From Ktedonobacterales bacterium (GTDB lineage: Bacteria; Chloroflexota; Ktedonobacteria; Ktedonobacterales; DATBGS01), in NCBI GenBank assembly GCA_036557285.1, contig DATBHW010000052.1, forward strand, positions 62,001 to 126,000: a DNA stretch of 64,000 bases. The letters are read 5' to 3'. The notes under the pieces are model-generated. The model was given only the letters and a program-made list of their open reading frames with translations. It did not search any database and had not been told where the DNA came from. A program made the position numbers and the translations under genes. Numbering within the stretch: the first letter of the stretch is position 1; each line of letters begins with the position of its first letter. This document shows, one piece after another, positions 1 to 64,000 of the stretch.

Positions 1-2
1 CG

Positions 3-578
3 GTGTTGGATGCGGGGTGTGGTGAAGGGTATCTTGCCCGCATCCTTGCCAGGCGGGGAGCTACTGTGGCAGGAATAGATATTTCCCCACGCCTCGTCGA
101 GATCGCCCGCGCGAAAGACTCGGAAGGCAGGATCACCTATCAGGTGGCCGATCTCAGCCAACCGCTGCCTGCCTATCATCAGCACTTTGACCTGAGCGTG
201 AGTTGGTTCGTCCTCAATGACGTTGCCGACTACCGGGGCTTTCTCTCGACCCTGGGGTCCGTCGTCAAACGGGGAGGCCGCGCGGTGTTCTTCCTGAATA
301 ATCCCTACTCGATGGTGCTGCGCGGGCAAGTCACCAACTACTTTGACTCTGGGAAAGCGTTTCCCTACCGAGGCATGGCAGAGGCAGGCGTCCACGTCTA
401 TTATTATCAGCGAACCTTTGAGGAATATCTGAGTGCCTGCTTCGCGGCAGGATTTCAATTGCAACGCCTGGTAGACGTTCCCTCTCCCGAAGGCACGTTT
501 ACACGGACCAGCGCCACGCTGATTCCCATCGGCTATCACTTCCCCTTCTTTTTGATCCTGAGCCTGGTGAAGCCCTGA
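3..578 (+). CDS. SAM-dependent class I methyltransferase (5' end outside window)
   Basis: The visible 191 residues begin inside the SAM-binding Rossmann fold: the glycine-rich motif I (LDAGCGEG) is at residues 2-9, followed by an acidic end of strand 2 (GIDIS). The true start must lie upstream, because class I methyltransferases normally carry 30-50 residues before motif I. The GTG at position 3 is only the first in-frame codon. A DLSVSWFVLNDV segment fits motif IV. The C-terminal part (NNPYS, then an aromatic-rich stretch) resembles small-molecule methyltransferases of the UbiE/Methyltransf_11 group. The substrate cannot be inferred. It reads toward the convergent toxin-antitoxin pair. Confidence 0.8.
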   Translation: MLDAGCGEGYLARILARRGATVAGIDISPRLVEIARAKDSEGRITYQVADLSQPLPAYHQHFDLSVSWFVLNDVADYRGFLSTLGSVVKRGGRAVFFLNNPYSMVLRGQVTNYFDSGKAFPYRGMAEAGVHVYYYQRTFEEYLSACFAAGFQLQRLVDVPSPEGTFTRTSATLIPIGYHFPFFLILSLVKP

Positions 579-716
579 TGTGAGGAAGAAGCTACCGAGC
601 AGGAGTGCAGGTAGATATTCGCCAATACGTGGCGGCATAGAGGAGAGAAGTATAGTCTGCTTCTGAGAACCCTGCCCCCAAGGGTTTCTCGTTCCTGAAC
701 GATAGCGAGCTGAAGC

Positions 717-1043
717 TCAGGTTGAGGAAACAAACGTTGCTGTGATGGGTGTATCATCTGGTTCCGCTGGACGCAGAGTGATTTCCGCTTTTAGGCCCAG
801 GGCGGAGAGCAATTCTGTAATCGTCTCAAGAGTAGGGTTGGCTTCATCTCCGGTCAGAATACGGGTTACAGCTTCGCGCCGTCTTCCCATTCTTGTGGCT
901 AGCTCTTTCTGCGTTATATGCAGCGACCTGCGCGCCTCCTCAATGGCGTGCAGCAAGTTCAACGCTGCATCCATCTCACGAAAGCCAGCAGCGAACTCTG
1001 AATCTTTCATGTCTTCTTGCAGACGCTGATGAAAACGGCTCAT
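717..1043 (-). CDS. XRE-family HTH antitoxin (HigA-like)
   Basis: This 108-residue protein has a helix-turn-helix in its middle third (ITQKELATRMGRRREAVTRI, roughly residues 43-62), followed by the TLETITELLSALG segment typical of small XRE repressors. Its start overlaps the stop of the upstream toxin-like gene by 4 bp, so the pair is translationally coupled in toxin-first order, as in higBA loci. The expected role is to neutralise the partner toxin and to repress the shared promoter. The family assignment is secure; the antitoxin function is inferred from the pairing. Confidence 0.82.
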   Translation of the reverse strand: MSRFHQRLQEDMKDSEFAAGFREMDAALNLLHAIEEARRSLHITQKELATRMGRRREAVTRILTGDEANPTLETITELLSALGLKAEITLRPAEPDDTPITATFVSST

Positions 1044-1438
1044 AGCTGGTGCTCCAGTTCAGGCTCTTCAGGGCTAACCCTGCGTGTTCGCTGATAATCC
1101 TGCCAATAAGCAAATGCCAGCTTCAGATCAGATTTTGAGGCAGCCTCTCCACCACGTTTCACGTACCTGTGCAGCAAGACGGCTCTTGCGCTATCAAAAC
1201 CAAACAACTCGCGTCCCAACGACTGGCTATGAATGGCGCGAATCTCCCATAATCCACTATATCCTCTGCACGCTTCGATGAGACCTCCACCAAGGTGAGG
1301 CCCATACTTTTCCAACTCCAAAGCAATGCGTCTTATCTTGGCAGCAAGTTTCGGGTTGCTACGCTTCAGCGTATCCTCAAAGAGTTCGGCGGGCTGTAGC
1401 CCATCCGCTTGCTCGTAATACTCTACCGTCCATCCCAT
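1040..1438 (-). CDS. RelE/HigB-like toxin (phage-derived Gp49-like)
   Basis: This 132-residue basic protein has the ParE/RelE-superfamily layout seen in Gp49/HigB-like proteins: VEYYEQADG at the start, two helices with KLAAKIRRIALELEKYG, then the strand block GLWEIRAI and LFGFDSARAVLLHRYVKRG. HigB-type toxins are ribosome-associated mRNA interferases. The usual closing Lys-rich segment (KRGGEAASKSDLKLAFAYW) is present, so the gene looks intact. It is the first gene of the pair and overlaps the HTH antitoxin by 4 bp. Activity is inferred from family and context. Confidence 0.8.
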   Translation of the reverse strand: MGWTVEYYEQADGLQPAELFEDTLKRSNPKLAAKIRRIALELEKYGPHLGGGLIEACRGYSGLWEIRAIHSQSLGRELFGFDSARAVLLHRYVKRGGEAASKSDLKLAFAYWQDYQRTRRVSPEEPELEHQL

Positions 1439-1508
1439 GAGAAGATGGTAACATAAAAATCACCAATTTTCAATATCCGGCCCCTCGCCTTCATCACTTC
1501 CTGGGGTC

Positions 1509-1943
1509 TCATACCGTCACCAGAAAGCCCACCAGGAAGCCCAGGACAGCGCCGATCAGCACTTGAAAGGGCGTGTGGCCGATCAGTTCGCGCAGGCGCG
1601 CCTGCTGAATCCCCTTCTTATCGAAGTAATCTTCCATCATCTGATTGAGGATGCGCGCCTGCACGCTCACCGCGCGCCGCACTCCGGCGGCGTCATACAT
1701 GACAATCGCGGCAAAGACTACGCACACCGCGAAGACCGGCGAATCCAGGCCCAACTGCTTCCCGGCGGCAGTTGCCAGCGCCGTCACAAAAGCCGAATGC
1801 GAACTGGGCATGCCGCCAGCCCCCGCGATATATTGAAAATCAAAGCGGCGGTCACGAATCAAGGCGATCAGCCCTTTGGCAACCTGGGCAAGCAGCAACG
1901 CCAGCACAGCGGCAATCAGGAGTTGGTTTTGCAGGAGCGCCAT
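1509..1943 (-). CDS. Divergent PAP2-family membrane protein (DUF212)
   Basis: This 144-residue integral membrane protein has about four hydrophobic segments (residues 8-28, 65-85 and a C-terminal pair). It carries the DUF212 signature: GGMPSSHSAFVTALA near residues 43-57, and MYDAAGVRRAVSVQARILNQ near 82-101. The PSSH and R/H residues resemble the acid phosphatase/PAP2 core, suggesting a lipid-phosphate phosphatase-like fold in the membrane. The biochemical substrate in bacteria is not established. It lies 42 bp downstream of xseB on the same strand and probably belongs to the same transcription unit. A GGAAGG ribosome binding site precedes the ATG. Confidence 0.88.
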   Translation of the reverse strand: MALLQNQLLIAAVLALLLAQVAKGLIALIRDRRFDFQYIAGAGGMPSSHSAFVTALATAAGKQLGLDSPVFAVCVVFAAIVMYDAAGVRRAVSVQARILNQMMEDYFDKKGIQQARLRELIGHTPFQVLIGAVLGFLVGFLVTV

Positions 1944-1985
1944 AGCACCTTCCCAGCGTTGTAAGGCGTGACCGCGTGACGGCCA

Positions 1986-2237
1986 CTAATGCTCACTCTC
2001 AAACGACGCCAACGTCAGACTTCCCGCGCTATCGGTGAGGAGCTGCTGCACGCGCAGTTCGGCGTCATCCAGCAGGCGCTCGCAGTACTGCGCCAGCTTC
2101 ATACCCTCCTCGAAATGGGCCATCGCCTCATCCAGCGAGAGATCGCCACCATCCATAGCCTCCACCGCCTGCTCCAGACGCTCAAACGCCTCCTCGAAGG
2201 TCAGCCCGACAAACTCATTCTGCTTCTGTTTGGTCAT
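1986..2237 (-). CDS. xseB: Exodeoxyribonuclease VII small subunit
   Basis: This 83-residue protein matches XseB: the core GLTFEEAFERLEQAVEAMDGG followed by LSLDEAMAHFEEGMKLAQYC and a Leu-rich C-terminal helix. Several copies of XseB bind one XseA to form exonuclease VII, which degrades single-stranded DNA to oligonucleotides in recombination and repair. It starts inside the last 23 bp of xseA, a typical coupled arrangement that supports co-translation. Length is normal for the family. Confidence 0.95.
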   Translation of the reverse strand: MTKQKQNEFVGLTFEEAFERLEQAVEAMDGGDLSLDEAMAHFEEGMKLAQYCERLLDDAELRVQQLLTDSAGSLTLASFESEH

Positions 2238-3492
2238 CCTGCTCGTCCTCCGCGACTAGATGCCAGACCACGCTGCGAATATGCCCATCGCGCACCTGAA
2301 TATCCAGTTCCTCCCCTGCTTCCACCTGATGCACGCTCTTCACTGTCTGGCCGTTGGCCTCGCGGCGCACCACCGCGTAGCCGCGCGCAATCGTCAGCAG
2401 CGGGCTGAGCGAGTTCAGATGCAGCGCCGCGCCGCGCAGACGCTCGCGGCGCATCCCCAGTACATGATCCAGGCGTTCGCTCATCGTGCGCGTGGCCTCA
2501 TCCACCTGCTGGCGAGCGCGGGTCAGGCGGCTCATGGGACTGGCGCGCACGAGATCGCGCTGATACCCGGTGAGCGCGCCGCGCAGCAGTTCCAGCTTAC
2601 TTTCCATCAACTCGGTCAGGCGTTCCTGGGCATCGGCCACCGAACGCCGCCACTCAGCCGCGTCAGGTACCGCCGCGGCGGCAGCGGCGGTGGGCGTGGA
2701 AGCGCGATAATCGGCTACAAAATCGGCGATGGTAAAATCGGTTTCGTGGCCTACGCCGGTAATCACCGGCAGGCGCGAGCGGTAAATCGCGCGGGCAACC
2801 TCTTCTTCGTTAAAGGCCCAGAGTTCTTCCACTGACCCGCCGCCGCGCGCCACGATAATCACATCCGCCGCGCCATGCGTGTTGAGCAGGTCAATGGCCG
2901 CCGCGATTTGCCTGGCGGCAGCTTCGCCCTGCACCAGCGTGGGCGCCAGAATCACGCGCACCAGCGGGCAGCGCGTGCGCAGCACCCGCAGCATATCGCG
3001 CAGCGCGGCAGCCTGGGGCGAAGTGACTATCCCAATCACACCTGGTACGCGCGGCAGCGGGCGCTTGCGCTCTTCAGCAAACAACCCCTCAGCCTCCAGG
3101 CGCTGTTTCATCTGCTCAAAGCGCAGATGGAGCAGCCCGACGCCAGCCTCTTCGATTTCCCCCACGACCAGTTGATAGTCGCCCCGGCTCTCATAAAGGG
3201 TCAGCCGTCCGCGCGCCAGCACCGCCATACCATTGCGCAGTGTCACCGGGGCTGGCGCGAGCAGCGGCGCAAAGAGATGGGCGCGCGAGTTGTGTGGAGC
3301 GCCCGCGCGACGAAACATCACGCAGCGCAGTTGCGCGCCCTCATCCTTGAGCGAAAAATATTGATGCCCGGCAGAAGACTGCGAGTAATTAGAAATCTCG
3401 CCCTGCACCCAAACGTCCTGCAAGAGCGGGTCTGTCTCCAGCACCTCTTTGAGATAAAGCGTCAACTGGCTGACCGCGAAGAGTTGCATCAT
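2215..3492 (-). CDS. xseA: Exodeoxyribonuclease VII large subunit
   Basis: This 425-residue protein has the full XseA architecture: an N-terminal OB-fold (LFAVSQLTLYLKEVLE, then DVWVQGEISN, residues about 4-100), the catalytic domain with GVIGIVTSPQAAALRDML (about 150-170), the signature IIVARGGGSVEELWAFNEE (about 213-231) and PVITGVGHETDFTIADFVAD. A coiled-coil C-terminal region contacts XseB. It cleaves single-stranded DNA in both directions. The gene lies 23 bp downstream of the AccB homologue and overlaps xseB, so it belongs to the pepP-efp-accB-xseAB run. Nothing is missing. Confidence 0.96.
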   Translation of the reverse strand: MMQLFAVSQLTLYLKEVLETDPLLQDVWVQGEISNYSQSSAGHQYFSLKDEGAQLRCVMFRRAGAPHNSRAHLFAPLLAPAPVTLRNGMAVLARGRLTLYESRGDYQLVVGEIEEAGVGLLHLRFEQMKQRLEAEGLFAEERKRPLPRVPGVIGIVTSPQAAALRDMLRVLRTRCPLVRVILAPTLVQGEAAARQIAAAIDLLNTHGAADVIIVARGGGSVEELWAFNEEEVARAIYRSRLPVITGVGHETDFTIADFVADYRASTPTAAAAAAVPDAAEWRRSVADAQERLTELMESKLELLRGALTGYQRDLVRASPMSRLTRARQQVDEATRTMSERLDHVLGMRRERLRGAALHLNSLSPLLTIARGYAVVRREANGQTVKSVHQVEAGEELDIQVRDGHIRSVVWHLVAEDEQDDQTEAE

Positions 3493-3515
3493 CTACTCGC
3501 TGGGGGCTAGAACGG

Positions 3516-4055
3516 CTAAACAGTGGTATCAATAGTCATCATATGCTGACCGTATTCCACCGGCTGACCGTCTTTAACGACAATCTCCACCACTCGCCCG
3601 GCGACTGGCGTCTCGACTTCATTCATCACATTCAGCGCCTCGACCGCGCCGACGATCTGCCCCACACGAACCTGATCGCCTACAGACACGGCGGCCTTGG
3701 AGCCGCGCTTCAAGCTGACTCGAAATGTACCCACCAGCGTCGCTGCCACCTTCTGGAGCGTTTCCGGGGCGGCTGGCGCAGACTCGGCACTCTCTGGCAC
3801 AGCCTCTTGCGCCGCCGCAGCCACCGCAGAAGCATTCTGGTCCTCCATAGCCGCCAGTACTGACCCGGCCCCAACGAGCGGCGTAGGCTTGCGCAGCGTC
3901 AGCCGCAGCCCCTCACTCTCGCGTTCAATGGTCAGTTCATGGACATCACTCGTATCCATCATCTGAATCAGCCGACGCACCTGCTCCACGCTGATGCTGG
4001 CATCTGGAGCGGTTGACGCCGCTGAAACCCTGGACTCGCCTTGCTCTTTTACCAT
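3516..4055 (-). CDS. AccB-like biotin/lipoyl attachment domain protein lacking the biotinyl lysine
   Basis: The 179-residue protein has AccB layout: an N-terminal helix pair (residues 20-60, SVEQVRRLIQMMDTSDVHEL), an Ala/Pro linker (about 68-104), and a C-terminal biotinyl-domain hammerhead (about 105-179). In functional AccB the motif is E-A-M-K-M-M-N and the Lys is biotinylated. Here it reads EALNVMNEVETP, so residue 142 is Asn (codon AAT on the minus strand, 3630-3632). The rest of the fold, including GQPVEYGQ near the end, is intact. accC, which often follows accB, is absent. As written the protein cannot carry biotin. It may be a structural or regulatory subunit comparable to plant BADC proteins, with a second, functional AccB elsewhere. 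A G-rich ribosome binding site precedes the ATG. Confidence 0.85.
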   Translation of the reverse strand: MVKEQGESRVSAASTAPDASISVEQVRRLIQMMDTSDVHELTIERESEGLRLTLRKPTPLVGAGSVLAAMEDQNASAVAAAAQEAVPESAESAPAAPETLQKVAATLVGTFRVSLKRGSKAAVSVGDQVRVGQIVGAVEALNVMNEVETPVAGRVVEIVVKDGQPVEYGQHMMTIDTTV

Positions 4056-4121
4056 CGCGCCCCCCTGTTCGCGTCATACCATACCGATCTGTATGCCTGC
4101 TGACGAAGCAAGCAGAAACCG

Positions 4122-4679
4122 CTATACCCGCTCCAGATAGGATGCGGTATCGGTTTTCACCCGGATCACATCGCCCGTACTGACAAAGAGCGGCACCTGC
4201 ACCGTCAGGCCCGTCTCCAGCGTGGCTGGCTTGGTTCCGCCAGTCGCCGTATCCCCCTTGAAGCCCGGCTCGGTATAGGTCACGCGCAGGTCCACTGTCG
4301 CTGGCGGCTCCAGCGACAGTGGTTCCTCATTATAACTGACCAGCTCAAACGTCAGCCCATCCACCAGATAATAGCGGTTATCGCCAAGCTGCGCCGTCGT
4401 GAGCGGAATCTGCTCGAAGTTTTCGGTATCCATGAAATAGTAATGATCGCCATCCTGATATTGAAACTGGACCGGGCGCTCATCCAGGTCCACGCGCGGA
4501 AACTTTTCGCCCGAATCGAAGGTGCGCTCGAAGATGGCTCCCGTGCGCAGATTGCGCATCTTCACACGCACAATCGCGCCGCCGCGCCCGATCTTAATAT
4601 GCTGCCATTCGATAATGCTCATCAATTGACCATCCAGGTCAATGGTCGCGCCGCGCTTCAGATCGCCCACCGAGATCAT
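4122..4679 (-). CDS. efp: Translation elongation factor P
   Basis: This 185-residue protein has the three EF-P domains: KOW-like domain 1 (residues 1-62), the OB domain II (PVQFQYQDGDHYYFMDTENF) and domain III ending VSTGDVIRVKTDTASYLERV. EF-P relieves ribosome stalling at polyproline. The tip of the domain 1 loop reads HIKIGRGGAIVRVK, so the modified position is Arg32 rather than the Lys of the EpmA/B system. Whether it is rhamnosylated is unknown, and no earP is visible. The many Pro-rich proteins in this window are plausible clients. An AGGAGG site precedes the ATG. It sits between pepP and the AccB homologue. Confidence 0.96.
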   Translation of the reverse strand: MISVGDLKRGATIDLDGQLMSIIEWQHIKIGRGGAIVRVKMRNLRTGAIFERTFDSGEKFPRVDLDERPVQFQYQDGDHYYFMDTENFEQIPLTTAQLGDNRYYLVDGLTFELVSYNEEPLSLEPPATVDLRVTYTEPGFKGDTATGGTKPATLETGLTVQVPLFVSTGDVIRVKTDTASYLERV

Positions 4680-4750
4680 CAGTTGTCCTCCTGCAAGACC
4701 AGCTTCGGGGCCAGCAAACTCCAGGGCGAGGAGTACGCTGGCCGCTCCTC

Positions 4751-5854
4751 CTAAGCATTCAGTACCAGTTCTTTTGGCGCGCGGGTCAGAATATTCACAC
4801 CCGTTTGGGTAATCACGCCCATATCTTCAATGCGCACACCGCCCCAGCCGGGGATATAGATGCCAGGCTCAATCGTCACCACCGCTCCCACGCGCAGCGG
4901 CGCGTCGGAGTTAAAGCGGCTCATGCGCGGGTATTCATGAACCTCCAGGCCAACACCGTGACCAGTGCCATGCACATAATATTCGCCGTAGCCCGCCTGC
5001 TCAATTGTCGCGCGCGCCAGCGCATCGGCAGCCTGGCCCACCAGGTCCGCGCGCAGCCCCGCCTCGCAGGCCATCTGCGCCCGCAAGACCACCTCATGAA
5101 CCTCGCGCAGTTTGGCGTCTGGCTCGCCCAGGCAGAGAGTGCGTGTCATATCCGAGCAATAGCCCTGATAGCGCGTACCCATATCTATCGTGATTGGCTC
5201 GCCTTTTTCCAACTTGCGCTCGGTTGGCGTCGCGTGCGGCAGGGCGGCATTTGGCCCGGAAGCGACAATGGAGGGGAACGACGCGTCTTCGGCTCCCTGC
5301 GCCAGCATAAAGCGCAGAATCTCCCAGGCCACTTCTTTTTCCGTCAGCCCTGGGCGAAGCCAGCCTTGCAGGTGGGCAAAGGTCTCATCGGTAATCTGCT
5401 GCGCCTGCCTGATACGCTCAACTTCGCCTTCATCTTTGCATTCCCGCAGCGGTTCGACGACATCGTTCAGCGCCTTTAGCGTGAAGGCATCTTTGCTCTC
5501 AGCGAGCATGCTTTGATAGATCGCCACCGAAACCCGCTCGGCCTCGAGGCCAACCGTCTGCCAGCCTTGCTGGCGGATCGTTTCAGCGAGGATGGGGCCA
5601 AATGCGGCCTGGCGAATGACCAGCGGCACATCAGGCGCTTCGCGCGTGGCCTGCTCGGTATAGCGCCCATCGGTGACAAGCAGCATTCTGTCGCTGCCGA
5701 TGAGCAACTGACCGGCAATATCCAGACCTTCATCGTGGGCATAAAAGCCGCTAAGATAATAGCGGCTCATATCCTGAGTAATCAGCAGCGCATCAACCTG
5801 TAATTCCGCCATCCTCTGGCGCAAGCGTTCGACGCGCTCGGCAGGTGTAGACAT
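4751..5854 (-). CDS. M24 family Xaa-Pro aminopeptidase
   Basis: A creatinase-like N-terminal domain (residues 1-125) precedes the pita-bread M24 catalytic domain. The metal ligands are visible in order: Asp in ITIDMGTRYQGY, Asp in CSDMTRT, His in GTGHGVGLEVHE, Glu in VTIEPGIY and Glu in VRIEDMG. These enzymes remove the N-terminal residue before proline. I chose the ATG at 5854 (MSTPAERVERLRQ, 367 aa) because GGAG lies 6 bases upstream. The frame stays open for 28 further residues upstream, to an ATG at 5938, but these look non-coding. It is the first gene of the minus-strand run that continues with efp. Confidence 0.92.
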   Translation of the reverse strand: MSTPAERVERLRQRMAELQVDALLITQDMSRYYLSGFYAHDEGLDIAGQLLIGSDRMLLVTDGRYTEQATREAPDVPLVIRQAAFGPILAETIRQQGWQTVGLEAERVSVAIYQSMLAESKDAFTLKALNDVVEPLRECKDEGEVERIRQAQQITDETFAHLQGWLRPGLTEKEVAWEILRFMLAQGAEDASFPSIVASGPNAALPHATPTERKLEKGEPITIDMGTRYQGYCSDMTRTLCLGEPDAKLREVHEVVLRAQMACEAGLRADLVGQAADALARATIEQAGYGEYYVHGTGHGVGLEVHEYPRMSRFNSDAPLRVGAVVTIEPGIYIPGWGGVRIEDMGVITQTGVNILTRAPKELVLNA

Positions 5855-6020
5855 TCGATTCTCCAGTGGCAGATAAGCTGAAGCTCGCGGCCCGGCCATG
5901 CTGGCAGCGCAGCCCAAGAACATGAGGTAGGGTGGCAAACGTGTGCCTTACAGGATGCCTTAAAGTGTGCCTTTAGAGAAGTATAGCACACCGGATGAGG
6001 GACCGTTTCTCTCGGCAAAG

Positions 6021-6050
6021 TTGACACCTGACGACCAAATAAGGTATTCT
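6021..6050 (+). promoter_or_regulatory. Sigma-70-type promoter for the Rrf2 gene
   Basis: A perfect -35 TTGACA (6021-6026) is followed after 18 bp by TATTCT (6045-6050), placing a start site near 6057, about 130 bases before the Rrf2 start codon. This makes the upstream ATG at 5967 an unlikely translation start. Confidence 0.7.
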
Positions 6051-6188
6051 AATGTTGGATACATCTATCGCGTAGGCCAGGAGCAACGCCTCAACTCTAA
6101 CCATTGCCATCGCCCGAACGCTACCCAGGCTCAGGTCAGTGGACGATTGGCTCATCCGTTGTCTGACGACGCGGAAGGGGGAACACAA

Positions 6189-6626
6189 GTGAAACTGACG
6201 ATGAAGAGCGACTATGGTTTGCGGGCGGTCCTTGATCTGGCGCACTATTACGGCCAGGGGCCGGTGCAATGCAGCGATATTGCGCACAGACAAGCCATCC
6301 CCGAATATTACCTGGACCAGTTGTTGATCTGTATGCGTAAAGCAGGGCTGATTCGCAGCGTGCGCGGCCCACAGGGCGGGCATTTGCTGGCAAAGCCGCC
6401 CACGCAGATCATGATGGGCGAAGTGATTCAGGCGCTCGATGGTTCGCTGGCCCCTATGGAATGTGTCACCGACCCCGGCTCCTGCAACCAATCTTCAGGC
6501 TGCGCGCTGCGCGAAGTCTGGCTGAAAGTTGATGAATTCACCCAGCAGTTGGTCATGAGCACCAGCATTGAAGAACTCGCCCGGCAGCATCACGTCGCTC
6601 CTGCCGAGGCGATGTATGACATTTAG
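6189..6626 (+). CDS. Rrf2-family transcriptional regulator with three-Cys cluster motif
   Basis: The protein begins MKLTMKSDYGLRAVLDLA, the standard Rrf2 N-terminus, at a GTG preceded by GGAAGGGG. An upstream in-frame ATG (5967) lies before the promoter. The winged HTH covers residues 1-65 (AIPEYYLDQLLICMRKAGLI, then VRGPQGGHLL). Three cysteines at 92, 99 and 105 (ECVTDPGSC..SSGC) match the positions of the [2Fe-2S] ligands of IscR (92, 98, 104), with one extra residue in the first gap. It therefore probably senses iron-sulfur status, redox or NO. Target genes are not visible; the neighbour osmC-rsmA pair is convergent. Length is 145 aa. Confidence 0.9.
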   Translation: MKLTMKSDYGLRAVLDLAHYYGQGPVQCSDIAHRQAIPEYYLDQLLICMRKAGLIRSVRGPQGGHLLAKPPTQIMMGEVIQALDGSLAPMECVTDPGSCNQSSGCALREVWLKVDEFTQQLVMSTSIEELARQHHVAPAEAMYDI

Positions 6627-6655
6627 CTGATAGCGTCCCCCAACGAACCAGCCGC

Positions 6656-7591
6656 TCACACCGTATCCTGGGACGCCGCCGCCAGTTTCCCCCATTCCTC
6701 CAAAGAAAGCGTTTCAGCGCGGCGGCGAGCATCAATGCCTGCCATTGTGAACCAGCCTTCCACCACCGGGGCCGACTCGTTCAGGCCCAGCATCAGCGCG
6801 TTGCGCAGCGTTTTGCGCTTCTGGCCGAAGCCCGCGCGCACGATCTGAAAAAAACGCTCGCGCGCCGCATCCTCCAGCGCGAGCGGCGGGCGCTCATAGA
6901 CATCAATGCGCACAATTGCCGAATCAACCCTGGGCGGCGGATAGAAGGACGAAGCGGGTACGCGCGCGATCAGGCGCGTCTGGCCGTAAAACTGCACGCT
7001 CACCCCCAGCAGGCTCAAATTGCCTGGCGCTGCCGTCAGGCGCTCGGCCACCTCCTGCTGCACCAGCACGACCATCCGCACTGGCGGCTGCGCGCATTCC
7101 AGAAAATGGCGCAGTGTCGAAGCCGTAATGTAATAGGGCAGATTCGCCACCAGCGCGTAGGGCGTCCCCTGAAAAAGAGCGCGCGGCTCCACTTCCAGCA
7201 GATTGCGCGGCAGAACCTCCACATTGCCCAGCGGAGCCGTCACCTCGCGCAGAATCGCCAGCACATCGCGCTCGATCTCCACCGCTACCACGCGCCCGCC
7301 CGGCCCCACCGCCCGCGCCAGCGCCACCGTCAATACGCCCATCCCCGCGCCGACTTCCAGCGCCGCCGCGTCAGGGGCCAGTTCCGCCGCCGTCACGATG
7401 CGCTCCAGCGCCTGGCGGTCCTCCAGCCAGTATTGCCCAAACGTCTTTTGCGGGCGCACGCCATATCGCTGAAGCAGACGCCGCACCACCGCCGGATCGC
7501 TCAGGTCAGGCACAGCGGAGAATCTATCGCTCTCGTTCTGACGCTCCTGCGGCTCTGTAGGTGGTTGCGCTGCCATCATCTCATCCTTCAT
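6656..7591 (-). CDS. rsmA: 16S rRNA (adenine1518/1519-N6)-dimethyltransferase
   Basis: This 311-residue KsgA/RsmA homologue dimethylates two adjacent adenosines in the 3' hairpin of 16S rRNA. Visible motifs: FGQYWL (family norm FGQNFL/FGQHFL), the SAM motif LEVGAGMGVLTVALA, EIE at the end of strand 2, and the catalytic motif IV VANLPYYI. The C-terminal helical domain contains RAGFGQKRKTLRNAL, which is highly conserved. Its ATG overlaps the osmC stop by 4 bp, so the two are coupled. The N-terminal 30 residues are a variable extension. Confidence 0.95.
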   Translation of the reverse strand: MKDEMMAAQPPTEPQERQNESDRFSAVPDLSDPAVVRRLLQRYGVRPQKTFGQYWLEDRQALERIVTAAELAPDAAALEVGAGMGVLTVALARAVGPGGRVVAVEIERDVLAILREVTAPLGNVEVLPRNLLEVEPRALFQGTPYALVANLPYYITASTLRHFLECAQPPVRMVVLVQQEVAERLTAAPGNLSLLGVSVQFYGQTRLIARVPASSFYPPPRVDSAIVRIDVYERPPLALEDAARERFFQIVRAGFGQKRKTLRNALMLGLNESAPVVEGWFTMAGIDARRRAETLSLEEWGKLAAASQDTV

Positions 7592-8025
7592 TCCTGGGGC
7601 TTGCGCGGCAGGGATACCGCTTGCACAGTGGAAAGCTGAACCGGCGTTCCCATCCTCAGAGAGTTCGGGATTTCGGCAACGCGATCTGTATGCTCCATCA
7701 ACGCCTGAATCTCCGCCTCGCTCGCCTCCGCTTCCACTTTTGCTGAAAAGGTCACATTCTGGGCGCGCACCGGCTCACCGCCCCAATCTCCGCTGACCTC
7801 AACCTGCACGCTTTTGACCACGATCCCCCGTTTGGCGGCCTCACGGTAAATATCGTTGCAATAACAGGCCCCAATCGAAAGAAACAGCAGTTCGCCACCA
7901 CTGTAACCAAGCCCCATGCCCCTGGCCTGTTCCGGGCGGTCAATCGTAAGCGTGCGATTGCCTGCCCAGCCAACCGCCGTAGGGGCTTCATGAACTGTGC
8001 GAACGTGTACTGTCAACTGCGCCAT
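7588..8025 (-). CDS. OsmC family protein
   Basis: A 146-residue OsmC/Ohr-superfamily protein. Start chosen at MAQLTVHVRT (ATG at 8025), 6 bases after GGAAGAGA; the frame extends upstream but lacks a better site. The family core is seen in GYSGGELLFLSIGACYCNDIYREAAKRGIVVKS (read in two parts), with the redox Cys pair spaced as CYC, and the C-terminal half has the VTFSAKVEA strand and EIPNSLRMG. OsmC-type proteins reduce organic hydroperoxides; this branch also includes uncharacterised members. It is co-transcribed with rsmA. Confidence 0.88.
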   Translation of the reverse strand: MAQLTVHVRTVHEAPTAVGWAGNRTLTIDRPEQARGMGLGYSGGELLFLSIGACYCNDIYREAAKRGIVVKSVQVEVSGDWGGEPVRAQNVTFSAKVEAEASEAEIQALMEHTDRVAEIPNSLRMGTPVQLSTVQAVSLPRKPQE

Positions 8026-8155
8026 TGCATCTCTTCCCTCATGGACAATACTTGCCCGTTTTCCACACTGCGCCTTTCTGGCTATCCTGCTCATCCGGCA
8101 GATGCTGGCAGTGTGATATATTCCTGAAGGCATTGTCAATATGATGCGCCTATTG

Positions 8156-8317
8156 GGTTCTACCAAAAAGCGGGGGCCACCTGTAGCGCCGCCGTCTCGG
8201 CGGCTCAACGCTGCGCCAGGGCGCGCGTTCGCCCTCCGGGCCACGGCGCCAGCAGGCCACCGTTGGCCGCCGAGACGGCGGCGCTACCAGCGGCAACCCC
8301 CGATCATTGGTGGAACC
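8156..8317. mobile_element. MITE copy A (palindromic, 9-bp target duplication)
   Basis: A 162-bp element begins GGTTCTACCA and ends in the complement TTGGTGGAACC. Inside are inverted arms TGTAGCGCCGCCGTC/GACGGCGGCGCTAC. It is flanked by CGCCTATTG (8147-8155) and CGCCCATTG (8318-8326), a 9-bp target duplication with one mismatch. No ORF for a transposase is present. It sits in the divergent gap between osmC and the cupin gene, so it may carry or separate their promoters. Confidence 0.88.
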
Positions 8318-8352
8318 CGCCCATTGTAATGCTTATCTGGAGGGCTACACCG

Positions 8353-8712
8353 ATGCAAGCTTTCGAGCTTTCCCAGCTTCTCAGCGCCCATGATCGCGCC
8401 AGCGTTCGTTATACAGAGTTTCTGCGCCATCCCTCGCTCAGCATGGGCCTCTATTCGCTCCCCGCTGGCGCTGTTGATCCCCAGCAGCCCCACAGCGAAG
8501 ACGAAGTATATTATATTGCCAGCGGCCAGGGGTCTATCCGCGTGGATGGCGAAGATCGCGCGGTGCAGGTGGGGTCTGTCGTTTTTGTGGCGGCAAACGT
8601 GCCGCATCGCTTCCACAGCATCACCGAGGATTTGAGCATCCTGGTGTTCTTCGCGCCCGCCGAATACACCCTGGCTGCCAAAACCGGGGAACATCCGACC
8701 TCAACCTCTTGA
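8353..8712 (+). CDS. Cupin domain protein
   Basis: This 119-residue single-domain cupin has both motifs: the PHSEDEVYYIASGQGSIRVD block (motif 1, metal ligands His and Glu) and VFVAANVPHRFHSI (motif 2, His). The start is the ATG at 8353, 9 bases after GGAGG; the in-frame sequence before it runs into the MITE. Cupins of this size act as metal-binding enzymes or small-ligand sensors; the substrate is not apparent. The tRNA-Asn promoter overlaps its stop codon. Confidence 0.87.
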   Translation: MQAFELSQLLSAHDRASVRYTEFLRHPSLSMGLYSLPAGAVDPQQPHSEDEVYYIASGQGSIRVDGEDRAVQVGSVVFVAANVPHRFHSITEDLSILVFFAPAEYTLAAKTGEHPTSTS

Positions 8713-8738
8713 CGCGGGCTGCAATCACATAGTATACT
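8709..8738 (+). promoter_or_regulatory. tRNA-Asn promoter
   Basis: TTGACG (8709-8714), an 18-bp spacer and TATACT (8733-8738) give a start near 8745, about 29 bases before the mature tRNA. The -35 overlaps the stop codon of the cupin gene. Confidence 0.75.
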
Positions 8739-8773
8739 GTATGCGTTACCCCCAGACGGGGCCGTGAGCCTAT

Positions 8774-8848
8774 TCCTCGGTAGCTCAACGGTAGAGCAAC
8801 CGGCTGTTAACCGGTGGGTTACAGGTTCGAATCCTGTCCGAGGAGCCA
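8774..8848 (+). tRNA. tRNA-Asn (anticodon GTT)
   Basis: Acceptor arms TCCTCGG (8774-8780) and CCGAGGA (8838-8844) pair perfectly. The discriminator is G and CCA is encoded (8846-8848). The D arm contains AGCTC..GAGC. The anticodon stem ACCGG/CCGGT closes loop CTGTTAA with anticodon GTT at 8806-8808. The T arm has GGTTCGAATCC. All features are canonical. Confidence 0.97.
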
Positions 8849-8849
8849 A

Positions 8850-8882
8850 ATGCCTGAGAAGCCAGTTCTCAGGCATCTTTTT
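8850..8882 (+). terminator. Rho-independent terminator of tRNA-Asn
   Basis: A perfect 11-bp stem (8850-8860 with 8866-8876), a 5-base loop, then CTTTTT. It directly follows the tRNA CCA end. Confidence 0.93.
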
Positions 8883-8938
8883 CGCCTCAAGCGAACACAG
8901 TTGGCAAAGCAGGACAAAGAGCGCACACACCCATCCGT

Positions 8939-9385
8939 TCAGGCCGAGATCGGCTGGTGCAACAGGCGCTCTACTTGCCCAAGCCAGTGTTCGTAGGGTC
9001 GGAGCGACTGAAGCGCGGCGGGAAGCTGAAGCCCTGGACGCAGGTAAAGGAGTATCCCATCCTGGGCAACCTGATCCAGCAGGTCCGCTGGGAGATTACT
9101 GGCCTGGAGATCGGTTCGCAGGGGCGAGAACGGCCAGACATCATAAATGCTGCTAGCTTCGACGACGATAGCACTCGCCTGGCTTCGCTGCTCCCAATCG
9201 CATAGCAAGACAATCAGGTCAGCATCGCTGTCTCGATGCGGTTCCAGGCGCGCGGTGGACCCGTAGAGCACCAGGGCCGCAATGTTCGAGTCCGGGGCCT
9301 GGGCCAACTGAACCAGGCGCGTGATTTGCGCCAGCAATCCCGCATAGCCTCGCTGATAAAGCCGCCGCTGCTTTGGGTTGAGCAT
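8939..9385 (-). CDS. MNT-type minimal nucleotidyltransferase (antitoxin candidate)
   Basis: This 148-residue protein has the Pol-beta-superfamily signature LVLYGSTARLEPHRDSDADL: the GS motif followed by the D-x-D metal ligands (residues about 38-57). A third acidic residue is plausible further on. Such MNT proteins paired with HEPN proteins form HepT/MntA systems, in which MntA AMPylates and inactivates the HEPN ribonuclease. Here it lies 12 bp downstream of a HEPN-like gene on the same strand. Function in this pair is inferred from domain and context. Confidence 0.85.
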   Translation of the reverse strand: MLNPKQRRLYQRGYAGLLAQITRLVQLAQAPDSNIAALVLYGSTARLEPHRDSDADLIVLLCDWEQRSQASAIVVEASSIYDVWPFSPLRTDLQASNLPADLLDQVAQDGILLYLRPGLQLPAALQSLRPYEHWLGQVERLLHQPISA

Positions 9386-9397
9386 AGGAACTCCCTT

Positions 9398-9757
9398 CTA
9401 GGAGCGACAGGACACAGCCCACGCCTGAATACGCAGCAGCAAGGTTCTGGCCTGCTCCGCTTCCTGCTGATCGACGCCCCCACCATACAGCCCGCGATTA
9501 CGCAGTTCTTCCAGGTCTTGCCAGGCTTCGCGGATAGCGGGCGGCGCGTTAGCATCGCGCAAAACTGCCGGGTGTTTGCTATGTTTGTGTCCATAACGCT
9601 GCGGGTCGTGTCCAAGCCACTCCAGAGCGGCGCAAACATAATGATGGGCCGCTGCGTGACAGGCGCTGGCGATCATATCGCTGTCCTCGCCCACATCCAG
9701 CCGCTGCTGGCGAACAAGAAAGTGTTCGGCTTTACGGAAATGATCGCTGGCTTTCAT
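9398..9757 (-). CDS. HEPN domain protein (toxin candidate)
   Basis: A 119-residue all-helical protein with the pattern of HEPN proteins: KASDHFRKAEHFLVRQQ, then ASACHAAAHHYVCAALEWLG and a C-terminal LEELRNRGLYGGG. The R-x4-Y arrangement near the end resembles the HEPN branch with RxxADY. A classical R-x4-6-H motif is not obvious there, although RYGHKH occurs earlier. It precedes the MNT gene by 12 bp, the usual order of HEPN/MNT toxin-antitoxin loci. RNase activity is uncertain. Confidence 0.72.
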   Translation of the reverse strand: MKASDHFRKAEHFLVRQQRLDVGEDSDMIASACHAAAHHYVCAALEWLGHDPQRYGHKHSKHPAVLRDANAPPAIREAWQDLEELRNRGLYGGGVDQQEAEQARTLLLRIQAWAVSCRS

Positions 9758-9985
9758 CCCGGTCCCTCCTCAGACAGTATATCAGGCCAGCGGGGCAGGC
9801 TACAAGGGGCTTGATTACAAGATACATATCCCTTATCTCGATCTCGTCCTGGCGCTCTTCGTTTCAGGCTCAATAACATGATGCGCTGCGGCTTCTGGCA
9901 TGGCTCTTGCCGCGCAGATAGCAGATTCACCACCACTCAGCAGGACTTTGACGGCGCCAGCGCGCCCAAACCACAGGAGCAGGAC

Positions 9986-11338
9986 ATGAGTACATCAGGA
10001 CGCCCCAAAATCGTGATCCTGGGGGCAGGCTTCGCAGGCGTGTATGCTGCCCAAGAATTGGCGCGACTCCTGCCTCGCGCCGCAGATGGGGAGATTACCC
10101 TGATTGACGAGAATAATTTTTTCGTCTTCACCCCCATGCTCACAGAAGTCGCCGGAGGCCAGCTTGATACGCGCCATATCGTGATCGCCATTCGCCACTT
10201 TTCGCGCCGCATCAATTTCAAGCAGGGACGTGTCGAACACATTGATCTCCAGAACAAGCGCGTGACCATCGCTCTTGGCCGCGCGGAAGATGCCTTTCCT
10301 GATAGAGAGGAAACGCTGGAGGCCGATCACCTCGTCATGGCGCTGGGGTCGATCATCAACTATCATGGTATACCAGGGTTGCCCGAAAACTCCCTGACCA
10401 TCAAAAGCCTGGGCGATGCCGCCGCGATCCAGAACCGCGCGCTGGCCCTGCTGGAACGCGCCGACGAAGAGCCAGACCCGGACCTGCGGCAAGAACTGCT
10501 GACCTTTGTAGTTGGCGGCGGCGGCTTTTCCGGCGTCGAGACGATGGCCGCCCTGAATGATCTCGTCCGCGAAGTCGCGCAAAACTATCCGCGCATCATG
10601 CCCAGCGACATCCACACCATCCTCATCCACGCCGGTGATCGCCTGCTGCCAGAGCTTAATGAAAAACTGGCCGCTTATACACTCCAGAAGCTTGAGCAGC
10701 GCGGGGTTGAGGTCAGGTTACGCGCCTCCCTCAGCGGGGCAAGCAACGACTATGTGGAACTGAAGGGCGGCGAGCGCATCAAAACCCATCTGCTGATCTG
10801 GACAGGTGGCGTCGCTCCAAGTCCGGCAGTCAAAAACCTCGATTGCGAGCGCAGCCATCGCGGCGGCATCGTAACGGATGAGTGCTTCAGGATAGCAGGT
10901 CTTGCAGGCGCCTGGGCCATCGGCGATTGCGCCGATGTTCCCCAGCCTGGGAAGCAGCAGCCATATACTCCTACGGCGCAGAACGCCACACGCGAAGGAA
11001 AAATCCTCGCGCGCAATATTGTGGCGACGCTGCGTGGAGAAGCGCCCCAGCCATTTGTCTATCGGCCAATTGGCGAACTGGCGATAATCGGCAAGCGCAC
11101 TGGCGTGGCAAGCGTCTATGGCATGTGCTTTTCTGGCAAACTCGCCTGGATCATGTGGCGCACCATCTATCTCGTCAAGATGCCGCGCTTCAGAATGCGC
11201 CTGCGCGTCGCAGTTGATTGGACCGACGATCTCTTATTTGGCCGCGAGATTGCCGAACTCCCCGCAAAACCCAGCGTGCCTCCCTCGAAGCCGCCAGCGC
11301 CAGACCAGCCAACAAAGCGAGAACAGGTCGTCGCCTGA
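9986..11338 (+). CDS. ndh: Type II NADH dehydrogenase (NDH-2)
   Basis: A 450-residue FAD-dependent pyridine nucleotide-disulfide oxidoreductase family member. The first dinucleotide-binding motif is IVILGAGFAGVYAAQ near residue 8-22 (FAD), the second FVVGGGGFSGVETMA near 174-188 (NADH), and the third FAD contact AWAIGDCADVPQ near 310. The C-terminal region with YRPIGELAIIGKRTGVA and a hydrophobic/amphipathic end fits membrane-peripheral NDH-2, which passes electrons from NADH to quinone without proton pumping. The start at 9986 follows AGGAGCAGGAC. A Pro/Lys-rich tail of about 25 residues is unusual. Monocistronic here. Confidence 0.92.
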   Translation: MSTSGRPKIVILGAGFAGVYAAQELARLLPRAADGEITLIDENNFFVFTPMLTEVAGGQLDTRHIVIAIRHFSRRINFKQGRVEHIDLQNKRVTIALGRAEDAFPDREETLEADHLVMALGSIINYHGIPGLPENSLTIKSLGDAAAIQNRALALLERADEEPDPDLRQELLTFVVGGGGFSGVETMAALNDLVREVAQNYPRIMPSDIHTILIHAGDRLLPELNEKLAAYTLQKLEQRGVEVRLRASLSGASNDYVELKGGERIKTHLLIWTGGVAPSPAVKNLDCERSHRGGIVTDECFRIAGLAGAWAIGDCADVPQPGKQQPYTPTAQNATREGKILARNIVATLRGEAPQPFVYRPIGELAIIGKRTGVASVYGMCFSGKLAWIMWRTIYLVKMPRFRMRLRVAVDWTDDLLFGREIAELPAKPSVPPSKPPAPDQPTKREQVVA

Positions 11339-11500
11339 TGTTCCCGCAGCCCTTGCTCGCGTAGACCACCAAGAGCCAGCCGCGATCTTCTGTTGCCAGA
11401 TATGGTAAGATAATCATGAGCAGGGGAACACCCTCGATGCCAGAGATAGGAGGCGCAGCGAGGCTGTTTAAGAGCAGCGTGGGCTGCGGAGGAACAACGT

Positions 11501-12937
11501 ATGCAATCTCAAGACGACCAGCCGCCAGGCACAAACGACGCGACCCTGGTTGCTCCGCGCGCTCAGCAAGTTGCTGCCAGACTCATCCTGAGACGGGCCG
11601 ATGGGCAACTCAAAGAGTATGGGCTGGACAAAGACGAGATCACTATTGGCCGCCTGGCAACGAACGATGTAGCCTTGCCAGATGATCGCAGCGTCTCGCG
11701 CCGCCATGCCGTCATTCGGCGCAGCAACGTTGGCTATGTCATCGAAGACCAGCAAAGCAATAATGGCACCTACGTGGATGGGGAAAAGATTCTGTACCCG
11801 TTTGTGCTGCATAACGGCCAATCAATCAAGGTCGGCGGCAACGAACTTACCTTTACACTTGTCAGCGCGGCGCTGAGGCCAGCCGGGCCAGAGAGCCAAC
11901 CCCTAGCGCAGCCGCTGCAGCCCACCCCAGCGGCGCAGGAGTCGACGTTCAATCAACCGATCCCTCAGCCAGCCTTCAACGCGCCGCCGCAGCCGGACCT
12001 GTTTCCCCCGCCGCCACAACCGACGCCAGCAATGGACCAGCCACCACCGGGCTTCCCGCAAGCCCAGGCTGCGCCCGCTTTCCAGCAGCCGCCACCGGGA
12101 CAGCCCTTCCAACCTGCCGCGCCACAGTTCCAGCCCGCCGCACCCACGCCTGGTTTTCAAGCGCCGCCCGCGCCCGCCTCCGTAGGGACAGGGATGATTA
12201 CATGCCAGAGCTGTGGTCAGCCCACTATGGCAAACAAGGCGTTTTGTCTGAACTGCGGCGCGAACCTGGCCGCGCAGAGCGGCCCGGCGGCTCAGGCTCC
12301 TGGCGGTTCTTCCGGTTTCGGCGGCCCTACAGCCGCGCCCATGCCTGGACCTGCCCCCCAGCCCTGGCCTGCGCCCCCACAGGCACAGCCGCAGCCCTGG
12401 CCCCAACAGCCGGGACAGCCGCAGGCGCCTGGGCCACAGCCCTGGCCCCAACAGCCACAGCCACAGGCGTGGCCCGGCCAGCCTGGGCAGCCCGGCCCAT
12501 TTGGGCCAGCCCCCCAGCCATCTGCTCCGGCAGCAGGGCCGCTGGATGGAACCGTGTTTTTCTCCAAGGGGTTGCGCCCGCTGCAAACCACGGACATCAG
12601 AGTGCGGCTGGCAACCCAGTTTGTCGCCCCTGGCGGCTTGCAACCGGGCGCAACCATCACGGTGCGCATCTGGTCTGCCGCGCAGGATGCCTTCTACTTC
12701 GGCGGACCAGGCATCACCCTGCGCGTCCCCGCGCCGGGCGGGGTGGAGGAAGGCGCCCTGCAAATCACGCCGCTGCGCCCAACGGCCCCAGGAGCCACCG
12801 ACCAGTTGCTCTTCATGGTCGTTGACGCAGCGAGCGGCCAGCCGCTGCATCCCACGCCGGTCCCGGCGGAGGTCGTCATTTCCTATCAGCCTGCGCCACC
12901 ATTTGACGGGCCGGGTTCCTTGCGCCTGCCCATCTAA
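11501..12937 (+). CDS. FHA domain protein with zinc ribbon and Pro/Gln-rich linker
   Basis: 478 residues in four parts. An FHA domain covers residues 25-110 (ITIGRLATNDVALPD, SVSRRHAVI, SNNGTYVDG), with the phosphothreonine-binding Arg, Ser-Arg-His and Asn residues conserved. A Pro/Gln/Ala-rich linker follows (about 125-228). A double-CxxC zinc ribbon comes next (ITCQSCGQP...FCLNCGANL, about 229-252), then a second Pro/Gln stretch. The C-terminal domain (345-478) is beta-rich and unrecognised. FHA domains bind phosphothreonine proteins made by Ser/Thr kinases; no kinase gene is present here. GGAGG lies 8 bases before the ATG. No membrane segment is seen, so it is probably cytoplasmic. Confidence 0.85.
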   Translation: MQSQDDQPPGTNDATLVAPRAQQVAARLILRRADGQLKEYGLDKDEITIGRLATNDVALPDDRSVSRRHAVIRRSNVGYVIEDQQSNNGTYVDGEKILYPFVLHNGQSIKVGGNELTFTLVSAALRPAGPESQPLAQPLQPTPAAQESTFNQPIPQPAFNAPPQPDLFPPPPQPTPAMDQPPPGFPQAQAAPAFQQPPPGQPFQPAAPQFQPAAPTPGFQAPPAPASVGTGMITCQSCGQPTMANKAFCLNCGANLAAQSGPAAQAPGGSSGFGGPTAAPMPGPAPQPWPAPPQAQPQPWPQQPGQPQAPGPQPWPQQPQPQAWPGQPGQPGPFGPAPQPSAPAAGPLDGTVFFSKGLRPLQTTDIRVRLATQFVAPGGLQPGATITVRIWSAAQDAFYFGGPGITLRVPAPGGVEEGALQITPLRPTAPGATDQLLFMVVDAASGQPLHPTPVPAEVVISYQPAPPFDGPGSLRLPI

Positions 12938-12951
12938 GCGAGAGAGATGAA

Positions 12952-12981
12952 CAGCGGCCTGGCTGATCAGCCAGGCCGCTG
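12952..12981. terminator. Perfect 30-bp palindrome between convergent genes
   Basis: The 30-bp sequence from 12952 to 12981 is its own reverse complement (centre GATC). It separates the stop codons of the FHA gene and the S53 protease gene, so it is placed as a bidirectional terminator. No U-run follows on either side. Confidence 0.6.
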
Positions 12982-13007
12982 CTGGTTATAAGCGATCCCT
13001 CAAAAGA

Positions 13008-14243
13008 TCAGAATCCGCCAGTGCCGTTAGGCGTGCCGAGGCCCGTCGGGCCATCCCAGCCAACCCCGGCGGTACAAAGGACTCGGTTGCGGCGGCTGCA
13101 ATTCCCGTTGCTGCCGCTGGTGACATCAAAGAAGCTGCTCGCGTGGCTATAGGCAAAGGAAGCGTTGTTAATGATGCTCCCATTGCCGGCCAGCCCATAG
13201 AAACTGGCGATGATCGGAGCAGCCACGCTGGTGCCACCAAAGACCAGCCAGCCGCCGACGCCGAACGTGTCATACACATCCACACCGGTATTGGGATCGG
13301 CAACCGCCGACACATCGGCAACCGCCCGCCGCGCGCAATTGCCGGTCAGCCCATTCTGCCAGGTCGGCTTTGGCACATAGCGGCTGCAACCACTGCCCGC
13401 GCCGCTCCAAACCGTCTCAGTCCAGCCCCGGCTATTGCTGGCGTGAACCAGATGGGTACCACCAACAGCCGTCACATAACGCGATGCCGCCGGGAACTCC
13501 ACGCCAAAGCCGCTGTCCCCGGAACTTACTGTCACAGGAATACCCGGATGATTGTAGTGAGACTCAAAGGAGGTTTCGCCGTTAAACTCGCCACCACCAT
13601 AGCTGTTGCTGATTGCAGTGGCGCCGTGGCTGGCGGCTGTATCAACTGCCGCTGCAAGATTGTTAAAGCTGTTAGAATTGGCCTCCACGAGCATGATATG
13701 GCAATTGGGGCAGATGGCGCTGACCATATCGAGGTCGAGTGAGATTTCTTCGGCCCAGCCAACATTCGTTGCAGGATAGGGGCCTTGATTGCCGCTCTGA
13801 TTGAGCTTGCGGAAGCACCCATTGGCGGTCGTGCAGGCTGGCAGACCAAACTGCGCGCGATAGACCGCCAGATCAGACTCGGCGTTGGGATCATCAAAGG
13901 CATCAACAATGGCTATCGTCTGGCCGCTGCCAGCCGTTGAATTGACGACGTTGTACGCAGACTGGAGATCGCAGGGGGTATAACCACTAGACGGGTTGGC
14001 GCAACTGGTAACGTTAGGCGAGACGGCCAGGCTCTGGACGGCGCTGCTGCCACCATGTCGTTGGATAGCAAAGCAGCGGGCAAAGCCTCGTGCGGCGCTG
14101 CCGCAGGCGTTGGTAAACGTGGCGGGCGAAGCTGCGCTAGCAGGCGCAGCACTCGCTACCCCCGCGAAGGCCACTGTCAGCGCCAGAGCACTGACGAGCG
14201 CGAACGCGCTGGAGAGCGAGAGGACACGTTTCAGTAGTCGCAT
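13008..14243 (-). CDS. Secreted S53 (sedolisin) family serine-carboxyl protease
   Basis: 411 residues. The start at 14243 gives a clear Sec signal: KR, a hydrophobic stretch, then an Ala-rich cleavage region. AGGAGG lies about 12 bases upstream. Catalytic residues of the sedolisin fold are visible: Glu166 and Asp170 in EEISLDLD, the oxyanion Asp243 in SSGDSGFG, and Ser339 in FGGTSVAAP. A C-terminal calcium-site-like GWDGPTGLGTP is present. Sedolisins work at acid pH. Only about 65 residues lie between signal and catalytic domain, so the usual 170-residue activation propeptide is absent. Six or more cysteines suggest disulfides. Confidence 0.9.
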   Translation of the reverse strand: MRLLKRVLSLSSAFALVSALALTVAFAGVASAAPASAASPATFTNACGSAARGFARCFAIQRHGGSSAVQSLAVSPNVTSCANPSSGYTPCDLQSAYNVVNSTAGSGQTIAIVDAFDDPNAESDLAVYRAQFGLPACTTANGCFRKLNQSGNQGPYPATNVGWAEEISLDLDMVSAICPNCHIMLVEANSNSFNNLAAAVDTAASHGATAISNSYGGGEFNGETSFESHYNHPGIPVTVSSGDSGFGVEFPAASRYVTAVGGTHLVHASNSRGWTETVWSGAGSGCSRYVPKPTWQNGLTGNCARRAVADVSAVADPNTGVDVYDTFGVGGWLVFGGTSVAAPIIASFYGLAGNGSIINNASFAYSHASSFFDVTSGSNGNCSRRNRVLCTAGVGWDGPTGLGTPNGTGGF

Positions 14244-14608
14244 GTGTGCCGATTTCCTCCTGCTGTGTGTAAGCAAGCCCTCCACCAATGGAGAGCCATG
14301 CCCAGGCAAAACCACACCTCCGGCCTTGCATCGTGGCCGGAAGAAACCTGGCAGCGCAACCGTCCGAGAGGTTCAGACGATATTGTCCTATCTCCAGATG
14401 GTTCTATGTTGAGATGGTCGTATGACCACCAGCGATAATTCTGGCCCGGTTTGTGGTAACGGAGGAAATTGACAATCGCCTGGTTATGAACAGCGCAAGA
14501 GAGGCACATCCATGATACTGAGCACCATTCCGTTCAAGGGGTCCGAAGGAGAGGTCCAGAGAAAGCATACCATGCGAAGGGCGTGGTGTCAAGCCTGGGG
14601 CGATGAAA

Positions 14609-14817
14609 AGTTCTGCCAAAAAGCGGGGGCCACCTTGCAGCGCCGCCGTCCCGGCGGCAGGGGGCTGCGGGGCGGTGTACCTGTAGCGCCGCCGTCCCGG
14701 CGGCCAGCGTTGGCCTGCTGGCGCCGTGGCCCGGAGGGCGAACGCTCGCCCTGGCGCAGCGTTGAGCCGCCGGGACGGCGGCGCTACAGGCGCCAGCCCC
14801 CGATAGGTGGTGGAACC
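14609..14817. mobile_element. MITE copy B (perfect 9-bp target duplication)
   Basis: A 209-bp element starting AGTTCTGCCA and ending GGTGGTGGAACC. Its interior carries the family palindrome, and the left side has an extra copy of the GCGCCGCCGTCCCGGCGGC arm. GCGATGAAA occurs at 14600-14608 and again at 14818-14826, a perfect 9-bp duplication. It lies upstream of the clpB promoter, in inverted internal orientation relative to copy A. Confidence 0.92.
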
Positions 14818-14853
14818 GCGATGAAAAATCACAGCGAGGTGGGCATGACGAAC

Positions 14854-14908
14854 TTTGATAGCACTCATATCAAATTATCTTGCATGAATCCTATCAGAGT
14901 GTTATAAT
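14854..14908 (+). promoter_or_regulatory. clpB promoter with upstream inverted-repeat operator
   Basis: TTGCAT (14880-14885), a 17-bp spacer and a perfect TATAAT (14903-14908) form a strong vegetative promoter. Just upstream, TTTGATA (14854-14860) and TATCAAA (14868-14874) form a perfect inverted repeat with a 7-base spacer, the layout of a dimeric repressor or activator site. The spacing resembles HAIR-type (7-N7-7) sites but the sequence differs. TTGCATG occurs twice, at the -35 and just after the -10. Confidence 0.72.
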
Positions 14909-14995
14909 TGCATGCAAAGAGCGCACACCCGCGCGCTCCCGAATACCGTACCGCCTATCAACTTGCACGCACCCTCAGCAGGAGGAGGAACGCCA

Positions 14996-17632
14996 ATGGC
15001 GATGAAGATAGATCGCTTCACCGAGAAAGCCCGCGACGCGCTGGGCCGGGCACAAGAGATCGCCCAGGAACACAACCATCCCCAGGTAGACGCCGAGCAT
15101 CTACTCTCTGCCCTGCTGGAGCAGGATGGCGGCATTGTCCCCGAAATTATTACTAAAATTGGCGGCGTTCCCTCGCTGCTGCGCAGCCAGGTCAACGCGG
15201 AACTAGATCGCCTCCCTAAAGTCTACGGTGGATTGGAGCCAACGGTTGCATCGCGGCTGCGCCTGACGATTGAGGACGCCTGGAAGCAGGCCGAGCATTA
15301 CAAAGACGAATACCTCAGCACCGAGCATCTGCTGCTGGCCCTGGAAGGGCTGCGCGACGGTGTTGCGCCGCGCCTGCTGCGGTCGGCAGGCGCAACACCT
15401 GACGCCACCCGCAAGGCGCTTTCTCAGATGCGCGGCTCGCAGCGAGTCACCGATACCAACCCTGAAGGCAAATATCAGGCGCTGGAAAAGTATGGCCGCG
15501 ATCTCACCGCGCAGGCCGAACAGGGCAAGCTCGACCCGGTGATTGGCCGCGATGAAGAGATTCGCCGCGTCATTCAAGTGCTGAGCCGCCGCACCAAAAA
15601 TAACCCCGTGTTGATCGGCGAGCCGGGCGTTGGAAAAACGGCTATCGCCGAAGGACTGGCAAACCGCATCGTCAATAAAGACGTGCCCACGACGCTGATC
15701 GATCACCGCGTCGTCGCGCTGGACCTGGGCGCGCTGATCGCCGGAGCCAAGTTCCGGGGCGAATTCGAAGATCGCCTGAAAGCTGTCTTACAAGAGGTCA
15801 CGTCTTCCAACGGCCAGATCATCCTCTTCATTGATGAACTACATACCGTCGTCGGGGCGGGCGCAGCCGAAGGCGCGATGGATGCCTCCAACATGCTCAA
15901 GCCGATGTTGGCGCGCGGCGAACTGCACTGCATCGGCGCAACGACCCTGGACGAATATCGCAAGTACATCGAGAAGGACGCCGCCCTGGAACGGCGCTTT
16001 CAGCCGGTGATGGTTGGTGAGCCAACCGTCGAAGAAACGCTGGAGATTCTGCGCGGCCTGCGCATCAAATACGAGGTACATCACGGCATCCGCATCACCG
16101 ATGAAGCCCTGGTGGCCGCCGCCGAACTCTCGCACCGCTACATCACTGATCGCTTTTTGCCGGATAAAGCCATCGATCTGGTGGACGAAGCCGCCAGCCG
16201 TCTGCGCGTGACGCTGGACAGCAAGCCCGTCGAACTGGCCGATGTCGAGCGCAAGATCGGCCTGCTGGTGGGCGAGCAGCAAGAACTGCGGCAGAAAGAC
16301 GACCCCGCCAGCTTGGAGCGTCTGGCGCGCGTTGATCACGAACTGGCAAGTCTGCGCGAACAGCAGCGCGCCATTCAGATGCACCTGGAGAGCGAGCAGG
16401 AGCCAATTGCCCGCATTCGCGCCCTGAACGAACAGCTAGATCAGGCGCAGATCGATCTGGAGCGCGCCTTCCGCTCGGCACAGGAACGCAATACCTCCGA
16501 CGCCTGGGCGGCGCACCTGGAGAAGAAGAAGGCCGTCGCCGATCTGGAGCGCCAGCTTGAGGAAGCCAAGGCGCGCCTGGACGAGCTTCAGCAGAGTCGG
16601 CGCATGCTCAAAGAGGAAGTGACCGCCGAAGACATCGCCGAGATCGTCGCTCGCTGGACCGGCATCCCCGTCACCCGCATGATGGAAAGCGAGGTACAGA
16701 AGCTGCTCAACATGGAGGAGCGCATCCGGCAGCGCGTTGTCGGCCAGGACGAGGCGATTGCCATCGTCTCGGATGCAGTGCGGCGCTCGCGGGCGGGCCT
16801 GCAAGACCCGAATCGCCCGCTGGGCAGCTTCATCTTCCTGGGGCCAACCGGCGTCGGCAAGACCGAACTGGCGCGCGCCCTGGCAGAGTTCCTGTTCGAT
16901 GACGAGCAGGCGATGGTGCGCATTGATATGTCCGAGTACATGGAGAAGCACACCGTCAGCCGTCTGATCGGCGCGCCCCCCGGCTACGTCGGCTACGACG
17001 AGGGCGGCCAGTTGACCGAGGCGGTGCGCCGCCGACCCTACAGCGTCGTCCTCTTTGACGAGATCGAGAAGGCCCACGCCGATGTCATTAACGTCTTGCT
17101 GCAACTGCTGGATGATGGCCGCCTGACCGATGGACACGGGCGCACCGTGGACTTCAAGAACACGGTGGTCATCATGACGAGCAACCTGGGCAATCAGTGG
17201 CTCCATGAACTGGACGGCCTGACCGACGACGAGCTTGCCAAAGAGACACGCGAGCGCCTGCACGAATACTTCCGGCCAGAGTTCATCAATCGTATTGACG
17301 AGATTATCGTCTTCCAGGCATTGGGGCAGGAGCAGATCAAGCAGATCGTCGAGATACAGACGCGCAGCCTGCAAAAGCGGCTGGCGGATCGCAAGATTAC
17401 GCTGGAACTGAGCGACGCCGCCAAAGACCTGGTGGCCCGCGAAGGCTACGATCCCGTCTTTGGAGCGCGCCCGCTCAAGCGAGCGATTCAGCGCGAGATC
17501 GAAAATCCGCTCTCGAAGCTGCTGCTTCAGGGCGCGTTCAGCGACGGCGATACCATTGTCGTTGATGTCGCGCCGCTCGGCAACGGCCTGGCCTTCGAGC
17601 GCAAGACACCCGCCGGAGTCCAGAGCGCCTAG
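14996..17632 (+). CDS. clpB: ClpB protein disaggregase
   Basis: 878 residues with the complete ClpB layout: N-terminal double Clp-N repeat ([17 protein letters not shown], residues 1-145), the first AAA+ domain with Walker [14 protein letters not shown] near 208 and [16 protein letters not shown], the coiled-coil middle domain (about 410-520, rich in heptads) and the second AAA+ with [13 protein letters not shown] near 617 and [17 protein letters not shown]. It threads aggregated proteins with DnaK help; ClpP-binding loops are not expected. Start at 14996 after an AGGAGGAGG site; upstream in-frame codons precede this site. Monocistronic, closed by a palindrome. Confidence 0.97.
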
Positions 17633-17638
17633 CGCCCC

Positions 17639-17680
17639 GTCAGGAGGATGGGCAGCGCATGCGCTGCCCATCCTCCTGAC
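17639..17680. terminator. Perfect 42-bp palindrome after clpB
   Basis: The segment 17639-17680 is a perfect inverted repeat (arms GTCAGGAGGATGGGCAGCGC and its complement) beginning 7 bases after the clpB stop. A very stable hairpin would form in the 3' end of the mRNA. There is no U-tract. Confidence 0.75.
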
Positions 17681-17900
17681 ACTCACAGTAACGTTCTCTG
17701 GCGTCTCTATTCCCCAAAAGTACTACTTTCCCTTGTTGAGATGCCGCGCCTGTGCTACCCTGGTGCTGCCAGGAGGACAGGAGAGGGCAGGCAACCCCCA
17801 TCATCTCCACGCTCCCCGGAGCGCGTCCGCCTGCGCCGGGCCTTCGTAGATTCAACCGCATTGCGATACAGCAAGCCTATACAGCATCGGAACCTGGCTC

Positions 17901-19010
17901 ATGAGCATCCTGGGGAAACGCGCGCTGAAACTTGGCCTCTTCCTGCTCGGCCTTTTCCTTGCCGCTGCCGTGTACGTGGGGGGTGGTCTGCGCTCCTATC
18001 AACTCTATCAGCAAGCCTACGCCAGCTACGGCCAGGGGTCGTGCGGCGCTGAGTTTACCTGGAGCCTTGCCCCGCAGGCGCTGGCCGCCGACAGGAGCGA
18101 CCGGCCAAGATTGCTGACCGGCTTCTATAGCAACCTTCCCAGGCTGCTCACGGTGCGCTATCGCAGCGCAGCGCCCCAGCACATCACGCTGAGCGTCCAG
18201 ATTCCAAACTTCTCGCTAGAGCAGCCCATTGCTGTAGACGCCACGCCTGGCTGGAAAACGCAGGACTTTCATCCCCCCATTCTCCCTGGCGTCATTGACA
18301 CGCTGGCAAACGTCTCGTATCGAGATAGCCAGGTGGTCTTGCGCGTGCGCGATGCGTCGGGCAAATCCTGCGAAGATAGCAAGCCGCTGCGTCTGCTCAG
18401 CAGCCGCGCCATGAGTTGGATAGACCCGCAGGGCCGAAGCGACGCTGATTTCCTGGCGGGCTGGGTCACGCCACAAGACCCTGCTATCCGCCAGTTGCTT
18501 GATCGCACCACTCAGCGCATCAAAGACAACCCCTCGCTCTATCCCGGCACGACCTCGCTGATCGGGTATGATGGTTCCCAGCAAGATGTCATCAATCAGG
18601 TCAACGCCATCTATGACACTCTGGAGCAGGATTACCATATCCGCTACAGCCGCATTACCATTCACTACGGCCAGCCACAGGTCGAAAATATCCTGCTTCC
18701 CAAAGATTTGCTGCAATCGGGGATAGGCATGTGTGTGGAAACTACGTTAACAATGGCCTCGGCCATCGAGAGCCTGCATATGCGCCCGTTTATCTATATC
18801 AGCGCCTCCCATGCCTTTCTAGGCGTGGCGCTGGGGCCAACCAGCACCGTACAGGAGTTCTGGGAAACATCGCTGTTGGGACAGCACAATCTGGGGCGGC
18901 AGGCCAACCAGCAAGGCGATAGCGAACACGATCACGGCATTGAACCAATTACTCGTGTGATTGATATTGCGGCAGAGCGCCAGCAGCAAAACATCTGGCC
19001 GATGGAATGA
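17901..19010 (+). CDS. Membrane-anchored transglutaminase-like protein
   Basis: 369 residues: an N-terminal membrane anchor (about residues 11-30, LGLFLLGLFLAAAVYVGGG), a beta-rich domain (about 55-170), then a helical domain ending in a transglutaminase-like core. That core has GIGMCVETTLTMASAIESLH (catalytic Cys candidate) followed by FIYISASHAFLGV (His candidate), and an acidic residue in EFWETS. The spacing fits cysteine-type transglutaminase/papain-fold proteins, which may crosslink or cleave proteins or peptidoglycan at the cell surface. It overlaps the next, FHA-containing gene by 4 bp. No strong ribosome binding site precedes the ATG. Confidence 0.68.
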   Translation: MSILGKRALKLGLFLLGLFLAAAVYVGGGLRSYQLYQQAYASYGQGSCGAEFTWSLAPQALAADRSDRPRLLTGFYSNLPRLLTVRYRSAAPQHITLSVQIPNFSLEQPIAVDATPGWKTQDFHPPILPGVIDTLANVSYRDSQVVLRVRDASGKSCEDSKPLRLLSSRAMSWIDPQGRSDADFLAGWVTPQDPAIRQLLDRTTQRIKDNPSLYPGTTSLIGYDGSQQDVINQVNAIYDTLEQDYHIRYSRITIHYGQPQVENILLPKDLLQSGIGMCVETTLTMASAIESLHMRPFIYISASHAFLGVALGPTSTVQEFWETSLLGQHNLGRQANQQGDSEHDHGIEPITRVIDIAAERQQQNIWPME

Positions 19011-20485
19011 GGGGCATAGTGATCACGGCAAATTTCCCTATGTGGTTCCGCGCGGGCTGCTACGGTGGTTTGGGATGCAGCCTGCTGGTCGCGGCGGGAG
19101 TCGCCACGTATGCGCTCGCTCGCAGGCGTGGCACGCCGCGCCAACTGGCAGGCGCTATGTTGGGGTGTCTGGCTGCTGCTGTCTGTATCCTGCCAGCCAT
19201 TATCTGGAGTCAGACCCGGCTAGACCTGCAAGGACCGGCGCTGAGCGTTTCCGAAGTGCTGCTCTGGCTGGCCTGGGTTGCGGTGATCGGCTGGATGCTC
19301 CCGCTGGGCATCAGCGCCGGTTTTCTGCTGCTGGCCCCGCCATTCGACCCCCGCCAACTGCGTCTGCGCCAGGCGAGCCGCGCTGTGCGCATCCTTCCGG
19401 TCAGCGAAAGCCTCGAAGAACGCCAGCGCGAGCCGCTGGGGCCAGGTGTCACCTGGGGCGTCCTGGTGCATCTCGATGGCCCTTACCTCCAGCGCCGGGT
19501 CGCGCTCAGCCGCCAGGTGATCTTATTGGGCCGCGAACGTGATAACGACATCCTGCTGGAGACCGATCTGGCCTCGCGCTACCACGCCGAACTGCGCCTG
19601 GATCGTGGCCGCGCCTATCTGATGGATCGCGGCAGCATGAACGGCACGTCCGTCAACGGGCAGAAGATCTGGGGGTTGGCGCCGCTTCAGGATGGCGATC
19701 TGTTGGAGATTGGCGGCCAGCGATTTCGCTATGAAGACCCACTGCGCCAGATGCGCCAGAACGCCCGGCCCGCTTCGCAGCAGGAGCAGGATGGCGGCGC
19801 TCACGACGGTGAAACCCTCGCGCTTCCCGCGCTGCGCCCTCAGCCTGCTCAGCCAGAAATCTCTGGCGGGCGGCTCTTGCTCAGCGGCGGGCCAGGAGCA
19901 GGACAGGTCTTTCAACTCAACAAAGCGGTGATCACGATTGGCCGCAGCAGCGAGTGCGATGTCTTCATTCCCGACGCCTCGATCTCCCGCCAGCACGCGC
20001 AGATTCTCCGTCAGGAAACCGGCTGGTACGTGCAAGACCTGGGCAGCCGCAACGGCGCCGCCCTCAACGGGCAGCGCCTCAGTTCGCCTCAGCGGCTGGT
20101 AGATGGGGATACGCTGACCATCGGTAATATCCCCCTGCGCTATCTCAGCGCCCATGAAGAGAGCGAGGCTTCTGAAGAGGCGCGAGCAGAGGCAGCCCCC
20201 GCAGCCAACGAGACGCCAGCCGACGATGAAATCACCACCGGCGCCCCAACCAGGGCGCTGCCGCCGAAATCGCCAACCATTCCCCTGCGCGGGCGCGAAA
20301 CCCCCCGCCCGCTGCGGCTGCCCACGCGCCCGCGAGAGCAGACATCTGGCGCTTCAGAGAGCGACCAGGAACCCAAAAGCGCAGCGCCAGCCCAACTCTC
20401 TAACCACGCCTTTCACCCACACCGCCTGGTCACTGATCGCGCCTTTCTGGCTCCCGCCAAACCGCCGCCAACCAATCAATCGTGA
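19007..20485 (+). CDS. Membrane protein with two FHA domains
   Basis: 492 residues. Three hydrophobic segments open the protein (about 10-32, 45-68 and 75-105). The first FHA domain follows (about 165-250; ILLGRERDNDILLE, LASRYHAEL, GSMNGTSVNG) and the second is at about 290-375 (ITIGRSSECDVFIPD, SISRQHAQI, GSRNGAALNG). Both keep the phosphothreonine-contacting residues. The C-terminus (380-492) is a Pro/Arg-rich disordered tail. It is translationally coupled to the transglutaminase-like gene by a 4-bp overlap, which suggests a phosphorylation-controlled envelope process. The kinase partner is not in the window. Confidence 0.85.
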   Translation: MRGIVITANFPMWFRAGCYGGLGCSLLVAAGVATYALARRRGTPRQLAGAMLGCLAAAVCILPAIIWSQTRLDLQGPALSVSEVLLWLAWVAVIGWMLPLGISAGFLLLAPPFDPRQLRLRQASRAVRILPVSESLEERQREPLGPGVTWGVLVHLDGPYLQRRVALSRQVILLGRERDNDILLETDLASRYHAELRLDRGRAYLMDRGSMNGTSVNGQKIWGLAPLQDGDLLEIGGQRFRYEDPLRQMRQNARPASQQEQDGGAHDGETLALPALRPQPAQPEISGGRLLLSGGPGAGQVFQLNKAVITIGRSSECDVFIPDASISRQHAQILRQETGWYVQDLGSRNGAALNGQRLSSPQRLVDGDTLTIGNIPLRYLSAHEESEASEEARAEAAPAANETPADDEITTGAPTRALPPKSPTIPLRGRETPRPLRLPTRPREQTSGASESDQEPKSAAPAQLSNHAFHPHRLVTDRAFLAPAKPPPTNQS

Positions 20486-20509
20486 AGCAGCCAGCGCATA
20501 CATCTCCCG

Positions 20510-21376
20510 CTAGGAGCGGCGTCCCTGTTTGGCAGGCACATTGCGCGGGCGATAATCCGCTGCCTTGATATGACAGCGGCGCGCCAGCCCCAGATCAAAG
20601 AGGCGCGATTGAATGCGCAGATCGAGGCCCTTCAAGTCCGTATTGGTCGTAATAATCGTGGGCATGCGGTACTCGTAGCGATAGTTGATGATCTGGAAAA
20701 GTTTTTCCGTTGCCCAGGCCGTAGAATGCTCCACACCCAGATCATCCAGCACCAGCAAATACGCCTCCCGAATGCGATCAAACAATTCGTGATAGGGCAT
20801 CTCATTGCTGGGGGCAAACGCGGTGCGCAGATGATCCAGAAGTTCAGGAACCGTCGAAAAAATCACCAGGCTATCATGCTCCAGGCAGACATTGGCAATC
20901 GCCGCCGCCAGATGGGTCTTGCCACAGCCAACCGGGCCACTCAAGACCAGCCATCCTTGCGGGTCATCCGCGTAGGCGTGCGCCATCCGATACGCTTCCT
21001 GAACGCCGGGGACGCTCTGATCGAACGTATCAAAGGTCTGGTCCCAGTGCGAATCGAGCCTGGCAAGCCGCCCCAGTTCCAGACGACGCTTATTTTTGAG
21101 TTCTTTCTCTTTGCAGACGCAAGGCACAATCTTGCCAAAATTGGGGTCGTCCACCGGCAAGTCTTGCCCAAGATAGCCCGCGCCATGACAGATCGGGCAG
21201 GCTTGATCGCCGTCCTGCCGCCGACTGGCCTTCGTTTGTGACCTGGCCGCGCCATGTTCTCTGCTAGCCTCATCCAGCAGGTGATCCAGCGAAAGCTGCT
21301 CGGATGGCCCGTTGCCATTGGGCGGCTGCTGACGACGCTGCGGATAATTAGCGAGCGAATCGCCCAGGCGTTCCAT
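20510..21376 (-). CDS. DnaC/DnaI-like helicase loader ATPase
   Basis: 288 residues: a disordered N-terminus, a zinc-binding segment with CPICHGAGYLG and CVCKEKE (DnaI-like N-domain), and an AAA+ module with Walker A LSGPVGCGKTHLAAAI (about 143-158) and Walker B YLLVLDDLGVE. The family loads the replicative helicase DnaB on single-stranded DNA. It overlaps the DnaD-like gene by 29 bp and follows dnaB in the same minus-strand operon, the arrangement expected for initiation proteins. AAAGGAGG precedes the ATG. IstB-type transposition helpers share the fold, but there is no istA neighbour. Confidence 0.88.
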   Translation of the reverse strand: MERLGDSLANYPQRRQQPPNGNGPSEQLSLDHLLDEASREHGAARSQTKASRRQDGDQACPICHGAGYLGQDLPVDDPNFGKIVPCVCKEKELKNKRRLELGRLARLDSHWDQTFDTFDQSVPGVQEAYRMAHAYADDPQGWLVLSGPVGCGKTHLAAAIANVCLEHDSLVIFSTVPELLDHLRTAFAPSNEMPYHELFDRIREAYLLVLDDLGVEHSTAWATEKLFQIINYRYEYRMPTIITTNTDLKGLDLRIQSRLFDLGLARRCHIKAADYRPRNVPAKQGRRS

Positions 21377-22061
21377 GACTCACCCCTCCTTTGCCTTCGG
21401 TTTCCCAGCGCCGCAGAATGGCGCGAATATAGCTCCAGTTGCGTTTATTCTGCTGCATCGCCTCGCGGAAAGCGTCCATAATCCAGTCTTCGGGGTAATG
21501 CTCAGCGGCATCCTTCAGTTCATCAGCCAGCAGCGGTACCAACAGACCGATGTTTTGCTCATAGAGCGTAAAGATCGTGGGCTGGTCCACTTCCACCGAG
21601 ATAGCGCCTGCTGCAAACGACGCGCCAGCCTCGCCCGCCGGACCCTCCAGCTTCAACAATCGTTCGGCGGGCAGTTCGCCCTCCCGAAGCTGCGCCACCG
21701 CCTGGCGGCTCGGCTCCGTATTGAAAAAGTACCAGCCCACCAGTTCATCATCCAATCGCAGCCGCACACACAGGAGCGTACCGCGCGCCACCGCCAGTTC
21801 CAACCCCGCGCGCAATCGTTCCTCCGGCGGGCGCGGATCGCCCTTGCGCCGCAGGCTCCGCCGCAAGATCGGGTCGGCAGCCAGTTCACGCTCGCTGGCG
21901 CAGCGCGGCGTCCCCCGCTTCTGCGAAAGCCTCCAGAAGAGATGCAGCGTCACCTTCAGTTCGGCGTAATCCTCAATCTCCGGCAGCAGCGCGGTAAAAA
22001 ACTGCTCCGGCAGCGGGACCGAGGGATTCTTCCCGGCAGGAAAACCACTGAAGGCTGGCAT
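21348..22061 (-). CDS. DnaD-domain replication initiation protein
   Basis: 237 residues. The N-terminal half resembles a winged helix (EIEDYAELKVTLHLFWRLSQ, residues about 28-48). The C-terminal half carries the DnaD/DnaB_2 domain (TIFTLYEQNIGLLVPLLADE, then AEHYPEDWIMDAFREAMQQN, and NWSYIRAILRRWETEG; the pattern YIRAIL-x-RWE is diagnostic). In Firmicutes DnaD helps remodel the origin and recruit helicase and loader. It lies 12 bp after dnaB and overlaps the dnaI-like gene. A TAGGAG site precedes the ATG. Confidence 0.86.
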   Translation of the reverse strand: MPAFSGFPAGKNPSVPLPEQFFTALLPEIEDYAELKVTLHLFWRLSQKRGTPRCASERELAADPILRRSLRRKGDPRPPEERLRAGLELAVARGTLLCVRLRLDDELVGWYFFNTEPSRQAVAQLREGELPAERLLKLEGPAGEAGASFAAGAISVEVDQPTIFTLYEQNIGLLVPLLADELKDAAEHYPEDWIMDAFREAMQQNKRNWSYIRAILRRWETEGKGGVSHGTPGRFAR

Positions 22062-22073
22062 ACGACTACACTC

Positions 22074-24464
22074 CTACGGCTGCGTCCCATGGAGATCAAG
22101 GTTGCGGAACAGCGTCTGGCTGGACTTGAAGTACAGGCTGAACTGCCCAATCGGCCCGTTGCGGTGCTTGGCAACAATAATATCGGCGATATTTTTGCGA
22201 TCACTGTCTGGATTATAGATTTCATCTCGATAGATAAACAATACTATATCGCTATCTTGCTCTATCGAGTTGTGAGCAATGATATTGTTGCCCACAAAGT
22301 TATGCAGACCCTCTACTGTCAGGTCGTACACCTCTTCTTCACTATCCAACTCAATAGAAACAATCTCATCCCAGTACACATCGCTGCTCGCAAGCTGCAT
22401 CAACTCCTCTGAACGTACTACCTCAGCTACACGAGTGGCGCGCTCCCGGCTGAGATTGCTCTTAGCCAAAGTGCTGCCACAATAGGCTACACCTATCGCA
22501 GCTTGCATCTGTCGCTCCGTCATGCCAACAGCCACGCGGGCCGGATATACGATCTCTCGCCAAACAGAGCGGGGAACCACATCACGGTTGGTATTCGCAG
22601 TGCGAGTTGCTAGATATGCCCGCACCCCTTCCAGCATCTTTTGCTTGCGCTCGCCGACGATTCCAATTTGGTTAATGAATCGCTCTTGATCGGGCTTCCC
22701 AGAAACATCCACATGGTATTGATCGCGCCCCTTATTTGGTTGTGGGACACATATCACCCTGGCATTGATGTCCAGACGCAAAAGCAAGGACTGCACATCA
22801 GTCACTAATTTGAGGCTGCTCGTCGCATAATAGATGGTGGGGGCATGAGTTATATGAGACCAGGCTGTTCCATCCGTCGCCCACAGATGTCGCAAGAAGC
22901 AGGCAATTTCTTCTCGCGGCTGGGCGAAGACACAGGCCGGAACAAACTTTTCATAGGAGCGTAGCCCATCAATGCCCATCGCTTCCAGCAGTGCTAATTC
23001 TTCTTGAGGCACCGTCGCTGTTTGCGGGCCGGGCAACGTGCGCGGCAAGGCGATACGCATCTCAGGCTTCATCTCATCAAGCCGCCGCCAGCCTTCAATG
23101 GTTAAGAATTGGTGATTGCCGGTTGCCCGAATGCTGCGGCCAAGCTGTGTTTTGAGCTGATATACCAGCTTATGCCCGGTTGAGAAGGCGCGCAGCACCG
23201 GGCGTGGCTCCAGCTTCCATGTCTCTGTATTAAGCGCCAGGACGTTAAAGCCGCTCTGCCCAACAAGGCTATCAATGCGCCGATAGCTCCCCTCATCAGG
23301 CAGATAGATCAGCGTCTCCCCTGTCAAACAGCCACTCTCTCGCAGATCGGAAAGCTGGGGTACCCGCGACTGTCGGCTCTCCACCGCGCGCGAAAGCTGC
23401 GAGAGCGCCAGCACCGGCACATCCAATTCGCGGGCCAGCGCCTTCAAGTTCCGGCTAATCTCCGAAATCTCCTGCACGCGGTTCTCGTTGCGCCCACCAG
23501 CGTGGCCCTGCATCAATTGCAGATAATCAACGATCACCAGATCAATACCACGTTCGGCGGCCAGACGGCGCGCCTTGCTGCGCATCTCCATCGTGGAGAT
23601 ACCCGCCGTATCATCAATATACAGATCGATCTGCGAGAGCCGCCCGATAGCGCGACTGATGCGTTCCCACTCCTCATCTTCGATCATCCCCGTGCGCAGC
23701 CGCTGCTGATCGATGCCCGTATCCATTGCCAGCAGGCGCTGCACCAGTTGTTCTTTGCTCATCTCCAGCGCGAAAAACGCCACGCGATTCTTCTTGAGCG
23801 CGGTATTATAAGCGAGCGACAAGGCCAGGGCGCTTTTGCCTACAGCCGGTCTCGCCGCCAGAATGATGAGATCGGACTTTTGCAGGCCGCCGGTCATTTT
23901 ATCCAGATCGTGGAAACCAGTTGGCAGGCCGACCAGCGAGCCGCGCTGCTCGTGCAGTTTGTCGAGCTTCTCATAATAGTCTTCCAGCAGGGTGCGCAGG
24001 TCGTCAAAATCGGAGCGGTTATAACGCTGGCTGATGGAGAAGATTAACTGCTCGGCTTTATCGAGGGCAATATTGGCGTCGCTTTCGTTATAGGCCAGCG
24101 CCGCCATCTGCCCGGCAGCGTGAATCAGCCGCCGCATGATAGATTCGCGCTCCACAATGCGCGCGTAGTATTCGACGTTGGCGCTGGTCGGCACCGCGTT
24201 CACCAGCGATGAGATATACGCCGCGCCGCCCACCTCTTCCAGCCGCCCACGCCGCTGAAGTTCATCGCACAGCGTAATCAGATCAGCCGGGCCGCGCTCT
24301 GCATAGAGATCAAGCACCGCCTGGAAAATCGCGCGATGCGCGTCGCGGTAGAAATCTTCGGGGCGCAGAAAGTCGGCAACCTGGACCACCGCCTCCGGGT
24401 CAATAATGATGCTGCCGAGTACTCCCTCCTCGGCCTCGATATTCTGCGGCAGCAACTTTTCCAT
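22074..24464 (-). CDS. dnaB: Replicative DNA helicase DnaB (interrupted by an intein)
   Basis: 796 residues as translated; 442 after intein removal, normal for DnaB. The N-terminal domain (LPQNIEAEEGVLGSIIIDPE) recruits primase. The RecA-like C-domain has Walker A AARPAVGKSALAL, Walker B DLVIVDYLQLM and the arginine-rich SQLSRAVESR. The coding frame is split after SDLRESG by an intein (22269-23330) and resumes with SIEQDSDIVLF. It heads the dnaB-dnaD-dnaI operon, whose upstream region (24648-24800) holds a DnaA-box cluster. The mature helicase depends on protein splicing. Confidence 0.96.
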   Translation of the reverse strand: MEKLLPQNIEAEEGVLGSIIIDPEAVVQVADFLRPEDFYRDAHRAIFQAVLDLYAERGPADLITLCDELQRRGRLEEVGGAAYISSLVNAVPTSANVEYYARIVERESIMRRLIHAAGQMAALAYNESDANIALDKAEQLIFSISQRYNRSDFDDLRTLLEDYYEKLDKLHEQRGSLVGLPTGFHDLDKMTGGLQKSDLIILAARPAVGKSALALSLAYNTALKKNRVAFFALEMSKEQLVQRLLAMDTGIDQQRLRTGMIEDEEWERISRAIGRLSQIDLYIDDTAGISTMEMRSKARRLAAERGIDLVIVDYLQLMQGHAGGRNENRVQEISEISRNLKALARELDVPVLALSQLSRAVESRQSRVPQLSDLRESGCLTGETLIYLPDEGSYRRIDSLVGQSGFNVLALNTETWKLEPRPVLRAFSTGHKLVYQLKTQLGRSIRATGNHQFLTIEGWRRLDEMKPEMRIALPRTLPGPQTATVPQEELALLEAMGIDGLRSYEKFVPACVFAQPREEIACFLRHLWATDGTAWSHITHAPTIYYATSSLKLVTDVQSLLLRLDINARVICVPQPNKGRDQYHVDVSGKPDQERFINQIGIVGERKQKMLEGVRAYLATRTANTNRDVVPRSVWREIVYPARVAVGMTERQMQAAIGVAYCGSTLAKSNLSRERATRVAEVVRSEELMQLASSDVYWDEIVSIELDSEEEVYDLTVEGLHNFVGNNIIAHNSIEQDSDIVLFIYRDEIYNPDSDRKNIADIIVAKHRNGPIGQFSLYFKSSQTLFRNLDLHGTQP
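22269..23330 (-). mobile_element. DnaB intein (DnaB-b site, class 1)
   Basis: 354 residues, from Cys1 (TGT at 23328-23330; CLTGETLIYLPDEG) to the terminal His-Asn, followed by Ser+1. Block B is ATGNHQF with the T-x-x-H motif; blocks F and G are EVYDLTVEGLHNFVGNNIIAHN (read in two parts). The site, between DLRESG and SIEQD, is the one used by the Synechocystis DnaB intein. A LAGLIDADG-like helix, CFLRHLWATDG, indicates a homing endonuclease region. A second motif is less clear, so the nuclease may be degenerate. Confidence 0.92.
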
Positions 24465-24647
24465 GAGACACGCTCTCTTGAGAGAAACACTGGCTCTCAG
24501 CCCAACAATATCGAACAGCAGTTCTAAAGACGATTATACCATTAGCTTGCAAAACACATAAGCATCTTTGGGGCCATGAAGTAGGCGGCATCTTCTTTTA
24601 TACACTCGATTCCTTCACTTTGCAAATCGCTCCTGCTGAGCTTTGGT

Positions 24648-24800
24648 TGTGGATATGTGGATAAAATGCCATCTTTGTCAGCATAATCTGCCAATAAACG
24701 TCCATACATTGCCGCTTGAGGAACCTGCTCTCGCTTTATCCACAGTCAATTGGGGATAAATCGGCACTTATCCACATCTTTATCCACAAAGTTATCCACA
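24648..24800. promoter_or_regulatory. DnaA-box cluster (candidate origin or DnaA-controlled promoter)
   Basis: Perfect TTATCCACA boxes lie at 24736-24744, 24768-24776, 24780-24788 and 24792-24800 (plus strand), and one at 24656-24664 (minus strand). One-mismatch boxes lie at 24648-24656 and 24751-24759. The last three plus-strand boxes repeat at exactly 12 bp. The whole 460-bp gap (24465-24924) separates divergent dnaB and selB and holds no other feature that I can see. No clear AT-rich unwinding element is present, and dnaA is not adjacent. Confidence 0.85.
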
Positions 24801-24924
24801 AGCCAGGCGGTGATATTTCAGATGCCAAATTGGCAGCCGCAGACCGCCAGGGGTTATAATCAGCGGAAAGGGGCGTTGACCTGCATGCACCCATACCCTC
24901 TTGCCCAGCTATGAGTTCTCAGTC

Positions 24925-26883
24925 ATGAGTTGTATCGGAACCGCCGGACATGTTGATCACGGCAAATCCACCCTTGTCACCGCGCTCACCGGCATTGACC
25001 CGGACCGCCTGGCCGAAGAAAAAGCGCGCGGGATGACCATTGATCTTGGCTTCGCCTGGCTGCGCCTGCCCAGCGGGCGCGAGGTCAGCATCGTTGATGT
25101 TCCAGGCCACGAAAACTTTATCAAGAACATGCTGGCCGGTGTCGGCGGCATCGATCTGGCCCTGCTGGTCGTCGCCGCCGATGAGGGCATCATGCCCCAG
25201 ACCGAAGAGCATCTGGCGATCCTCGATCTGCTGCGTGTCAGTCGGGGAATTGTCGCGCTGACCAAGTGCGATCTGGTGGAGGAAGACTGGCGCGAGTTGG
25301 TGCGCGAAGAAGTGGCCGCCCGGCTCAGCACGACCACGCTCGCGGGCGCGCCCATCCTGCCGGTTTCGGCTTACAGCGGGGCGGGCCTGCCTGAACTATT
25401 GGCGGAACTGGATCGCCTGCTGGAAACGACCCCTGGCCGCCAGAACAGTGGCCGCCCGCGCCTGCCGGTTGATCGCGTCTTTACCATCCAGGGCTTTGGC
25501 ACTGTCGTCACCGGCGCCTTGCTGGATGGTTCGGTCAGCGTCGGCCAGGAAGTCGAGATACTGCCCCAGGGCTTGCGGGCGCGCATTCGCAGCCTTCAGA
25601 CACACAAAACCAGCGTGGAGACCGCCCAGCCCGGCGGGCGCGCCGCGATGAATCTGGTGGGCGTCGCCAAAACCGATCTGGCGCGCGGCGATGTTATCAG
25701 CTTGCCGGGGCGATTGCGAACCACAACCCTGCTTGACGCGCGCCTGCAACTGCTGGGCAGCGCGCCGCGCCCACTCACCCACAACGCCGAAGTTGATCTC
25801 TATGTTGGCGCTAAAGAAGCGCGGGCGCGTGTCCGGCTGCTGGAGAGCGACGAGTTGCGGCCCGGCGAGCGCGGCTGGGCGCAGTTGAAGCTGGCCGAGC
25901 CAGTGGCTGTCGTCCGGCGTGACCGTTTTATCCTGCGTATCCCTTCGCCCAGCCTCACCATCGGCGGCGGCGAAATCATTGACACCCAGCCACGCAATCA
26001 CAAACGCCGTCAGCCCGCTGTGCTGGCCGCCCTGGAGATTCTTGAACGCGGCGCGCCCGAAGAAGTCATGTTCACAGCCCTCAACGGCGCGGCGGGCGCT
26101 GGCCCACGTCGCCCGGACAGTAAGAAATCAGGCGCAGCCCCGCCAGGGTATGCGCTGCATGGCCTCCAGGGCTACGAAGAAGAGGAAGCCAGTCGGCGCA
26201 GCGGCCTCTCATTAGCAGAAGCGCGCGCTGCCCTGGAGACATTAGCGGAGCAAGGGCAGGTCACACGGGTGGGAGCGTTTTATTTTGCCGCGCCTGTCTG
26301 GGAGCGGCTGCGCGAAGCGGCCAGAGCGATTGCCGCTGAGCATCACCGCCAGTACCCACTGCGCGCAGGCTTGCCCAGGGAAGAATGGCGCGGGCGGCTG
26401 GGTCTTTCGCCGCGCCAGGCCAGCGACGTATTAGCGGCCCTGGTGGCCGCAGGCGATCTGGCCGAGGCAGCCTCGGCCTCGGCTGTGCGTCTGCCCGACC
26501 ACGCGCCGCGCTTTACTGCCGATCAGCAGCGCAAAGTGGATGCCTTGATGCGTCAGTTTCACGCAGACCCTTTCAGCCCACCGGGCCGTCCTGAGATCGA
26601 GGCGGCGGTTGGGCCGGATGTTACCGCCGCGCTGATCGATCAAGGCGCGCTCGTCAAGATCAGCGATGCGTTCCTCTTCAGCCGCGACGCCTATGACGAA
26701 GCCATCCGGCGCATCGTTGCCCACCTGCGCGGGCGCCAGACCATCACCGTTGCCGAGGCCCGCGACCTGCTGAATACCTCGCGCAAATATATGCTGGCTT
26801 TGCTGGAACATCTGGACGAGCGGCGCATTACCCGACGGCTTGGCGATGATCGCGTGCTGGGTCCGGCATCCCTCCTTTCCTGA
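24925..26883 (+). CDS. selB: Selenocysteine-specific elongation factor SelB
   Basis: 652 residues. The GTPase domain opens with IGTAGHVDHGKSTLVTALTG, DVPGHENFIKNMLAG and TKCDLVE, the SelB/EF-Tu G motifs. Domains II and III follow (VFTIQGFGTVVTGALLDG). The C-terminal half (about 375-652) has the winged-helix repeats that bind SECIS mRNA hairpins. SelB delivers Sec-tRNA to UGA. Start chosen at 24925; the frame is open 24 bases further up, and the ribosome binding site is weak. No selA, selD, tRNA-Sec or SECIS element is recognised in this window. Confidence 0.93.
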   Translation: MSCIGTAGHVDHGKSTLVTALTGIDPDRLAEEKARGMTIDLGFAWLRLPSGREVSIVDVPGHENFIKNMLAGVGGIDLALLVVAADEGIMPQTEEHLAILDLLRVSRGIVALTKCDLVEEDWRELVREEVAARLSTTTLAGAPILPVSAYSGAGLPELLAELDRLLETTPGRQNSGRPRLPVDRVFTIQGFGTVVTGALLDGSVSVGQEVEILPQGLRARIRSLQTHKTSVETAQPGGRAAMNLVGVAKTDLARGDVISLPGRLRTTTLLDARLQLLGSAPRPLTHNAEVDLYVGAKEARARVRLLESDELRPGERGWAQLKLAEPVAVVRRDRFILRIPSPSLTIGGGEIIDTQPRNHKRRQPAVLAALEILERGAPEEVMFTALNGAAGAGPRRPDSKKSGAAPPGYALHGLQGYEEEEASRRSGLSLAEARAALETLAEQGQVTRVGAFYFAAPVWERLREAARAIAAEHHRQYPLRAGLPREEWRGRLGLSPRQASDVLAALVAAGDLAEAASASAVRLPDHAPRFTADQQRKVDALMRQFHADPFSPPGRPEIEAAVGPDVTAALIDQGALVKISDAFLFSRDAYDEAIRRIVAHLRGRQTITVAEARDLLNTSRKYMLALLEHLDERRITRRLGDDRVLGPASLLS

Positions 26884-26927
26884 CACTTGTAGCGAACGCC
26901 CAGGCGCCACACCCGCCCCGCCCGCGC

Positions 26928-27005
26928 CAGCACGGAGGCTGGCGGTACAGGCGGCTTCCTGCCTGTACCGCCGCCGTCCCTGGCGGCGCCCGGTGGGGGG
27001 TGTGG
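26928..27005. repeat. GC-rich nested palindrome (second repeat type)
   Basis: The inner stem is GGCGGTACAGGC (26941-26952) pairing with 26961-26972. Outer ends CCACACCC (26928-26935) and GGGTGTGG (26998-27005) are inverted. The right half (GTACCGCCGCCGTCCCTGG) recurs at 51077-51116. The 282-bp gap between selB and the zinc-ribbon gene holds nothing else clear. Confidence 0.7.
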
Positions 27006-27165
27006 CTCCTGCCGCTCCCGCCGCGTGTTGTCTGACGCCAGGCTCAGCAGAATACCTTGCATTTCACCTGCCCGGCATGCCATAATCAGGAATGGATTCC
27101 CGCGCTTCAGGCGCGCACAATCCAGCATCGGCAGCGTATCCCCAGCTATACAGGAGGTTTTGGCT

Positions 27166-27378
27166 ATGCAAGAAGATATTCTTGGCACGCGGCGCACCGC
27201 CTTTCCCGTCAGCTACGTGCAGTGTACCCGCTGCGGCAAGTCCACCTTGCGCCAGCAAGCCCAGCTTGTACCCAGCGATGCCCTCTCTGAAGAACGCTCC
27301 GAATATGAGTATCTCTGCCAGACGTGCCAGGCCGAGCTTGCCAGTGGCGAAAAAGACCTGCCCACAGCGAATGGATAG
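27166..27378 (+). CDS. Small zinc-ribbon protein
   Basis: 70 residues with a ribosome binding site CAGGAGG 8 bases before the ATG. Two CxxC pairs, VQCTRCGKS (about 19-22) and YLCQTCQAE (about 50-53), would bind one zinc. The protein is otherwise polar with an acidic central part. No enzymatic motif. It lies 52 bp upstream of hsp20 and lon and is likely part of the same transcript. Function unknown; a nucleic-acid or protein-binding adaptor is possible. Confidence 0.75.
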   Translation: MQEDILGTRRTAFPVSYVQCTRCGKSTLRQQAQLVPSDALSEERSEYEYLCQTCQAELASGEKDLPTANG

Positions 27379-27430
27379 AGCCATGCCCGCGTTCCAGGCC
27401 GCGCGGACCCAGAAACCGAGGTGATTTCCT

Positions 27431-28039
27431 ATGCGCTTGCGTTATCGCTCTGTTACCTCTCGCTACATTCAAGGCTCACAGCAAGAGCTTGAGCGCCGCT
27501 ATCACCAACTCTGGCACGAACTGGTGCGCCAGAGTCAGCAGCAAGCCTTCCTGCATCGGCCCAGCCAGTGGCGTCCGCCCGCAGACATCCACGAGACGCC
27601 CAACGCCATTACCGTCAAGATCGAACTGGCCGGGATGCGCGAAGACGATATTGATGTCACCCTGTATCACGACGCCCTGGTGGTCAGCGGCGAACGCCAT
27701 GACGACCACGAACACGACGAGTCCATCTGTTACCATGAAGCGCAGATTCGCTATGGCCCCTTCAGAGTTGAGATATTTATCCCTATTGACATCGAACACG
27801 CCCGCGTCGAGGCGCATTATGACGATGGCTTTTTGCGCGTACTGCTGCCCAAAGCCGCGCCCAGCGAGCCAAAGCCATTCCGCCTTCCACTGGAGACTCC
27901 CGACCAGAAAACGCGCGAAAGCGAGCAGAGTACTCCAGAAAGCGGCGAAACTGGTAGCAATCCTACCCCGCGCCACTATCACGCTCCGGCCAGCGGGCCG
28001 CTGGTAGTGAGCAGCAAAGGGGACATGACGCATGCCTGA
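27431..28039 (+). CDS. Small heat shock protein (Hsp20 family)
   Basis: 202 residues. The alpha-crystallin domain spans about 48-140: PPADIHETPNAITVKIELAG, DALVVSGERHDD, and the closing GFLRVLLPKAAPSEPK with the conserved G-x-L-x-V-x-L-P pattern. It holds unfolding proteins soluble without ATP. The C-terminal 50 residues are a polar, His/Ser-rich tail without the usual I-x-I motif. It overlaps lon by 8 bp, so chaperone and protease are translationally coupled. GAGGTG precedes the ATG. Confidence 0.92.
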   Translation: MRLRYRSVTSRYIQGSQQELERRYHQLWHELVRQSQQQAFLHRPSQWRPPADIHETPNAITVKIELAGMREDDIDVTLYHDALVVSGERHDDHEHDESICYHEAQIRYGPFRVEIFIPIDIEHARVEAHYDDGFLRVLLPKAAPSEPKPFRLPLETPDQKTRESEQSTPESGETGSNPTPRHYHAPASGPLVVSSKGDMTHA

Positions 28040-30752
28040 AGAGCGAAAAAATCACGAAGTCGCCGCCGCCGCAGAAGATACCGAACTGATGGAAGGAGAC
28101 CTGGAAAAACTGGAAGAACTGCTGGATGAGTTAGAGGAAGCGGTCAAAGGGACATCTGCTGCTGGCGCCTACATCACTGGAGAGCAGCCCTCCAGGGACG
28201 AAGAAGGCGAAGCGCCAGAGCCAGGCGAGGCTGAGGAGCCAGCCCCAGAAGCCATAGAGACGCGCCCGCGCGCGCAGGCTGAAGACGAGCGCCGCATCAC
28301 CATCCCGGATACGCTGCCGATCCTGCCGCTGAAAGAGACGGTGGTCTACCCGCTGACCATGATGCCGCTGGGTGTCGGTCAGGAACGCTCGATCAAGCTG
28401 ATTGACGACGCCATGCGCGCCAATCGCCTGGTGGGCCTGGTCGCTCAGAAGTCGCCGGAGGTTGAATCCGCCGGACCGGATGACACCTTCCGCATTGGCA
28501 CAGCGGCGCGCATCGCGCGGATGCTGCGCACGCCCGACGGCGCGATCCAGATTATTGTGCAGGGGCTGGAGCGCATCCGCATTCAGGAATACATCGCGGA
28601 GCAGCCCTATCTGGTAGCGCGGGTCGAGGTAGCGTCGGAGGTGGTGGAAGATGGCGTGGAACTGGAAGCACTCAAGCGCAACGCTGTTCAGCTTTTCCAG
28701 CGCCTGGTGAGCCTGGTGCAGTATCTGCCTAACGAACTGGCGCTGGCGGCCCTCAATATTGACGACCCACGCCAGGTCGTGTACCTGATCGCCAACAGCG
28801 TGCAGATGGACCTGGATATGCGCCAGGGGCTGCTGGAGGAAGATTCCGTTCAGGAGAAGCTGCGCGTCATGACCCAATTCCTGACCAAAGAACTGGAAGT
28901 GCTGGAATTGGGCAAAAAGATTCAGAGCCAGGCCCAGGAAGAGATGGGCAAGGCTCAGCGCGAATATTTCCTGCGCGAGCAGCTTAAAGCCATCCAGAAG
29001 GAACTGGGCGAAGAGAGCGAAGAAGCCGCTACCATCAACCAGCTCCGCGAGCAGATCGAGCAGGCGGGAATGTCCGACGAGGCCAAAAAAGAGTCCATGC
29101 GCGAACTCTCGCGGCTGGAGAAGCTGCCCGCCGCTTCGCCCGAATATTCGGTCATCCGCACCTACCTTGACATCCTGGTCAGCCTCCCCTGGAGCAAAAG
29201 TACCGGCCAGAAGATAGATGTGGCGCACGCCCGCGCGGTGCTGGATGAAGATCACTACGATTTGGAAAAGATCAAAGATCGCATTCTGGAATATCTGGCT
29301 GTGCGCCGACTCAAAGAGGACCGCCTGGGCAGCGAGGTCGGCATCGAGATGAGTTCTAACGGCAAAGAGCAGAAAACCCCTACGTGGGTGGGGCGCGAAC
29401 CGATCCTCTGCTTTGTTGGCCCGCCGGGCGTCGGCAAAACCTCGCTGGGCCAATCCATCGCCCGCGCGCTGGGCCGCGAGTTTGCGCGCATGTCGCTGGG
29501 TGGCATTCACGACGAATCCGAGATTCGCGGCCACCGCCGCACCTATATCGGCGCGCTCCCCGGACGCATCATCCAGACACTCCGCCGCACAGGCGCGAAC
29601 GATCCAGTGATGATGCTTGACGAGGTAGATAAAGTCGGCGCAGACTGGCGCGGCGACCCATCTTCCGCTTTGCTGGAGGTGCTGGACCCCGAGCAAAACT
29701 ATAACTTCCGTGATAACTACCTCGATCTACCCTTTGATCTTTCCAGAGTCATGTTCATCGCTACGGCTAACTCGCTGGAGCCGATCCCGCCGCCGCTGCG
29801 TGACCGCATGGAGATTCTGGAGCTTTCGGGCTATACCGAAGAGCAGAAAATCCATATCGCCCGGCGCTATCTGCTGCCCAAGCAAATCAAGGCCAATGGC
29901 CTGAAAGAAGACGAGATCAGCATTGATGACGGGGCAATTCGGCGCATCGTCAACGAATACACCCGCGAGGCTGGCGTGCGCAATCTGGAGCGCGAAATTG
30001 CCACCGTCTGCCGCAAGATTGCCATGCGTATCGCAGAGGGCCAGGCGGGACCGTTCCAGATCACCGCCGACCAGATGCCCGAACTGCTGGGCCGCCCGCA
30101 TTTCATGGAAGAAGTGGCCGAACGCATTGACCGCCCAGGCGTTGTCACCGGCCTGGCCTGGACCCCCGTTGGCGGCGACATCCTCTTTATCGAGGCTGCC
30201 ATGACGCCCGGCAAAGAGAATCGGCTGATTCTGACCGGCCAGCTTGGCGAAGTGATGCGCGAATCGGCGCAGGCCGCGCTCAGCTACGTCCACTCCAACG
30301 CGGGGGCGCTGGGCATTGACCCCGCTGTCTTTGAGGAGAAGGACATTCATATTCACATTCCGGCTGGCGCGACCCCCAAAGACGGCCCATCGGCGGGCGT
30401 GACCATGACTACCGCCCTGGCCTCGCTGGCAAGCGGGCGCAAGGCGCGCTCGGACGTGGCGATGACCGGCGAAATCTCGCTGCGCGGCAAGGTCTTGCCC
30501 ATCGGGGGACTGAAAGAGAAGGTGCTGGCGGCGCATCGCGCGGGCATCAAAACGGTCATCATACCCAAACGCAACGAGCCTGACCTGGAAGACCTGCCTA
30601 AAGACCTGCGCGAGCAGATGCGCTTTGTCCCTGTCTCCGACGCCTCCGAAGTGCTGGCCGAGGCGCTGGAGCCTGCCCCGTCCAATGGCGCGGGATCGCT
30701 GGGCGTCGAAGACCTGCATCGCGGCGTGGATATGGCCGCCAAAGAAGGTTAA
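28032..30752 (+). CDS. lon: ATP-dependent protease Lon
   Basis: 906 residues. The first 90 or so are a highly acidic, low-complexity extension (Glu-rich; absent from E. coli Lon). The LON substrate-binding domain starts at LPILPLKETVVYPLT. The AAA+ module has GPPGVGKTSLGQSIA and VMMLDEVDKVG. The protease domain has catalytic Ser787 in KDGPSAGVTM and a Lys about 43 residues later in GGLKEKVLAAHRAG. It degrades misfolded and regulatory proteins. It starts inside hsp20 and ends at a strong hairpin. Confidence 0.97.
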   Translation: MPEERKNHEVAAAAEDTELMEGDLEKLEELLDELEEAVKGTSAAGAYITGEQPSRDEEGEAPEPGEAEEPAPEAIETRPRAQAEDERRITIPDTLPILPLKETVVYPLTMMPLGVGQERSIKLIDDAMRANRLVGLVAQKSPEVESAGPDDTFRIGTAARIARMLRTPDGAIQIIVQGLERIRIQEYIAEQPYLVARVEVASEVVEDGVELEALKRNAVQLFQRLVSLVQYLPNELALAALNIDDPRQVVYLIANSVQMDLDMRQGLLEEDSVQEKLRVMTQFLTKELEVLELGKKIQSQAQEEMGKAQREYFLREQLKAIQKELGEESEEAATINQLREQIEQAGMSDEAKKESMRELSRLEKLPAASPEYSVIRTYLDILVSLPWSKSTGQKIDVAHARAVLDEDHYDLEKIKDRILEYLAVRRLKEDRLGSEVGIEMSSNGKEQKTPTWVGREPILCFVGPPGVGKTSLGQSIARALGREFARMSLGGIHDESEIRGHRRTYIGALPGRIIQTLRRTGANDPVMMLDEVDKVGADWRGDPSSALLEVLDPEQNYNFRDNYLDLPFDLSRVMFIATANSLEPIPPPLRDRMEILELSGYTEEQKIHIARRYLLPKQIKANGLKEDEISIDDGAIRRIVNEYTREAGVRNLEREIATVCRKIAMRIAEGQAGPFQITADQMPELLGRPHFMEEVAERIDRPGVVTGLAWTPVGGDILFIEAAMTPGKENRLILTGQLGEVMRESAQAALSYVHSNAGALGIDPAVFEEKDIHIHIPAGATPKDGPSAGVTMTTALASLASGRKARSDVAMTGEISLRGKVLPIGGLKEKVLAAHRAGIKTVIIPKRNEPDLEDLPKDLREQMRFVPVSDASEVLAEALEPAPSNGAGSLGVEDLHRGVDMAAKEG

Positions 30753-30806
30753 AGAAGCAAGCCGTATCGGTGGCCTATCAACAGGCCACCGATACGGCTT
30801 GCTTCT
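30753..30806. terminator. 24-bp perfect stem-loop after lon
   Basis: Arms 30753-30776 and 30783-30806 are perfectly complementary, with a 6-base loop (ATCAAC). It starts 1 base after the lon stop and separates lon from a convergent gene, so it probably serves both. No U-tract follows. Confidence 0.85.
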
Positions 30807-30819
30807 GCTCCTGAGCCTG

Positions 30820-31146
30820 CTAGCCGTTTTCGGGCGTGAGAGCGAAGCGGCGGCCCTCGATCTCCACGACCACGTTGGCCCCGGCGCGCAACGCCGCCAG
30901 CTCGCGGCGCAGGCGATCATTCTCCTGAATCAACTGCTCCATACGCTTATGCAGCGTTGAAAGGGACGAAGCCACCCTGGTAAACTCGGTCTCCATCACC
31001 GCCTGCATCTCTGCCCGTGTACCCAGGCTTGACGTAACCACCGTCGTGGTGGGTGTCGGCGTCAGGCCCCCGCTGGCGTCTCCTCCTAACTGCGCCAGCG
31101 AGCCGCTGCCTGGGGCTTGCCGGGGGTCTGTATCCCGAATTTGCAT
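30820..31146 (-). CDS. Small coiled-coil protein of unknown function
   Basis: 108 residues. A Thr/Pro-rich N-terminal half (SGGLTPTPTTTVVTSSLG) is followed by a coiled coil (about 50-90; EFTRVASSLSTLHKRMEQLI, then LRRELAALRAG) and a short strand VVVEIEGRRFAL. GAGGAGG precedes the ATG. It is not recognisable as a known family. It lies downstream of minE with a 180-bp gap, so association with the Min operon is possible but unproven. The gap 31147-31324 holds no gene. Confidence 0.6.
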   Translation of the reverse strand: MQIRDTDPRQAPGSGSLAQLGGDASGGLTPTPTTTVVTSSLGTRAEMQAVMETEFTRVASSLSTLHKRMEQLIQENDRLRRELAALRAGANVVVEIEGRRFALTPENG

Positions 31147-31324
31147 GAATGGCCCTCCTCAAAAATAGCCTGCTACGAGGTTTGTTCTCTCTGCGATGAT
31201 GAGCGCACAGCATAGACTCCCCGCTTTTTTCCATCAAAACAGGGAGAGCATAGTGGTTCTGCTCTAAAGTGAGCGTACTATATATCTAACGGCCCAGTCA
31301 TACAAGAGCAACAGCCCAAATGGG

Positions 31325-32086
31325 CTATCCCTTGGTCGGCGTCGCTGCTGGCGCGGGTGTCTCTGTCGGCGCAGTCCCTTCAGCGGCAGAGGCGCCGGGC
31401 GCTGAATCGCCCGCAGGGGCCGCGCTGCCCTCGGCAGGCAACGCGGGCGTTTCCTGGGGAGCATCTGGCGCTGGCGCGGCCTCCGCTGCTGCTGGCTGCT
31501 CCGCTTCAGCCCCTGGCTGGGCCGCCGCCTCCGTCGCAGCAGCTTTCGTCGCCGCTGGCGTGGCCGACTCCTCCCCTTTTTCAGCAGAGCCAGCAGGCGT
31601 CTCAGATACCGGGGCCGCCTCAGAGGCTGGCGCAGCAGGCGTTTCCTGGGTCTTCGGGGCCGACACCTCTTGCGTCTGATCGCCAGACGATGGGGCGCTG
31701 GCCTGCTCAGGCGCAGCAGGCGGGCTGGCGGCATCGGCTGGGGGCTGGTGAATCTTGGCAAGCGCCGCCGCCGCCACAATCGGATTCCCCATGCCCGGCT
31801 CCAGCACATCGCGCTCAAAATGCAGGCGCTGGCGTCTGACCGGCATACGCGCCACCAGCTTATCTGAGTGCTCGGTATGGGTCAGTTCCACATCTACGCC
31901 GGACTCATCAATCTCCACATATTTGGAGATTACTTCCAGCAATTCGCCTTTAATGCGGTCCAGCAGATCAGGCGTCAGCTTCAGCCGATCATGCACCAGC
32001 ATCAGCGTCAGGCGCTCGCGCGCCAGCTCGCTCGTTGATGGCGCGGGTTGTTTCTTCCGTCCAAACAGCTTATCAAACAGTCCCAT
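31325..32086 (-). CDS. minE: MinE cell division topological factor with long Ala/Pro-rich tail
   Basis: 253 residues against about 90 in typical MinE. Residues 1-105 are MinE: the membrane-targeting MGLFDKLFGRKK, the MinD-contact ARERLTLMLVHDR, and the topological domain LLEVISKYVEIDESGVDVEL. The remaining 150 residues are almost only Ala, Pro, Glu, Ser and Thr, without repeats long enough to be a defined domain. MinE stimulates MinD ATPase and drives the oscillation that places the division site. Third gene of minC-minD-minE, 26 bp after minD. A GGGAGGG site precedes the ATG. Confidence 0.92.
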   Translation of the reverse strand: MGLFDKLFGRKKQPAPSTSELARERLTLMLVHDRLKLTPDLLDRIKGELLEVISKYVEIDESGVDVELTHTEHSDKLVARMPVRRQRLHFERDVLEPGMGNPIVAAAALAKIHQPPADAASPPAAPEQASAPSSGDQTQEVSAPKTQETPAAPASEAAPVSETPAGSAEKGEESATPAATKAAATEAAAQPGAEAEQPAAAEAAPAPDAPQETPALPAEGSAAPAGDSAPGASAAEGTAPTETPAPAATPTKG

Positions 32087-32112
32087 GCCTCATACCCTCC
32101 CGGTCTTGAGGA

Positions 32113-32934
32113 TCAGGCCCTTTTTTCGGCGGCGCGAGCGCCTGGGCTTATCAAGCGGCGCAGACGATCAAGCAAGTTTTGGGGCGCGTCCAGTTCTTCC
32201 AGCGGCACATCTTCGCCCATCACTCGCCGCGCCGCGTTCGTAAACGACTTTCCGGCCAGTGACTTTGGCTCCATCACCACCGGCTCGCCGCGATTGGTGG
32301 CGACAATGACCGACTCATCTTCGGGAACCAGGCCGATCAACCCGATATTCAGCACTTCCAGCACATCAGTCACATCCATCATGTCGCCGCGCCGAATCAT
32401 CTCAGGGCGCAGCCGGTTAATCAGCAGCAGCGGCTCCGGCTTGCCCGCCGCCTCAATCAAGCCGATAATACGGTCAGCGTCGCGCACCGACGACATCTCC
32501 GGGTTCGTCACGATCACCACCTCATCAGCGCCCACAATCGCATTGCGGAAGCCCTGCTCAATTCCAGCGGGGCAATCAATAACCACAAACTCGAACTGCC
32601 GACGCAGCTGATGGCAAAGCTGCTCCATTTGCAGGCTGGAAACCGCATTCTTATCGCGGGTCTGGGCGGCAGGCAGCAAATACAGTTCCGGCAGGCGCTT
32701 ATCTTTGATGAGCGCCTGGCTCAACTGGCATTGTCCCTCAACCACATCCACCAGATCATAAATAATGTGACTCTCCAGGCCCATCACCGCATCCAGATTG
32801 CGCAGCCCAATATCACCATCCACCGCCACCACACGGCGACCCATCATCGCCAGCGCCGTACTGAGATTCGCGGCGGTGGTCGTTTTACCCACGCCGCCTT
32901 TGCCCGATGTAATCGTAAGTACCCGACTGTCCAT
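32113..32934 (-). CDS. minD: Septum site-determining ATPase MinD
   Basis: 273 residues. Deviant Walker A SGKGGVGKTTTAANLSTAL (about 8-26), switch I region DGDIGLRNLDAVMGLE, and VIDCPAGIEQGF for Walker B are all canonical. MinD binds the membrane as an ATP dimer and recruits MinC and MinE. The C-terminus (LLDRLRRLISPGARAAEKRA) is amphipathic and basic, matching the membrane-targeting sequence. Situated between minC (26 bp gap) and minE (26 bp gap). Confidence 0.97.
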   Translation of the reverse strand: MDSRVLTITSGKGGVGKTTTAANLSTALAMMGRRVVAVDGDIGLRNLDAVMGLESHIIYDLVDVVEGQCQLSQALIKDKRLPELYLLPAAQTRDKNAVSSLQMEQLCHQLRRQFEFVVIDCPAGIEQGFRNAIVGADEVVIVTNPEMSSVRDADRIIGLIEAAGKPEPLLLINRLRPEMIRRGDMMDVTDVLEVLNIGLIGLVPEDESVIVATNRGEPVVMEPKSLAGKSFTNAARRVMGEDVPLEELDAPQNLLDRLRRLISPGARAAEKRA

Positions 32935-32960
32935 GCTTCCTCCTGGGTAGAGGGCCTGGC

Positions 32961-34148
32961 TTACCGGCGGGAGGCCCGCCCGGCATTCCAGCTTTCAACG
33001 ACAATCTGACCGTTTTTCACCGACGCCACTTCTGGCGTCAGCGGCGCCAGGTCGCCATCTTCTGGCGGGCGACTGGCAAGCGCCCCAATGCGCAGTTGAA
33101 CTGGCGCCAGCATCAATGCGCAAACCACCGCCGCTTCATTGCCTGGATACCCGGCGTGGACCGTTCCGCGCAGTGCGCCCCACACCAGCACATCGCCTCC
33201 CGCAATCACTTCCGCTCCAGCATTAACATCGCCCATCACCACCACCGAACCCTCGTAGCGCAGCCGCTGGCCCGAACGAATAGTGCGCCTGGTAAAGAGC
33301 GCATTGGTCGCATCGCTGGCGCGGATAGCCAGGGTCGGCGTGGTATCGCCTGAATACGCCGGACGCACCGCGCCGCTCGGCAGGATACGCGGATCGTTCA
33401 ATTCATCGCTCCCCACTTCCTTGAAAGCCATCTCATAAGGGGCCAACAACGCTCGCAGCGCATCAATTTCCTGTGGCTCCAGCGGGCGACGCCGCGTATC
33501 CAGGCTCAGCACCGAACCTTGAAAAAACGTCGGCGCTTCCACCAGGCGCGCCTCCAGCACCCCCAGCACTTGCGACCACACATACCCCGGCTCCAGCGTC
33601 AGCAGCATCCCATTGCGCGACCCTTTCAAGAGCTTGCGCGTCAGCGCCCGGCGCATCTCCTCAGCCTGCTCAGGCGTTGACCCGGCGGGCGGCTCCCCCT
33701 CCGCGCTCTGTTGGCGCGCCGGGCCAGCCACCTGCTCTTCAGGCACGCCACGCGCTCGCTGCGCAGCGAGCGCATCAGCGCCATCTCCTGGCGCTTGTGT
33801 CATACCGACACTTCCTCTCTCCGCGCGCCTGGGCACGGTATCGGTCAGCGGCTCCGTCAAATAGGAACGCTGGCTGCGCGCTGGCGGGCCGAGCCGCGCA
33901 GGGGCCACACGCCGCGCCGACCCGGTTGCTCCCGCGCCTGGGGTTTGTTCACGTTCGTGCCCGCGCGCCGCTTCCTCGGCTTTGATCGCGGGCGGCTGCG
34001 CCTCAACTGCCTCCGTCTCCTGGCCGGGTGAGAGCAGGCGTTTCCCCCAGCTTCCCAGGCGGCTCATCGCCCCCTGCACGCGCTCGCGCAGGCGCTTCAG
34101 GGGTGGCCGCGATTCAAGCTGAGCGGCGCGTGTTGGCGCTGGTTTCAT
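32961..34148 (-). CDS. minC: Septum site-determining protein MinC with extended N-terminus
   Basis: 395 residues against about 230 in E. coli. Start at 34148 (MKPAPTRAAQ) chosen from a GGGA site; the open frame upstream lacks signals. The first 190 or so residues are charged, Pro/Ala/Arg-rich and probably disordered. The MinC N-domain then follows (about 195-280; RNGMLLTLEPGYVWSQVLGV). The C-terminal beta-helix (about 300-395) has YEGSVVVMGDVNAGAEVIAG and GGDVLVWGALRGTVHAG, diagnostic for MinC. It blocks FtsZ assembly away from midcell. First gene of the operon. 34149-34417 contains no gene that I recognise. Confidence 0.9.
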   Translation of the reverse strand: MKPAPTRAAQLESRPPLKRLRERVQGAMSRLGSWGKRLLSPGQETEAVEAQPPAIKAEEAARGHEREQTPGAGATGSARRVAPARLGPPARSQRSYLTEPLTDTVPRRAERGSVGMTQAPGDGADALAAQRARGVPEEQVAGPARQQSAEGEPPAGSTPEQAEEMRRALTRKLLKGSRNGMLLTLEPGYVWSQVLGVLEARLVEAPTFFQGSVLSLDTRRRPLEPQEIDALRALLAPYEMAFKEVGSDELNDPRILPSGAVRPAYSGDTTPTLAIRASDATNALFTRRTIRSGQRLRYEGSVVVMGDVNAGAEVIAGGDVLVWGALRGTVHAGYPGNEAAVVCALMLAPVQLRIGALASRPPEDGDLAPLTPEVASVKNGQIVVESWNAGRASRR

Positions 34149-34417
34149 AGGCCATCGTTCCCACAAAGCAATCGCTGCTTCTGCTCTGAATATGTTTGGC
34201 TGCTCAGTGATGTACGATAGCACAGTTAAGGCCGACTGGCAAGAGTGATGTTGGGCATGCTCCAGAAGCTGCTGGCAGCGGCAGCGCCTGCGCTGATCCT
34301 GGCGCGGCGGCGCAGATGAGAGGCGCGCGGCCCCAGCACACAGGCAGAACAATCGGCGGAAGTGGGGGAATTGAGAGGATTATCAGAGCGGCGGCTGGCG
34401 ATTAAAATTGCGCCGCC

Positions 34418-34843
34418 CTAATAGGAGAGTTGGGTTCTTGCGATCCAGTTGCCATGAGGATTCTTTACTATCTCTAAACAGAGCATAGTAGCTCCCAGCG
34501 CCTTCGCAAAGGCCAGGGCTTGAATGCGCAAGAAGCGATGCGCCTGGGCGAAGTCCGAGGACGCGCCAGATTGGATCAGCTTCGAGAGAGTTGGGTTGAT
34601 GATTGGGGAACTCTCGACAAACCGGGGTTGGAAGATACCAGCCGCCTGAAGCGCGTTTGCGAACAATGGCGCCCCGACAGAGTGATTTCCCCGTCGCACC
34701 CGAATGTAGTCCAGCACGACGCCATCCCCCTTCGGGTAGAACTGCATTACCGCTCCTGGGCCTTCGTCCCATATGGCGCGAAGTTCGCCCCCTGGCAGCG
34801 TAGAGAGGCGTGAGGGCTTTCGCGGCGTAATCTGGTCCTCCAT
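34418..34843 (-). CDS. Hypothetical protein downstream of the WXG100-like gene
   Basis: 141 residues when started at the ATG at 34843, which has GGGGAG 9 bases upstream; an ATG at 34852 is too close to that site. The protein is mixed alpha/beta with no membrane segment: LPGGELRAIWDEGPGAVMQF, DYIRVRRGNHSVG, LRIQALAFAKALGATMLCLE. I do not recognise the family. It follows the WXG100-like gene on the same strand, separated by a terminator-like hairpin, so transcription may reach it by read-through. A secreted-effector or partner role is only a guess from position. Confidence 0.6.
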   Translation of the reverse strand: MEDQITPRKPSRLSTLPGGELRAIWDEGPGAVMQFYPKGDGVVLDYIRVRRGNHSVGAPLFANALQAAGIFQPRFVESSPIINPTLSKLIQSGASSDFAQAHRFLRIQALAFAKALGATMLCLEIVKNPHGNWIARTQLSY

Positions 34844-34858
34844 CGTATCCATCTCCCC

Positions 34859-34904
34859 AAAAAAAAGAGGAGGGGTGTCGCAACATAGAGATGCGCGACA
34901 CCCC
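34859..34904 (-). terminator. Rho-independent terminator after the WXG100-like gene
   Basis: On the minus strand GGGGTGTCGC (34895-34904) pairs with GCGACACCCC (34872-34881), followed by CTCC and a run of eight T (34859-34866). The T-run lies immediately before the ribosome binding site of the next gene, so it could act as an attenuator between the two genes. Confidence 0.85.
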
Positions 34905-34911
34905 GTGAGCT

Positions 34912-35193
34912 TTAGAAGCCAACCTGCTCAGCCTGGTTGATCAAGTCGATCTCATGCGTGAGACCTGCGACCAGCCTTGGGCCGGCATCGTGGATGTAAT
35001 CCATCCCGCAGCTATACTTGGTCCAATCGTCAATGAAGCTCTGCTTGTTTGGGCTTTGCCAGCTGTTCAACAGATCATTAACCTGCGTGTTGAGAGTGCT
35101 CCGATACTGGTCCACATCATTGTCAACAGCTACCAGATACTTCTTTACCGACGCACCCAGACCCACATCGAATGAAAAGACGCTACCAGACAT
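34912..35193 (-). CDS. WXG100/ESAT-6-like small protein
   Basis: 93 residues, predicted as two long helices joined by a turn at LLNSWQSPNKQSFIDDW. Length, central Trp and following Phe fit the WXG100 family, although the motif is W-Q-S rather than W-x-G. These proteins are exported by type VII secretion or act as partners of larger LXG/WXG effectors. AAGGAG lies 9 bases before the ATG at 35193. No EssC/FtsK-like ATPase is in the window. The 454 bp between this start and the kinase gene shows no further gene. Confidence 0.6.
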   Translation of the reverse strand: MSGSVFSFDVGLGASVKKYLVAVDNDVDQYRSTLNTQVNDLLNSWQSPNKQSFIDDWTKYSCGMDYIHDAGPRLVAGLTHEIDLINQAEQVGF

Positions 35194-35647
35194 GTTCGCT
35201 TTCTCCTTTTTGTGCTTTGTTCGCTGTACCAGCCCCATCGGGCTGCTGAACAGCTCCGTTTGGATAATTCGACAAGCGCCCAATGTGCTTGCCAGAAAGA
35301 GAAACGTTCCAGAAATCTGTTTTCGCTTACGAACGCTTTCGGTTTCTCTGGTTCGTTCGTTCTTTCTGTACAGAGTTTACACGACCTGGCAAGAAAAAGC
35401 TGTGTTCCGGCTCATCTTTTGGCTGTGACCTGGCTCTCTTTGTTTTAGAGCATATCGCTTCTCTGGCAGAGGCAGAGGGAGAAACAATGCGCCTGAGATT
35501 GCGCCGGAAGGCAGTGGGCATCCACACCGCACGTATCGTGAACCCAGGAACGCCGCCTGCTTCATACTTGCATGATACTGCCGAAAGCCGTATAGTGTCA
35601 AGAGCGGCCTTGTGGCCGCCTCTCTTCCCAGTGCTAAAAGGACCAGC

Positions 35648-36748
35648 ATGGAATCCCAACCCGCGCACCCGCGCCGCGCGCTGGTGATCGCCAGCCCGCA
35701 TATCTATCAAGAACAGCTTTCTCTCGATGCAGCCCATCTGTTTCTGCAACAACAGGGCATCGGCATCAGCCATGTATACAACGTCAAGGCGCTGGACGGA
35801 CAGCCGCCACTGGCCGACAAATGGCAAGCCGAGGGAACCGAACTGGTCATTGCCGCCGGTGGCGATGGCACTGTCGGCGCAGCCGCCACGCATCTGGCGC
35901 ATAGTGAGTTACCGCTGGGCATCCTGCCGCTGGGTACCTCCAACGATTTCGCCCGCTCGCTGCGGCTGCCGCTGGAACTGGCCGAAGCCTGTCAGATCAT
36001 TGCCACAGGCCGCGTGAGGCACGTTGACCTTGGCCGCGCACAACCGGCTGTCACCACGCCTCACAGGCTGCAAGCGGTTGAAGAACCAGAACAGCGCGAT
36101 CTCCCGCCCAATCGCGTCTCCAGCGAGCATGCCTTCTTTACCCATGCCTTGACCCTGGGGCTGAATGTCGCTTTCGCTCAGCTAGCAACCGACGCCACGA
36201 TGCGCGAGCGTTTTGGCCGGTTCACCTATCCGTTGGCCGCTGTCGAGACCGTCAGCGTCGCCCAGACGTTTGATTGTACCTTGCGTTTTTCTGATCCAGC
36301 CTGCGCGCTGGCCCCCGAAGAAACCGAGAACGACATCGAGCCAGGGCGGCCCTATCATTATCAGGCATTACAGGTGGCCGTCATCAATTCTCCGATCTTT
36401 GGCGGTCCGTTGGCGTTCACCCTCGCCGGGGTCGAACTGCACGACCACCTCTTAGACATTTTGATTGTCGAACGATTTGATCTGCGCCAGTTGCTTGCGG
36501 CGGCTCAGGTGGCTCTTTCTGCGCCCGTAGAGGGGAAGCGCGAAGCCATCAGCCGACACTTTCCTGGCATTCGGCATGTCAAAGCGCGGCAAGTGGCGAT
36601 TGAAACCGCCCAGTCGGCGGATGTCACCCTGGATGGCGAAATACGCGGACGCACCCCCATCCTGGTAGCCTCAGCCGCGCGCGCCCTCAAGGTCATCGTG
36701 CCGCGCGCAAGCCAGACACCCGCGCAGAGTGGAGGAGCCGGTGGCTGA
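35648..36748 (+). CDS. Diacylglycerol kinase-family lipid kinase
   Basis: 366 residues. The catalytic domain has ELVIAAGGDGTVGAAATHL (GGDGT at 71-75) and the ATP-site LGILPLGTSNDFARSL, the hallmark of DagK/YegS/sphingosine-kinase-like enzymes. The C-terminal beta-sandwich ends with VTLDGEI (the conserved D-G-E). It phosphorylates diacylglycerol or a related lipid at the membrane. The start at 35648 follows AAGGA. Its last 8 bp overlap the helicase gene, suggesting coupling. An internal stretch (about 205-245) of Glu/Pro is an insertion relative to short family members. Confidence 0.9.
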   Translation: MESQPAHPRRALVIASPHIYQEQLSLDAAHLFLQQQGIGISHVYNVKALDGQPPLADKWQAEGTELVIAAGGDGTVGAAATHLAHSELPLGILPLGTSNDFARSLRLPLELAEACQIIATGRVRHVDLGRAQPAVTTPHRLQAVEEPEQRDLPPNRVSSEHAFFTHALTLGLNVAFAQLATDATMRERFGRFTYPLAAVETVSVAQTFDCTLRFSDPACALAPEETENDIEPGRPYHYQALQVAVINSPIFGGPLAFTLAGVELHDHLLDILIVERFDLRQLLAAAQVALSAPVEGKREAISRHFPGIRHVKARQVAIETAQSADVTLDGEIRGRTPILVASAARALKVIVPRASQTPAQSGGAGG

Positions 36749-39700
36749 CGACCTGATAGAAGCTTTTGCCAGCGAATATCCTTTTGCGCTCGATCCCTTC
36801 CAACGCGAAGCAATTTCCCATCTGGCAGCGGGCCGCTCGGTGCTGGTGGCCGCGCCCACGGGAACAGGAAAAGCGCTTGAGGCTACTACTCCAGTACTCA
36901 CTCCGACAGGCTGGAAGGCGATAGGCGACCTTCGCATTGGTGATCTCGTTATTGGCGCAAACGGGCAGCCGGTGAAAGTGACCGGCAGCTATCCACAAGG
37001 TAAACGCCCTGCTTATCGTGTTACCTTCACCGATAGGGTTTCAGTTGTTTGCGATCTGGATCATCTTTGGGCTGTCAATACGAAGTCCCGCCAACACGAC
37101 AAACTCCCCTGGCGAGTACTGACCCTGCGACAGATTTTGGCCGAAGGATTGACCGACGGGTTAGGAAGACGACACTTCATTCCCCTGGTGAAACCGGTTG
37201 AGTTCCCTAAATCGGAGCCAGCCGATGAAGAGAGACTGGTAGCAGCGGTCAGGCAGCGGGCTGGTCTGACGCAGCGCGCACTCTCCAGACGCCTCGGAGT
37301 ATCCCAGGGGTACGTTGCTCATCGTGAGACAGGGCGCAGAACTGCCACAGCAGAGTACCAGCGTGCTGTTGCTGAAGCGGTAGCCACCATTCCCCAGCGA
37401 CACCTCCATCCCTATCTGCTAGGATTACTCCTCGGCGATGGCGGATTTTCAACAAGCGCGCTGCACTTCACATCGGCTGATCATGAGCTGATCGAATCAG
37501 TACGCACATTACTTCCCGAAGGCGCTACCCTACGAAAAGTAATGGGTAGCCCTTATGATTGGTATATCCTCAGCAGCCAGCCAGGCACGCGCAACCCAGC
37601 AGTAGCGGAACTGCGCAGCCTTGGTCTCATGGGCCACCGCGCCGAGGGTAAGTTCATCCCTCATGTGTACAAATTTGCCCCAGCCACCGAGCGCCTGGCT
37701 CTTCTTCAGGGCTTGCTCGATAGTGATGGGAGCGTTGGGATAAGTGGAGCTGACCTGGAGTATACAACGGTCTCTGCTACTTTGGCAGAAGATGTCGCTT
37801 TTCTCGTTCGGTCCCTGGGCGGGCGCACACGGATTCGTCAGAAGTCCACTGGTTTTCAGAAAGCCTATCGCCAGAACATTATCCTCCCTGCTGGAATTAC
37901 TCCATTTGCATTGCAACGTAAAGCAGAGCGATACCAGGCTCGCCTGCGACATAACCCTTGCCGTGCTATCGCAGCCATAGAGCCACAAGGTGAAGCAGAG
38001 ATGGTTTGCATCTCTGTTGACGCGCCCGATGGTCTCTATGTAATTGATGGATTTGTCGTGACCCATAATACTGTTGTCGCCGAATATGGCATCTGGATGG
38101 CGCACAATCAAGGCAAGCGCGTGATCTATACCGCGCCGCTGAAAGCCCTCTCTAACCAGAAGTTCCGCGATCTCCGCGCCCGTTATGGTCCGCAGATGGT
38201 CGGCCTGGTCACTGGCGACATCGTAGAACGCAATCAAGCCCCCATCCTGGTCATGACCACCGAAATCTATCGCAATATGCTGCTGGAGGAGGAGGCCCGC
38301 GACGAGTACGGCGCGCGGAGCGATCACAGCAGCGGGTCAGAGGACACGACGCCTTCTGACCCGGCAGATACCTTCAATGAAGGGGCGCGAGCCGAAGCAG
38401 CGGCAGGAACGCCTGAGCAGCAGCCCTTCATCGCTCGCCTTAATCCTGAACTGAACGATGTGGGCTGCGTCATCTTCGATGAACTGCACTACTTGAGCGA
38501 CCCTGAGCGCGGGCCGGTCTGGGAAGAAGCCATCATCCACTCGCCCAAACATGTGCCGCTGATCGGCCTTTCGGCCACTGTCAGCAACGCCGATGAACTG
38601 GCGATCTGGATCAGCCGCGTGCATCGGCCCATCAGCCTGGTCCTGCACACCGAGCGCGCCATCCCCCTCGATCATTATTACTACCTGGATGGGCGGCTGC
38701 ATCTGGTGATGAACGCCGAGGGCAGGCGCGTGGAACGCTTCCCCAAAATTGGCGGCGAAGCCAAACGCCGCCGCGAACGCGGCGAAGCGCGCGTCTATAC
38801 CTTTGGCGGCGAAAGCAAAGGCCAGAGCCGTTCGCCCGCGACAGACGGGGCATCTGCCCGGCCTGGGAGCGCCGCGCCCGGCCAGCCAGCCGCCACTGCG
38901 GGCCGACCCAACGCTGACCGCGAAGCGCCCGAACCGGGCGAAATCCTGGCCGCCTTGCGCCAGGCCGATCTCCTCCCCTGCCTCTATTTTCTGCCGGGGC
39001 GGCGCATCGTCGAAGAAAGCGCCAGCAGCGCCGCAGGCCACCTGCTGACCACGCCGGAAGAACAAACCCTGCTGCGCGAAGAGGTGAACGCCTGGCTGGA
39101 GGTGCTGCCAGCCGAAGACCGCGAACTGGAGCAGGTCCAGCGGCTCACCGCGCTGCTGCCGCGCGGCCTGGCCTATCACCACGCGGGATTACTGCCCGGA
39201 CTGAAAGTGCTGGTCGAAACGCTCTTTCAGCGCGGGCGCCTGCGCGCCGTCTTCGCCACTGACACCCTGGCGCTGGGCATCAACATGCCCGCGCGCTCCG
39301 TCGTGGTGGGCAGCCTCAGCAAATTTGATGGCGTCGGCATGCGCCTGCTCACCCCCAACGAATACCAGCAGCTTACCGGGCGCGCGGGCCGACGCGGCAT
39401 GGACGAGCGCGGCGCGGCCATCATCCCCTACTCGCCCTGGGAGCCATTCGAGCAATCGTTTGCGGCCCTCACCGGCGCGCTCTTGCCGGTCAACAGCGCC
39501 TTCAGTATGCGCTATAACTCCGTCCTGAACCTCTGGCGCGGTGGCGACATCCGCCGCCTGCGCCGCGATGTCGCCGCCAGTTTCCGCGAGTTTCAGCGTT
39601 ATAGCCATCGCCTGCTCTACGAAGAGCGCCTGGCAAACCAGGAACTCCCCCCCCTGGCTGCCGAGGATCAGGCGCTTATAGAGGCGCTGGCGGCTGAAGA

Positions 39701-40550
39701 CGCCAGCCGGGGCCGCCGCGCCCGGCGCGAACGCAAAAAAGCGCCGCCAGAGCGCGAGCGTTACCGCGCGCTCAGCCGGGCAGGCGCCGCCGAACTCAAC
39801 GGCATCATCAGCGTCCTGCGCTCGCTCAGCTACATAGACCCCCATGATCGGCTCACCATCAAGGGGCGCTTGCTGCGCAGCATCTTTCACCCCGCCGGTA
39901 TTCTGTTTACCGAAATGATTCAGGCGATCCCGCTGGAACGTCTCCATGCCTCCGAACTGGCCGAACTGGCAAGCTGGTTTGCCTTCGACGATGACCGCCC
40001 GGTGCGCAACCGCAGCACCCTCTGGCGGCATCTCGCCTTGCTGCGCCGCGAGGTCTATCGGGTTATTGGCAGCGTGCAGATGAATGAGATTGATCTGGGT
40101 CTGGATGTCAGCCCCGGCATCAACGACGCCTTTCATGGCGTCGCGCTGCATTGGTGGCGGGGCGCTTCGCTTGCCAGCCTGCAACGGCACATTGATCTGG
40201 CCGAGGGCGATCTGCTGGTCATCCTCAACCAGACCATTGACTTGCTCCAACAGGTGCAAGGCGCTGTCGGCCAGGTGCTTGACGAAAAGCGCCTCTGGCA
40301 AACCGGCGACACACAAAACGAAGCCGACCGCATCCGCGCTGTGCAGATTCAGGCGGCGCGCCAGAGCCTGGAGGAGCTTCGCCCAAGATTGGGCGCGGCT
40401 GCCAGGGGCTTGATACGCGGCATCGTTCTCCAGAGCCGCACCGTACCTTCGATGGCTGTGCAGGTAGCTGACGAAAGCGTGCCGCTCGATATGGAAGAGG
40501 ACGAGGACAAACGCGACCTGCGCGCTGATATTCCAGAGGAGTACCCGTAG
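36741..40550 (+). CDS. HelY/Ski2-like DExH helicase (interrupted by a class 3 intein)
   Basis: 1269 residues; 870 after intein removal. Extein: an N-terminal Q-like region (YPFALDPFQREAI), Walker A APTGTGK split by the intein and completed by TVVAEYG, then YTAPLKALSNQKFRD (Ia), GDIVERNQAPILVMTTE, DELHYLSD (motif II, DExH), GLSATVSN (III), YHHAGLLPG, FATDTLALGINMPARSVV and LTGRAGRRGMD (VI). The C-terminal 350 residues match the DSHCT-like region of bacterial HelY and eukaryotic Ski2/Mtr4. A Gly/Arg-rich insert sits between the RecA domains. Start GTG at 36741 follows GGAGGAG. Substrate probably structured RNA. Confidence 0.9.
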   Translation: MADDLIEAFASEYPFALDPFQREAISHLAAGRSVLVAAPTGTGKALEATTPVLTPTGWKAIGDLRIGDLVIGANGQPVKVTGSYPQGKRPAYRVTFTDRVSVVCDLDHLWAVNTKSRQHDKLPWRVLTLRQILAEGLTDGLGRRHFIPLVKPVEFPKSEPADEERLVAAVRQRAGLTQRALSRRLGVSQGYVAHRETGRRTATAEYQRAVAEAVATIPQRHLHPYLLGLLLGDGGFSTSALHFTSADHELIESVRTLLPEGATLRKVMGSPYDWYILSSQPGTRNPAVAELRSLGLMGHRAEGKFIPHVYKFAPATERLALLQGLLDSDGSVGISGADLEYTTVSATLAEDVAFLVRSLGGRTRIRQKSTGFQKAYRQNIILPAGITPFALQRKAERYQARLRHNPCRAIAAIEPQGEAEMVCISVDAPDGLYVIDGFVVTHNTVVAEYGIWMAHNQGKRVIYTAPLKALSNQKFRDLRARYGPQMVGLVTGDIVERNQAPILVMTTEIYRNMLLEEEARDEYGARSDHSSGSEDTTPSDPADTFNEGARAEAAAGTPEQQPFIARLNPELNDVGCVIFDELHYLSDPERGPVWEEAIIHSPKHVPLIGLSATVSNADELAIWISRVHRPISLVLHTERAIPLDHYYYLDGRLHLVMNAEGRRVERFPKIGGEAKRRRERGEARVYTFGGESKGQSRSPATDGASARPGSAAPGQPAATAGRPNADREAPEPGEILAALRQADLLPCLYFLPGRRIVEESASSAAGHLLTTPEEQTLLREEVNAWLEVLPAEDRELEQVQRLTALLPRGLAYHHAGLLPGLKVLVETLFQRGRLRAVFATDTLALGINMPARSVVVGSLSKFDGVGMRLLTPNEYQQLTGRAGRRGMDERGAAIIPYSPWEPFEQSFAALTGALLPVNSAFSMRYNSVLNLWRGGDIRRLRRDVAASFREFQRYSHRLLYEERLANQELPPLAAEDQALIEALAAEDASRGRRARRERKKAPPERERYRALSRAGAAELNGIISVLRSLSYIDPHDRLTIKGRLLRSIFHPAGILFTEMIQAIPLERLHASELAELASWFAFDDDRPVRNRSTLWRHLALLRREVYRVIGSVQMNEIDLGLDVSPGINDAFHGVALHWWRGASLASLQRHIDLAEGDLLVILNQTIDLLQQVQGAVGQVLDEKRLWQTGDTQNEADRIRAVQIQAARQSLEELRPRLGAAARGLIRGIVLQSRTVPSMAVQVADESVPLDMEEDEDKRDLRADIPEEYP
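36873..38069 (+). mobile_element. Class 3 intein with LAGLIDADG nuclease and embedded HTH
   Basis: 399 residues, from Ala1 (ALEATTPVLTPTGW) to HN399, followed by Thr+1. It lacks an N-terminal Cys/Ser/Thr. Instead it has Trp66 at block B position 12 (DHLW; TGG 37068-37070), Cys379 at block F position 4 (MVCISVDAPDG; TGC 38007-38009) and Thr397 before the terminal His-Asn (VVTHN), the WCT signature of class 3 inteins. Two LAGLIDADG helices, LLGLLLGDGG and LLQGLLDSDGS, form a homing endonuclease. An XRE-like HTH (AGLTQRALSRRLGVSQGYVA) lies at about 130-150. Confidence 0.93.
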
Positions 40551-40597
40551 CGCCTGCCAGCAGCAGCAATCTGCTTCAGGTGAAGGAATATTAGAAA

Positions 40598-40641
40598 CTG
40601 TGAACTAGTTCACAGCAACTTTGTGAGCCAGCCGATATAAT
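40598..40641 (+). promoter_or_regulatory. CRP/FNR-type site and TATAAT promoter
   Basis: CTGTGAACTAGTTCACAG (40598-40615) is a perfect 18-bp palindrome containing TGTGA-N6-TCACA. A perfect -10 TATAAT lies at 40636-40641, which predicts a start near 40648 and places the palindrome centre (40606.5) at about -41.5, the class II activator position. There is no good -35 hexamer. No plus-strand ORF follows. Confidence 0.7.
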
Positions 40642-40647
40642 AAGGGG

Positions 40648-40741
40648 TAGCAAGGCGCTTCTATTCAGGAACAGAATGGTCCCCCCGGCCAAACGTTCCG
40701 TACCATTGCGACCCTGGTAGCTCACGGATGAGAAGCGCCTG
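40648..40741 (+). ncRNA. Candidate structured RNA downstream of the CRP-type promoter
   Basis: A 10-bp perfect closing stem pairs 40653-40662 (AGGCGCTTCT) with 40731-40740 (AGAAGCGCCT). Inside, AATGGT (40675-40680) can pair with ACCATT (40702-40707), and GGAAC (40668-40672) with GTTCC (40695-40699). The last two cross, so they would form a pseudoknot or alternate. No coding potential on this strand. It does not match any RNA family I know. It may also include the 3' hairpin of the convergent hydrolase gene. Confidence 0.45.
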
Positions 40742-40772
40742 GCCCTGCCTTCTCAACCTTCCCCCATGCTCA

Positions 40773-41408
40773 TCAATCTGGCCTGAAATAGCGCGTTACC
40801 GCTTGCGCAAGCTCCTCCAGATGATTGGTGAGAAAATGGTCTGCCCCCGCGATGATTTCAAGGCGCTTGGGTTCAGGGATCGCCGCGAAACTGGCCCGCA
40901 GCTGGGCTTCTGGCGCATACTGATCGAGCGAACCTTGCACGATCAGTTTGGGTTTGGCGCAGTTCGCCAGCGTATCAACAAGCAGCGACGCGGCAGGCAC
41001 GCCGACACCCACCATCTGGCGCACGCGCTCGTCGGCGCAGGCCACGCGCAGCCCGGTCCACGCGCCAAACGAGAAGCCCGCCACGCAGAGCGCCACGTCG
41101 GGAAAGAGCCGCTGAGCTTCATCCAATGCCGAACGCACATCGTCTTGCTCGCCGCGCCCCTCATCATAGGTTCCGGTACTCAGGCCCACGCCGCGAAAAT
41201 TAAAGCGCAGCGTGGGGATGCCCACCTCGTTGAGCGCCGTCGCCAGTCGAAACACCGTCTTGTTGTGCATCGTCCCCCCAAACAGCGGATGGGGATGGCA
41301 GACCACCGCCGCCAGGCGCGGCGTATCCTCTGCTTCCTCTGGCAGCCGCAGCAGCCCTTCCAATCGCCCATGCGAGGCGGGAATATCAATATGCTTCAAC
41401 TGTGCCAT
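40773..41408 (-). CDS. Alpha/beta hydrolase
   Basis: 211 residues. Start at 41408 (MAQLKHIDIPASHG) with GGAGGG upstream; the frame continues upstream without a better site. Signature: VCHPHPLFGGTMHNKTVF (oxyanion region), LRFNFRGVGLSTG, the nucleophile elbow CVAGFSFGAWTG (G-x-S-x-G, Ser in GFSFG), and GADHFLTNH with the catalytic His; the acid is probably Asp in QGSLDQYAPE. This matches small CocE/DUF-type esterases related to KANL3/Tex30. The substrate is unknown. Confidence 0.88.
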   Translation of the reverse strand: MAQLKHIDIPASHGRLEGLLRLPEEAEDTPRLAAVVCHPHPLFGGTMHNKTVFRLATALNEVGIPTLRFNFRGVGLSTGTYDEGRGEQDDVRSALDEAQRLFPDVALCVAGFSFGAWTGLRVACADERVRQMVGVGVPAASLLVDTLANCAKPKLIVQGSLDQYAPEAQLRASFAAIPEPKRLEIIAGADHFLTNHLEELAQAVTRYFRPD

Positions 41409-41640
41409 AATCGCCCTCCATAGGCTCAGTATATGCGCCGGAGCGATGCCGTGTCCATACGTTTTGTGAATCAGACCACACTTCTGATGCCAACTGGCTC
41501 GCAGTTGACACCGCAGCCCCTGGCCTATACTGCCAGCAGCAGGCAATGCTCCAATCTGCCAGAGTGGTGAATTGTTCCTGCTTGTAGTACACTATAGACA
41601 GCAGAGTTTCTCTGGCCCTGACAGCGGGTGAAGCTGGCGC

Positions 41641-41675
41641 AATTATCTGGCATATTACCTGGCGAAATTATCTGG
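41641..41675 (+). repeat. Three direct repeats ATTAYCTGG in a 5' leader
   Basis: ATTATCTGG (41642), ATTACCTGG (41654) and ATTATCTGG (41667) follow at 12-13 bp steps and end just before the G-rich ribosome binding site of the zinc-ribbon gene. The placement fits an operator or translational control site. The rest of the gap 41409-41689 holds no gene. Confidence 0.55.
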
Positions 41676-41689
41676 TAAGGGGGGTCAAA

Positions 41690-42640
41690 ATGCCGCAGTG
41701 TTACCGATGTGAGTCAAGCGTCTATTCCACTGACCGATTTTGCATGGAATGTGGAACAGAAAACCCGGCGCATCCTCCTTCCACCCCAGGAGCCAATCCA
41801 TCGTTTGCGCCCGTTGCTGTCGCTCGTAACCCGATGTCCGCCCAGCCTGTGACGCCTTCCGGCCCTCCTGCCGATGCGTCTATCTGGCAAAACCAGACCC
41901 TCCTCACTGACCCCAGATCAGCCCAGGGGAACGGGCCAGCAAACGCAGACGACACGATTGCCTGCCCGAACTGCGCCGCCAGATTGCCACGCGGCGCGCG
42001 CTTTTGCGGAGATTGCGGCATCCGCCTGTCAGATACTTCAGCCGCCGTCCAGACACCCGCTCGCTCGACTCGTGTCGCCACAGCAGCCTTGCCCGATCCC
42101 ATTCCACCCTTGAGCGCCAGCCAGGGGCCAAAGCCAGCCTCTGGCCCGGCGCAACCAGTCCTCCCGCCATTTCGCGCTTCCACCTGGGCCGCACAGCCTC
42201 CGCCCAGCGTAGAGATACCCGACGAGACCCTGACGCCCCTGTCGAACGCGCAAGACGCGCCGCCTGCCTCTGTGGCAGCGCCCGCGTGGGCGAATCCGCC
42301 CGCGCAAGCGCCCTGGGGTGCGCAGCCGCAGGCGCCCTGGCAGCCAGGACTGCCACAGGGGACCAGCAACGCCAGCTCGTTCCAACCGCCAGGCGCGTTC
42401 CCTCAGCCGCCTGTGGGCGCAGCGCCGTTTCAGGGGCCATTTCCCCCGCAGCCAGCCGCCAGGAGCGCCAACTCTTCTCAAGCGTTTTACCAGGCAATGG
42501 CCGCCATTCCGCCCATCCAAAGCGCGCCCAGGAAGAAACGCTTGCCGCGCGGCCAGGTCATCACCATGATGATCGCTGCCATCGTAACGGCGCTGGCGGC
42601 CTCTGGTGGCCTGATCCTGCTCCTCCTGTCCAACAAGTGA
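41690..42640 (+). CDS. Zinc-ribbon membrane protein with Pro/Ala-rich linker
   Basis: 316 residues. Two double-CxxC zinc ribbons lie at the N-terminus: CYRCESSVYSTDRFCMECG (4-22) and IACPNCAARLPRGARFCGDC (about 86-105). A long Pro/Ala/Gln-rich linker follows (about 110-280), then one transmembrane segment at the end (MMIAAIVTALAASGGLILLLL) with a short cytoplasmic or outer tail. It resembles other zinc_ribbon_2 proteins common in Chloroflexota. The start ATG is preceded by AAGGGGGG. Function unknown; a membrane-tethered sensor or scaffold is plausible. Confidence 0.8.
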   Translation: MPQCYRCESSVYSTDRFCMECGTENPAHPPSTPGANPSFAPVAVARNPMSAQPVTPSGPPADASIWQNQTLLTDPRSAQGNGPANADDTIACPNCAARLPRGARFCGDCGIRLSDTSAAVQTPARSTRVATAALPDPIPPLSASQGPKPASGPAQPVLPPFRASTWAAQPPPSVEIPDETLTPLSNAQDAPPASVAAPAWANPPAQAPWGAQPQAPWQPGLPQGTSNASSFQPPGAFPQPPVGAAPFQGPFPPQPAARSANSSQAFYQAMAAIPPIQSAPRKKRLPRGQVITMMIAAIVTALAASGGLILLLLSNK

Positions 42641-42797
42641 GCGGGCGCTGCATCCGTATCAAACTGTAGGAAATTAAAGATTCACCGCTTGCGTGCTATG
42701 AATTTTTATGGTACACTTGCTGCGGGCCTGGAGATGGCTTGGAACATTGAACCTGTAAGAAAACTGCGTTTTGCAAGGAAAGGCAAGGTCGTAGCTC

Positions 42798-43412
42798 ATG
42801 ATGCAAAGGAGCCGATTCGCTCGTATCCGAAACCTGCTGGCTGTCGTAATAGCTGCCCTGTTGCTGACTATCGGTCTGGCAGGAGTGGCGCAGGCGACAT
42901 CTTCGCCACCCATCCCTGTAGCAATCCCCGCGCATCTCTCCTATGTGAGCGCCAATCCCCCCGCCAATACCGACTCTCCGGGCATTCCTAACCAGCTTCC
43001 CTACAACCCTAACGCGATCCCCGTCTATCCTTCACAAGAAGGCGCCGCTCCCTTTAGCAGTGGAGGGGGATGTCTCTACGATGTCTACAACCCTCCTCCT
43101 TTGGAGGATGAGCCGTGCATCAGTGTCAACCCCTCGCGCCAGGTTGTGCCGGATGACTACCTTTTTGCGGATGCCCCTTCAGGTTGGGGAGGCTGTACGG
43201 TTAAAGTTCAGTTGCTCGACGCGACTACCAACCACCTTTACAACGCCCCGTTACAGAACTGCGGTACTAAGCCTGGCGGACACTATTATGGCCCTATCAT
43301 AACAGTCATTACGGGCCACCACTACTACACAGAGGTGAGTTGGGATGTCGTTTATAATGGAAAACACTACTACAACCCGGTAGCAGATCAAAGCCTGCTC
43401 CAAATCGGGTAG
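42798..43412 (+). CDS. Secreted protein of unknown function
   Basis: 204 residues. A Sec signal peptide (RNLLAVVIAALLLTIGLAGV, cleavage after AQA) is followed by a Pro/Ser-rich mature N-terminus (about 35-85) and a Cys-containing, Tyr-rich C-terminal domain (CLYDVYNPPP, GWGGCTVKVQLLDA, GHHYYTEVSWDVVYNG). Four Cys may form two disulfides. No recognised catalytic motif. Two adjacent ATG codons (42798 and 42801) are both possible. Probably extracellular. Confidence 0.75.
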   Translation: MMQRSRFARIRNLLAVVIAALLLTIGLAGVAQATSSPPIPVAIPAHLSYVSANPPANTDSPGIPNQLPYNPNAIPVYPSQEGAAPFSSGGGCLYDVYNPPPLEDEPCISVNPSRQVVPDDYLFADAPSGWGGCTVKVQLLDATTNHLYNAPLQNCGTKPGGHYYGPIITVITGHHYYTEVSWDVVYNGKHYYNPVADQSLLQIG

Positions 43413-43481
43413 CGTCTACCGCCTTGCTAACCTGTGGCGCGCAATAGACAAGCCTTCTCATTTCACGAAAGGTACCAGGCA

Positions 43482-43535
43482 AGCAAGCCTCCTGAACCGC
43501 TGGCCCTCAGATAGACCCAATTCAGGAGGCTTGCT
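43482..43535. terminator. 15-bp perfect stem, 24-base loop
   Basis: AGCAAGCCTCCTGAA (43482-43496) pairs with TTCAGGAGGCTTGCT (43521-43535). It follows the secreted-protein gene by 69 bp and precedes hutU by 225 bp. No U-run, so termination by this hairpin alone is uncertain. The rest of 43413-43760 holds nothing else. Confidence 0.55.
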
Positions 43536-43760
43536 CTATCCCCAACTGCCCTGTCGGCACTGCATCCCACCTGCTGAGCAATAACCAGAGAGGGAGCGCG
43601 GCGCGATTTGCCAGGAGTCCACAGGCAGATCATCCCAGCCCAGCGCATCAAGGATTGACATCTGGCTTGATGCAGCGACGCGCGAGTGCTACAGTTAAAG
43701 CACTGGCGGAGGCATTGTCGCCCCATCCTTCACGCTTTCGATTCTGAAAGGAAGATACTC

Positions 43761-45458
43761 ATGCCTGAAGAGACGACTCGCGGCGCAGGCGCAGCGGAGC
43801 AGCCGCGCACGGTTCGCGCGCCGCGCGGAAACACGCTCTCCTGCAAAGGCTGGAGCCAGGAAGCCGCCCTGCGCATGCTGATGAATAATCTCGACCCAGA
43901 GGTCGCCGAACGCCCCCAGGATTTGGTCGTCTATGGCGGCTCCGGCAAGGCTGCCCGCAACTGGGCCTGTTTCGACGCGATGGTGCGCTCGCTGCGCAGC
44001 CTGGAAAGCGACGAAACGCTGCTCGTCCAATCGGGCAAGCCCGTGGGCATCTTCCGCACCCATCCCTACTCCCCTCGCGTGCTGATTGCCAACTCCAATC
44101 TGGTGCCGCATTGGGGCAACTGGGACGAGTTTCGCCGCCTGGAAGCACTGGGGCTGACGATGTACGGCCAGATGACCGCTGGCTCGTGGATATATATCGG
44201 CTCGCAAGGCATCGTGCAGGGTACCTACGAAACCTTTGCCGAAGCCGCCCGCCAGCACTTCGGCGGCACGCTCAAAGGACGCTTTGTACTGACCGCCGGA
44301 CTGGGCGGCATGGGTGGCGCGCAGCCACTCGCCATCACCATGAACGAGGGCGTCTGCCTGGCTGTCGAGGTGGACCCGCAGCATATCCAGCGGCGGCTGG
44401 CAACTGGCTACTGTGACGAGATGCTCACCGATCTGGACGCCGCGCTCGCGCGCGTGGACGAACTGACCGGGCGCGGCGAGGCACGCTCCATTGGGCTGGT
44501 CGGCAACGCGGCGGAAATCTATCCTGAACTGGCGCGGCGCGGCATCACGCCCGATCTGGTGACGGACCAGACCAGCGCCCACGACATCCTCAATGGCTAT
44601 ATTCCGGCAGGGCTGAGTGTCGAGCAGGCGGCAGAACTGCGCCAGAGCGATCCCGATGAGTACCAGCGCCGCTCGCTGGAATCAATAAACAAGCATGTAT
44701 TGGCAATGCTGGACTTGCAGGAATCGGGCGCGGTGGTCTTTGACTACGGCAACAATATTCGCGGGCAGGCGCTGCTGGCGGGCAACGTTCACGCGCTCGA
44801 TTTCCCCGGCTTCGTGCCTGCCTTCATTCGCCCGCTCTTTTGTCGAGGCAAGGGACCGTTCCGCTGGGCCGCGCTGTCGGGCGACCCCGCAGACATCCGG
44901 CGCACCGATCAACTCGTCCTCAAGCTCTTCCCCGAAAATGAAGGGCTGGCCCGCTGGATTCGCCTGGCAGGCGAAAAAATACACTTCCAGGGGCTGCCCG
45001 CGCGCATCTGCTGGCTGGGCTATGGGGAGCGCGCCCGGCTGGGCCTGGCCTTCAACGAACTGGTGCGCCAGGGCGAACTGAAAGCGCCCATCGTGATTGG
45101 CCGCGACCACCTGGACAGCGGCTCCGTCGCTTCGCCCTACCGCGAAACCGAGCGCATGCGCGACGGCTCCGACGCCATCGCCGACTGGCCTCTCCTGAAC
45201 GCTTTGCTCAACACGGCTTCGGGGGCTTCGTGGGTTTCGATACATCACGGCGGCGGCGTCGGCATTGGCTATTCGCTGCACGCGGGGATGGTCGTCGTCG
45301 CCGATGGCACACCCGACGCAGCCAACCGGCTGAACCGCGTGCTGACTAACGACCCCGGTACCGGCGTGATGCGCCATGTAGACGCGGGCTATCCTGAAGC
45401 CATTGACTTTGCGCGCGAGCAAGGCATCCAGATTCCTATGCTCAACCAGGAGGGTTAG
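43761..45458 (+). CDS. hutU: Urocanate hydratase
   Basis: 565 residues, normal for HutU. Conserved blocks visible: [63 protein letters not shown] (NAD-binding), [14 protein letters not shown], and [18 protein letters not shown]. It converts urocanate to imidazolone propionate with NAD as a prosthetic group, the second step of histidine degradation. AAGGA lies 8-10 bases before the ATG at 43761. HutH is encoded 1.5 kb away on the opposite strand. hutI and hutG/F are not present. Confidence 0.97.
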
Positions 45459-45646
45459 ATGTCCTTCCAGAGCATAGCCTGACTGAAGCGCGCGAGATGC
45501 CCAACATTCGTGGTAGCGATGATGACCTCATCTTCTGGATTGCTGATAAGAGCAGCCTGAGCGCAGAGAATCATATCAGGCTTTGGTCGTGGGTGTACGA
45601 TCATGCCAAGCGGGCCGGTATCCAACAAAACAACCTTACTCATCAA
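45455..45646 (-). pseudogene. PIN-domain toxin remnant with internal deletion
   Basis: 63 residues where VapC-type PIN proteins have 130-150. The first 15 residues keep the PIN start (VVLLDTGPLG, with the first catalytic Asp). The last 45 match the C-terminal part (DMILCAQAALISN, IIATTNVGHLARF and the closing LWKDI). The middle, with the other acidic residues and most of the fold, is missing although the frame stays open. It overlaps the stop of hutU by 4 bp and the antitoxin-like gene by 11 bp. Likely inactive. Confidence 0.75.
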
Positions 45647-45908
45647 AGAGGCTCCGAGCGGAGGGACGATCCCGCTCTAGAGCAGCTTTCAGCTTAGGCC
45701 AGGTAGCTTCGTCGTAACCAGACTCATCCATGAGCCATTCATCCAGCAGATGGAGAAGACGCTCAGCAGTGGTGTCAGAAGCGCGTAGTTTCTGGATGGT
45801 CCTTTGTAGCTCCTCATGTGCCTGCTTAATGGCTTCGGGCGATTCATGTTCTTCTGAGAATTGGCTGGAGGAAGCACTGGCCTCTTGACTTTTTTGTACC
45901 ATATTCAT
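45636..45908 (-). CDS. VapB-like antitoxin partner of the PIN remnant
   Basis: 90 residues, charged and mostly helical: ESPEAIKQAHEELQRTIQKL, then ERLLHLLDEWLMDESGYDEA and a C-terminal ALERDRPSARSLFDE. Position, size and overlap with the PIN remnant identify it as the antitoxin half. I cannot assign a DNA-binding fold from the sequence; no AbrB or RHH motif is evident. It may persist as an orphan. Confidence 0.6.
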   Translation of the reverse strand: MNMVQKSQEASASSSQFSEEHESPEAIKQAHEELQRTIQKLRASDTTAERLLHLLDEWLMDESGYDEATWPKLKAALERDRPSARSLFDE

Positions 45909-45947
45909 CCTCCTGGCGAAGTGATGTGCTGTTCTTCTGCTTCTATC

Positions 45948-46571
45948 CTACCACATTCCTCCAAAAGAGGACGAGATAACCAGCCGCCGGTCCGCTGGAG
46001 CAAGCGCAATCTGCTGGTAGACGGTCAGCGTGCTGCTGCTGTAATCCAGCGTGATCTTGCCAAAGCGACTCCAGATGTCGGAGCCGAGCAAGCCTTGAAA
46101 GTCGGCGCTGCCGTCCTCATGCGGAATGGCGGCGCTGGCAATCGTCATTGATGGCAGGCGGATCGCTCCAGTGTTCCAGTCATCCACCTGCACCGGAATC
46201 GCCTGAGTGACGCCGCCAATCCCGCTGATCGGCTCCGGCCCGCCAGTCTGTGGCAGGTCGAGCCGCTGCGCCAGCGAACTGGAGATCAGCGAGGTACTCG
46301 CGCCGGTATCGAGGGCAAAGGTATATGGTCCTTTGCCATGAATGGTCACTGGCGCTAACACCAGCGTGGCCCCGCTCTGATCTTGAACGACCTTCACCTG
46401 TTCAGAAATACCCTCGCTCGTGGTCGTCGAGGCAGGACCATTTCCAACAGTAACCACACACGCTGTCAGCAAAAGGATCGGGGCTAATGACAGGATAAGC
46501 AGGGCCATCACAGAAGGTCGAGACCCTTGCTGGCGGCGCTCGCGCCAGTGGGGGTGGCAGTTATCAGGCAT
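45948..46571 (-). CDS. Retropepsin-like aspartic protease (lipoprotein)
   Basis: 207 residues. A basic N-terminus, hydrophobic stretch and lipobox LLLTAC suggest a Sec/SPII lipoprotein anchored at Cys38. The catalytic motif is FALDTGASTSLIS (D-T-G), and the downstream flap and GLLGSDIWSRFGKITLDY segment are typical of aspartyl_protease_2/retropepsin-like families, which act as dimers. Start at 46571 follows GAGGGGAAG. The substrate is unknown. It lies between the two hut genes. Confidence 0.85.
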   Translation of the reverse strand: MPDNCHPHWRERRQQGSRPSVMALLILSLAPILLLTACVVTVGNGPASTTTSEGISEQVKVVQDQSGATLVLAPVTIHGKGPYTFALDTGASTSLISSSLAQRLDLPQTGGPEPISGIGGVTQAIPVQVDDWNTGAIRLPSMTIASAAIPHEDGSADFQGLLGSDIWSRFGKITLDYSSSTLTVYQQIALAPADRRLVISSSFGGMW

Positions 46572-46671
46572 AGATCACTTCCCCTCGTTCCAGTTCCTTC
46601 GCCAGATCGTCCGACAGGTTCTGGAGAAAAGGGTATGCACTCGATATGCCACCTGCATAGAAGCTGGTGGT

Positions 46672-46932
46672 TAAACATGAGTCATCTCGAATTTTCTCTG
46701 CTGTGTTGTTTTGCTGGCAGGATGTGCGAATGCCGCAGGTGTAGCGCCGCCGTCCCGGCGGCCAAACGCTGGCACGTGGAAACGCTGAACGGGCAGCCCT
46801 GGTCGCCAGTGAGGCGTTCAGCCGCCGGGACGGCGGCGCTCCGCTCGGTCCGGTGCGGCTTTCCGCCAGCGAAGCTACAAGCCAGGAGCATTGACCAAGA
46901 CGGTCTAGAAAATTCGGGATGACCCATGTTTA
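46672..46932. mobile_element. MITE copy D (26-bp terminal repeats, TA ends)
   Basis: Terminal inverted repeats at 46672-46697 and 46907-46932 match at 24 of 26 positions (core GTCATC..CGAATTTTCT). Both ends carry TA, the duplication left by Tc1/IS630-type transposition. The interior (46741-46852) contains the same TGTAGCGCCGCCGTCCCGGCGGC palindrome as the 9-bp-TSD family, but the ends are different. The right repeat supplies the stop codon TAA of hutH. Confidence 0.82.
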
Positions 46933-48471
46933 TTCTCCGGCCTCGCCAGCCCCGATGCCTTCATACTCCCCCGCCAGCACCGACTGCGCCAGCCGCTCAA
47001 TATCGGGCGCGGGCGGGCGATCATCGGCCAGCGCGGGTACAAGGGTGCGTACCTGCTCATAGGCCATCTGCACGCCCTTGCCCGGCTTGAGCGGCTTGCG
47101 AAACTCCAGCATCTGCGCCGCGCACAGCAGTTCTATCGCCACGACGCGCGCCGCCAGCGAGACAGCCTGGCGGGCCTGGTGCGCGGCTGTCGCACCCATG
47201 CTGTTCCAGTCCTCCATTCCGGCAGAGGTCGGGATCGAATCAATGCTGACTGGATGCGCCAGCGCCTTGATCTCGTTCACCAGCGCCGCCGCCACGTACT
47301 GCGGAATCATATACCCGGAGTTCAGGCCAGGGTTCGGCGTCAGAAAGAGCGGCGCGCCCTGTTCATCCCAATCGTGCGGCCCCACCAGGCTAAAGGTCCG
47401 GCGCTCGGAGAACCCGGCAAGTTGGGCAACAGCAATCGCCAGCATATCCAGCGCCAGCGCCAGCGGCTGGCCGTGAAAGTTGCCGCCCGAAAGCGAAGCG
47501 GCATCATCGGGAAAGAGCAGCGGATTATCGGTCACAGCGCCCAACTCGTTCTCAAAGACGCCAGCACAATAGTCCAGCGCATCGCGCACCGTCCCCAGCA
47601 CCTGGGGAATGCAGCGCAGCGTATAGGGGTCTTGCACGCGCGGGCAATCTTTATGCGACGGGTTGATCTCGCTTCCCGCCAGCAGATCGCGCAGGCGCGC
47701 CGCAACAGCGGCCTGCCCCGGCTGGGGGCGCAAAGCGTGGATGCGCGCGTCGAACGGCACAAACGACCCCATCAGCCCTTCAACGCTCATCGCCGCCGCC
47801 ACTTCCGCCGCTGCCAGCAGCGCCTGCGCGTCGCGCAGCGTCAGCACGCCCAGCGCCTCCATCAGATGCGTGCCATTGATGAGCGCCAGCCCCTCTTTGG
47901 GCTGAAGTTCCAGCGGCTCCAGTCCGGCCCGGCGCATCGCTTCGGCGCTGGGAAGCTGGCGGCCATCAGAGATCGCTTCGCCCTCGCCAATCAGCGCCAG
48001 GCCCAGATGCGCCAGCGGAGCCAGATCGCCGCTCGCGCCCACCGACCCGCGCGATGGGATAAGCGGCTGGACCTGGGCATTCAGCAGCCCCAGCAGCGTC
48101 TGAATCACCTCCACGCGCACCCCCGAATGCCCCCGCGCCAGACTATTCGCCAGCAGCAGCAGCAGCGCCCGCGTCACATCGGCGGGCAGCGGTTCACCCA
48201 CGCCGGAAGCGTGGCTGCGCAGCAGATTGCGTTGCAGATCGGCAAGCTGCGCCGGGCCAATATGCACCCGGCTCAGATGCCCAAAGCCAGTCGTCACGCC
48301 ATAGACGACCCGATCCTCATCGGCAATACGCTGCACCAGATCGCGCGCCGCCTGCACCCGGGCCACCGCCTCAGCCGCCAGTTCCACCCTGGCCCCGCTG
48401 CGGGCCACCGCCACTACCGCCTCGGATGTGAGCCGCGCTGCTCCAATCGTTACGGTTGGCATCGTCGCCAC
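46930..48471 (-). CDS. hutH: Histidine ammonia-lyase
   Basis: 513 residues. The MIO cofactor forms from Ala146-Ser147-Gly148 in GSVGASGDLAPLAH. YGVTTGFGHLS near 57 and TLINGTHLMEALGV-like text (LALINGTHLMEALGVL) are also canonical, as is GGNFHGQPLALALDM. It deaminates histidine to urocanate, the substrate of HutU. AAAGGGG precedes the ATG at 48471. The stop codon lies within the terminal repeat of the adjacent MITE, and the last residues (GIGAGEAGE) are not obviously disturbed. Confidence 0.97.
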   Translation of the reverse strand: MATMPTVTIGAARLTSEAVVAVARSGARVELAAEAVARVQAARDLVQRIADEDRVVYGVTTGFGHLSRVHIGPAQLADLQRNLLRSHASGVGEPLPADVTRALLLLLANSLARGHSGVRVEVIQTLLGLLNAQVQPLIPSRGSVGASGDLAPLAHLGLALIGEGEAISDGRQLPSAEAMRRAGLEPLELQPKEGLALINGTHLMEALGVLTLRDAQALLAAAEVAAAMSVEGLMGSFVPFDARIHALRPQPGQAAVAARLRDLLAGSEINPSHKDCPRVQDPYTLRCIPQVLGTVRDALDYCAGVFENELGAVTDNPLLFPDDAASLSGGNFHGQPLALALDMLAIAVAQLAGFSERRTFSLVGPHDWDEQGAPLFLTPNPGLNSGYMIPQYVAAALVNEIKALAHPVSIDSIPTSAGMEDWNSMGATAAHQARQAVSLAARVVAIELLCAAQMLEFRKPLKPGKGVQMAYEQVRTLVPALADDRPPAPDIERLAQSVLAGEYEGIGAGEAGE

Positions 48472-48528
48472 CCCTTTACTACCAGTTAATCATGAGTCAT
48501 AATGAGCCGAGGGCGCTGGCCCCACCAG

Positions 48529-49236
48529 TCACCTTGTCCTGACTAGACCAGTACATAGTGTCAGTATCCCAGTTAGCAGCATAATCAGGCCCATACCATA
48601 AAATATCCCGCTGCCTAAATCAGCCGTAAGCCCATACTTTGGGAACACGAGCAAGCCTATGCCAACGAGTATGCCAAATAGCCCAGAGCCAATGACACTT
48701 GACCTTGAGTTTTGTCGCGGCGGTTGGGGATTCTGCCCCCTGACTATACCTATACCCTGCACCACTACCCCAAATAGTAGCAAGGTAAAGCCCATACCAT
48801 AAAACACTCCGGTAGCCAGAGCAAGCATAGGTACATATTCTGGGAACGCCAGAAAGCAGAGACTAAAGAGGATATAGGAGACAGTACTGCCAATAGTGCT
48901 TGACCTTGAGCTTTGTTGTGGCGGTCCAGGCTTCCACCTCTCGAATACAGCGAAAGCCAGTATCCCTATCCCCGACGACACGATTATAAGGCCCATACCA
49001 TAAAACACTCCGGCGCCGAGATCAAGCATGGGCGCATACTTTGGGAACGCCAGAAAGCAGATACCACAGAGAATAAAGCCTACAGCAGCGCCAGTAGTGC
49101 TTGATCTTGGCCTTGGCTGCGGCGGTTCGGGCTTCGGCGCGATGGCGCCTGACCACTCGTTCATACGCAATACCAGCCTTCTTAGCCAGGGTTTGCGAGA
49201 AGGGGCGGCTTTCCCTTCCCTTCTCAGGCAGAGCAT
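48529..49236 (-). CDS. Membrane protein built of three tandem two-helix repeats
   Basis: 235 residues. Three copies of a module of about 63 residues each carry a PP-x-SRSS-type linker, one hydrophobic helix ending FLAFPKYAPML, a GVFYGMGL turn, and a second hydrophobic helix. Repeat starts are near residues 42, 107 and 172. The repeats differ at many positions, so the duplication is old. About six membrane segments in total. Unrecognised family; start uncertain (ATG at 49236 or 49164, MNEWSGAIAP). Confidence 0.72.
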   Translation of the reverse strand: MLCLRREGKAAPSRKPWLRRLVLRMNEWSGAIAPKPEPPQPRPRSSTTGAAVGFILCGICFLAFPKYAPMLDLGAGVFYGMGLIIVSSGIGILAFAVFERWKPGPPQQSSRSSTIGSTVSYILFSLCFLAFPEYVPMLALATGVFYGMGFTLLLFGVVVQGIGIVRGQNPQPPRQNSRSSVIGSGLFGILVGIGLLVFPKYGLTADLGSGIFYGMGLIMLLTGILTLCTGLVRTR

Positions 49237-49288
49237 ACCACACCCATTGCCCCGACCAGAGGCGCCTGACGTGTCGAAACGAACCTAT

Positions 49289-49463
49289 GGTTCCACCAAT
49301 TATCGGGGGTCACTTGTAGCGCCGCCGTCCCGGCGGCCACCGCTGCGCCAGGGCGAGCGTTTGCCCTCCAGGCCATCGGACCAGCAGGCCAACGCTGGCC
49401 GCCAAGATGGCGGCGCTACAAGTAACACGTCTCGCTTGCCAACACCTCAGATTTGGTAGAACC
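49289..49463. mobile_element. MITE copy E (perfect 9-bp target duplication)
   Basis: A 175-bp element from GGTTCCACCA to GGTAGAACC. CGAACCTAT occurs directly before (49280-49288) and directly after (49464-49472), a perfect 9-bp target duplication. It lies upstream of the DUF433 gene in the same orientation as copy F, which sits in the 3' part of the partner gene. The right end beyond the inner arm is diverged. Confidence 0.93.
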
Positions 49464-49535
49464 CGAACCTATAACTTACTTGCCTCTTGGAGCTGTTTGA
49501 GGCATACTGAGACTGGCTAGAAAGGAGCAGAACAC

Positions 49536-49760
49536 ATGGCAAAAGCTAAGCCACGAATCATTACGAACCCCGACCTGATGGTAGGCAAGCCAACCATCGA
49601 AGGTACCAGGATAACCGTTGAATTTGTGCTGGAAGAGCTTGCAGGTGGCCGCACCATACCTGAGCTTATTGACCATTACGGCCTTACTCGTGAGGAGATC
49701 GAAGCGGCGCTAGGATATGCCACGAAGGCTGTCCGCGCGCAGCAGAAGCGCTCTGCATGA
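49536..49760 (+). CDS. DUF433 family antitoxin-like protein
   Basis: 74 residues matching DUF433: PRIITNPDLMVGKPTIEGTR (residues 6-25), then VEFVLEELAGGRTIPELIDH and LTREEIEAALGYATK. The family is a small winged-helix-like protein commonly encoded immediately before a DUF5615 PIN-like protein and proposed as its antitoxin. It overlaps that gene by 4 bp (ATGA). GAAAGGAG precedes the ATG. Intact. Confidence 0.9.
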   Translation: MAKAKPRIITNPDLMVGKPTIEGTRITVEFVLEELAGGRTIPELIDHYGLTREEIEAALGYATKAVRAQQKRSA

Positions 49761-50176
49761 AAATTGTAGCAGACGAAAATATTTCTGACCTGATTGTAGA
49801 GAAACTAAGAAGCCAGGGCCACCACGTAACATATATTCGGGAGAGTGCAAAAGGCAGCTTAGACCCTCGCGTCTTAGCCATCGCCACCGCGCAAAATGCC
49901 CTCCTCATCACGAATGACCACGTATCCGCAAGAGAAATACATAACCCCACAAAGCAAGGCGCATTCTTGCGCGCAATTTCCAGACGTTTTTCCTGGTTCC
50001 ACCAATTATCGGGGGTTGCCACTTGTAGCGCCGCCTTCCAGGCGGCTAACGCTTCGCTCTGGCGAACGTTCGCCCTCCAGGCCAACACACCAGCAGGCCA
50101 ACGCTGGCCGCCAAGATGGCGGCGCTACAAGTGGCCCCCGATAGGTGGTGGAACTATGTTTTCCTACGCCGCTTGA
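49757..50176 (+). CDS. DUF5615 PIN-like toxin gene with in-frame MITE insertion
   Basis: The native N-terminal part (about 79 residues) has the PIN-like start MKIVADENISDLIVEKLRSQ, the strand HVTYIRESAKG, LDPRVLAIATAQNALLITND and an acidic centre. From residue 80 the frame runs through MITE copy F (49995-50156), then resumes with FSYAA and the stop. Removing the element and one TTTTCCT copy restores SRRFSYAA and the same stop, giving about 82 residues. Family members usually have about 115, so the pre-insertion gene may already have been short. Activity is doubtful. Confidence 0.8.
   Translation: MKIVADENISDLIVEKLRSQGHHVTYIRESAKGSLDPRVLAIATAQNALLITNDHVSAREIHNPTKQGAFLRAISRRFSWFHQLSGVATCSAAFQAANASLWRTFALQANTPAGQRWPPRWRRYKWPPIGGGTMFSYAA
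49995..50156. mobile_element. MITE copy F (inserted in frame in a toxin-like gene)
   Basis: About 162 bp, GGTTCCACCA to GGTGGTGGAAC, same internal sequence as copy E. TTTTCCT is found at 49988-49994 and 50159-50165, so the target duplication is 7 exact bases of an imperfect 9. The shift between the two copies is 171 bp (57 codons), which keeps the host frame open. Confidence 0.9.
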
Positions 50177-50408
50177 CAGAAGCGACGCCGCCTGCTATAC
50201 TCTTCTTACTTGGTCCACAATCGGGTGGGCTGAGGTTCTGCTGGAACGGCATGACGCGGCAGTGACACAATCACCGCCGCGCCATTCCCCCCAGACCTGG
50301 ACGTACCAGGAATGGGGCTGGGGGCATTCTATCACTGGCTATTATGCACACTTGGTAGTTCGCTTCACGGCCCCTTCCTGAACCAAGACTGGGACGCCAC
50401 TTGTCGGA

Positions 50409-50505
50409 GAGGGAGCGCGCGGGTTGCGCTCCCTCGAAGGCAAGCTTTGTCCTCGTCGCTGCGCCAGGAAGGGGCCGTTTCGGCAGCGTGAGTCGTTGGC
50501 TCACG
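50409..50505 (+). promoter_or_regulatory. Leader with two hairpins
   Basis: Hairpin 1: GAGGGAGCGC (50409-50418) with GCGCTCCCTC (50426-50435), 7-base loop. Hairpin 2: CGTGAG (50487-50492) with CTCACG (50500-50505), 7-base loop. Both lie upstream of the gene at 50528. A cis-regulatory role is possible. The gap 50177-50408 holds no gene. Confidence 0.4.
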
Positions 50506-50527
50506 AAGTCGAAAGGAGCGTTCTCCG

Positions 50528-50986
50528 ATGGCAATTCTCGCTGGTCCCCCACCCCGTCCCCCGTTCCCCTCTGGTCGCTACACCCGCTCCAACCCGCTGC
50601 GGCGCGAAGCCGGTCTGCGCCTGCTGACCGCCGCCCTGCCGGAGCCGCTGCGCCGCGTCATCGTCACCACCTGGCGGCGTCCGTCCCTCTTCAACGGAGA
50701 GCAGACGCCGCTGGCCGTACAGAGCGGGCTTCGCCAGCGTCCCGGCGAAGCGCAGCTTGCTCAAGCCACCTTCCAGACCACCTGCGTGTTCATTCTGACC
50801 GAGCTAGAAGTGACACGGCGCGTGCTGGAAGCGCCGCTGGCGAGCATCAGCCGCATGACGCGCAATACCCTCTTAGTCGCGCAGGGCGCGTATTTGCGCC
50901 TGCTCTTTGCCGCCCTGGTCGTGCAGTTGGGCAGTATCGAAGCCGCGCTGGCTGAGTTCCAGCGCCTGATCGTCGGCGTGGGCTAG
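50528..50986 (+). CDS. Hypothetical protein
   Basis: 152 residues, basic at the start (RRPSLFNGEQTPL) and helical and hydrophobic toward the end (LLVAQGAYLRLLFAALVVQL). AAGGAG lies about 11 bases before the ATG. No recognised domain; no signal peptide. Codon usage is similar to its neighbours, and a rare-codon cluster is not evident. It is flanked by two GC-rich repeats downstream. I cannot assign a function. Confidence 0.55.
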   Translation: MAILAGPPPRPPFPSGRYTRSNPLRREAGLRLLTAALPEPLRRVIVTTWRRPSLFNGEQTPLAVQSGLRQRPGEAQLAQATFQTTCVFILTELEVTRRVLEAPLASISRMTRNTLLVAQGAYLRLLFAALVVQLGSIEAALAEFQRLIVGVG

Positions 50987-50991
50987 CGCAG

Positions 50992-51116
50992 CCTGTGTAC
51001 CGCCGCCGTCTTGGCGGCTCGACGTTGGCTGCCTGGAAGGCGGCGCTACAAGTGAGGGACGGTGGCCCATAGCGTGTACCGCCGCCGTCCCTGGCGGCGG
51101 GGGCGGGGTTGGGTGT
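50992..51116. repeat. Partial palindromic repeats (copy G and second-type half)
   Basis: 50992-51052 holds a degenerate half of the MITE core (GTACCGCCGCCGTC..GGCGGCGCTACAAGTG). 51077-51116 repeats the right half of the 26928-27005 element. No terminal repeats or target duplication. The gap 51117-51317 shows no gene. Confidence 0.65.
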
Positions 51117-51317
51117 GACGTTGACTACGCTCGCTTGCTATGCCGAATACACCCGTTTCCTTCTCTTCTCATTGTACTGCCTGTGTCCAGCAGCGCGCAT
51201 CGTCCCAATGGCCGATGTCCTGGCGCGCCCGCTTCTGCTATCGTCTTAGGGGCGAGCCGCCAGGAACGCTGATGGCTCGCTCTCAACAAGAGCGCAGCCC
51301 ATGCCGAGGAGGAAACG

Positions 51318-52013
51318 ATGCTCGATCAATCGCAGCTTGCCCAGGCGCTGTCGCATGTCTTGTGGATAGGTGGCTCGCCGTGCGCGGGGAAATCCAGCAT
51401 TGGACATACCATCGCCCGTACCCATGTCTTCCTTAACTACCATCTGGACCCTATGCTAAGAAACCATGTGGAACGTCGGCTGGCCGAGGGAGACTCTGCC
51501 CTGGAGGCATTCCTGAAGATGAGCATGGATCAGCGTTGGCTGGGGCGCTCAGTCGAAACGCTGGTTGAGGAAGTGCTTGAATCCTGGAGCAAAGAATGTC
51601 ATCTGGCGATAGAAGATTTGCTCGCCATGCCGAAGGGCTGGTTTATCGTCGCGGAAGGCAACTTTTTCCCGGAGTGTCTGGCTCCCTGCCTATCCAGCCC
51701 GCATCAAGCGATCTGGCTGACGCCCAGCGCGTCCTTCTGCGATACGATCAGGCGGCAAAGAGGCGCGGAACAGGCCAGGCGTCGGGAACAGCATGGTGTC
51801 GCCAACGAGGGCAGCGACCCGGAACAACGCATGCGTAATCTCATTGAACGAGATTGTCGCCTGGCGCGCTATGTCAGGCAGCAGGCCGAACAACGGCAGC
51901 TTCCCGTCTATGAAGTGGATGGAAGCCGCTCCCTCGATGAGATGGTGGCGCTGGTAGAGCGTCACTTCGAGCCTTATATCATTGAACACCTGCGTACAAT
52001 GAAATCGCTCTAG
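51318..52013 (+). CDS. P-loop kinase/ATPase-like protein
   Basis: 231 residues with Walker A WIGGSPCAGKSSIGHTIA at about 17-34 and a downstream helical region rich in Arg (TIRRQRGAEQARRREQHG) that could form a lid. The overall size and the pattern resemble small NMP/shikimate kinase-like P-loop proteins. No family-specific motif was recognised, so the substrate is unknown. GAGGAGG precedes the ATG by 5 bases. No operon partner. Confidence 0.7.
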   Translation: MLDQSQLAQALSHVLWIGGSPCAGKSSIGHTIARTHVFLNYHLDPMLRNHVERRLAEGDSALEAFLKMSMDQRWLGRSVETLVEEVLESWSKECHLAIEDLLAMPKGWFIVAEGNFFPECLAPCLSSPHQAIWLTPSASFCDTIRRQRGAEQARRREQHGVANEGSDPEQRMRNLIERDCRLARYVRQQAEQRQLPVYEVDGSRSLDEMVALVERHFEPYIIEHLRTMKSL

Positions 52014-52060
52014 GGGCGCTGCCTCTCTATGCTCTCAAAGCGCCATGCCTCTGAAGCGCA

Positions 52061-53095
52061 TTACTCCTCCTCATTGCCCCGGAACATTGACCCCAGCGCG
52101 CGCCCAAAGAGGCAGAAAATCATATAGAGGCACATCGTCAGCACAGTCAGCGGCAGCCCCAACGTCAGCAGGAAGACGCCGAAATCCAGCGGCCACAGGG
52201 CAGGAGGCACTTGCAGCACAATCGAAAGACCGGCAGCCAGCCCAAAACCAGGGGCCGCCGGGGCCAGCACCGGCAGCAGATACGTCGGCAGCGCGGAAAG
52301 CTGCCCTCCGTTAAAGCCCAGGAAGGTGCCTGCCGCCAGCGCCCCCAGAACCCAGAGCGCGGCGGGCGCCCCCGCAAACCCAACGGCAATGAGACGGCGC
52401 AGCAGGCGGCGCGGCCCAAAGCGTTCCAGCACAAAGACCCAGAACAGCCAGACGGATTCAAGCACTAACCAGAAAGGAATAGCCAGCGCCAGGACATCCA
52501 CCACAAGGAGAGGCTGGCTGATATAGTGGGAGGCAGGCTTTGGCTCCACGTCGCTGAGCGGCGTCTGTTTTGCCTGGACATGCGCGTAGGTCAGCGGCCA
52601 GCCAGCGTCATAACTGATATTGCTCACTGTCCCATTCGTGATCGTCCCAGGAATATAGTGGCGGCGGCTATGCGACTGGAGTGAATAGGCCGCAAGAAGC
52701 GCCACGGCCATCAGCGCCAGCCGCGCCAGCACACCCGAAAAGCGATCACGCACAGAAGGCGGAGGCGCTGAGTGTTTGTGCGCCGACCAGGGCTTCCATT
52801 CCTCATCGTCCTCATCGTCCAGATAGTCTTTGTCATCCATGTCCCATCCTTGCGCTCGCTTCGGTTCCCCATTGCGCCTGAGTGGCTGCCCTGGCGAGGG
52901 AGACCACGATGCTGAAGGCGGCGCAGGCGTGCGCGCCCTCGGATTCGAGCCAGAAGTCTGGCCCGGCGTTCGCGCGGCAAGGGGTAATGGCTGGATTTGC
53001 GAGCGAGAGAAGGAAGCGGAAGCGCCACGCGCAGGCTGGTCAAATGCCTGCTCAAACGCTTCAACCTCCGGTGGCTTCTCGCGTTTTTTCATCAT
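52061..53095 (-). CDS. Multi-pass membrane protein with disordered N-terminus
   Basis: 344 residues. The first 120 are Pro/Ser/Arg-rich with an acidic patch (DDKDYLDDEDDEEW). Then come about five hydrophobic segments (about 125-142, 195-225, 238-262, 266-292, 302-328). A loop at 143-190 is probably outside. No recognised domain. It lies 23 bp downstream of a GNAT gene on the same strand, but functional linkage is not evident. Start ATG at 53095 or the next Met. Confidence 0.7.
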   Translation of the reverse strand: MMKKREKPPEVEAFEQAFDQPARGASASFSRSQIQPLPLAARTPGQTSGSNPRARTPAPPSASWSPSPGQPLRRNGEPKRAQGWDMDDKDYLDDEDDEEWKPWSAHKHSAPPPSVRDRFSGVLARLALMAVALLAAYSLQSHSRRHYIPGTITNGTVSNISYDAGWPLTYAHVQAKQTPLSDVEPKPASHYISQPLLVVDVLALAIPFWLVLESVWLFWVFVLERFGPRRLLRRLIAVGFAGAPAALWVLGALAAGTFLGFNGGQLSALPTYLLPVLAPAAPGFGLAAGLSIVLQVPPALWPLDFGVFLLTLGLPLTVLTMCLYMIFCLFGRALGSMFRGNEEE

Positions 53096-53118
53096 CGCCG
53101 TTCCCTCTTCCAGGCGTT

Positions 53119-54057
53119 CTAGAGCGTCAGCGCCATCTCAAAAAGCCGCTGAGTCACCGGACATCCGGCTGCTTCCAACACCGGGCCAAGTGGATCGCCC
53201 GGCGGAATCTCCTCAGCATGGAAGCGCATCCCCGGATACTGCTGAGCGACAGCGCCCAGCAGGGCTGTCGCCAGTTCCAGCCCGCCAGCGGCATCTGCTC
53301 CAGGTCGAGCGGCAAACCCCAGCAGCCTGACCTCGCTGGGACGGGCCTCGCTCAAAAGCAGCGCGTCAGGGCCAACGCTTGCCTCCTCGCCTGGGATCAC
53401 CAGCGCCTGCAAACGCCCGGCAGCAGCCAGGCGCGCCAGCACCGGCTGCTCGAACTCCCAGGATGGCCGCACCAGTTGGAGCTTCTCATAGTACGCCAGC
53501 GCCGCCGTCGCATCCATCGCTACCGGCGTCTGCTCGGCAGGCGTCATCTCATCGCCTTCGCTGCTGTCGCTCAGGCCAGGCAAAAGCAGCGGCCCCGTAA
53601 ACGCTCGTCGCGCCACGCCATGCGCAAGCTCGCCAGCATAATCGGTCAGTTCGCGCTCGATACGGAAGCCCAGGCTTTGATAGAGCTGAAACGCCGGTGT
53701 ATTTTGGGTAAAGACCTCCAGCCACATCTCCCTCAGTTTGCGCAGGCTCGCCTCTTCGATCAACCGCTCCATCAGGATACGACCATAGCCGCCGCCGCGA
53801 TAATCAGCAGCGACGCCCAACGCGCAGCACCAACTGCGCGCACCGCGCGCACTCAGCAGCGCCAACCCGGCAGGGCCATCGCCGTCCTGCAACACAAACG
53901 AGGCTTCCAGCACCACATCCTGAAAGACCACACGCTCGGCCATTGCTTCAGGCGTCATCGCGTGCGGCACATAATACTGCTCGAACCCGCGAGTAAAAGC
54001 TGTCGCCAGCTTATCCGTCGTATACTCACTGGCCCGAAGAATTTGAGTAGCTGGCAT
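53119..54057 (-). CDS. GNAT-family N-acetyltransferase
   Basis: 312 residues. The N-terminal GNAT domain (1-150) has the acetyl-CoA loop GVAADYRGGGYGRILMERLI (R/Q-x-x-G-x-G/A pattern as RGGGYG) and the closing AFQLYQSLGFRIERELTDYA. The second half (170-312) looks like a degenerate GNAT-like domain (VRPSWEFEQPVLARLAAAG, DPLGPVLEAAGCPV), giving a tandem architecture. It acetylates an amine of unknown identity. It is the first gene of a likely pair with the membrane protein. Confidence 0.85.
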   Translation of the reverse strand: MPATQILRASEYTTDKLATAFTRGFEQYYVPHAMTPEAMAERVVFQDVVLEASFVLQDGDGPAGLALLSARGARSWCCALGVAADYRGGGYGRILMERLIEEASLRKLREMWLEVFTQNTPAFQLYQSLGFRIERELTDYAGELAHGVARRAFTGPLLLPGLSDSSEGDEMTPAEQTPVAMDATAALAYYEKLQLVRPSWEFEQPVLARLAAAGRLQALVIPGEEASVGPDALLLSEARPSEVRLLGFAARPGADAAGGLELATALLGAVAQQYPGMRFHAEEIPPGDPLGPVLEAAGCPVTQRLFEMALTL

Positions 54058-54417
54058 GATTCAGACGCACCTCTGCTAATTTTAATAGCCTCTTTGCCGT
54101 ATCCTCAAAGCGGATCGTCAGAAAGCGTGTATCTCGCCACGCCAGCCCTGGCACAGGGTACCAGCGAGCGCCGAAAAGATCAATGGATGTTTCACCCCAC
54201 TTGGGAACCCGGTTTCCCGCCCACTAAAGCTATGATAACTAAAGAGATGCAACCGCGCAAGGGGCAGAGTGGCAGGCGGCAGGTAGAAAGACCAGAGCAA
54301 GCAGGAAATATCCTCGATTCCAGGCACATTGGCTGCTTACGCCTGCTCACCAGCGTGGGCGCTCGTCCAGCGCCCGCATAGTTCGTGCTGTTTCAGGTCG
54401 CTATTGCCCCTCCCTTC

Positions 54418-54446
54418 TTGACAAGATAGAACTTTCGTTCTATATC
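54418..54446 (+). promoter_or_regulatory. Promoter with inverted repeat in its spacer
   Basis: Perfect TTGACA (54418-54423), 17-bp spacer, TATATC (54441-54446). The spacer and -10 contain ATAGAAC-TTTC-GTTCTAT (54426-54443), an inverted repeat suited to repressor binding. It would give a leader of about 195 bases before the 54648 gene. A second candidate -10 (TATACT) lies near 54569. The whole gap 54058-54647 holds no other gene that I can support. Confidence 0.6.
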
Positions 54447-54647
54447 AAAAGGGGATGGCTGGAAAAATGCGTAACGAGAACAGGGGGTGTCAAGGATGCG
54501 GGTACTAGCCAAAAAGTCGTAGGTATGGGTTCACTCTCAGTACAAAACAGACAAGCAAGAAGGCTAATGGTATACTTATAGAAAAACTCAGCAGTACAAA
54601 AAGCCGACACGACAACGTGCCGTAACTTGTTGTACAATGGAGGGAGT

Positions 54648-54890
54648 ATGATGACCTTACACACTCTTAGCGATGAACTGAATCTGTTGGCCGATGCCGC
54701 GCCTTCAGAAAATCTTCTGCGGGTCGGGCAAAACGCCGACGATCAGCCCGAAGAACCTGACGAACCGGACGACGGCGTTGAGGCGCTGATCGTCCATTTG
54801 GACCGTACCACGGCTGAACATGTATTTCTCCAGGCGCAGCGGCAGATTCAGCGCGAAGCTGCCAGGGTGCTTGTGGATGAACATCCCTGA
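54648..54890 (+). CDS. Small acidic protein of unknown function
   Basis: 80 residues, acidic centre (QPEEPDEPDDGVEAL) between two short helices. GGAGGG immediately precedes two consecutive ATG codons (54648, 54651). It lies 60 bp upstream of ispH, so co-transcription is likely. No domain recognised. Confidence 0.65.
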   Translation: MMTLHTLSDELNLLADAAPSENLLRVGQNADDQPEEPDEPDDGVEALIVHLDRTTAEHVFLQAQRQIQREAARVLVDEHP

Positions 54891-54950
54891 ACAGCGGAAG
54901 CCAGAGCGCCCGTTTCCAGGTCGGTTCACAGGACAAGGGGCCTGTCGAGA

Positions 54951-55880
54951 ATGGAAGTAGTCAAAGTCTCGCCGCGCGGCTATTGTTATGGCGTCGTAGA
55001 CGCCATGCAGATTGCGCGCAACGCTGCAAAAGACGCCAGCTTACCCCGGCCACTCTACATCATTGGCCTGATCGTCCATAACCGTTTTGCCGTTGATGAA
55101 CTGACCCGGCTCGGCATCGTCAGCCTGGATGGCCCCGACCGCGCCGCCATTCTGGAGCAGGTCCAAACCGGAACCGTCATCTTTACCGCGCATGGCGTCT
55201 CCCCCGAAGTGCAAGAACGAGCGAGCGCGCGCGGGCTGCATTGTATTGACGCCACCTGCCCGGATGTCGCCAAAACCCACGAGCTTGTCAAGCGGCTGGT
55301 CGCCGAAGGTTATCGTATCATCTACATCGGCAAAAAAGGCCATCCCGAACCGGAGGGCGTCATCGGCGAAGCGCCAGACGCCGTTCATCTGGTTGAAACC
55401 GAGGAAGATCTGGCCGCCCTCCAATTGAGCGAAGAACAAACGCGCAAACTGGCCCTTTCAACCCAGACCACCCTGAGCCAGTGGGATACCCAACGACTCA
55501 TCGAAGCTGTGCGCGCACGCTGGCCCCATGTCGTCGTCCACAACGACATCTGCATGGCAACCCAGCAGCGCCAGGAAGCGGTAGCCGCACAGGCCAAAGG
55601 AGCAGACCTGACCATTGTGGTCGGCGACCCGCGCAGCAACAACACCAATCGGCTCGTGCAGGTCTCAGAAGACATCGCAGGCACACCAGCAGTGCGCATC
55701 GAGCGGCTGGAAGACCTGCGACCAGAATGGCTCGTCGGCAAAAAACGGATCGCCATCACGGCTGGCGCTTCCACACCCAGCCAGATTACCCGCGAGGTGA
55801 TCCGCTACGTTGAGCAGTTCGGCGAACAGGAGAAGGGGACGCACTATGCAAAGCCTGGGGGGAATCCTGGCAAGTCGTGA
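54951..55880 (+). CDS. ispH: 4-hydroxy-3-methylbut-2-enyl diphosphate reductase
   Basis: 309 residues. The three [4Fe-4S] ligands are Cys12 ([12 protein letters not shown]), Cys103 ([11 protein letters not shown]) and Cys201 ([13 protein letters not shown]). Substrate residues include [19 protein letters not shown] and TQTTLS; SNNTNRL matches the family pattern. It catalyses the last step of the MEP pathway to IPP and DMAPP. The ribosome binding site is weak. It overlaps the next gene by 35 bp. Confidence 0.97.
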
Positions 55881-58242
55881 TGTCGAAGAGCTACGCGCTA
55901 TCGCGGCGCTCTGGGGGCTGACGCCTCCCAGAGATGTTGGCATGGGGTCCGTGAACCGCCTGGAAAGCGGCATCCGCGACACCATCAGCGCCCGCTTTGT
56001 CTGGGAACACCTGGATGAAACGGAGCGCACTGTGCTCTATGCCATCCTTGGCCCCTCGGCGCGCAACTGGCGGCCCCTCGATCAACTCCCAGAGCAAACC
56101 GGCCTGGAGGCGCCGCAGGCGCGCGCCACGCTCGATAAGCTCAAGCGCCGCCGCCTGGCGCTGGAGGAGCTTGCCAAAGTCCAGGGCGCCGAACTCTACG
56201 GCCAGCGCGCCGTCTATTTCGGCTACACCTTCAACCGCCCGGCCAACCAGCCTATCGAGAGTAAGCAGATCGTCTATATCCCCACCGAAATCGCCACCGT
56301 CCTCTACACCACGGGCCGCGAGATCTTCTCCCCGCAGGGAGGCCGCGCGCAGAAAACCCTCGACGAAATCCTGATGCCCTATCGCCAAGGCGACCTCGAC
56401 CAGATTGGCCGTCGCTATGGCCTGGTTGTTCAATCCTATTCTTCGCGCAACGACGTGCGCCAGGCGATGGCCGCCAATCTCTGCCAGGCCGACGCTGTGC
56501 GCTATGCCCTGGCGCGGCTGGAGCCGGGGCTGCGCAGCCTCTACGAAAAATTGATCGCGCACGACGGCTGCCTGTATATGCGTGATGTCCGGCGTCTGAC
56601 CGGATTGGATGGCCCGACGCTTAACGCCGCCTTGCATACCCTGGAAGAGTTCGCCATCGCCTTCGACACCTTCAGCGATGGCCGCCGCGTCCTCTTTGTT
56701 CCACGTGAAACATTGGAAAATCTGCGGCGCGATGCCACCAGGACGCGCGTGGAGGTTGGCCTGCGCGCCTGCGACGAACCAGGCGCTGTTGTGCCCGCCA
56801 ACCCTTCTTTTCTGTGGGATCTGGCAATGTTCGTCGCCTGCATCCACCAGCAAGAAATCGAACTGACGCGCTCCGATGCCCTGCATAAGCGTGTCGCCAC
56901 GAAGCTGCTGCCGAGGCTCGGCGGGCCACGCGCCCAGAACCCCGATGAAGCGCAGGCGCTGGGCTATCTCGAAATGCTCAAGCAGGAAGCCCGCGAGCTT
57001 GGGTTGGTGGCCGTCGTGCCGCTGGCCGAAAAGGCCGCCGAGCCGACGAAACCGGCCAGAGGACGGGCCAAAGCCAACGGCGCCAGCGAAGAAGCCAAAG
57101 GCCGCCTGGCGCCAGGGCCAAAGCTGGATGCCTGGGCGCAGTACGATCTGGCGGGCCAGGCGCGCAAACTCTTTCGCCGCTGGCTGACTGACCGCTGGTG
57201 GGTTGACCAGCTTGGCGCGGGCTATCGCGGCTGGCTCTCGCACTATATAGATGTCGGCGCGGCGCGCGTGGCCGTCCAGAAGGCGCTGTGCGCCTGCGAG
57301 CCGGGCGTCTGGTACACCCTGGCCTCGCTGCGCGACACCATTCAGGGCGACGACCCCTTTGTGCTGCGTCCGGTACAGCGTTTCGCCGGGGAGGCTGGCT
57401 TCAAGCTGGCCGATCAACTCCGCGCGCGCTGGGAACAGACCGACGGCGAAGTGATCGCGGGCATCGTGCGCTCGTCGCTGGCCGAGATGGGTCTGGTGGC
57501 CCTGGGCTATCAGCGCGAAACCCCGCCAGGGCCAAACGAAGCCGTCAACCCTGACGCCTTCATGCTCACCGACCTTGGCGCAGCGGCGCTGGGCTTCGGC
57601 ACGCTCTCGCCGGAGCAGAGCGAGACGCCTGCGGAGTTCCCCGCCGTCAACGGCAGCAATCCCGCCTGCGCCCCCAACGGTTTGCTGACCAACTGTTCAT
57701 CACAGCCGCTCATCGTCCAGCCCAACTTTGAGGTGCTGGTCATGGAACCGTGTATGCCCGTCCTCTATCACCTGCCGCGCTACGCCGTGACGGAGCGCAT
57801 CGGGCGCGTCAGCCGCTTCACCCTCACCCGCGAGGCGCTGCTGCGCGGGCTTGCCGCTGGCCTCTCGTTGGAAAATATTCTGTCCTCCCTGGAGCAGCAG
57901 AGCCAGAAGGGCCTGCCGCAGAACATCGCCTATACCCTGCGCGATTGGGCGCGGCAGTACAAAGAGGCGCGTGTCAATCAGGTCATCTTGCTGGAGATGG
58001 GCGACGAGGCGCTGGCGAACGAACTGGCGAACTCAGGCAAGCTGGCCGCGCTGGGCCTGCGGCGGCTTGGCCCCTGCGCGCTGGCCGCCCCTGGCGAGAC
58101 GAACCTGCGTGACCTGCACCGGGCGCTCAAGAAACTGGGTGTGGCCGTCAAGTTTGGCGGCGGCCTCCAGGAACCCGACGACCCCGACGAGCGCCCGACG
58201 CCCTCCGCGCGCAAACGCAGCGCCGTCAGCGCCCGGCGCTAG
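55846..58242 (+). CDS. Helicase-associated (XPB/Ssl2 N-terminal-like) protein
   Basis: 798 residues. Start at 55846 ([17 protein letters not shown]) follows AAGGGGAC. The N-terminal half contains winged-helix-like segments ([32 protein letters not shown]). The C-terminal part has [14 protein letters not shown] and [20 protein letters not shown] followed by [16 protein letters not shown], which match the Helicase_C_3 domain. No Walker A or B is present, so this is not itself a motor. Related proteins occur in Actinobacteria and Chloroflexota with unknown function. It overlaps ispH by 35 bp, perhaps only for translation coupling. Confidence 0.78.
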
Positions 58243-58375
58243 CTTTCCGGCGGCGCTTGCCGGATTTGGACCAGCCTGCCAGCCGCAGCAGCAACGCTCG
58301 TTTCATCGGACGACCAGGCCAGGCAGCATCTGCTCTTGCCTGAAATTGTACGCATCCCATCTGAGCAATAAGCGA

Positions 58376-58401
58376 GCTGCCCACGAATGTTCGTGAGCAG
58401 C
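58376..58401. terminator. Bidirectional hairpin between convergent genes
   Basis: GCTGC and CACGAA pair with TTCGTG and GCAGC across one C/A mismatch, with a 2-base loop. It lies between the helicase-associated gene and the convergent lipoprotein gene. No U-tract. Confidence 0.5.
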
Positions 58402-58445
58402 TTCGTTGTCAATCCAGGCAGAACTTCTGCGCCTGCTTGGAATGG

Positions 58446-59000
58446 CTAGGCTTGCGCTACCTGGGCAAGAAACGCCTCAAGGTTGGTAGTCTGCATAGCG
58501 ACCCCTTCTGCCGCGTTGGCCGGGCTGACTTGCCCGTTCTGAAGACGGAAGCGGCCCGATGGGCCTCCTGTCACAAAGAACAGGGGGGCCTCGTTCTGTT
58601 TGAGGAACAAGACCGCCTGTTCCTTGACCTGGAAGAGGGGATCATCGTCTATTATGTAGGTGGTCTCCTTGATGACTCCTCCTCCCTGATGGAGCAGGAA
58701 GGTCGGGCTGGTCAGCAGACCCTTCTTGTCAAGCACCAGCCGGTCTATTTGCACGACAAAGTCGGTCGTAACCGACCCCCGGTTCATGGTGCTTTCCTTC
58801 GCCTGGAGAATGGTCGCCACCACGATGGCATCGCTATTCGCCTTGAGATCATGCAGGTTATGATAGAGGACTACCCAACTGGCCTCCACATGCACGACCT
58901 GATGGCTAGGAGTGGCGGTCCGGCTAGGAGCAGCGGTCTCGCTGGCACAGCCGGTCATTGCCAGCAGCACCAGCATACAGGCGGCTATCACATATCGCAT
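58446..59000 (-). CDS. Putative lipoprotein of unknown function
   Basis: 184 residues. Signal peptide with lipobox LLAMTGC (Cys18), so probably attached to the membrane by SPII processing. The mature part is beta-rich (VVLYHNLHDLKANSDAIVVA, TDFVVQIDRLVLDKKG) with no catalytic motif. It lies 20 bp downstream of the matrixin-like protease and is likely co-transcribed. Confidence 0.8.
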   Translation of the reverse strand: MRYVIAACMLVLLAMTGCASETAAPSRTATPSHQVVHVEASWVVLYHNLHDLKANSDAIVVATILQAKESTMNRGSVTTDFVVQIDRLVLDKKGLLTSPTFLLHQGGGVIKETTYIIDDDPLFQVKEQAVLFLKQNEAPLFFVTGGPSGRFRLQNGQVSPANAAEGVAMQTTNLEAFLAQVAQA

Positions 59001-59020
59001 CGGTTGCTCCTTTCCTCACG

Positions 59021-59584
59021 CTAGTAGCGCGAATTGATGCCGTTAATTTCGTCACTGGTCGGAGCGTGGATGCCATTGAGGGTGGGGTTCATCAGGTAAG
59101 GACCGGAATGGTGAGCAAGACCAGCGACGTGTCCCAACTCATGAGCGGCTGCGCCCTGGATGATGTCAGGGCTAAAGCTGTCCTTGTTCGTGTAGTAGTA
59201 GTTCAGTTCGGTGAGAGCGCCGTTGTAGGGGGTGCAGGACGGACAGGGCCAGTTATAGGTCTGCCCAACATAATTTGTGTTGGCATCGTACCAATCATCG
59301 GCAGCGATGGTATAGTCTGTTCCCTTATCGTAGTAGATCAGGGCTGGCGACTGCGTCCAGACATACCGCGCATCATCCCATCCCTGGATGTCTTTGCTGG
59401 TCATGCCTGGCTCATAAGTAACCTTCAAGTGCAGGCAGCAGACTCCTGGGCCTGGTCCAACCCACTGCCCGCCTAGCCAGTTGTAGCGGCTGGTTGCATG
59501 GGCTGTCTGGGGCTGGCCTAAACTCACCAAGCCCAGACACAGTAGCGCGATGAGCAGCAACAACCCCCGACTTCGAGTAAGCAT
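59021..59584 (-). CDS. Matrixin-like secreted zinc metalloprotease
   Basis: 187 residues. Start at 59584 (MLTRSRGLLLLIALL) has AAAGGAA upstream and gives a signal peptide cleaved near AHA. The zinc-binding signature HELGHVAGLAHH (HExxHxxGxxH) is followed by the Met-turn YLMNP, typical of metzincins/M10A. AGALTELNYYYTNK-type text precedes it. It would cleave proteins outside the cell. No propeptide or cysteine switch was seen, so regulation is different from eukaryotic matrixins. First gene of a pair with the lipoprotein. Confidence 0.88.
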   Translation of the reverse strand: MLTRSRGLLLLIALLCLGLVSLGQPQTAHATSRYNWLGGQWVGPGPGVCCLHLKVTYEPGMTSKDIQGWDDARYVWTQSPALIYYDKGTDYTIAADDWYDANTNYVGQTYNWPCPSCTPYNGALTELNYYYTNKDSFSPDIIQGAAAHELGHVAGLAHHSGPYLMNPTLNGIHAPTSDEINGINSRY

Positions 59585-59776
59585 GCGTTCCTTTCTTTCC
59601 ATAGTTACCAAGCGGCAGGGACGGCATCTTAACAATGAATGTGCCAGAAGACAATTGTCGAGCCAGAAATCGATGAGGCATTGGGGCGTTGACTCCGCCT
59701 TCCGGCTCTGCTATAGTGATTTCCGCCAGGTTATTTCATGGAAACAAGTATACAGCCAAGAGGATCAAAAAGTAAG

Positions 59777-59819
59777 CTGTCTGAGGCAAGGTTGCCTCTG
59801 GCAAGGTTGCCTCAGACAG
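59777..59819 (+). promoter_or_regulatory. Tandem palindromic operator of the XRE gene
   Basis: GGCAAGGTTGCCTC occurs twice in direct repeat (59785-59798 and 59800-59813), period 15 bp. Each copy is itself palindromic (GGCAA..TTGCC). The outer arms CTGTCTGAGGCAA (59777) and TTGCCTCAGACAG (59807) also pair perfectly. It ends 18 bp before the ATG of the XRE gene, after AAGGAGG starts. Confidence 0.75.
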
Positions 59820-59837
59820 ACGCAAGGAGGACCAGAC

Positions 59838-60113
59838 ATGGAAGACAGCCCCTGGAGCGACTTTGGGCAATGGTTACAGCGAACACGTAGGCGGCAAGGA
59901 TTATCACAGGAGCGGCTGGCGGAACTGATGGGCTGCACCCAGAATTACATCTGGCGTCTGGAAAAGGGAAAGCGACACCCCAGCAAAGCGTTCCTGCGGC
60001 TGTTGCGGCATGAGATGCCGCTCACCCCGGCAGAGGCAGCGCGGCTGGATGAGTTCATCCAGATGGTTCAGTATCAGTGCGATGGCTTCGAGAGAGAGAG
60101 AGAGAGAGAATAA
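59838..60113 (+). CDS. XRE-family transcriptional regulator
   Basis: 91 residues. The HTH is WLQRTRRRQGLSQERLAELM then GCTQNYIWRLEKGKRHPS (residues 11-48), a standard Cro/C1 fold. A helical segment follows (PLTPAEAARLDEFIQMVQYQ). The C-terminus is a run of alternating Arg/Glu coded by a GA repeat (60090-60110). AAGGAGG precedes the ATG at 59838. The tandem palindrome immediately upstream suggests autoregulation. It may control the flanking membrane or protease genes. Confidence 0.88.
   Translation: MEDSPWSDFGQWLQRTRRRQGLSQERLAELMGCTQNYIWRLEKGKRHPSKAFLRLLRHEMPLTPAEAARLDEFIQMVQYQCDGFERERERE
60090..60110 (+). repeat. (GA)n microsatellite at the 3' end of the XRE gene
   Basis: About ten GA units, in frame, coding Arg-Glu repeats just before the stop codon. 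Slippage would change the length or frame of the last residues only. Confidence 0.9.
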
Positions 60114-60132
60114 GCCGGTCTCCGCTGGGGCG

Positions 60133-60405
60133 CTATGTGTTGGCCTCGGCGGCGCGCACCTGATACATGTCATAAATCATAGGAGCCAGGACCAGCAGCA
60201 CAACGTAGCCAACCAGCCACCCCCAATGCCGTTTGATCGCCAGGTGTATCAGGCCAACCAGCCACCACGCCACAGCCGGTACCAGCAGGATAGCGCCGAT
60301 AACATGCGCTGAAAACAGCACACTGGGAGTAAGCACGATCAGATAGCCTCCATACAAGAAGATCAGCACTGCAATGGTTGAATACGCCAGCGCCAGGTAC
60401 CTCAT
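60133..60405 (-). CDS. Small membrane protein
   Basis: 90 residues with three hydrophobic segments (MRYLALAYSTIAVLIFLYGG; VIGAILLVPAVAWWLVGLIH; GWLVGYVVLLVLAPMIYDMY). AAGGAGG lies 5 bases before the ATG at 60405; the frame is open 20 residues further but has no site. No family recognised. It is convergent with the XRE gene and 69 bp upstream of nothing else of its own strand except penicillin acylase, which reads toward it. Confidence 0.78.
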   Translation of the reverse strand: MRYLALAYSTIAVLIFLYGGYLIVLTPSVLFSAHVIGAILLVPAVAWWLVGLIHLAIKRHWGWLVGYVVLLVLAPMIYDMYQVRAAEANT

Positions 60406-60473
60406 GGAATCCCTCCTTTGTTGTCGCCAAAAGCTGCTGTGTGAATCAGTATCGGATAGGGCCATCCGTAATA

Positions 60474-62885
60474 CTACGTCGGCTTCAGCGTCAGCTTCCC
60501 ATCCGCCGCCGCCTCAATCTGGTCGCGCTCGTAGAGCAGCGGATAGTGCTTGACCGCCAGCCACGTCTCGATCATATCGGCGTAGTGCGGGCTGCCAGGA
60601 TGCCCCGATTGCCCGGTGGGATAGCCGAAGAGGCCCGACCGCGTATCGGCCAGATCGATAATCTGCCGGAAGGACGGCGACCAGTTGGACGCCGCGTAGG
60701 GCTTGCCCGGCGCGAACGCCATCTGGCAGACCGTATCGGTATCGCCGCTCACCGGGAACGGCCCGCGATTAAAGAGCCGGTGCAGCGGCTTCACCTGCCC
60801 CAGCGGATGCCCGAAGGTGATGCCATGCAGCCTGCCCCACTGCCAGCCCGCCATCTGCCTGCCCAGCTTGCCGCGCAGTTCATCCAGCGCCCCCTCGAAG
60901 GACGCCTGCATCGCCTCCTGCCAGTTCTTCGGCCCTCTGGGCAGGGCGCTCTCGGCAAACCAGCGGGTATCGCCTTCGTTGAGCAGATCGATCAGCAGCG
61001 GCGTGCTGCGCCCCGCGTACATATTGGACGGCGAAAGGACGCTCAGCCCCTTGCCCACATAGTCTTCGGCCAGTTCCTCGCCCAGCACCGAGCCAAAGGT
61101 CACTTTCAGCATCCGCAGCAAGAAGACCTCGTAGATCGCTGCCGCCGCGCTCTCTTTATCCAGCGCAAAGTTCCACGAGCGCAGCAGCCCCAATGCCTGG
61201 CGCTGCGTCTCATTGCGCGGCTCCAGTTTCAGCAGGTGGGGGACAATCTGCGAGGCCGGGATAGAAAAGAAATCGCCTTGAATCGCCGCCATATCTGCCG
61301 GAGTCAGCCGCTCTCCCTCGTTGAGCAGATCGGTGATGCGCCGCGCGCGGTAGCCGCTGAAATACTCGTGCGTAATGAAATGGGGGAAGTCATCGCCTAC
61401 GATGCGATTATTCGCCGTCACAATCTGATGGCTCGGCGGGTTATACGCCTGGGGCAGTTCCTCGAAGGGTATTGTACCCGCCCACTCGTATTCGCCCGTC
61501 CAGCCCGGCACAGGCAGCAAGCCCTGGCCTTTGGCGCGCACCGGCACGCGCCCAGCCATATAATAGCCGATATTGCCGTCCACATCGGCATAGACGAAGT
61601 TCTGCGCCGGAGCGTCCCAGTGACGCAGCGCGGCGGTAAACTCCTCCCAATTGCCCGCGCGATTGATGCCCAGCACCGCTTCGGCAGTGGTCGCCGGGGC
61701 ATGGCTGGTCCAGCGCAGCGCCATCGGCTGGCCGCCTGGCTCCATGCCGGTGATGATCGGCCCATGCCGCGTCATCACCACCTCTTCAACCTCCGGCTCC
61801 ACGCGGCCCTTCACACGAATCTCCTCGCGGATAACCTTCGCTTCTTCCCACGCGCCCTGATAGTCGTATTGCCGGGGGTTCTCAGGGTTGAATCGCTCCA
61901 AATAGAGGTCTTGCGTATCGGGTCCAGCGTTGGTGACGCCCCAGGCGATGCGCCGGTTGCGTCCGATAATCACGCCGGGCAGCCCCGGCAGCGTGGCCCC
62001 GATCACATCCAGCCCTGGCGTATTCAGATGGCAGTGATGCCAGATGCCGGGCATCTGCGCCGCCAGGTGCGGGTCATTGGCGAGCATCGGCTTGCCGCTC
62101 AGGGTGCGCGTGCCATCCACCACCCAGTTATTGCTGCCATGTGTCGGGCTGAGGATGCCCACCAGTTCTTTCATCTGCCGGTATTGATCCAAAAGCGGCG
62201 TATGCAAGCCCTCATAGGTTGCGCCAGGCGGCACAATCAGCGGATCGCCGCGCCCATAGAGCGGCTCGATACGCGCAGCGCGCTCCGGCCCAAGCCGGGA
62301 AACAAACTTCGCTCGCAGTAGTTCAGATTCCCAGTTGCCCGCCAGACTCCAGGCCATCATCTTGCCCCAGGAGAGTGAATCAACGACGGACCAGGGTTCC
62401 GGCTTCAGCCGCAAAAGAACCATCTCCAGCGGCAGGCGGCCCGTGTGTCGCTCGATGAAGGCATTCACACCCGCGCTGTAGGCATCGCTCAGACGGCGCG
62501 ACTCCTCGCTGAGCAGCGGCGCGTCTTGCTCTGCGGCGCGGCGCAAACCAATGCGCCGGATAAACCGATCTGCCTCCAGCGCGATCTCGCCAAAAATCTC
62601 CGAGAGGCGGCCCGCCGCTGTGCGCCGGTTCAACTCCATCTGCCAGAGGCGGTCTTGCGCGTGGACATAGCCCTGCGCAAAATACAGGTCTTCGAGCGTG
62701 TTGGCAAACAGATGAGGCACGCCCAGGCCATCACGAATAACCTCGACCTCGCTCGTGAGGCCGGGCAGGCGCTCTTCTCCGCGAATCTTTGGCAGAGGCC
62801 GACGCAGCATCACATAGGTCACTCCGCTCACCAGACCCACCACGCCAGTCCCAAGCGCAAGCGCATTACGCCACAAGGATGCCAT
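60474..62885 (-). CDS. Penicillin acylase family N-terminal nucleophile hydrolase
   Basis: 803 residues. An N-terminal hydrophobic segment (LALGTGVVGLVSGVTYVML) anchors or exports the protein. The alpha part ends at Gly250, and the nucleophile is Ser251 in THGSNNWVVDGTRTLSGKPM, where autocatalytic cleavage creates the beta chain. Other family blocks are LANDPHLAAQMPGIWH, HGPIITGMEPGGQPMALRW and NPPSHQIVTANNRI. Members hydrolyse amide bonds, including penicillins, AHL signals and N-acyl amino acids; the substrate is undetermined. Monocistronic. Confidence 0.95.
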   Translation of the reverse strand: MASLWRNALALGTGVVGLVSGVTYVMLRRPLPKIRGEERLPGLTSEVEVIRDGLGVPHLFANTLEDLYFAQGYVHAQDRLWQMELNRRTAAGRLSEIFGEIALEADRFIRRIGLRRAAEQDAPLLSEESRRLSDAYSAGVNAFIERHTGRLPLEMVLLRLKPEPWSVVDSLSWGKMMAWSLAGNWESELLRAKFVSRLGPERAARIEPLYGRGDPLIVPPGATYEGLHTPLLDQYRQMKELVGILSPTHGSNNWVVDGTRTLSGKPMLANDPHLAAQMPGIWHHCHLNTPGLDVIGATLPGLPGVIIGRNRRIAWGVTNAGPDTQDLYLERFNPENPRQYDYQGAWEEAKVIREEIRVKGRVEPEVEEVVMTRHGPIITGMEPGGQPMALRWTSHAPATTAEAVLGINRAGNWEEFTAALRHWDAPAQNFVYADVDGNIGYYMAGRVPVRAKGQGLLPVPGWTGEYEWAGTIPFEELPQAYNPPSHQIVTANNRIVGDDFPHFITHEYFSGYRARRITDLLNEGERLTPADMAAIQGDFFSIPASQIVPHLLKLEPRNETQRQALGLLRSWNFALDKESAAAAIYEVFLLRMLKVTFGSVLGEELAEDYVGKGLSVLSPSNMYAGRSTPLLIDLLNEGDTRWFAESALPRGPKNWQEAMQASFEGALDELRGKLGRQMAGWQWGRLHGITFGHPLGQVKPLHRLFNRGPFPVSGDTDTVCQMAFAPGKPYAASNWSPSFRQIIDLADTRSGLFGYPTGQSGHPGSPHYADMIETWLAVKHYPLLYERDQIEAAADGKLTLKPT

Positions 62886-62908
62886 AAATGTTTCCCCCTA
62901 CTTGCTAT

Positions 62909-63016
62909 TGTAGCGCCGCCGTCTCGGCGGCTCAACGCTGCGATAGGGCGGACGTTACGCGAAAGACGTGAACTTTCGCTCATGCGTTCGGTTGGCCGCC
63001 GAGACGGCGGCGCTAC
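62909..63016. repeat. MITE-core palindrome copy H
   Basis: TGTAGCGCCGCCGTCTCGGCGGC (read in parts) on the left and its complement on the right, with a shortened interior (ACGTTACGCGAAAGACGTGAAC). The GGTTC-type ends are absent and I see no target duplication. It lies just upstream of the penicillin acylase start. 63017-63269 contains no other feature. Confidence 0.75.
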
Positions 63017-63269
63017 GTATCAGCCCTTCAGGCAGCAGGGCAACCCAGCAACGACCCAGACGGCAGTTGAACGCTTTCGCCAGCAGCGCCCTGTTATTAA
63101 GGAGTGTAGCGCAATTTAGCGCGTCGGGCAAGCGTCAGCGCACTGCCCCATGTGGATATATAGCTATGGCCTATTGGGCAAACAGCACGAACGAACTACT
63201 CTCCTCGTCTCTTTGGAGTATACTGTTCACAATAACAAACATAGAAACCCTGGCAGCAGGAAGATAAAG

Positions 63270-63677
63270 ATGCACGGATGCCAGGAAGGGGTGCAGCAGA
63301 TGGTTCCTCATAAGTACCTCGTTCTCTGGCTCAGTGGGTGGGCGCTCGTCCTCGCGGGAGTACCCGTTGGTCTCATTTCCCTGCCAGATCTCTTGCTCTG
63401 GATGACTGCATCGCCTTTGCCTGGTATGTTGTTAGCGATCCCGCTGGCCCTGTGGTCCTATCTGCCCATGCCACCGCTGGTGAAGGCTGGGGTCTTCGAC
63501 GGGTGGAGGGGAACCTTCGTGTTAGTAGGGTGGGAGATCTTCTCGCTCGCGGGCGTCGGTGCCTTGCTCCTCCTCCACCTTCCCATTGAATTCCTGATCC
63601 CCCTGGCAGCTATGGTATACGTACCTCTTATAGTGGTAGCCCTCCAGATGAAGGCAGAGAGGCGCCAGATCTCATAG
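63270..63677 (+). CDS. Membrane protein of unknown function
   Basis: 135 residues with three or four hydrophobic segments (LVLWLSGWALVLAGVPVGLI; GMLLAIPLALWSYLPMPPL; GTFVLVGWEIFSLAGVGALL; FLIPLAAMVYVPLIVVAL). CAGGAAG precedes the ATG at 63270; a Met 10 residues later is an alternative start. No signature known to me. Convergent with an MFS transporter gene. Confidence 0.72.
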   Translation: MHGCQEGVQQMVPHKYLVLWLSGWALVLAGVPVGLISLPDLLLWMTASPLPGMLLAIPLALWSYLPMPPLVKAGVFDGWRGTFVLVGWEIFSLAGVGALLLLHLPIEFLIPLAAMVYVPLIVVALQMKAERRQIS

Positions 63678-63689
63678 GAGCGCTATTCG

Positions 63690-63725
63690 CCCCAGGCTGA
63701 CCAGCAGTATCTTCTCAGCCTGGGG
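63690..63725. terminator. 11-bp perfect hairpin between convergent genes
   Basis: CCCCAGGCTGA (63690-63700) pairs with TCAGCCTGGGG (63715-63725). It follows the membrane protein stop by 12 bases and precedes the MFS gene end on the other strand. Confidence 0.7.
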
Positions 63726-63814
63726 AGAGAATCCACAGCCGGAGCCGATCAAATTTGAGCCGCCTGTACATGTGCCACTTGATGAGCTTGAGTCGGTGAC
63801 TCTGGCCCAGAACA

Positions 63815-64000
63815 TTAAGAGGGGGTACAGCAGTGTCGCGGGCCTGGCCGCGCCTGCAAGGCCAGCCAGATGCCCAGCATGACACCGCTGAGCAGCATGC
63901 AATAGGGCAGCAGCGACCACAAGCCCACCCGCTGCGCCAGATTGCCCGCCAGCCAGGGAAAGAACGCCGCGCCCATGCTGCCCAGGCTGGCAAGAAAGCC
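63815..64000 (-). CDS. MFS transporter, C-terminal end (5' part outside window)
   Basis: Reading from the window edge on the minus strand gives 61 codons to a TAA at 63815-63817. The peptide contains GFLASLGSMGAAFFPWLAGN and then GLWSLLPYCMLLSGVMLGIW, which match the last two helices of a major facilitator transporter, where G-x-x-G-x-A-x-F-P is typical of sugar and drug symporters. The tail is short and ends after an Arg-rich stretch. Start codon and most of the protein lie beyond 64000. Confidence 0.75.
   Translation of the reverse strand, partial: GFLASLGSMGAAFFPWLAGNLAQRVGLWSLLPYCMLLSGVMLGIWLALQARPGPRHCCTPS

Follow-up and report, generated by a model that had tools for sequence, protein, structure and literature searches.

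In Chloroflexota lineages that have a second biotin carrier protein (BCCP), usually encoded beside accC/fabF, the BCCP encoded next to efp lacks the biotin attachment lysine and is kept intact. Fatty-acid synthesis has its committed step in acetyl-CoA carboxylase, for which four subunits are usually listed in bacteria. Judged by sequence, the lysine-less protein is probably a non-catalytic subunit of this enzyme, which would join assemblies of biotin carboxylase (BC) and BCCP via an N-terminal helix and hairpin and act similarly to the plant BADC proteins. The wider proposal is that of an ancient, non-biotinylated BADC equivalent extending across the phylum, which would have arisen independently of plants and would tune malonyl-CoA synthesis in mixed assemblies with BC and true AccB; for this, we consider the case evenly balanced.

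An AccB homologue with asparagine at the attachment site

The gene was detected in a window of 64,000 nucleotides, the whole stretch of DNA that was analysed, from a member of the Ktedonobacterales. Its features are:

3516..4055, minus strand: lysine-less AccB/BCCP paralogue, 179 aa (profile matches, AlphaFold2 model, PDB folds)
3522..3764, minus strand: barrel domain of the biotinyl type (about residues 98-178), lacking the attachment lysine (profile, model, PDB folds)
3630..3632, minus strand: AAT codon (Asn142) at the biotinyl-lysine position (aligned to the biotinyl lysine of E. coli)
3888..3989, minus strand: N-terminal helix (residues 23-35) and beta-hairpin (40-55), proposed assembly module (secondary structure of the model, conservation)

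The open reading frame starts with ATG and contains no internal stop codons. Asn142 is part of the motif VEALNVMNE, and the biotinylatable lysine of E-A-M-K-M/L/V is absent. A preliminary description had designated the gene an AccB homologue with asparagine in place of the biotinylated lysine, which proved to be true, and its description of the gene was correct in all details checked. The BCCP profile TIGR00531 matched residues 22-176 with 110.8 bits, and the lysine-bearing AccB of the same genome reached 112.8 bits, likewise just under the cut-off of 115.2. Biotin_lipoyl yielded 46.9 bits, and the top PDB sequence match was E. coli BCCP (4hr7_B, E 7e-18).

A conventional carboxylase in the same genome

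Besides the lysine-less copy, the genome (5.1 Mb, 97% complete) harbors a complete conventional carboxylase. The second AccB, whose presence had been suggested as a check, was found at L041:8019-8546 with the motif VEAMKVFNE and the gene order accC-fabF-accB, while accD and accA adjoin each other on another contig. Ten Biotin_lipoyl matches were obtained in total, and the biotin/lipoate protein ligase family is represented by two matching genes. The carrier function in these cells presumably falls to the true AccB. A 201-aa biotin-carrier-like protein with the motif EAMKMEN, separate from AccB and probably belonging to another biotin enzyme, is also encoded (L042:7898-8503, contig C48).

Conservation within the Ktedonobacterales

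A survey of the order comprised 47 genomes, the one described here included, many of them draft assemblies. The lysine-less orthologue is present in 44, and the three genomes in which it is missing have a completeness of 76-87%. As for the conservation of the residue in related Ktedonobacteria, a further check that had been proposed, lysine is absent from all 44 orthologues and replaced by asparagine, sometimes arginine, within the motif [EQ][AST]L[NR][VIL]. In 42 of these 44 genomes, another BCCP was detected whose identity to the lysine-less protein is about 30%; the remaining two are 58% and 88% complete. Where read, these second copies belong to the type linked to accC/fabF and carry EAMK or ESMK.

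Among the carriers of the lysine-less form are named isolates such as Dictyobacter aurantiacus, Ktedonobacter robiniae, and Ktedonosporobacter rubrisoli, in line with the Ktedonobacteria assumed in the preliminary description. A sequencing or assembly error in one codon of a normal accB, for which the probability is close to nil, is refuted by dozens of genomes, sequenced independently of one another and including named isolates, that show the identical loss.

Selective constraint

Median dN/dS values, determined from six congeneric genomes, were 0.088 for the lysine-less gene, 0.119 for accB, 0.049 for xseA, 0.025 for accC, and 0.013 for efp. Conservation of helix and hairpin is 2.90 bits per column versus 2.93 in true AccB, and that of the barrel 3.01 versus 3.25. 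In the thumb, the length is kept, but conserved AccB residues are altered, the invariant S-P and F being lost. Other residues are conserved specifically in the lysine-less family, among them L141, V143, E148, and EYGQ.

These data bear on the possibility that the gene is a neutral leftover of a duplication in slow decay. Residues at the attachment site do vary (N, R, G, Q, D, H). Such variation would be predicted if nothing but the loss of lysine mattered, or if nothing mattered at all. Yet the dN/dS of about 0.09 disfavours neutrality, as do the intact gene in 44 of 44 genomes, the fold predicted with high confidence, and the conserved family-specific residues, which make such a leftover very improbable. 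The earlier statement that the gene is not decayed is upheld by the same observations. Readings as a pseudogene or as a sequencing error were ruled out by dN/dS and recurrence.

Distribution in the Chloroflexota

For the phylum, 251 genomes were sampled and representative loci were read, with families coded by f-numbers. Lysine-less BCCPs linked to pepP-efp, with N, R, G, Q, or D at the site, are present in roughly a dozen groups at family level. Copies of this kind next to efp were found in f7 (Q), f13 (G), f16 (D), f17 (Q), f23 (N), f27 (G/R), f54 (R), and f71 (G), and also in f1, f2, and f4. Every lysine-less group, two incomplete genomes aside, has a second BCCP with lysine, which is linked to fabF except in f16, where no fabF was detected beside it. 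Families with a single BCCP (f15, f24, f52, f56, f58, f72) retain the lysine, nearly always at the efp/xseA locus.

Residue counts refer to the loci read, not to every genome: lysine is present in all 34 fabF-linked copies, whereas among efp-linked copies it is missing from 57 and present in 25, the latter including a few reference loci of other phyla; lysine-less copies total 64. Since lysine is missing from 44 of 44 orthologues in the order and present in 34 of 34 fabF-linked AccBs, its loss is beyond chance. The residues aligned at the site, N, R, G, Q, D, or H, exclude a replacement attachment lysine there.

In a tree of the full alignment, built from short, divergent proteins, all lysine-less copies lie to the same side of a weakly supported branch (47/87). 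When the motif was masked, the tree required two changes, but a single clade or origin was not rejected (AU p=0.44). The simplest history would begin with an ancestral pepP-efp-accB(-accC) locus, followed by a second accB beside accC/fabF and by loss of the lysine, once or a few times, in the efp-linked copy.

Two further groups of loci were noted. In f3, lysine-less BCCP genes (L057:6275-7057, L164:3769-4341, L028:1414-2007) lie beside genes for a conserved protein of 263-277 aa, with only marginal DUF2398 matches, and for a small protein without Pfam match. A divergent group of BCCPs (L226 in G196, L223 in G108, L235 in G094, L238 in G143) has motifs such as EVMKLMHSV and EAMKVFTSV; two of the four are located just upstream of an accC and possibly belong to another carboxylase.

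Genomic neighbourhood and linkage to acc genes

In the window, the lysine-less gene is flanked by the following genes:

1986..2237, minus strand: xseB, exodeoxyribonuclease VII small subunit (TIGR01280, 76.9 bits)
2215..3492, minus strand: xseA, exodeoxyribonuclease VII large subunit, downstream neighbour (TIGR00237, 475.4 bits)
4122..4679, minus strand: efp, elongation factor P, upstream neighbour (TIGR00038, 239.7 bits)
4751..5854, minus strand: Xaa-Pro peptidase-like gene, pepP-like (under the named equivalog cut-offs)

All five genes share the minus strand in the order pepP-efp-[lysine-less BCCP]-xseA-xseB, and the intervals up to xseA measure 71, 66, and 23 bases. No accC adjoins the lysine-less gene in the window, which agrees with the neighbourhood described previously. 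Scans for promoters and terminators gave nothing informative. Elsewhere in the window, positions 717-1438 (minus strand) contain a likely type II toxin-antitoxin-like pair, a Gp49-like/HigB-type gene (PF05973, 33.2 bits) followed by one for an HTH_3 protein (40.1 bits), and a GC-rich intergenic stretch resembling an inverted repeat (CTGTAGCGCCGCCGTCTCGGCGG ... CCGCCGAGACGGCGGCGCTACCAG) was spotted by eye at 8180-8290.

The short distance of 23 bases to xseA and the efp-[gene]-xseA synteny, kept across most of the order, could indicate that the protein no longer takes part in acetyl-CoA carboxylase and instead serves its operon partners, in EF-P-dependent translation or with exonuclease VII, or has acquired some other new role. 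Against this, the same neighbourhood contains an ordinary lysine-bearing accB in Chloroflexia and reads pepP-efp-accB-accC in Nitrospirota; generally, the place is occupied outside the Chloroflexota by accB with lysine, often followed by accC. Moreover, the gene is located away from efp and xseA in f3, and no xseA was detected beside it in f13 and f23. Because other bacteria hold a normal accB at this position and f3 carries the gene elsewhere, the pepP-efp-xseAB setting is probably inherited rather than functional. A role tied to the operon partners is therefore unlikely, all the more so as copies exist inside an acc operon in two genomes.

The first of these is G036 (Ktedonobacteria bacterium brp13, AP024096.1), with the order fabD-accD-accA-accC-[lysine-less BCCP, QSLNILNE]-accB(EAMKVF). 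Its fabD, accD, accA, and accC exceed the NCBIfam cut-offs, and the row comprises all carboxylase subunits plus the lysine-less one. In G034, the arrangement is accC-[lysine-less, EVLHIPSE]-accB(EAMKVF). Since the lysine-less copies of both genomes are sisters in the tree, and their accB copies likewise, the linkage to accC probably represents one event, maintained as a unit over considerable divergence. In most genomes the lysine-less gene adjoins no acc gene, and direct genetic evidence connecting it with acetyl-CoA carboxylase comes from G036 and G034 only; mainly for this reason, a carboxylase subunit is the preferred interpretation.

Predicted structure and possible mode of action

The AlphaFold2 model, calculated with 24 sequences, reaches a pLDDT of about 97 for the barrel, compared with about 86-92 for the N-terminal module, and exhibits the BCCP fold with N-terminal helix and hairpin and a thumb-type biotinyl domain. 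Foldseek placed 1bdo and 4hr7 (E. coli BCCP) and 9a87 (Arabidopsis BCCP1) among the first four PDB folds. The biotinyl domain superimposes on E. coli BCCP of the BC complex (4hr7) with an rmsd of 0.6 and a TM of 0.95 by target length, and the barrel is 37% identical to E. coli BCCP.

The conserved N-terminal region might also suit a transcriptional or autoregulatory relic, a BCCP controlling acc gene expression instead of enzyme assembly. Autoregulation by AccB has been proposed in E. coli. Bacterial controllers of acetyl-CoA carboxylase encoded beside acc genes do exist, for example YqhY at the Bacillus accBC operon (PMC5437119). However, profile searches of the lysine-less protein revealed no DNA-binding domain, and its C-terminal domain, unneeded by a purely N-terminal regulator, is constrained nearly like that of AccB, so that a function of this type appears distinctly improbable.

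For the preferred role as a carboxylase subunit, the BC1 protein of Chloroflexus aurantiacus is instructive. There, four BCCP hairpins form an eight-stranded barrel bridging biotin carboxylase dimers, by which activity is raised, and the hairpin drives tetramerisation of BC (PMC11077971). Residues 40-55 of the lysine-less protein are taken as the counterpart of this hairpin, and we infer that they can mix with AccB hairpins. Helix and hairpin would then admit the protein to BC-BCCP assemblies, together with biotin carboxylase, true AccB, or both, where it would set stoichiometry and stability of the complex. Much like plant BADC, it could act as an assembly cap, or it could dilute the biotinylated BCCP and lower malonyl-CoA production. 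Not every AccB interface is kept, because the thumb differs.

Comparison with known systems

With AccB/BCCP (TIGR00531; E. coli 4hr7, 1bdo), the protein shares the N-terminal helix and hairpin, the flexible linker, and the biotinyl-type barrel, but it differs by the absent attachment lysine, the changed thumb residues, and the presence of a separate true AccB. Homology-based annotation would call such genes AccB, and metabolic models would be misled.

Chloroflexus aurantiacus, from the same phylum, has BC1, a BC-BCCP fusion, and a separate BCCP. In a Chloroflexus relative the BCCP locus lies beside xseA, but unlike the lysine-less protein, Chloroflexus BCCP retains EAMKM. The accessible part of the C. 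aurantiacus study (PMC11077971) reports no lysine-less carrier. YqhY of Bacillus subtilis is also bacterial, is encoded with accBC, and has been proposed as a modulator of the carboxylase (PMC5437119); it belongs to the Asp23 family, whereas the protein described here is a carrier homologue. An earlier report of a bacterial lysine-less BCCP was not found in the open-access literature, where absence is no proof.

A close parallel is offered by the BADC (biotin attachment domain-containing) proteins of plants, which are subunits of the heteromeric carboxylase of plastids. BADC has been described as an inhibitor in vivo and as an assembly 'glue' in vitro (PMC11926652). Like BADC, the protein is homologous to BCCP but lacks the biotinylation motif, shares its genome with a bona fide BCCP (EAMKV in the genome analysed), and is conserved and not decayed. 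The precedent of BADC, named in the preliminary description, gained strength from the two genomes with the lysine-less copy between accC and the real accB. Unlike BADC, the protein is bacterial and is encoded beside efp or, in two cases, beside accC/accB. Cyanobacteria have exactly one BCCP in 105 of 117 genomes, a second one was found in none of the 117, and all BCCPs in the loci read possess the lysine. Because these genomes show at most one BCCP each, they do not indicate common descent with plant BADC.

If the interpretation is correct, the first enzyme of fatty-acid synthesis may contain an overlooked subunit, structural or regulatory, of a kind so far reported only from plants, and a small recombinant system could settle whether such proteins inhibit or assemble the carboxylase. 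There would be a conserved fifth subunit across the phylum, carrier-like but dead as a carrier, and plants and bacteria would have converged on one trick.
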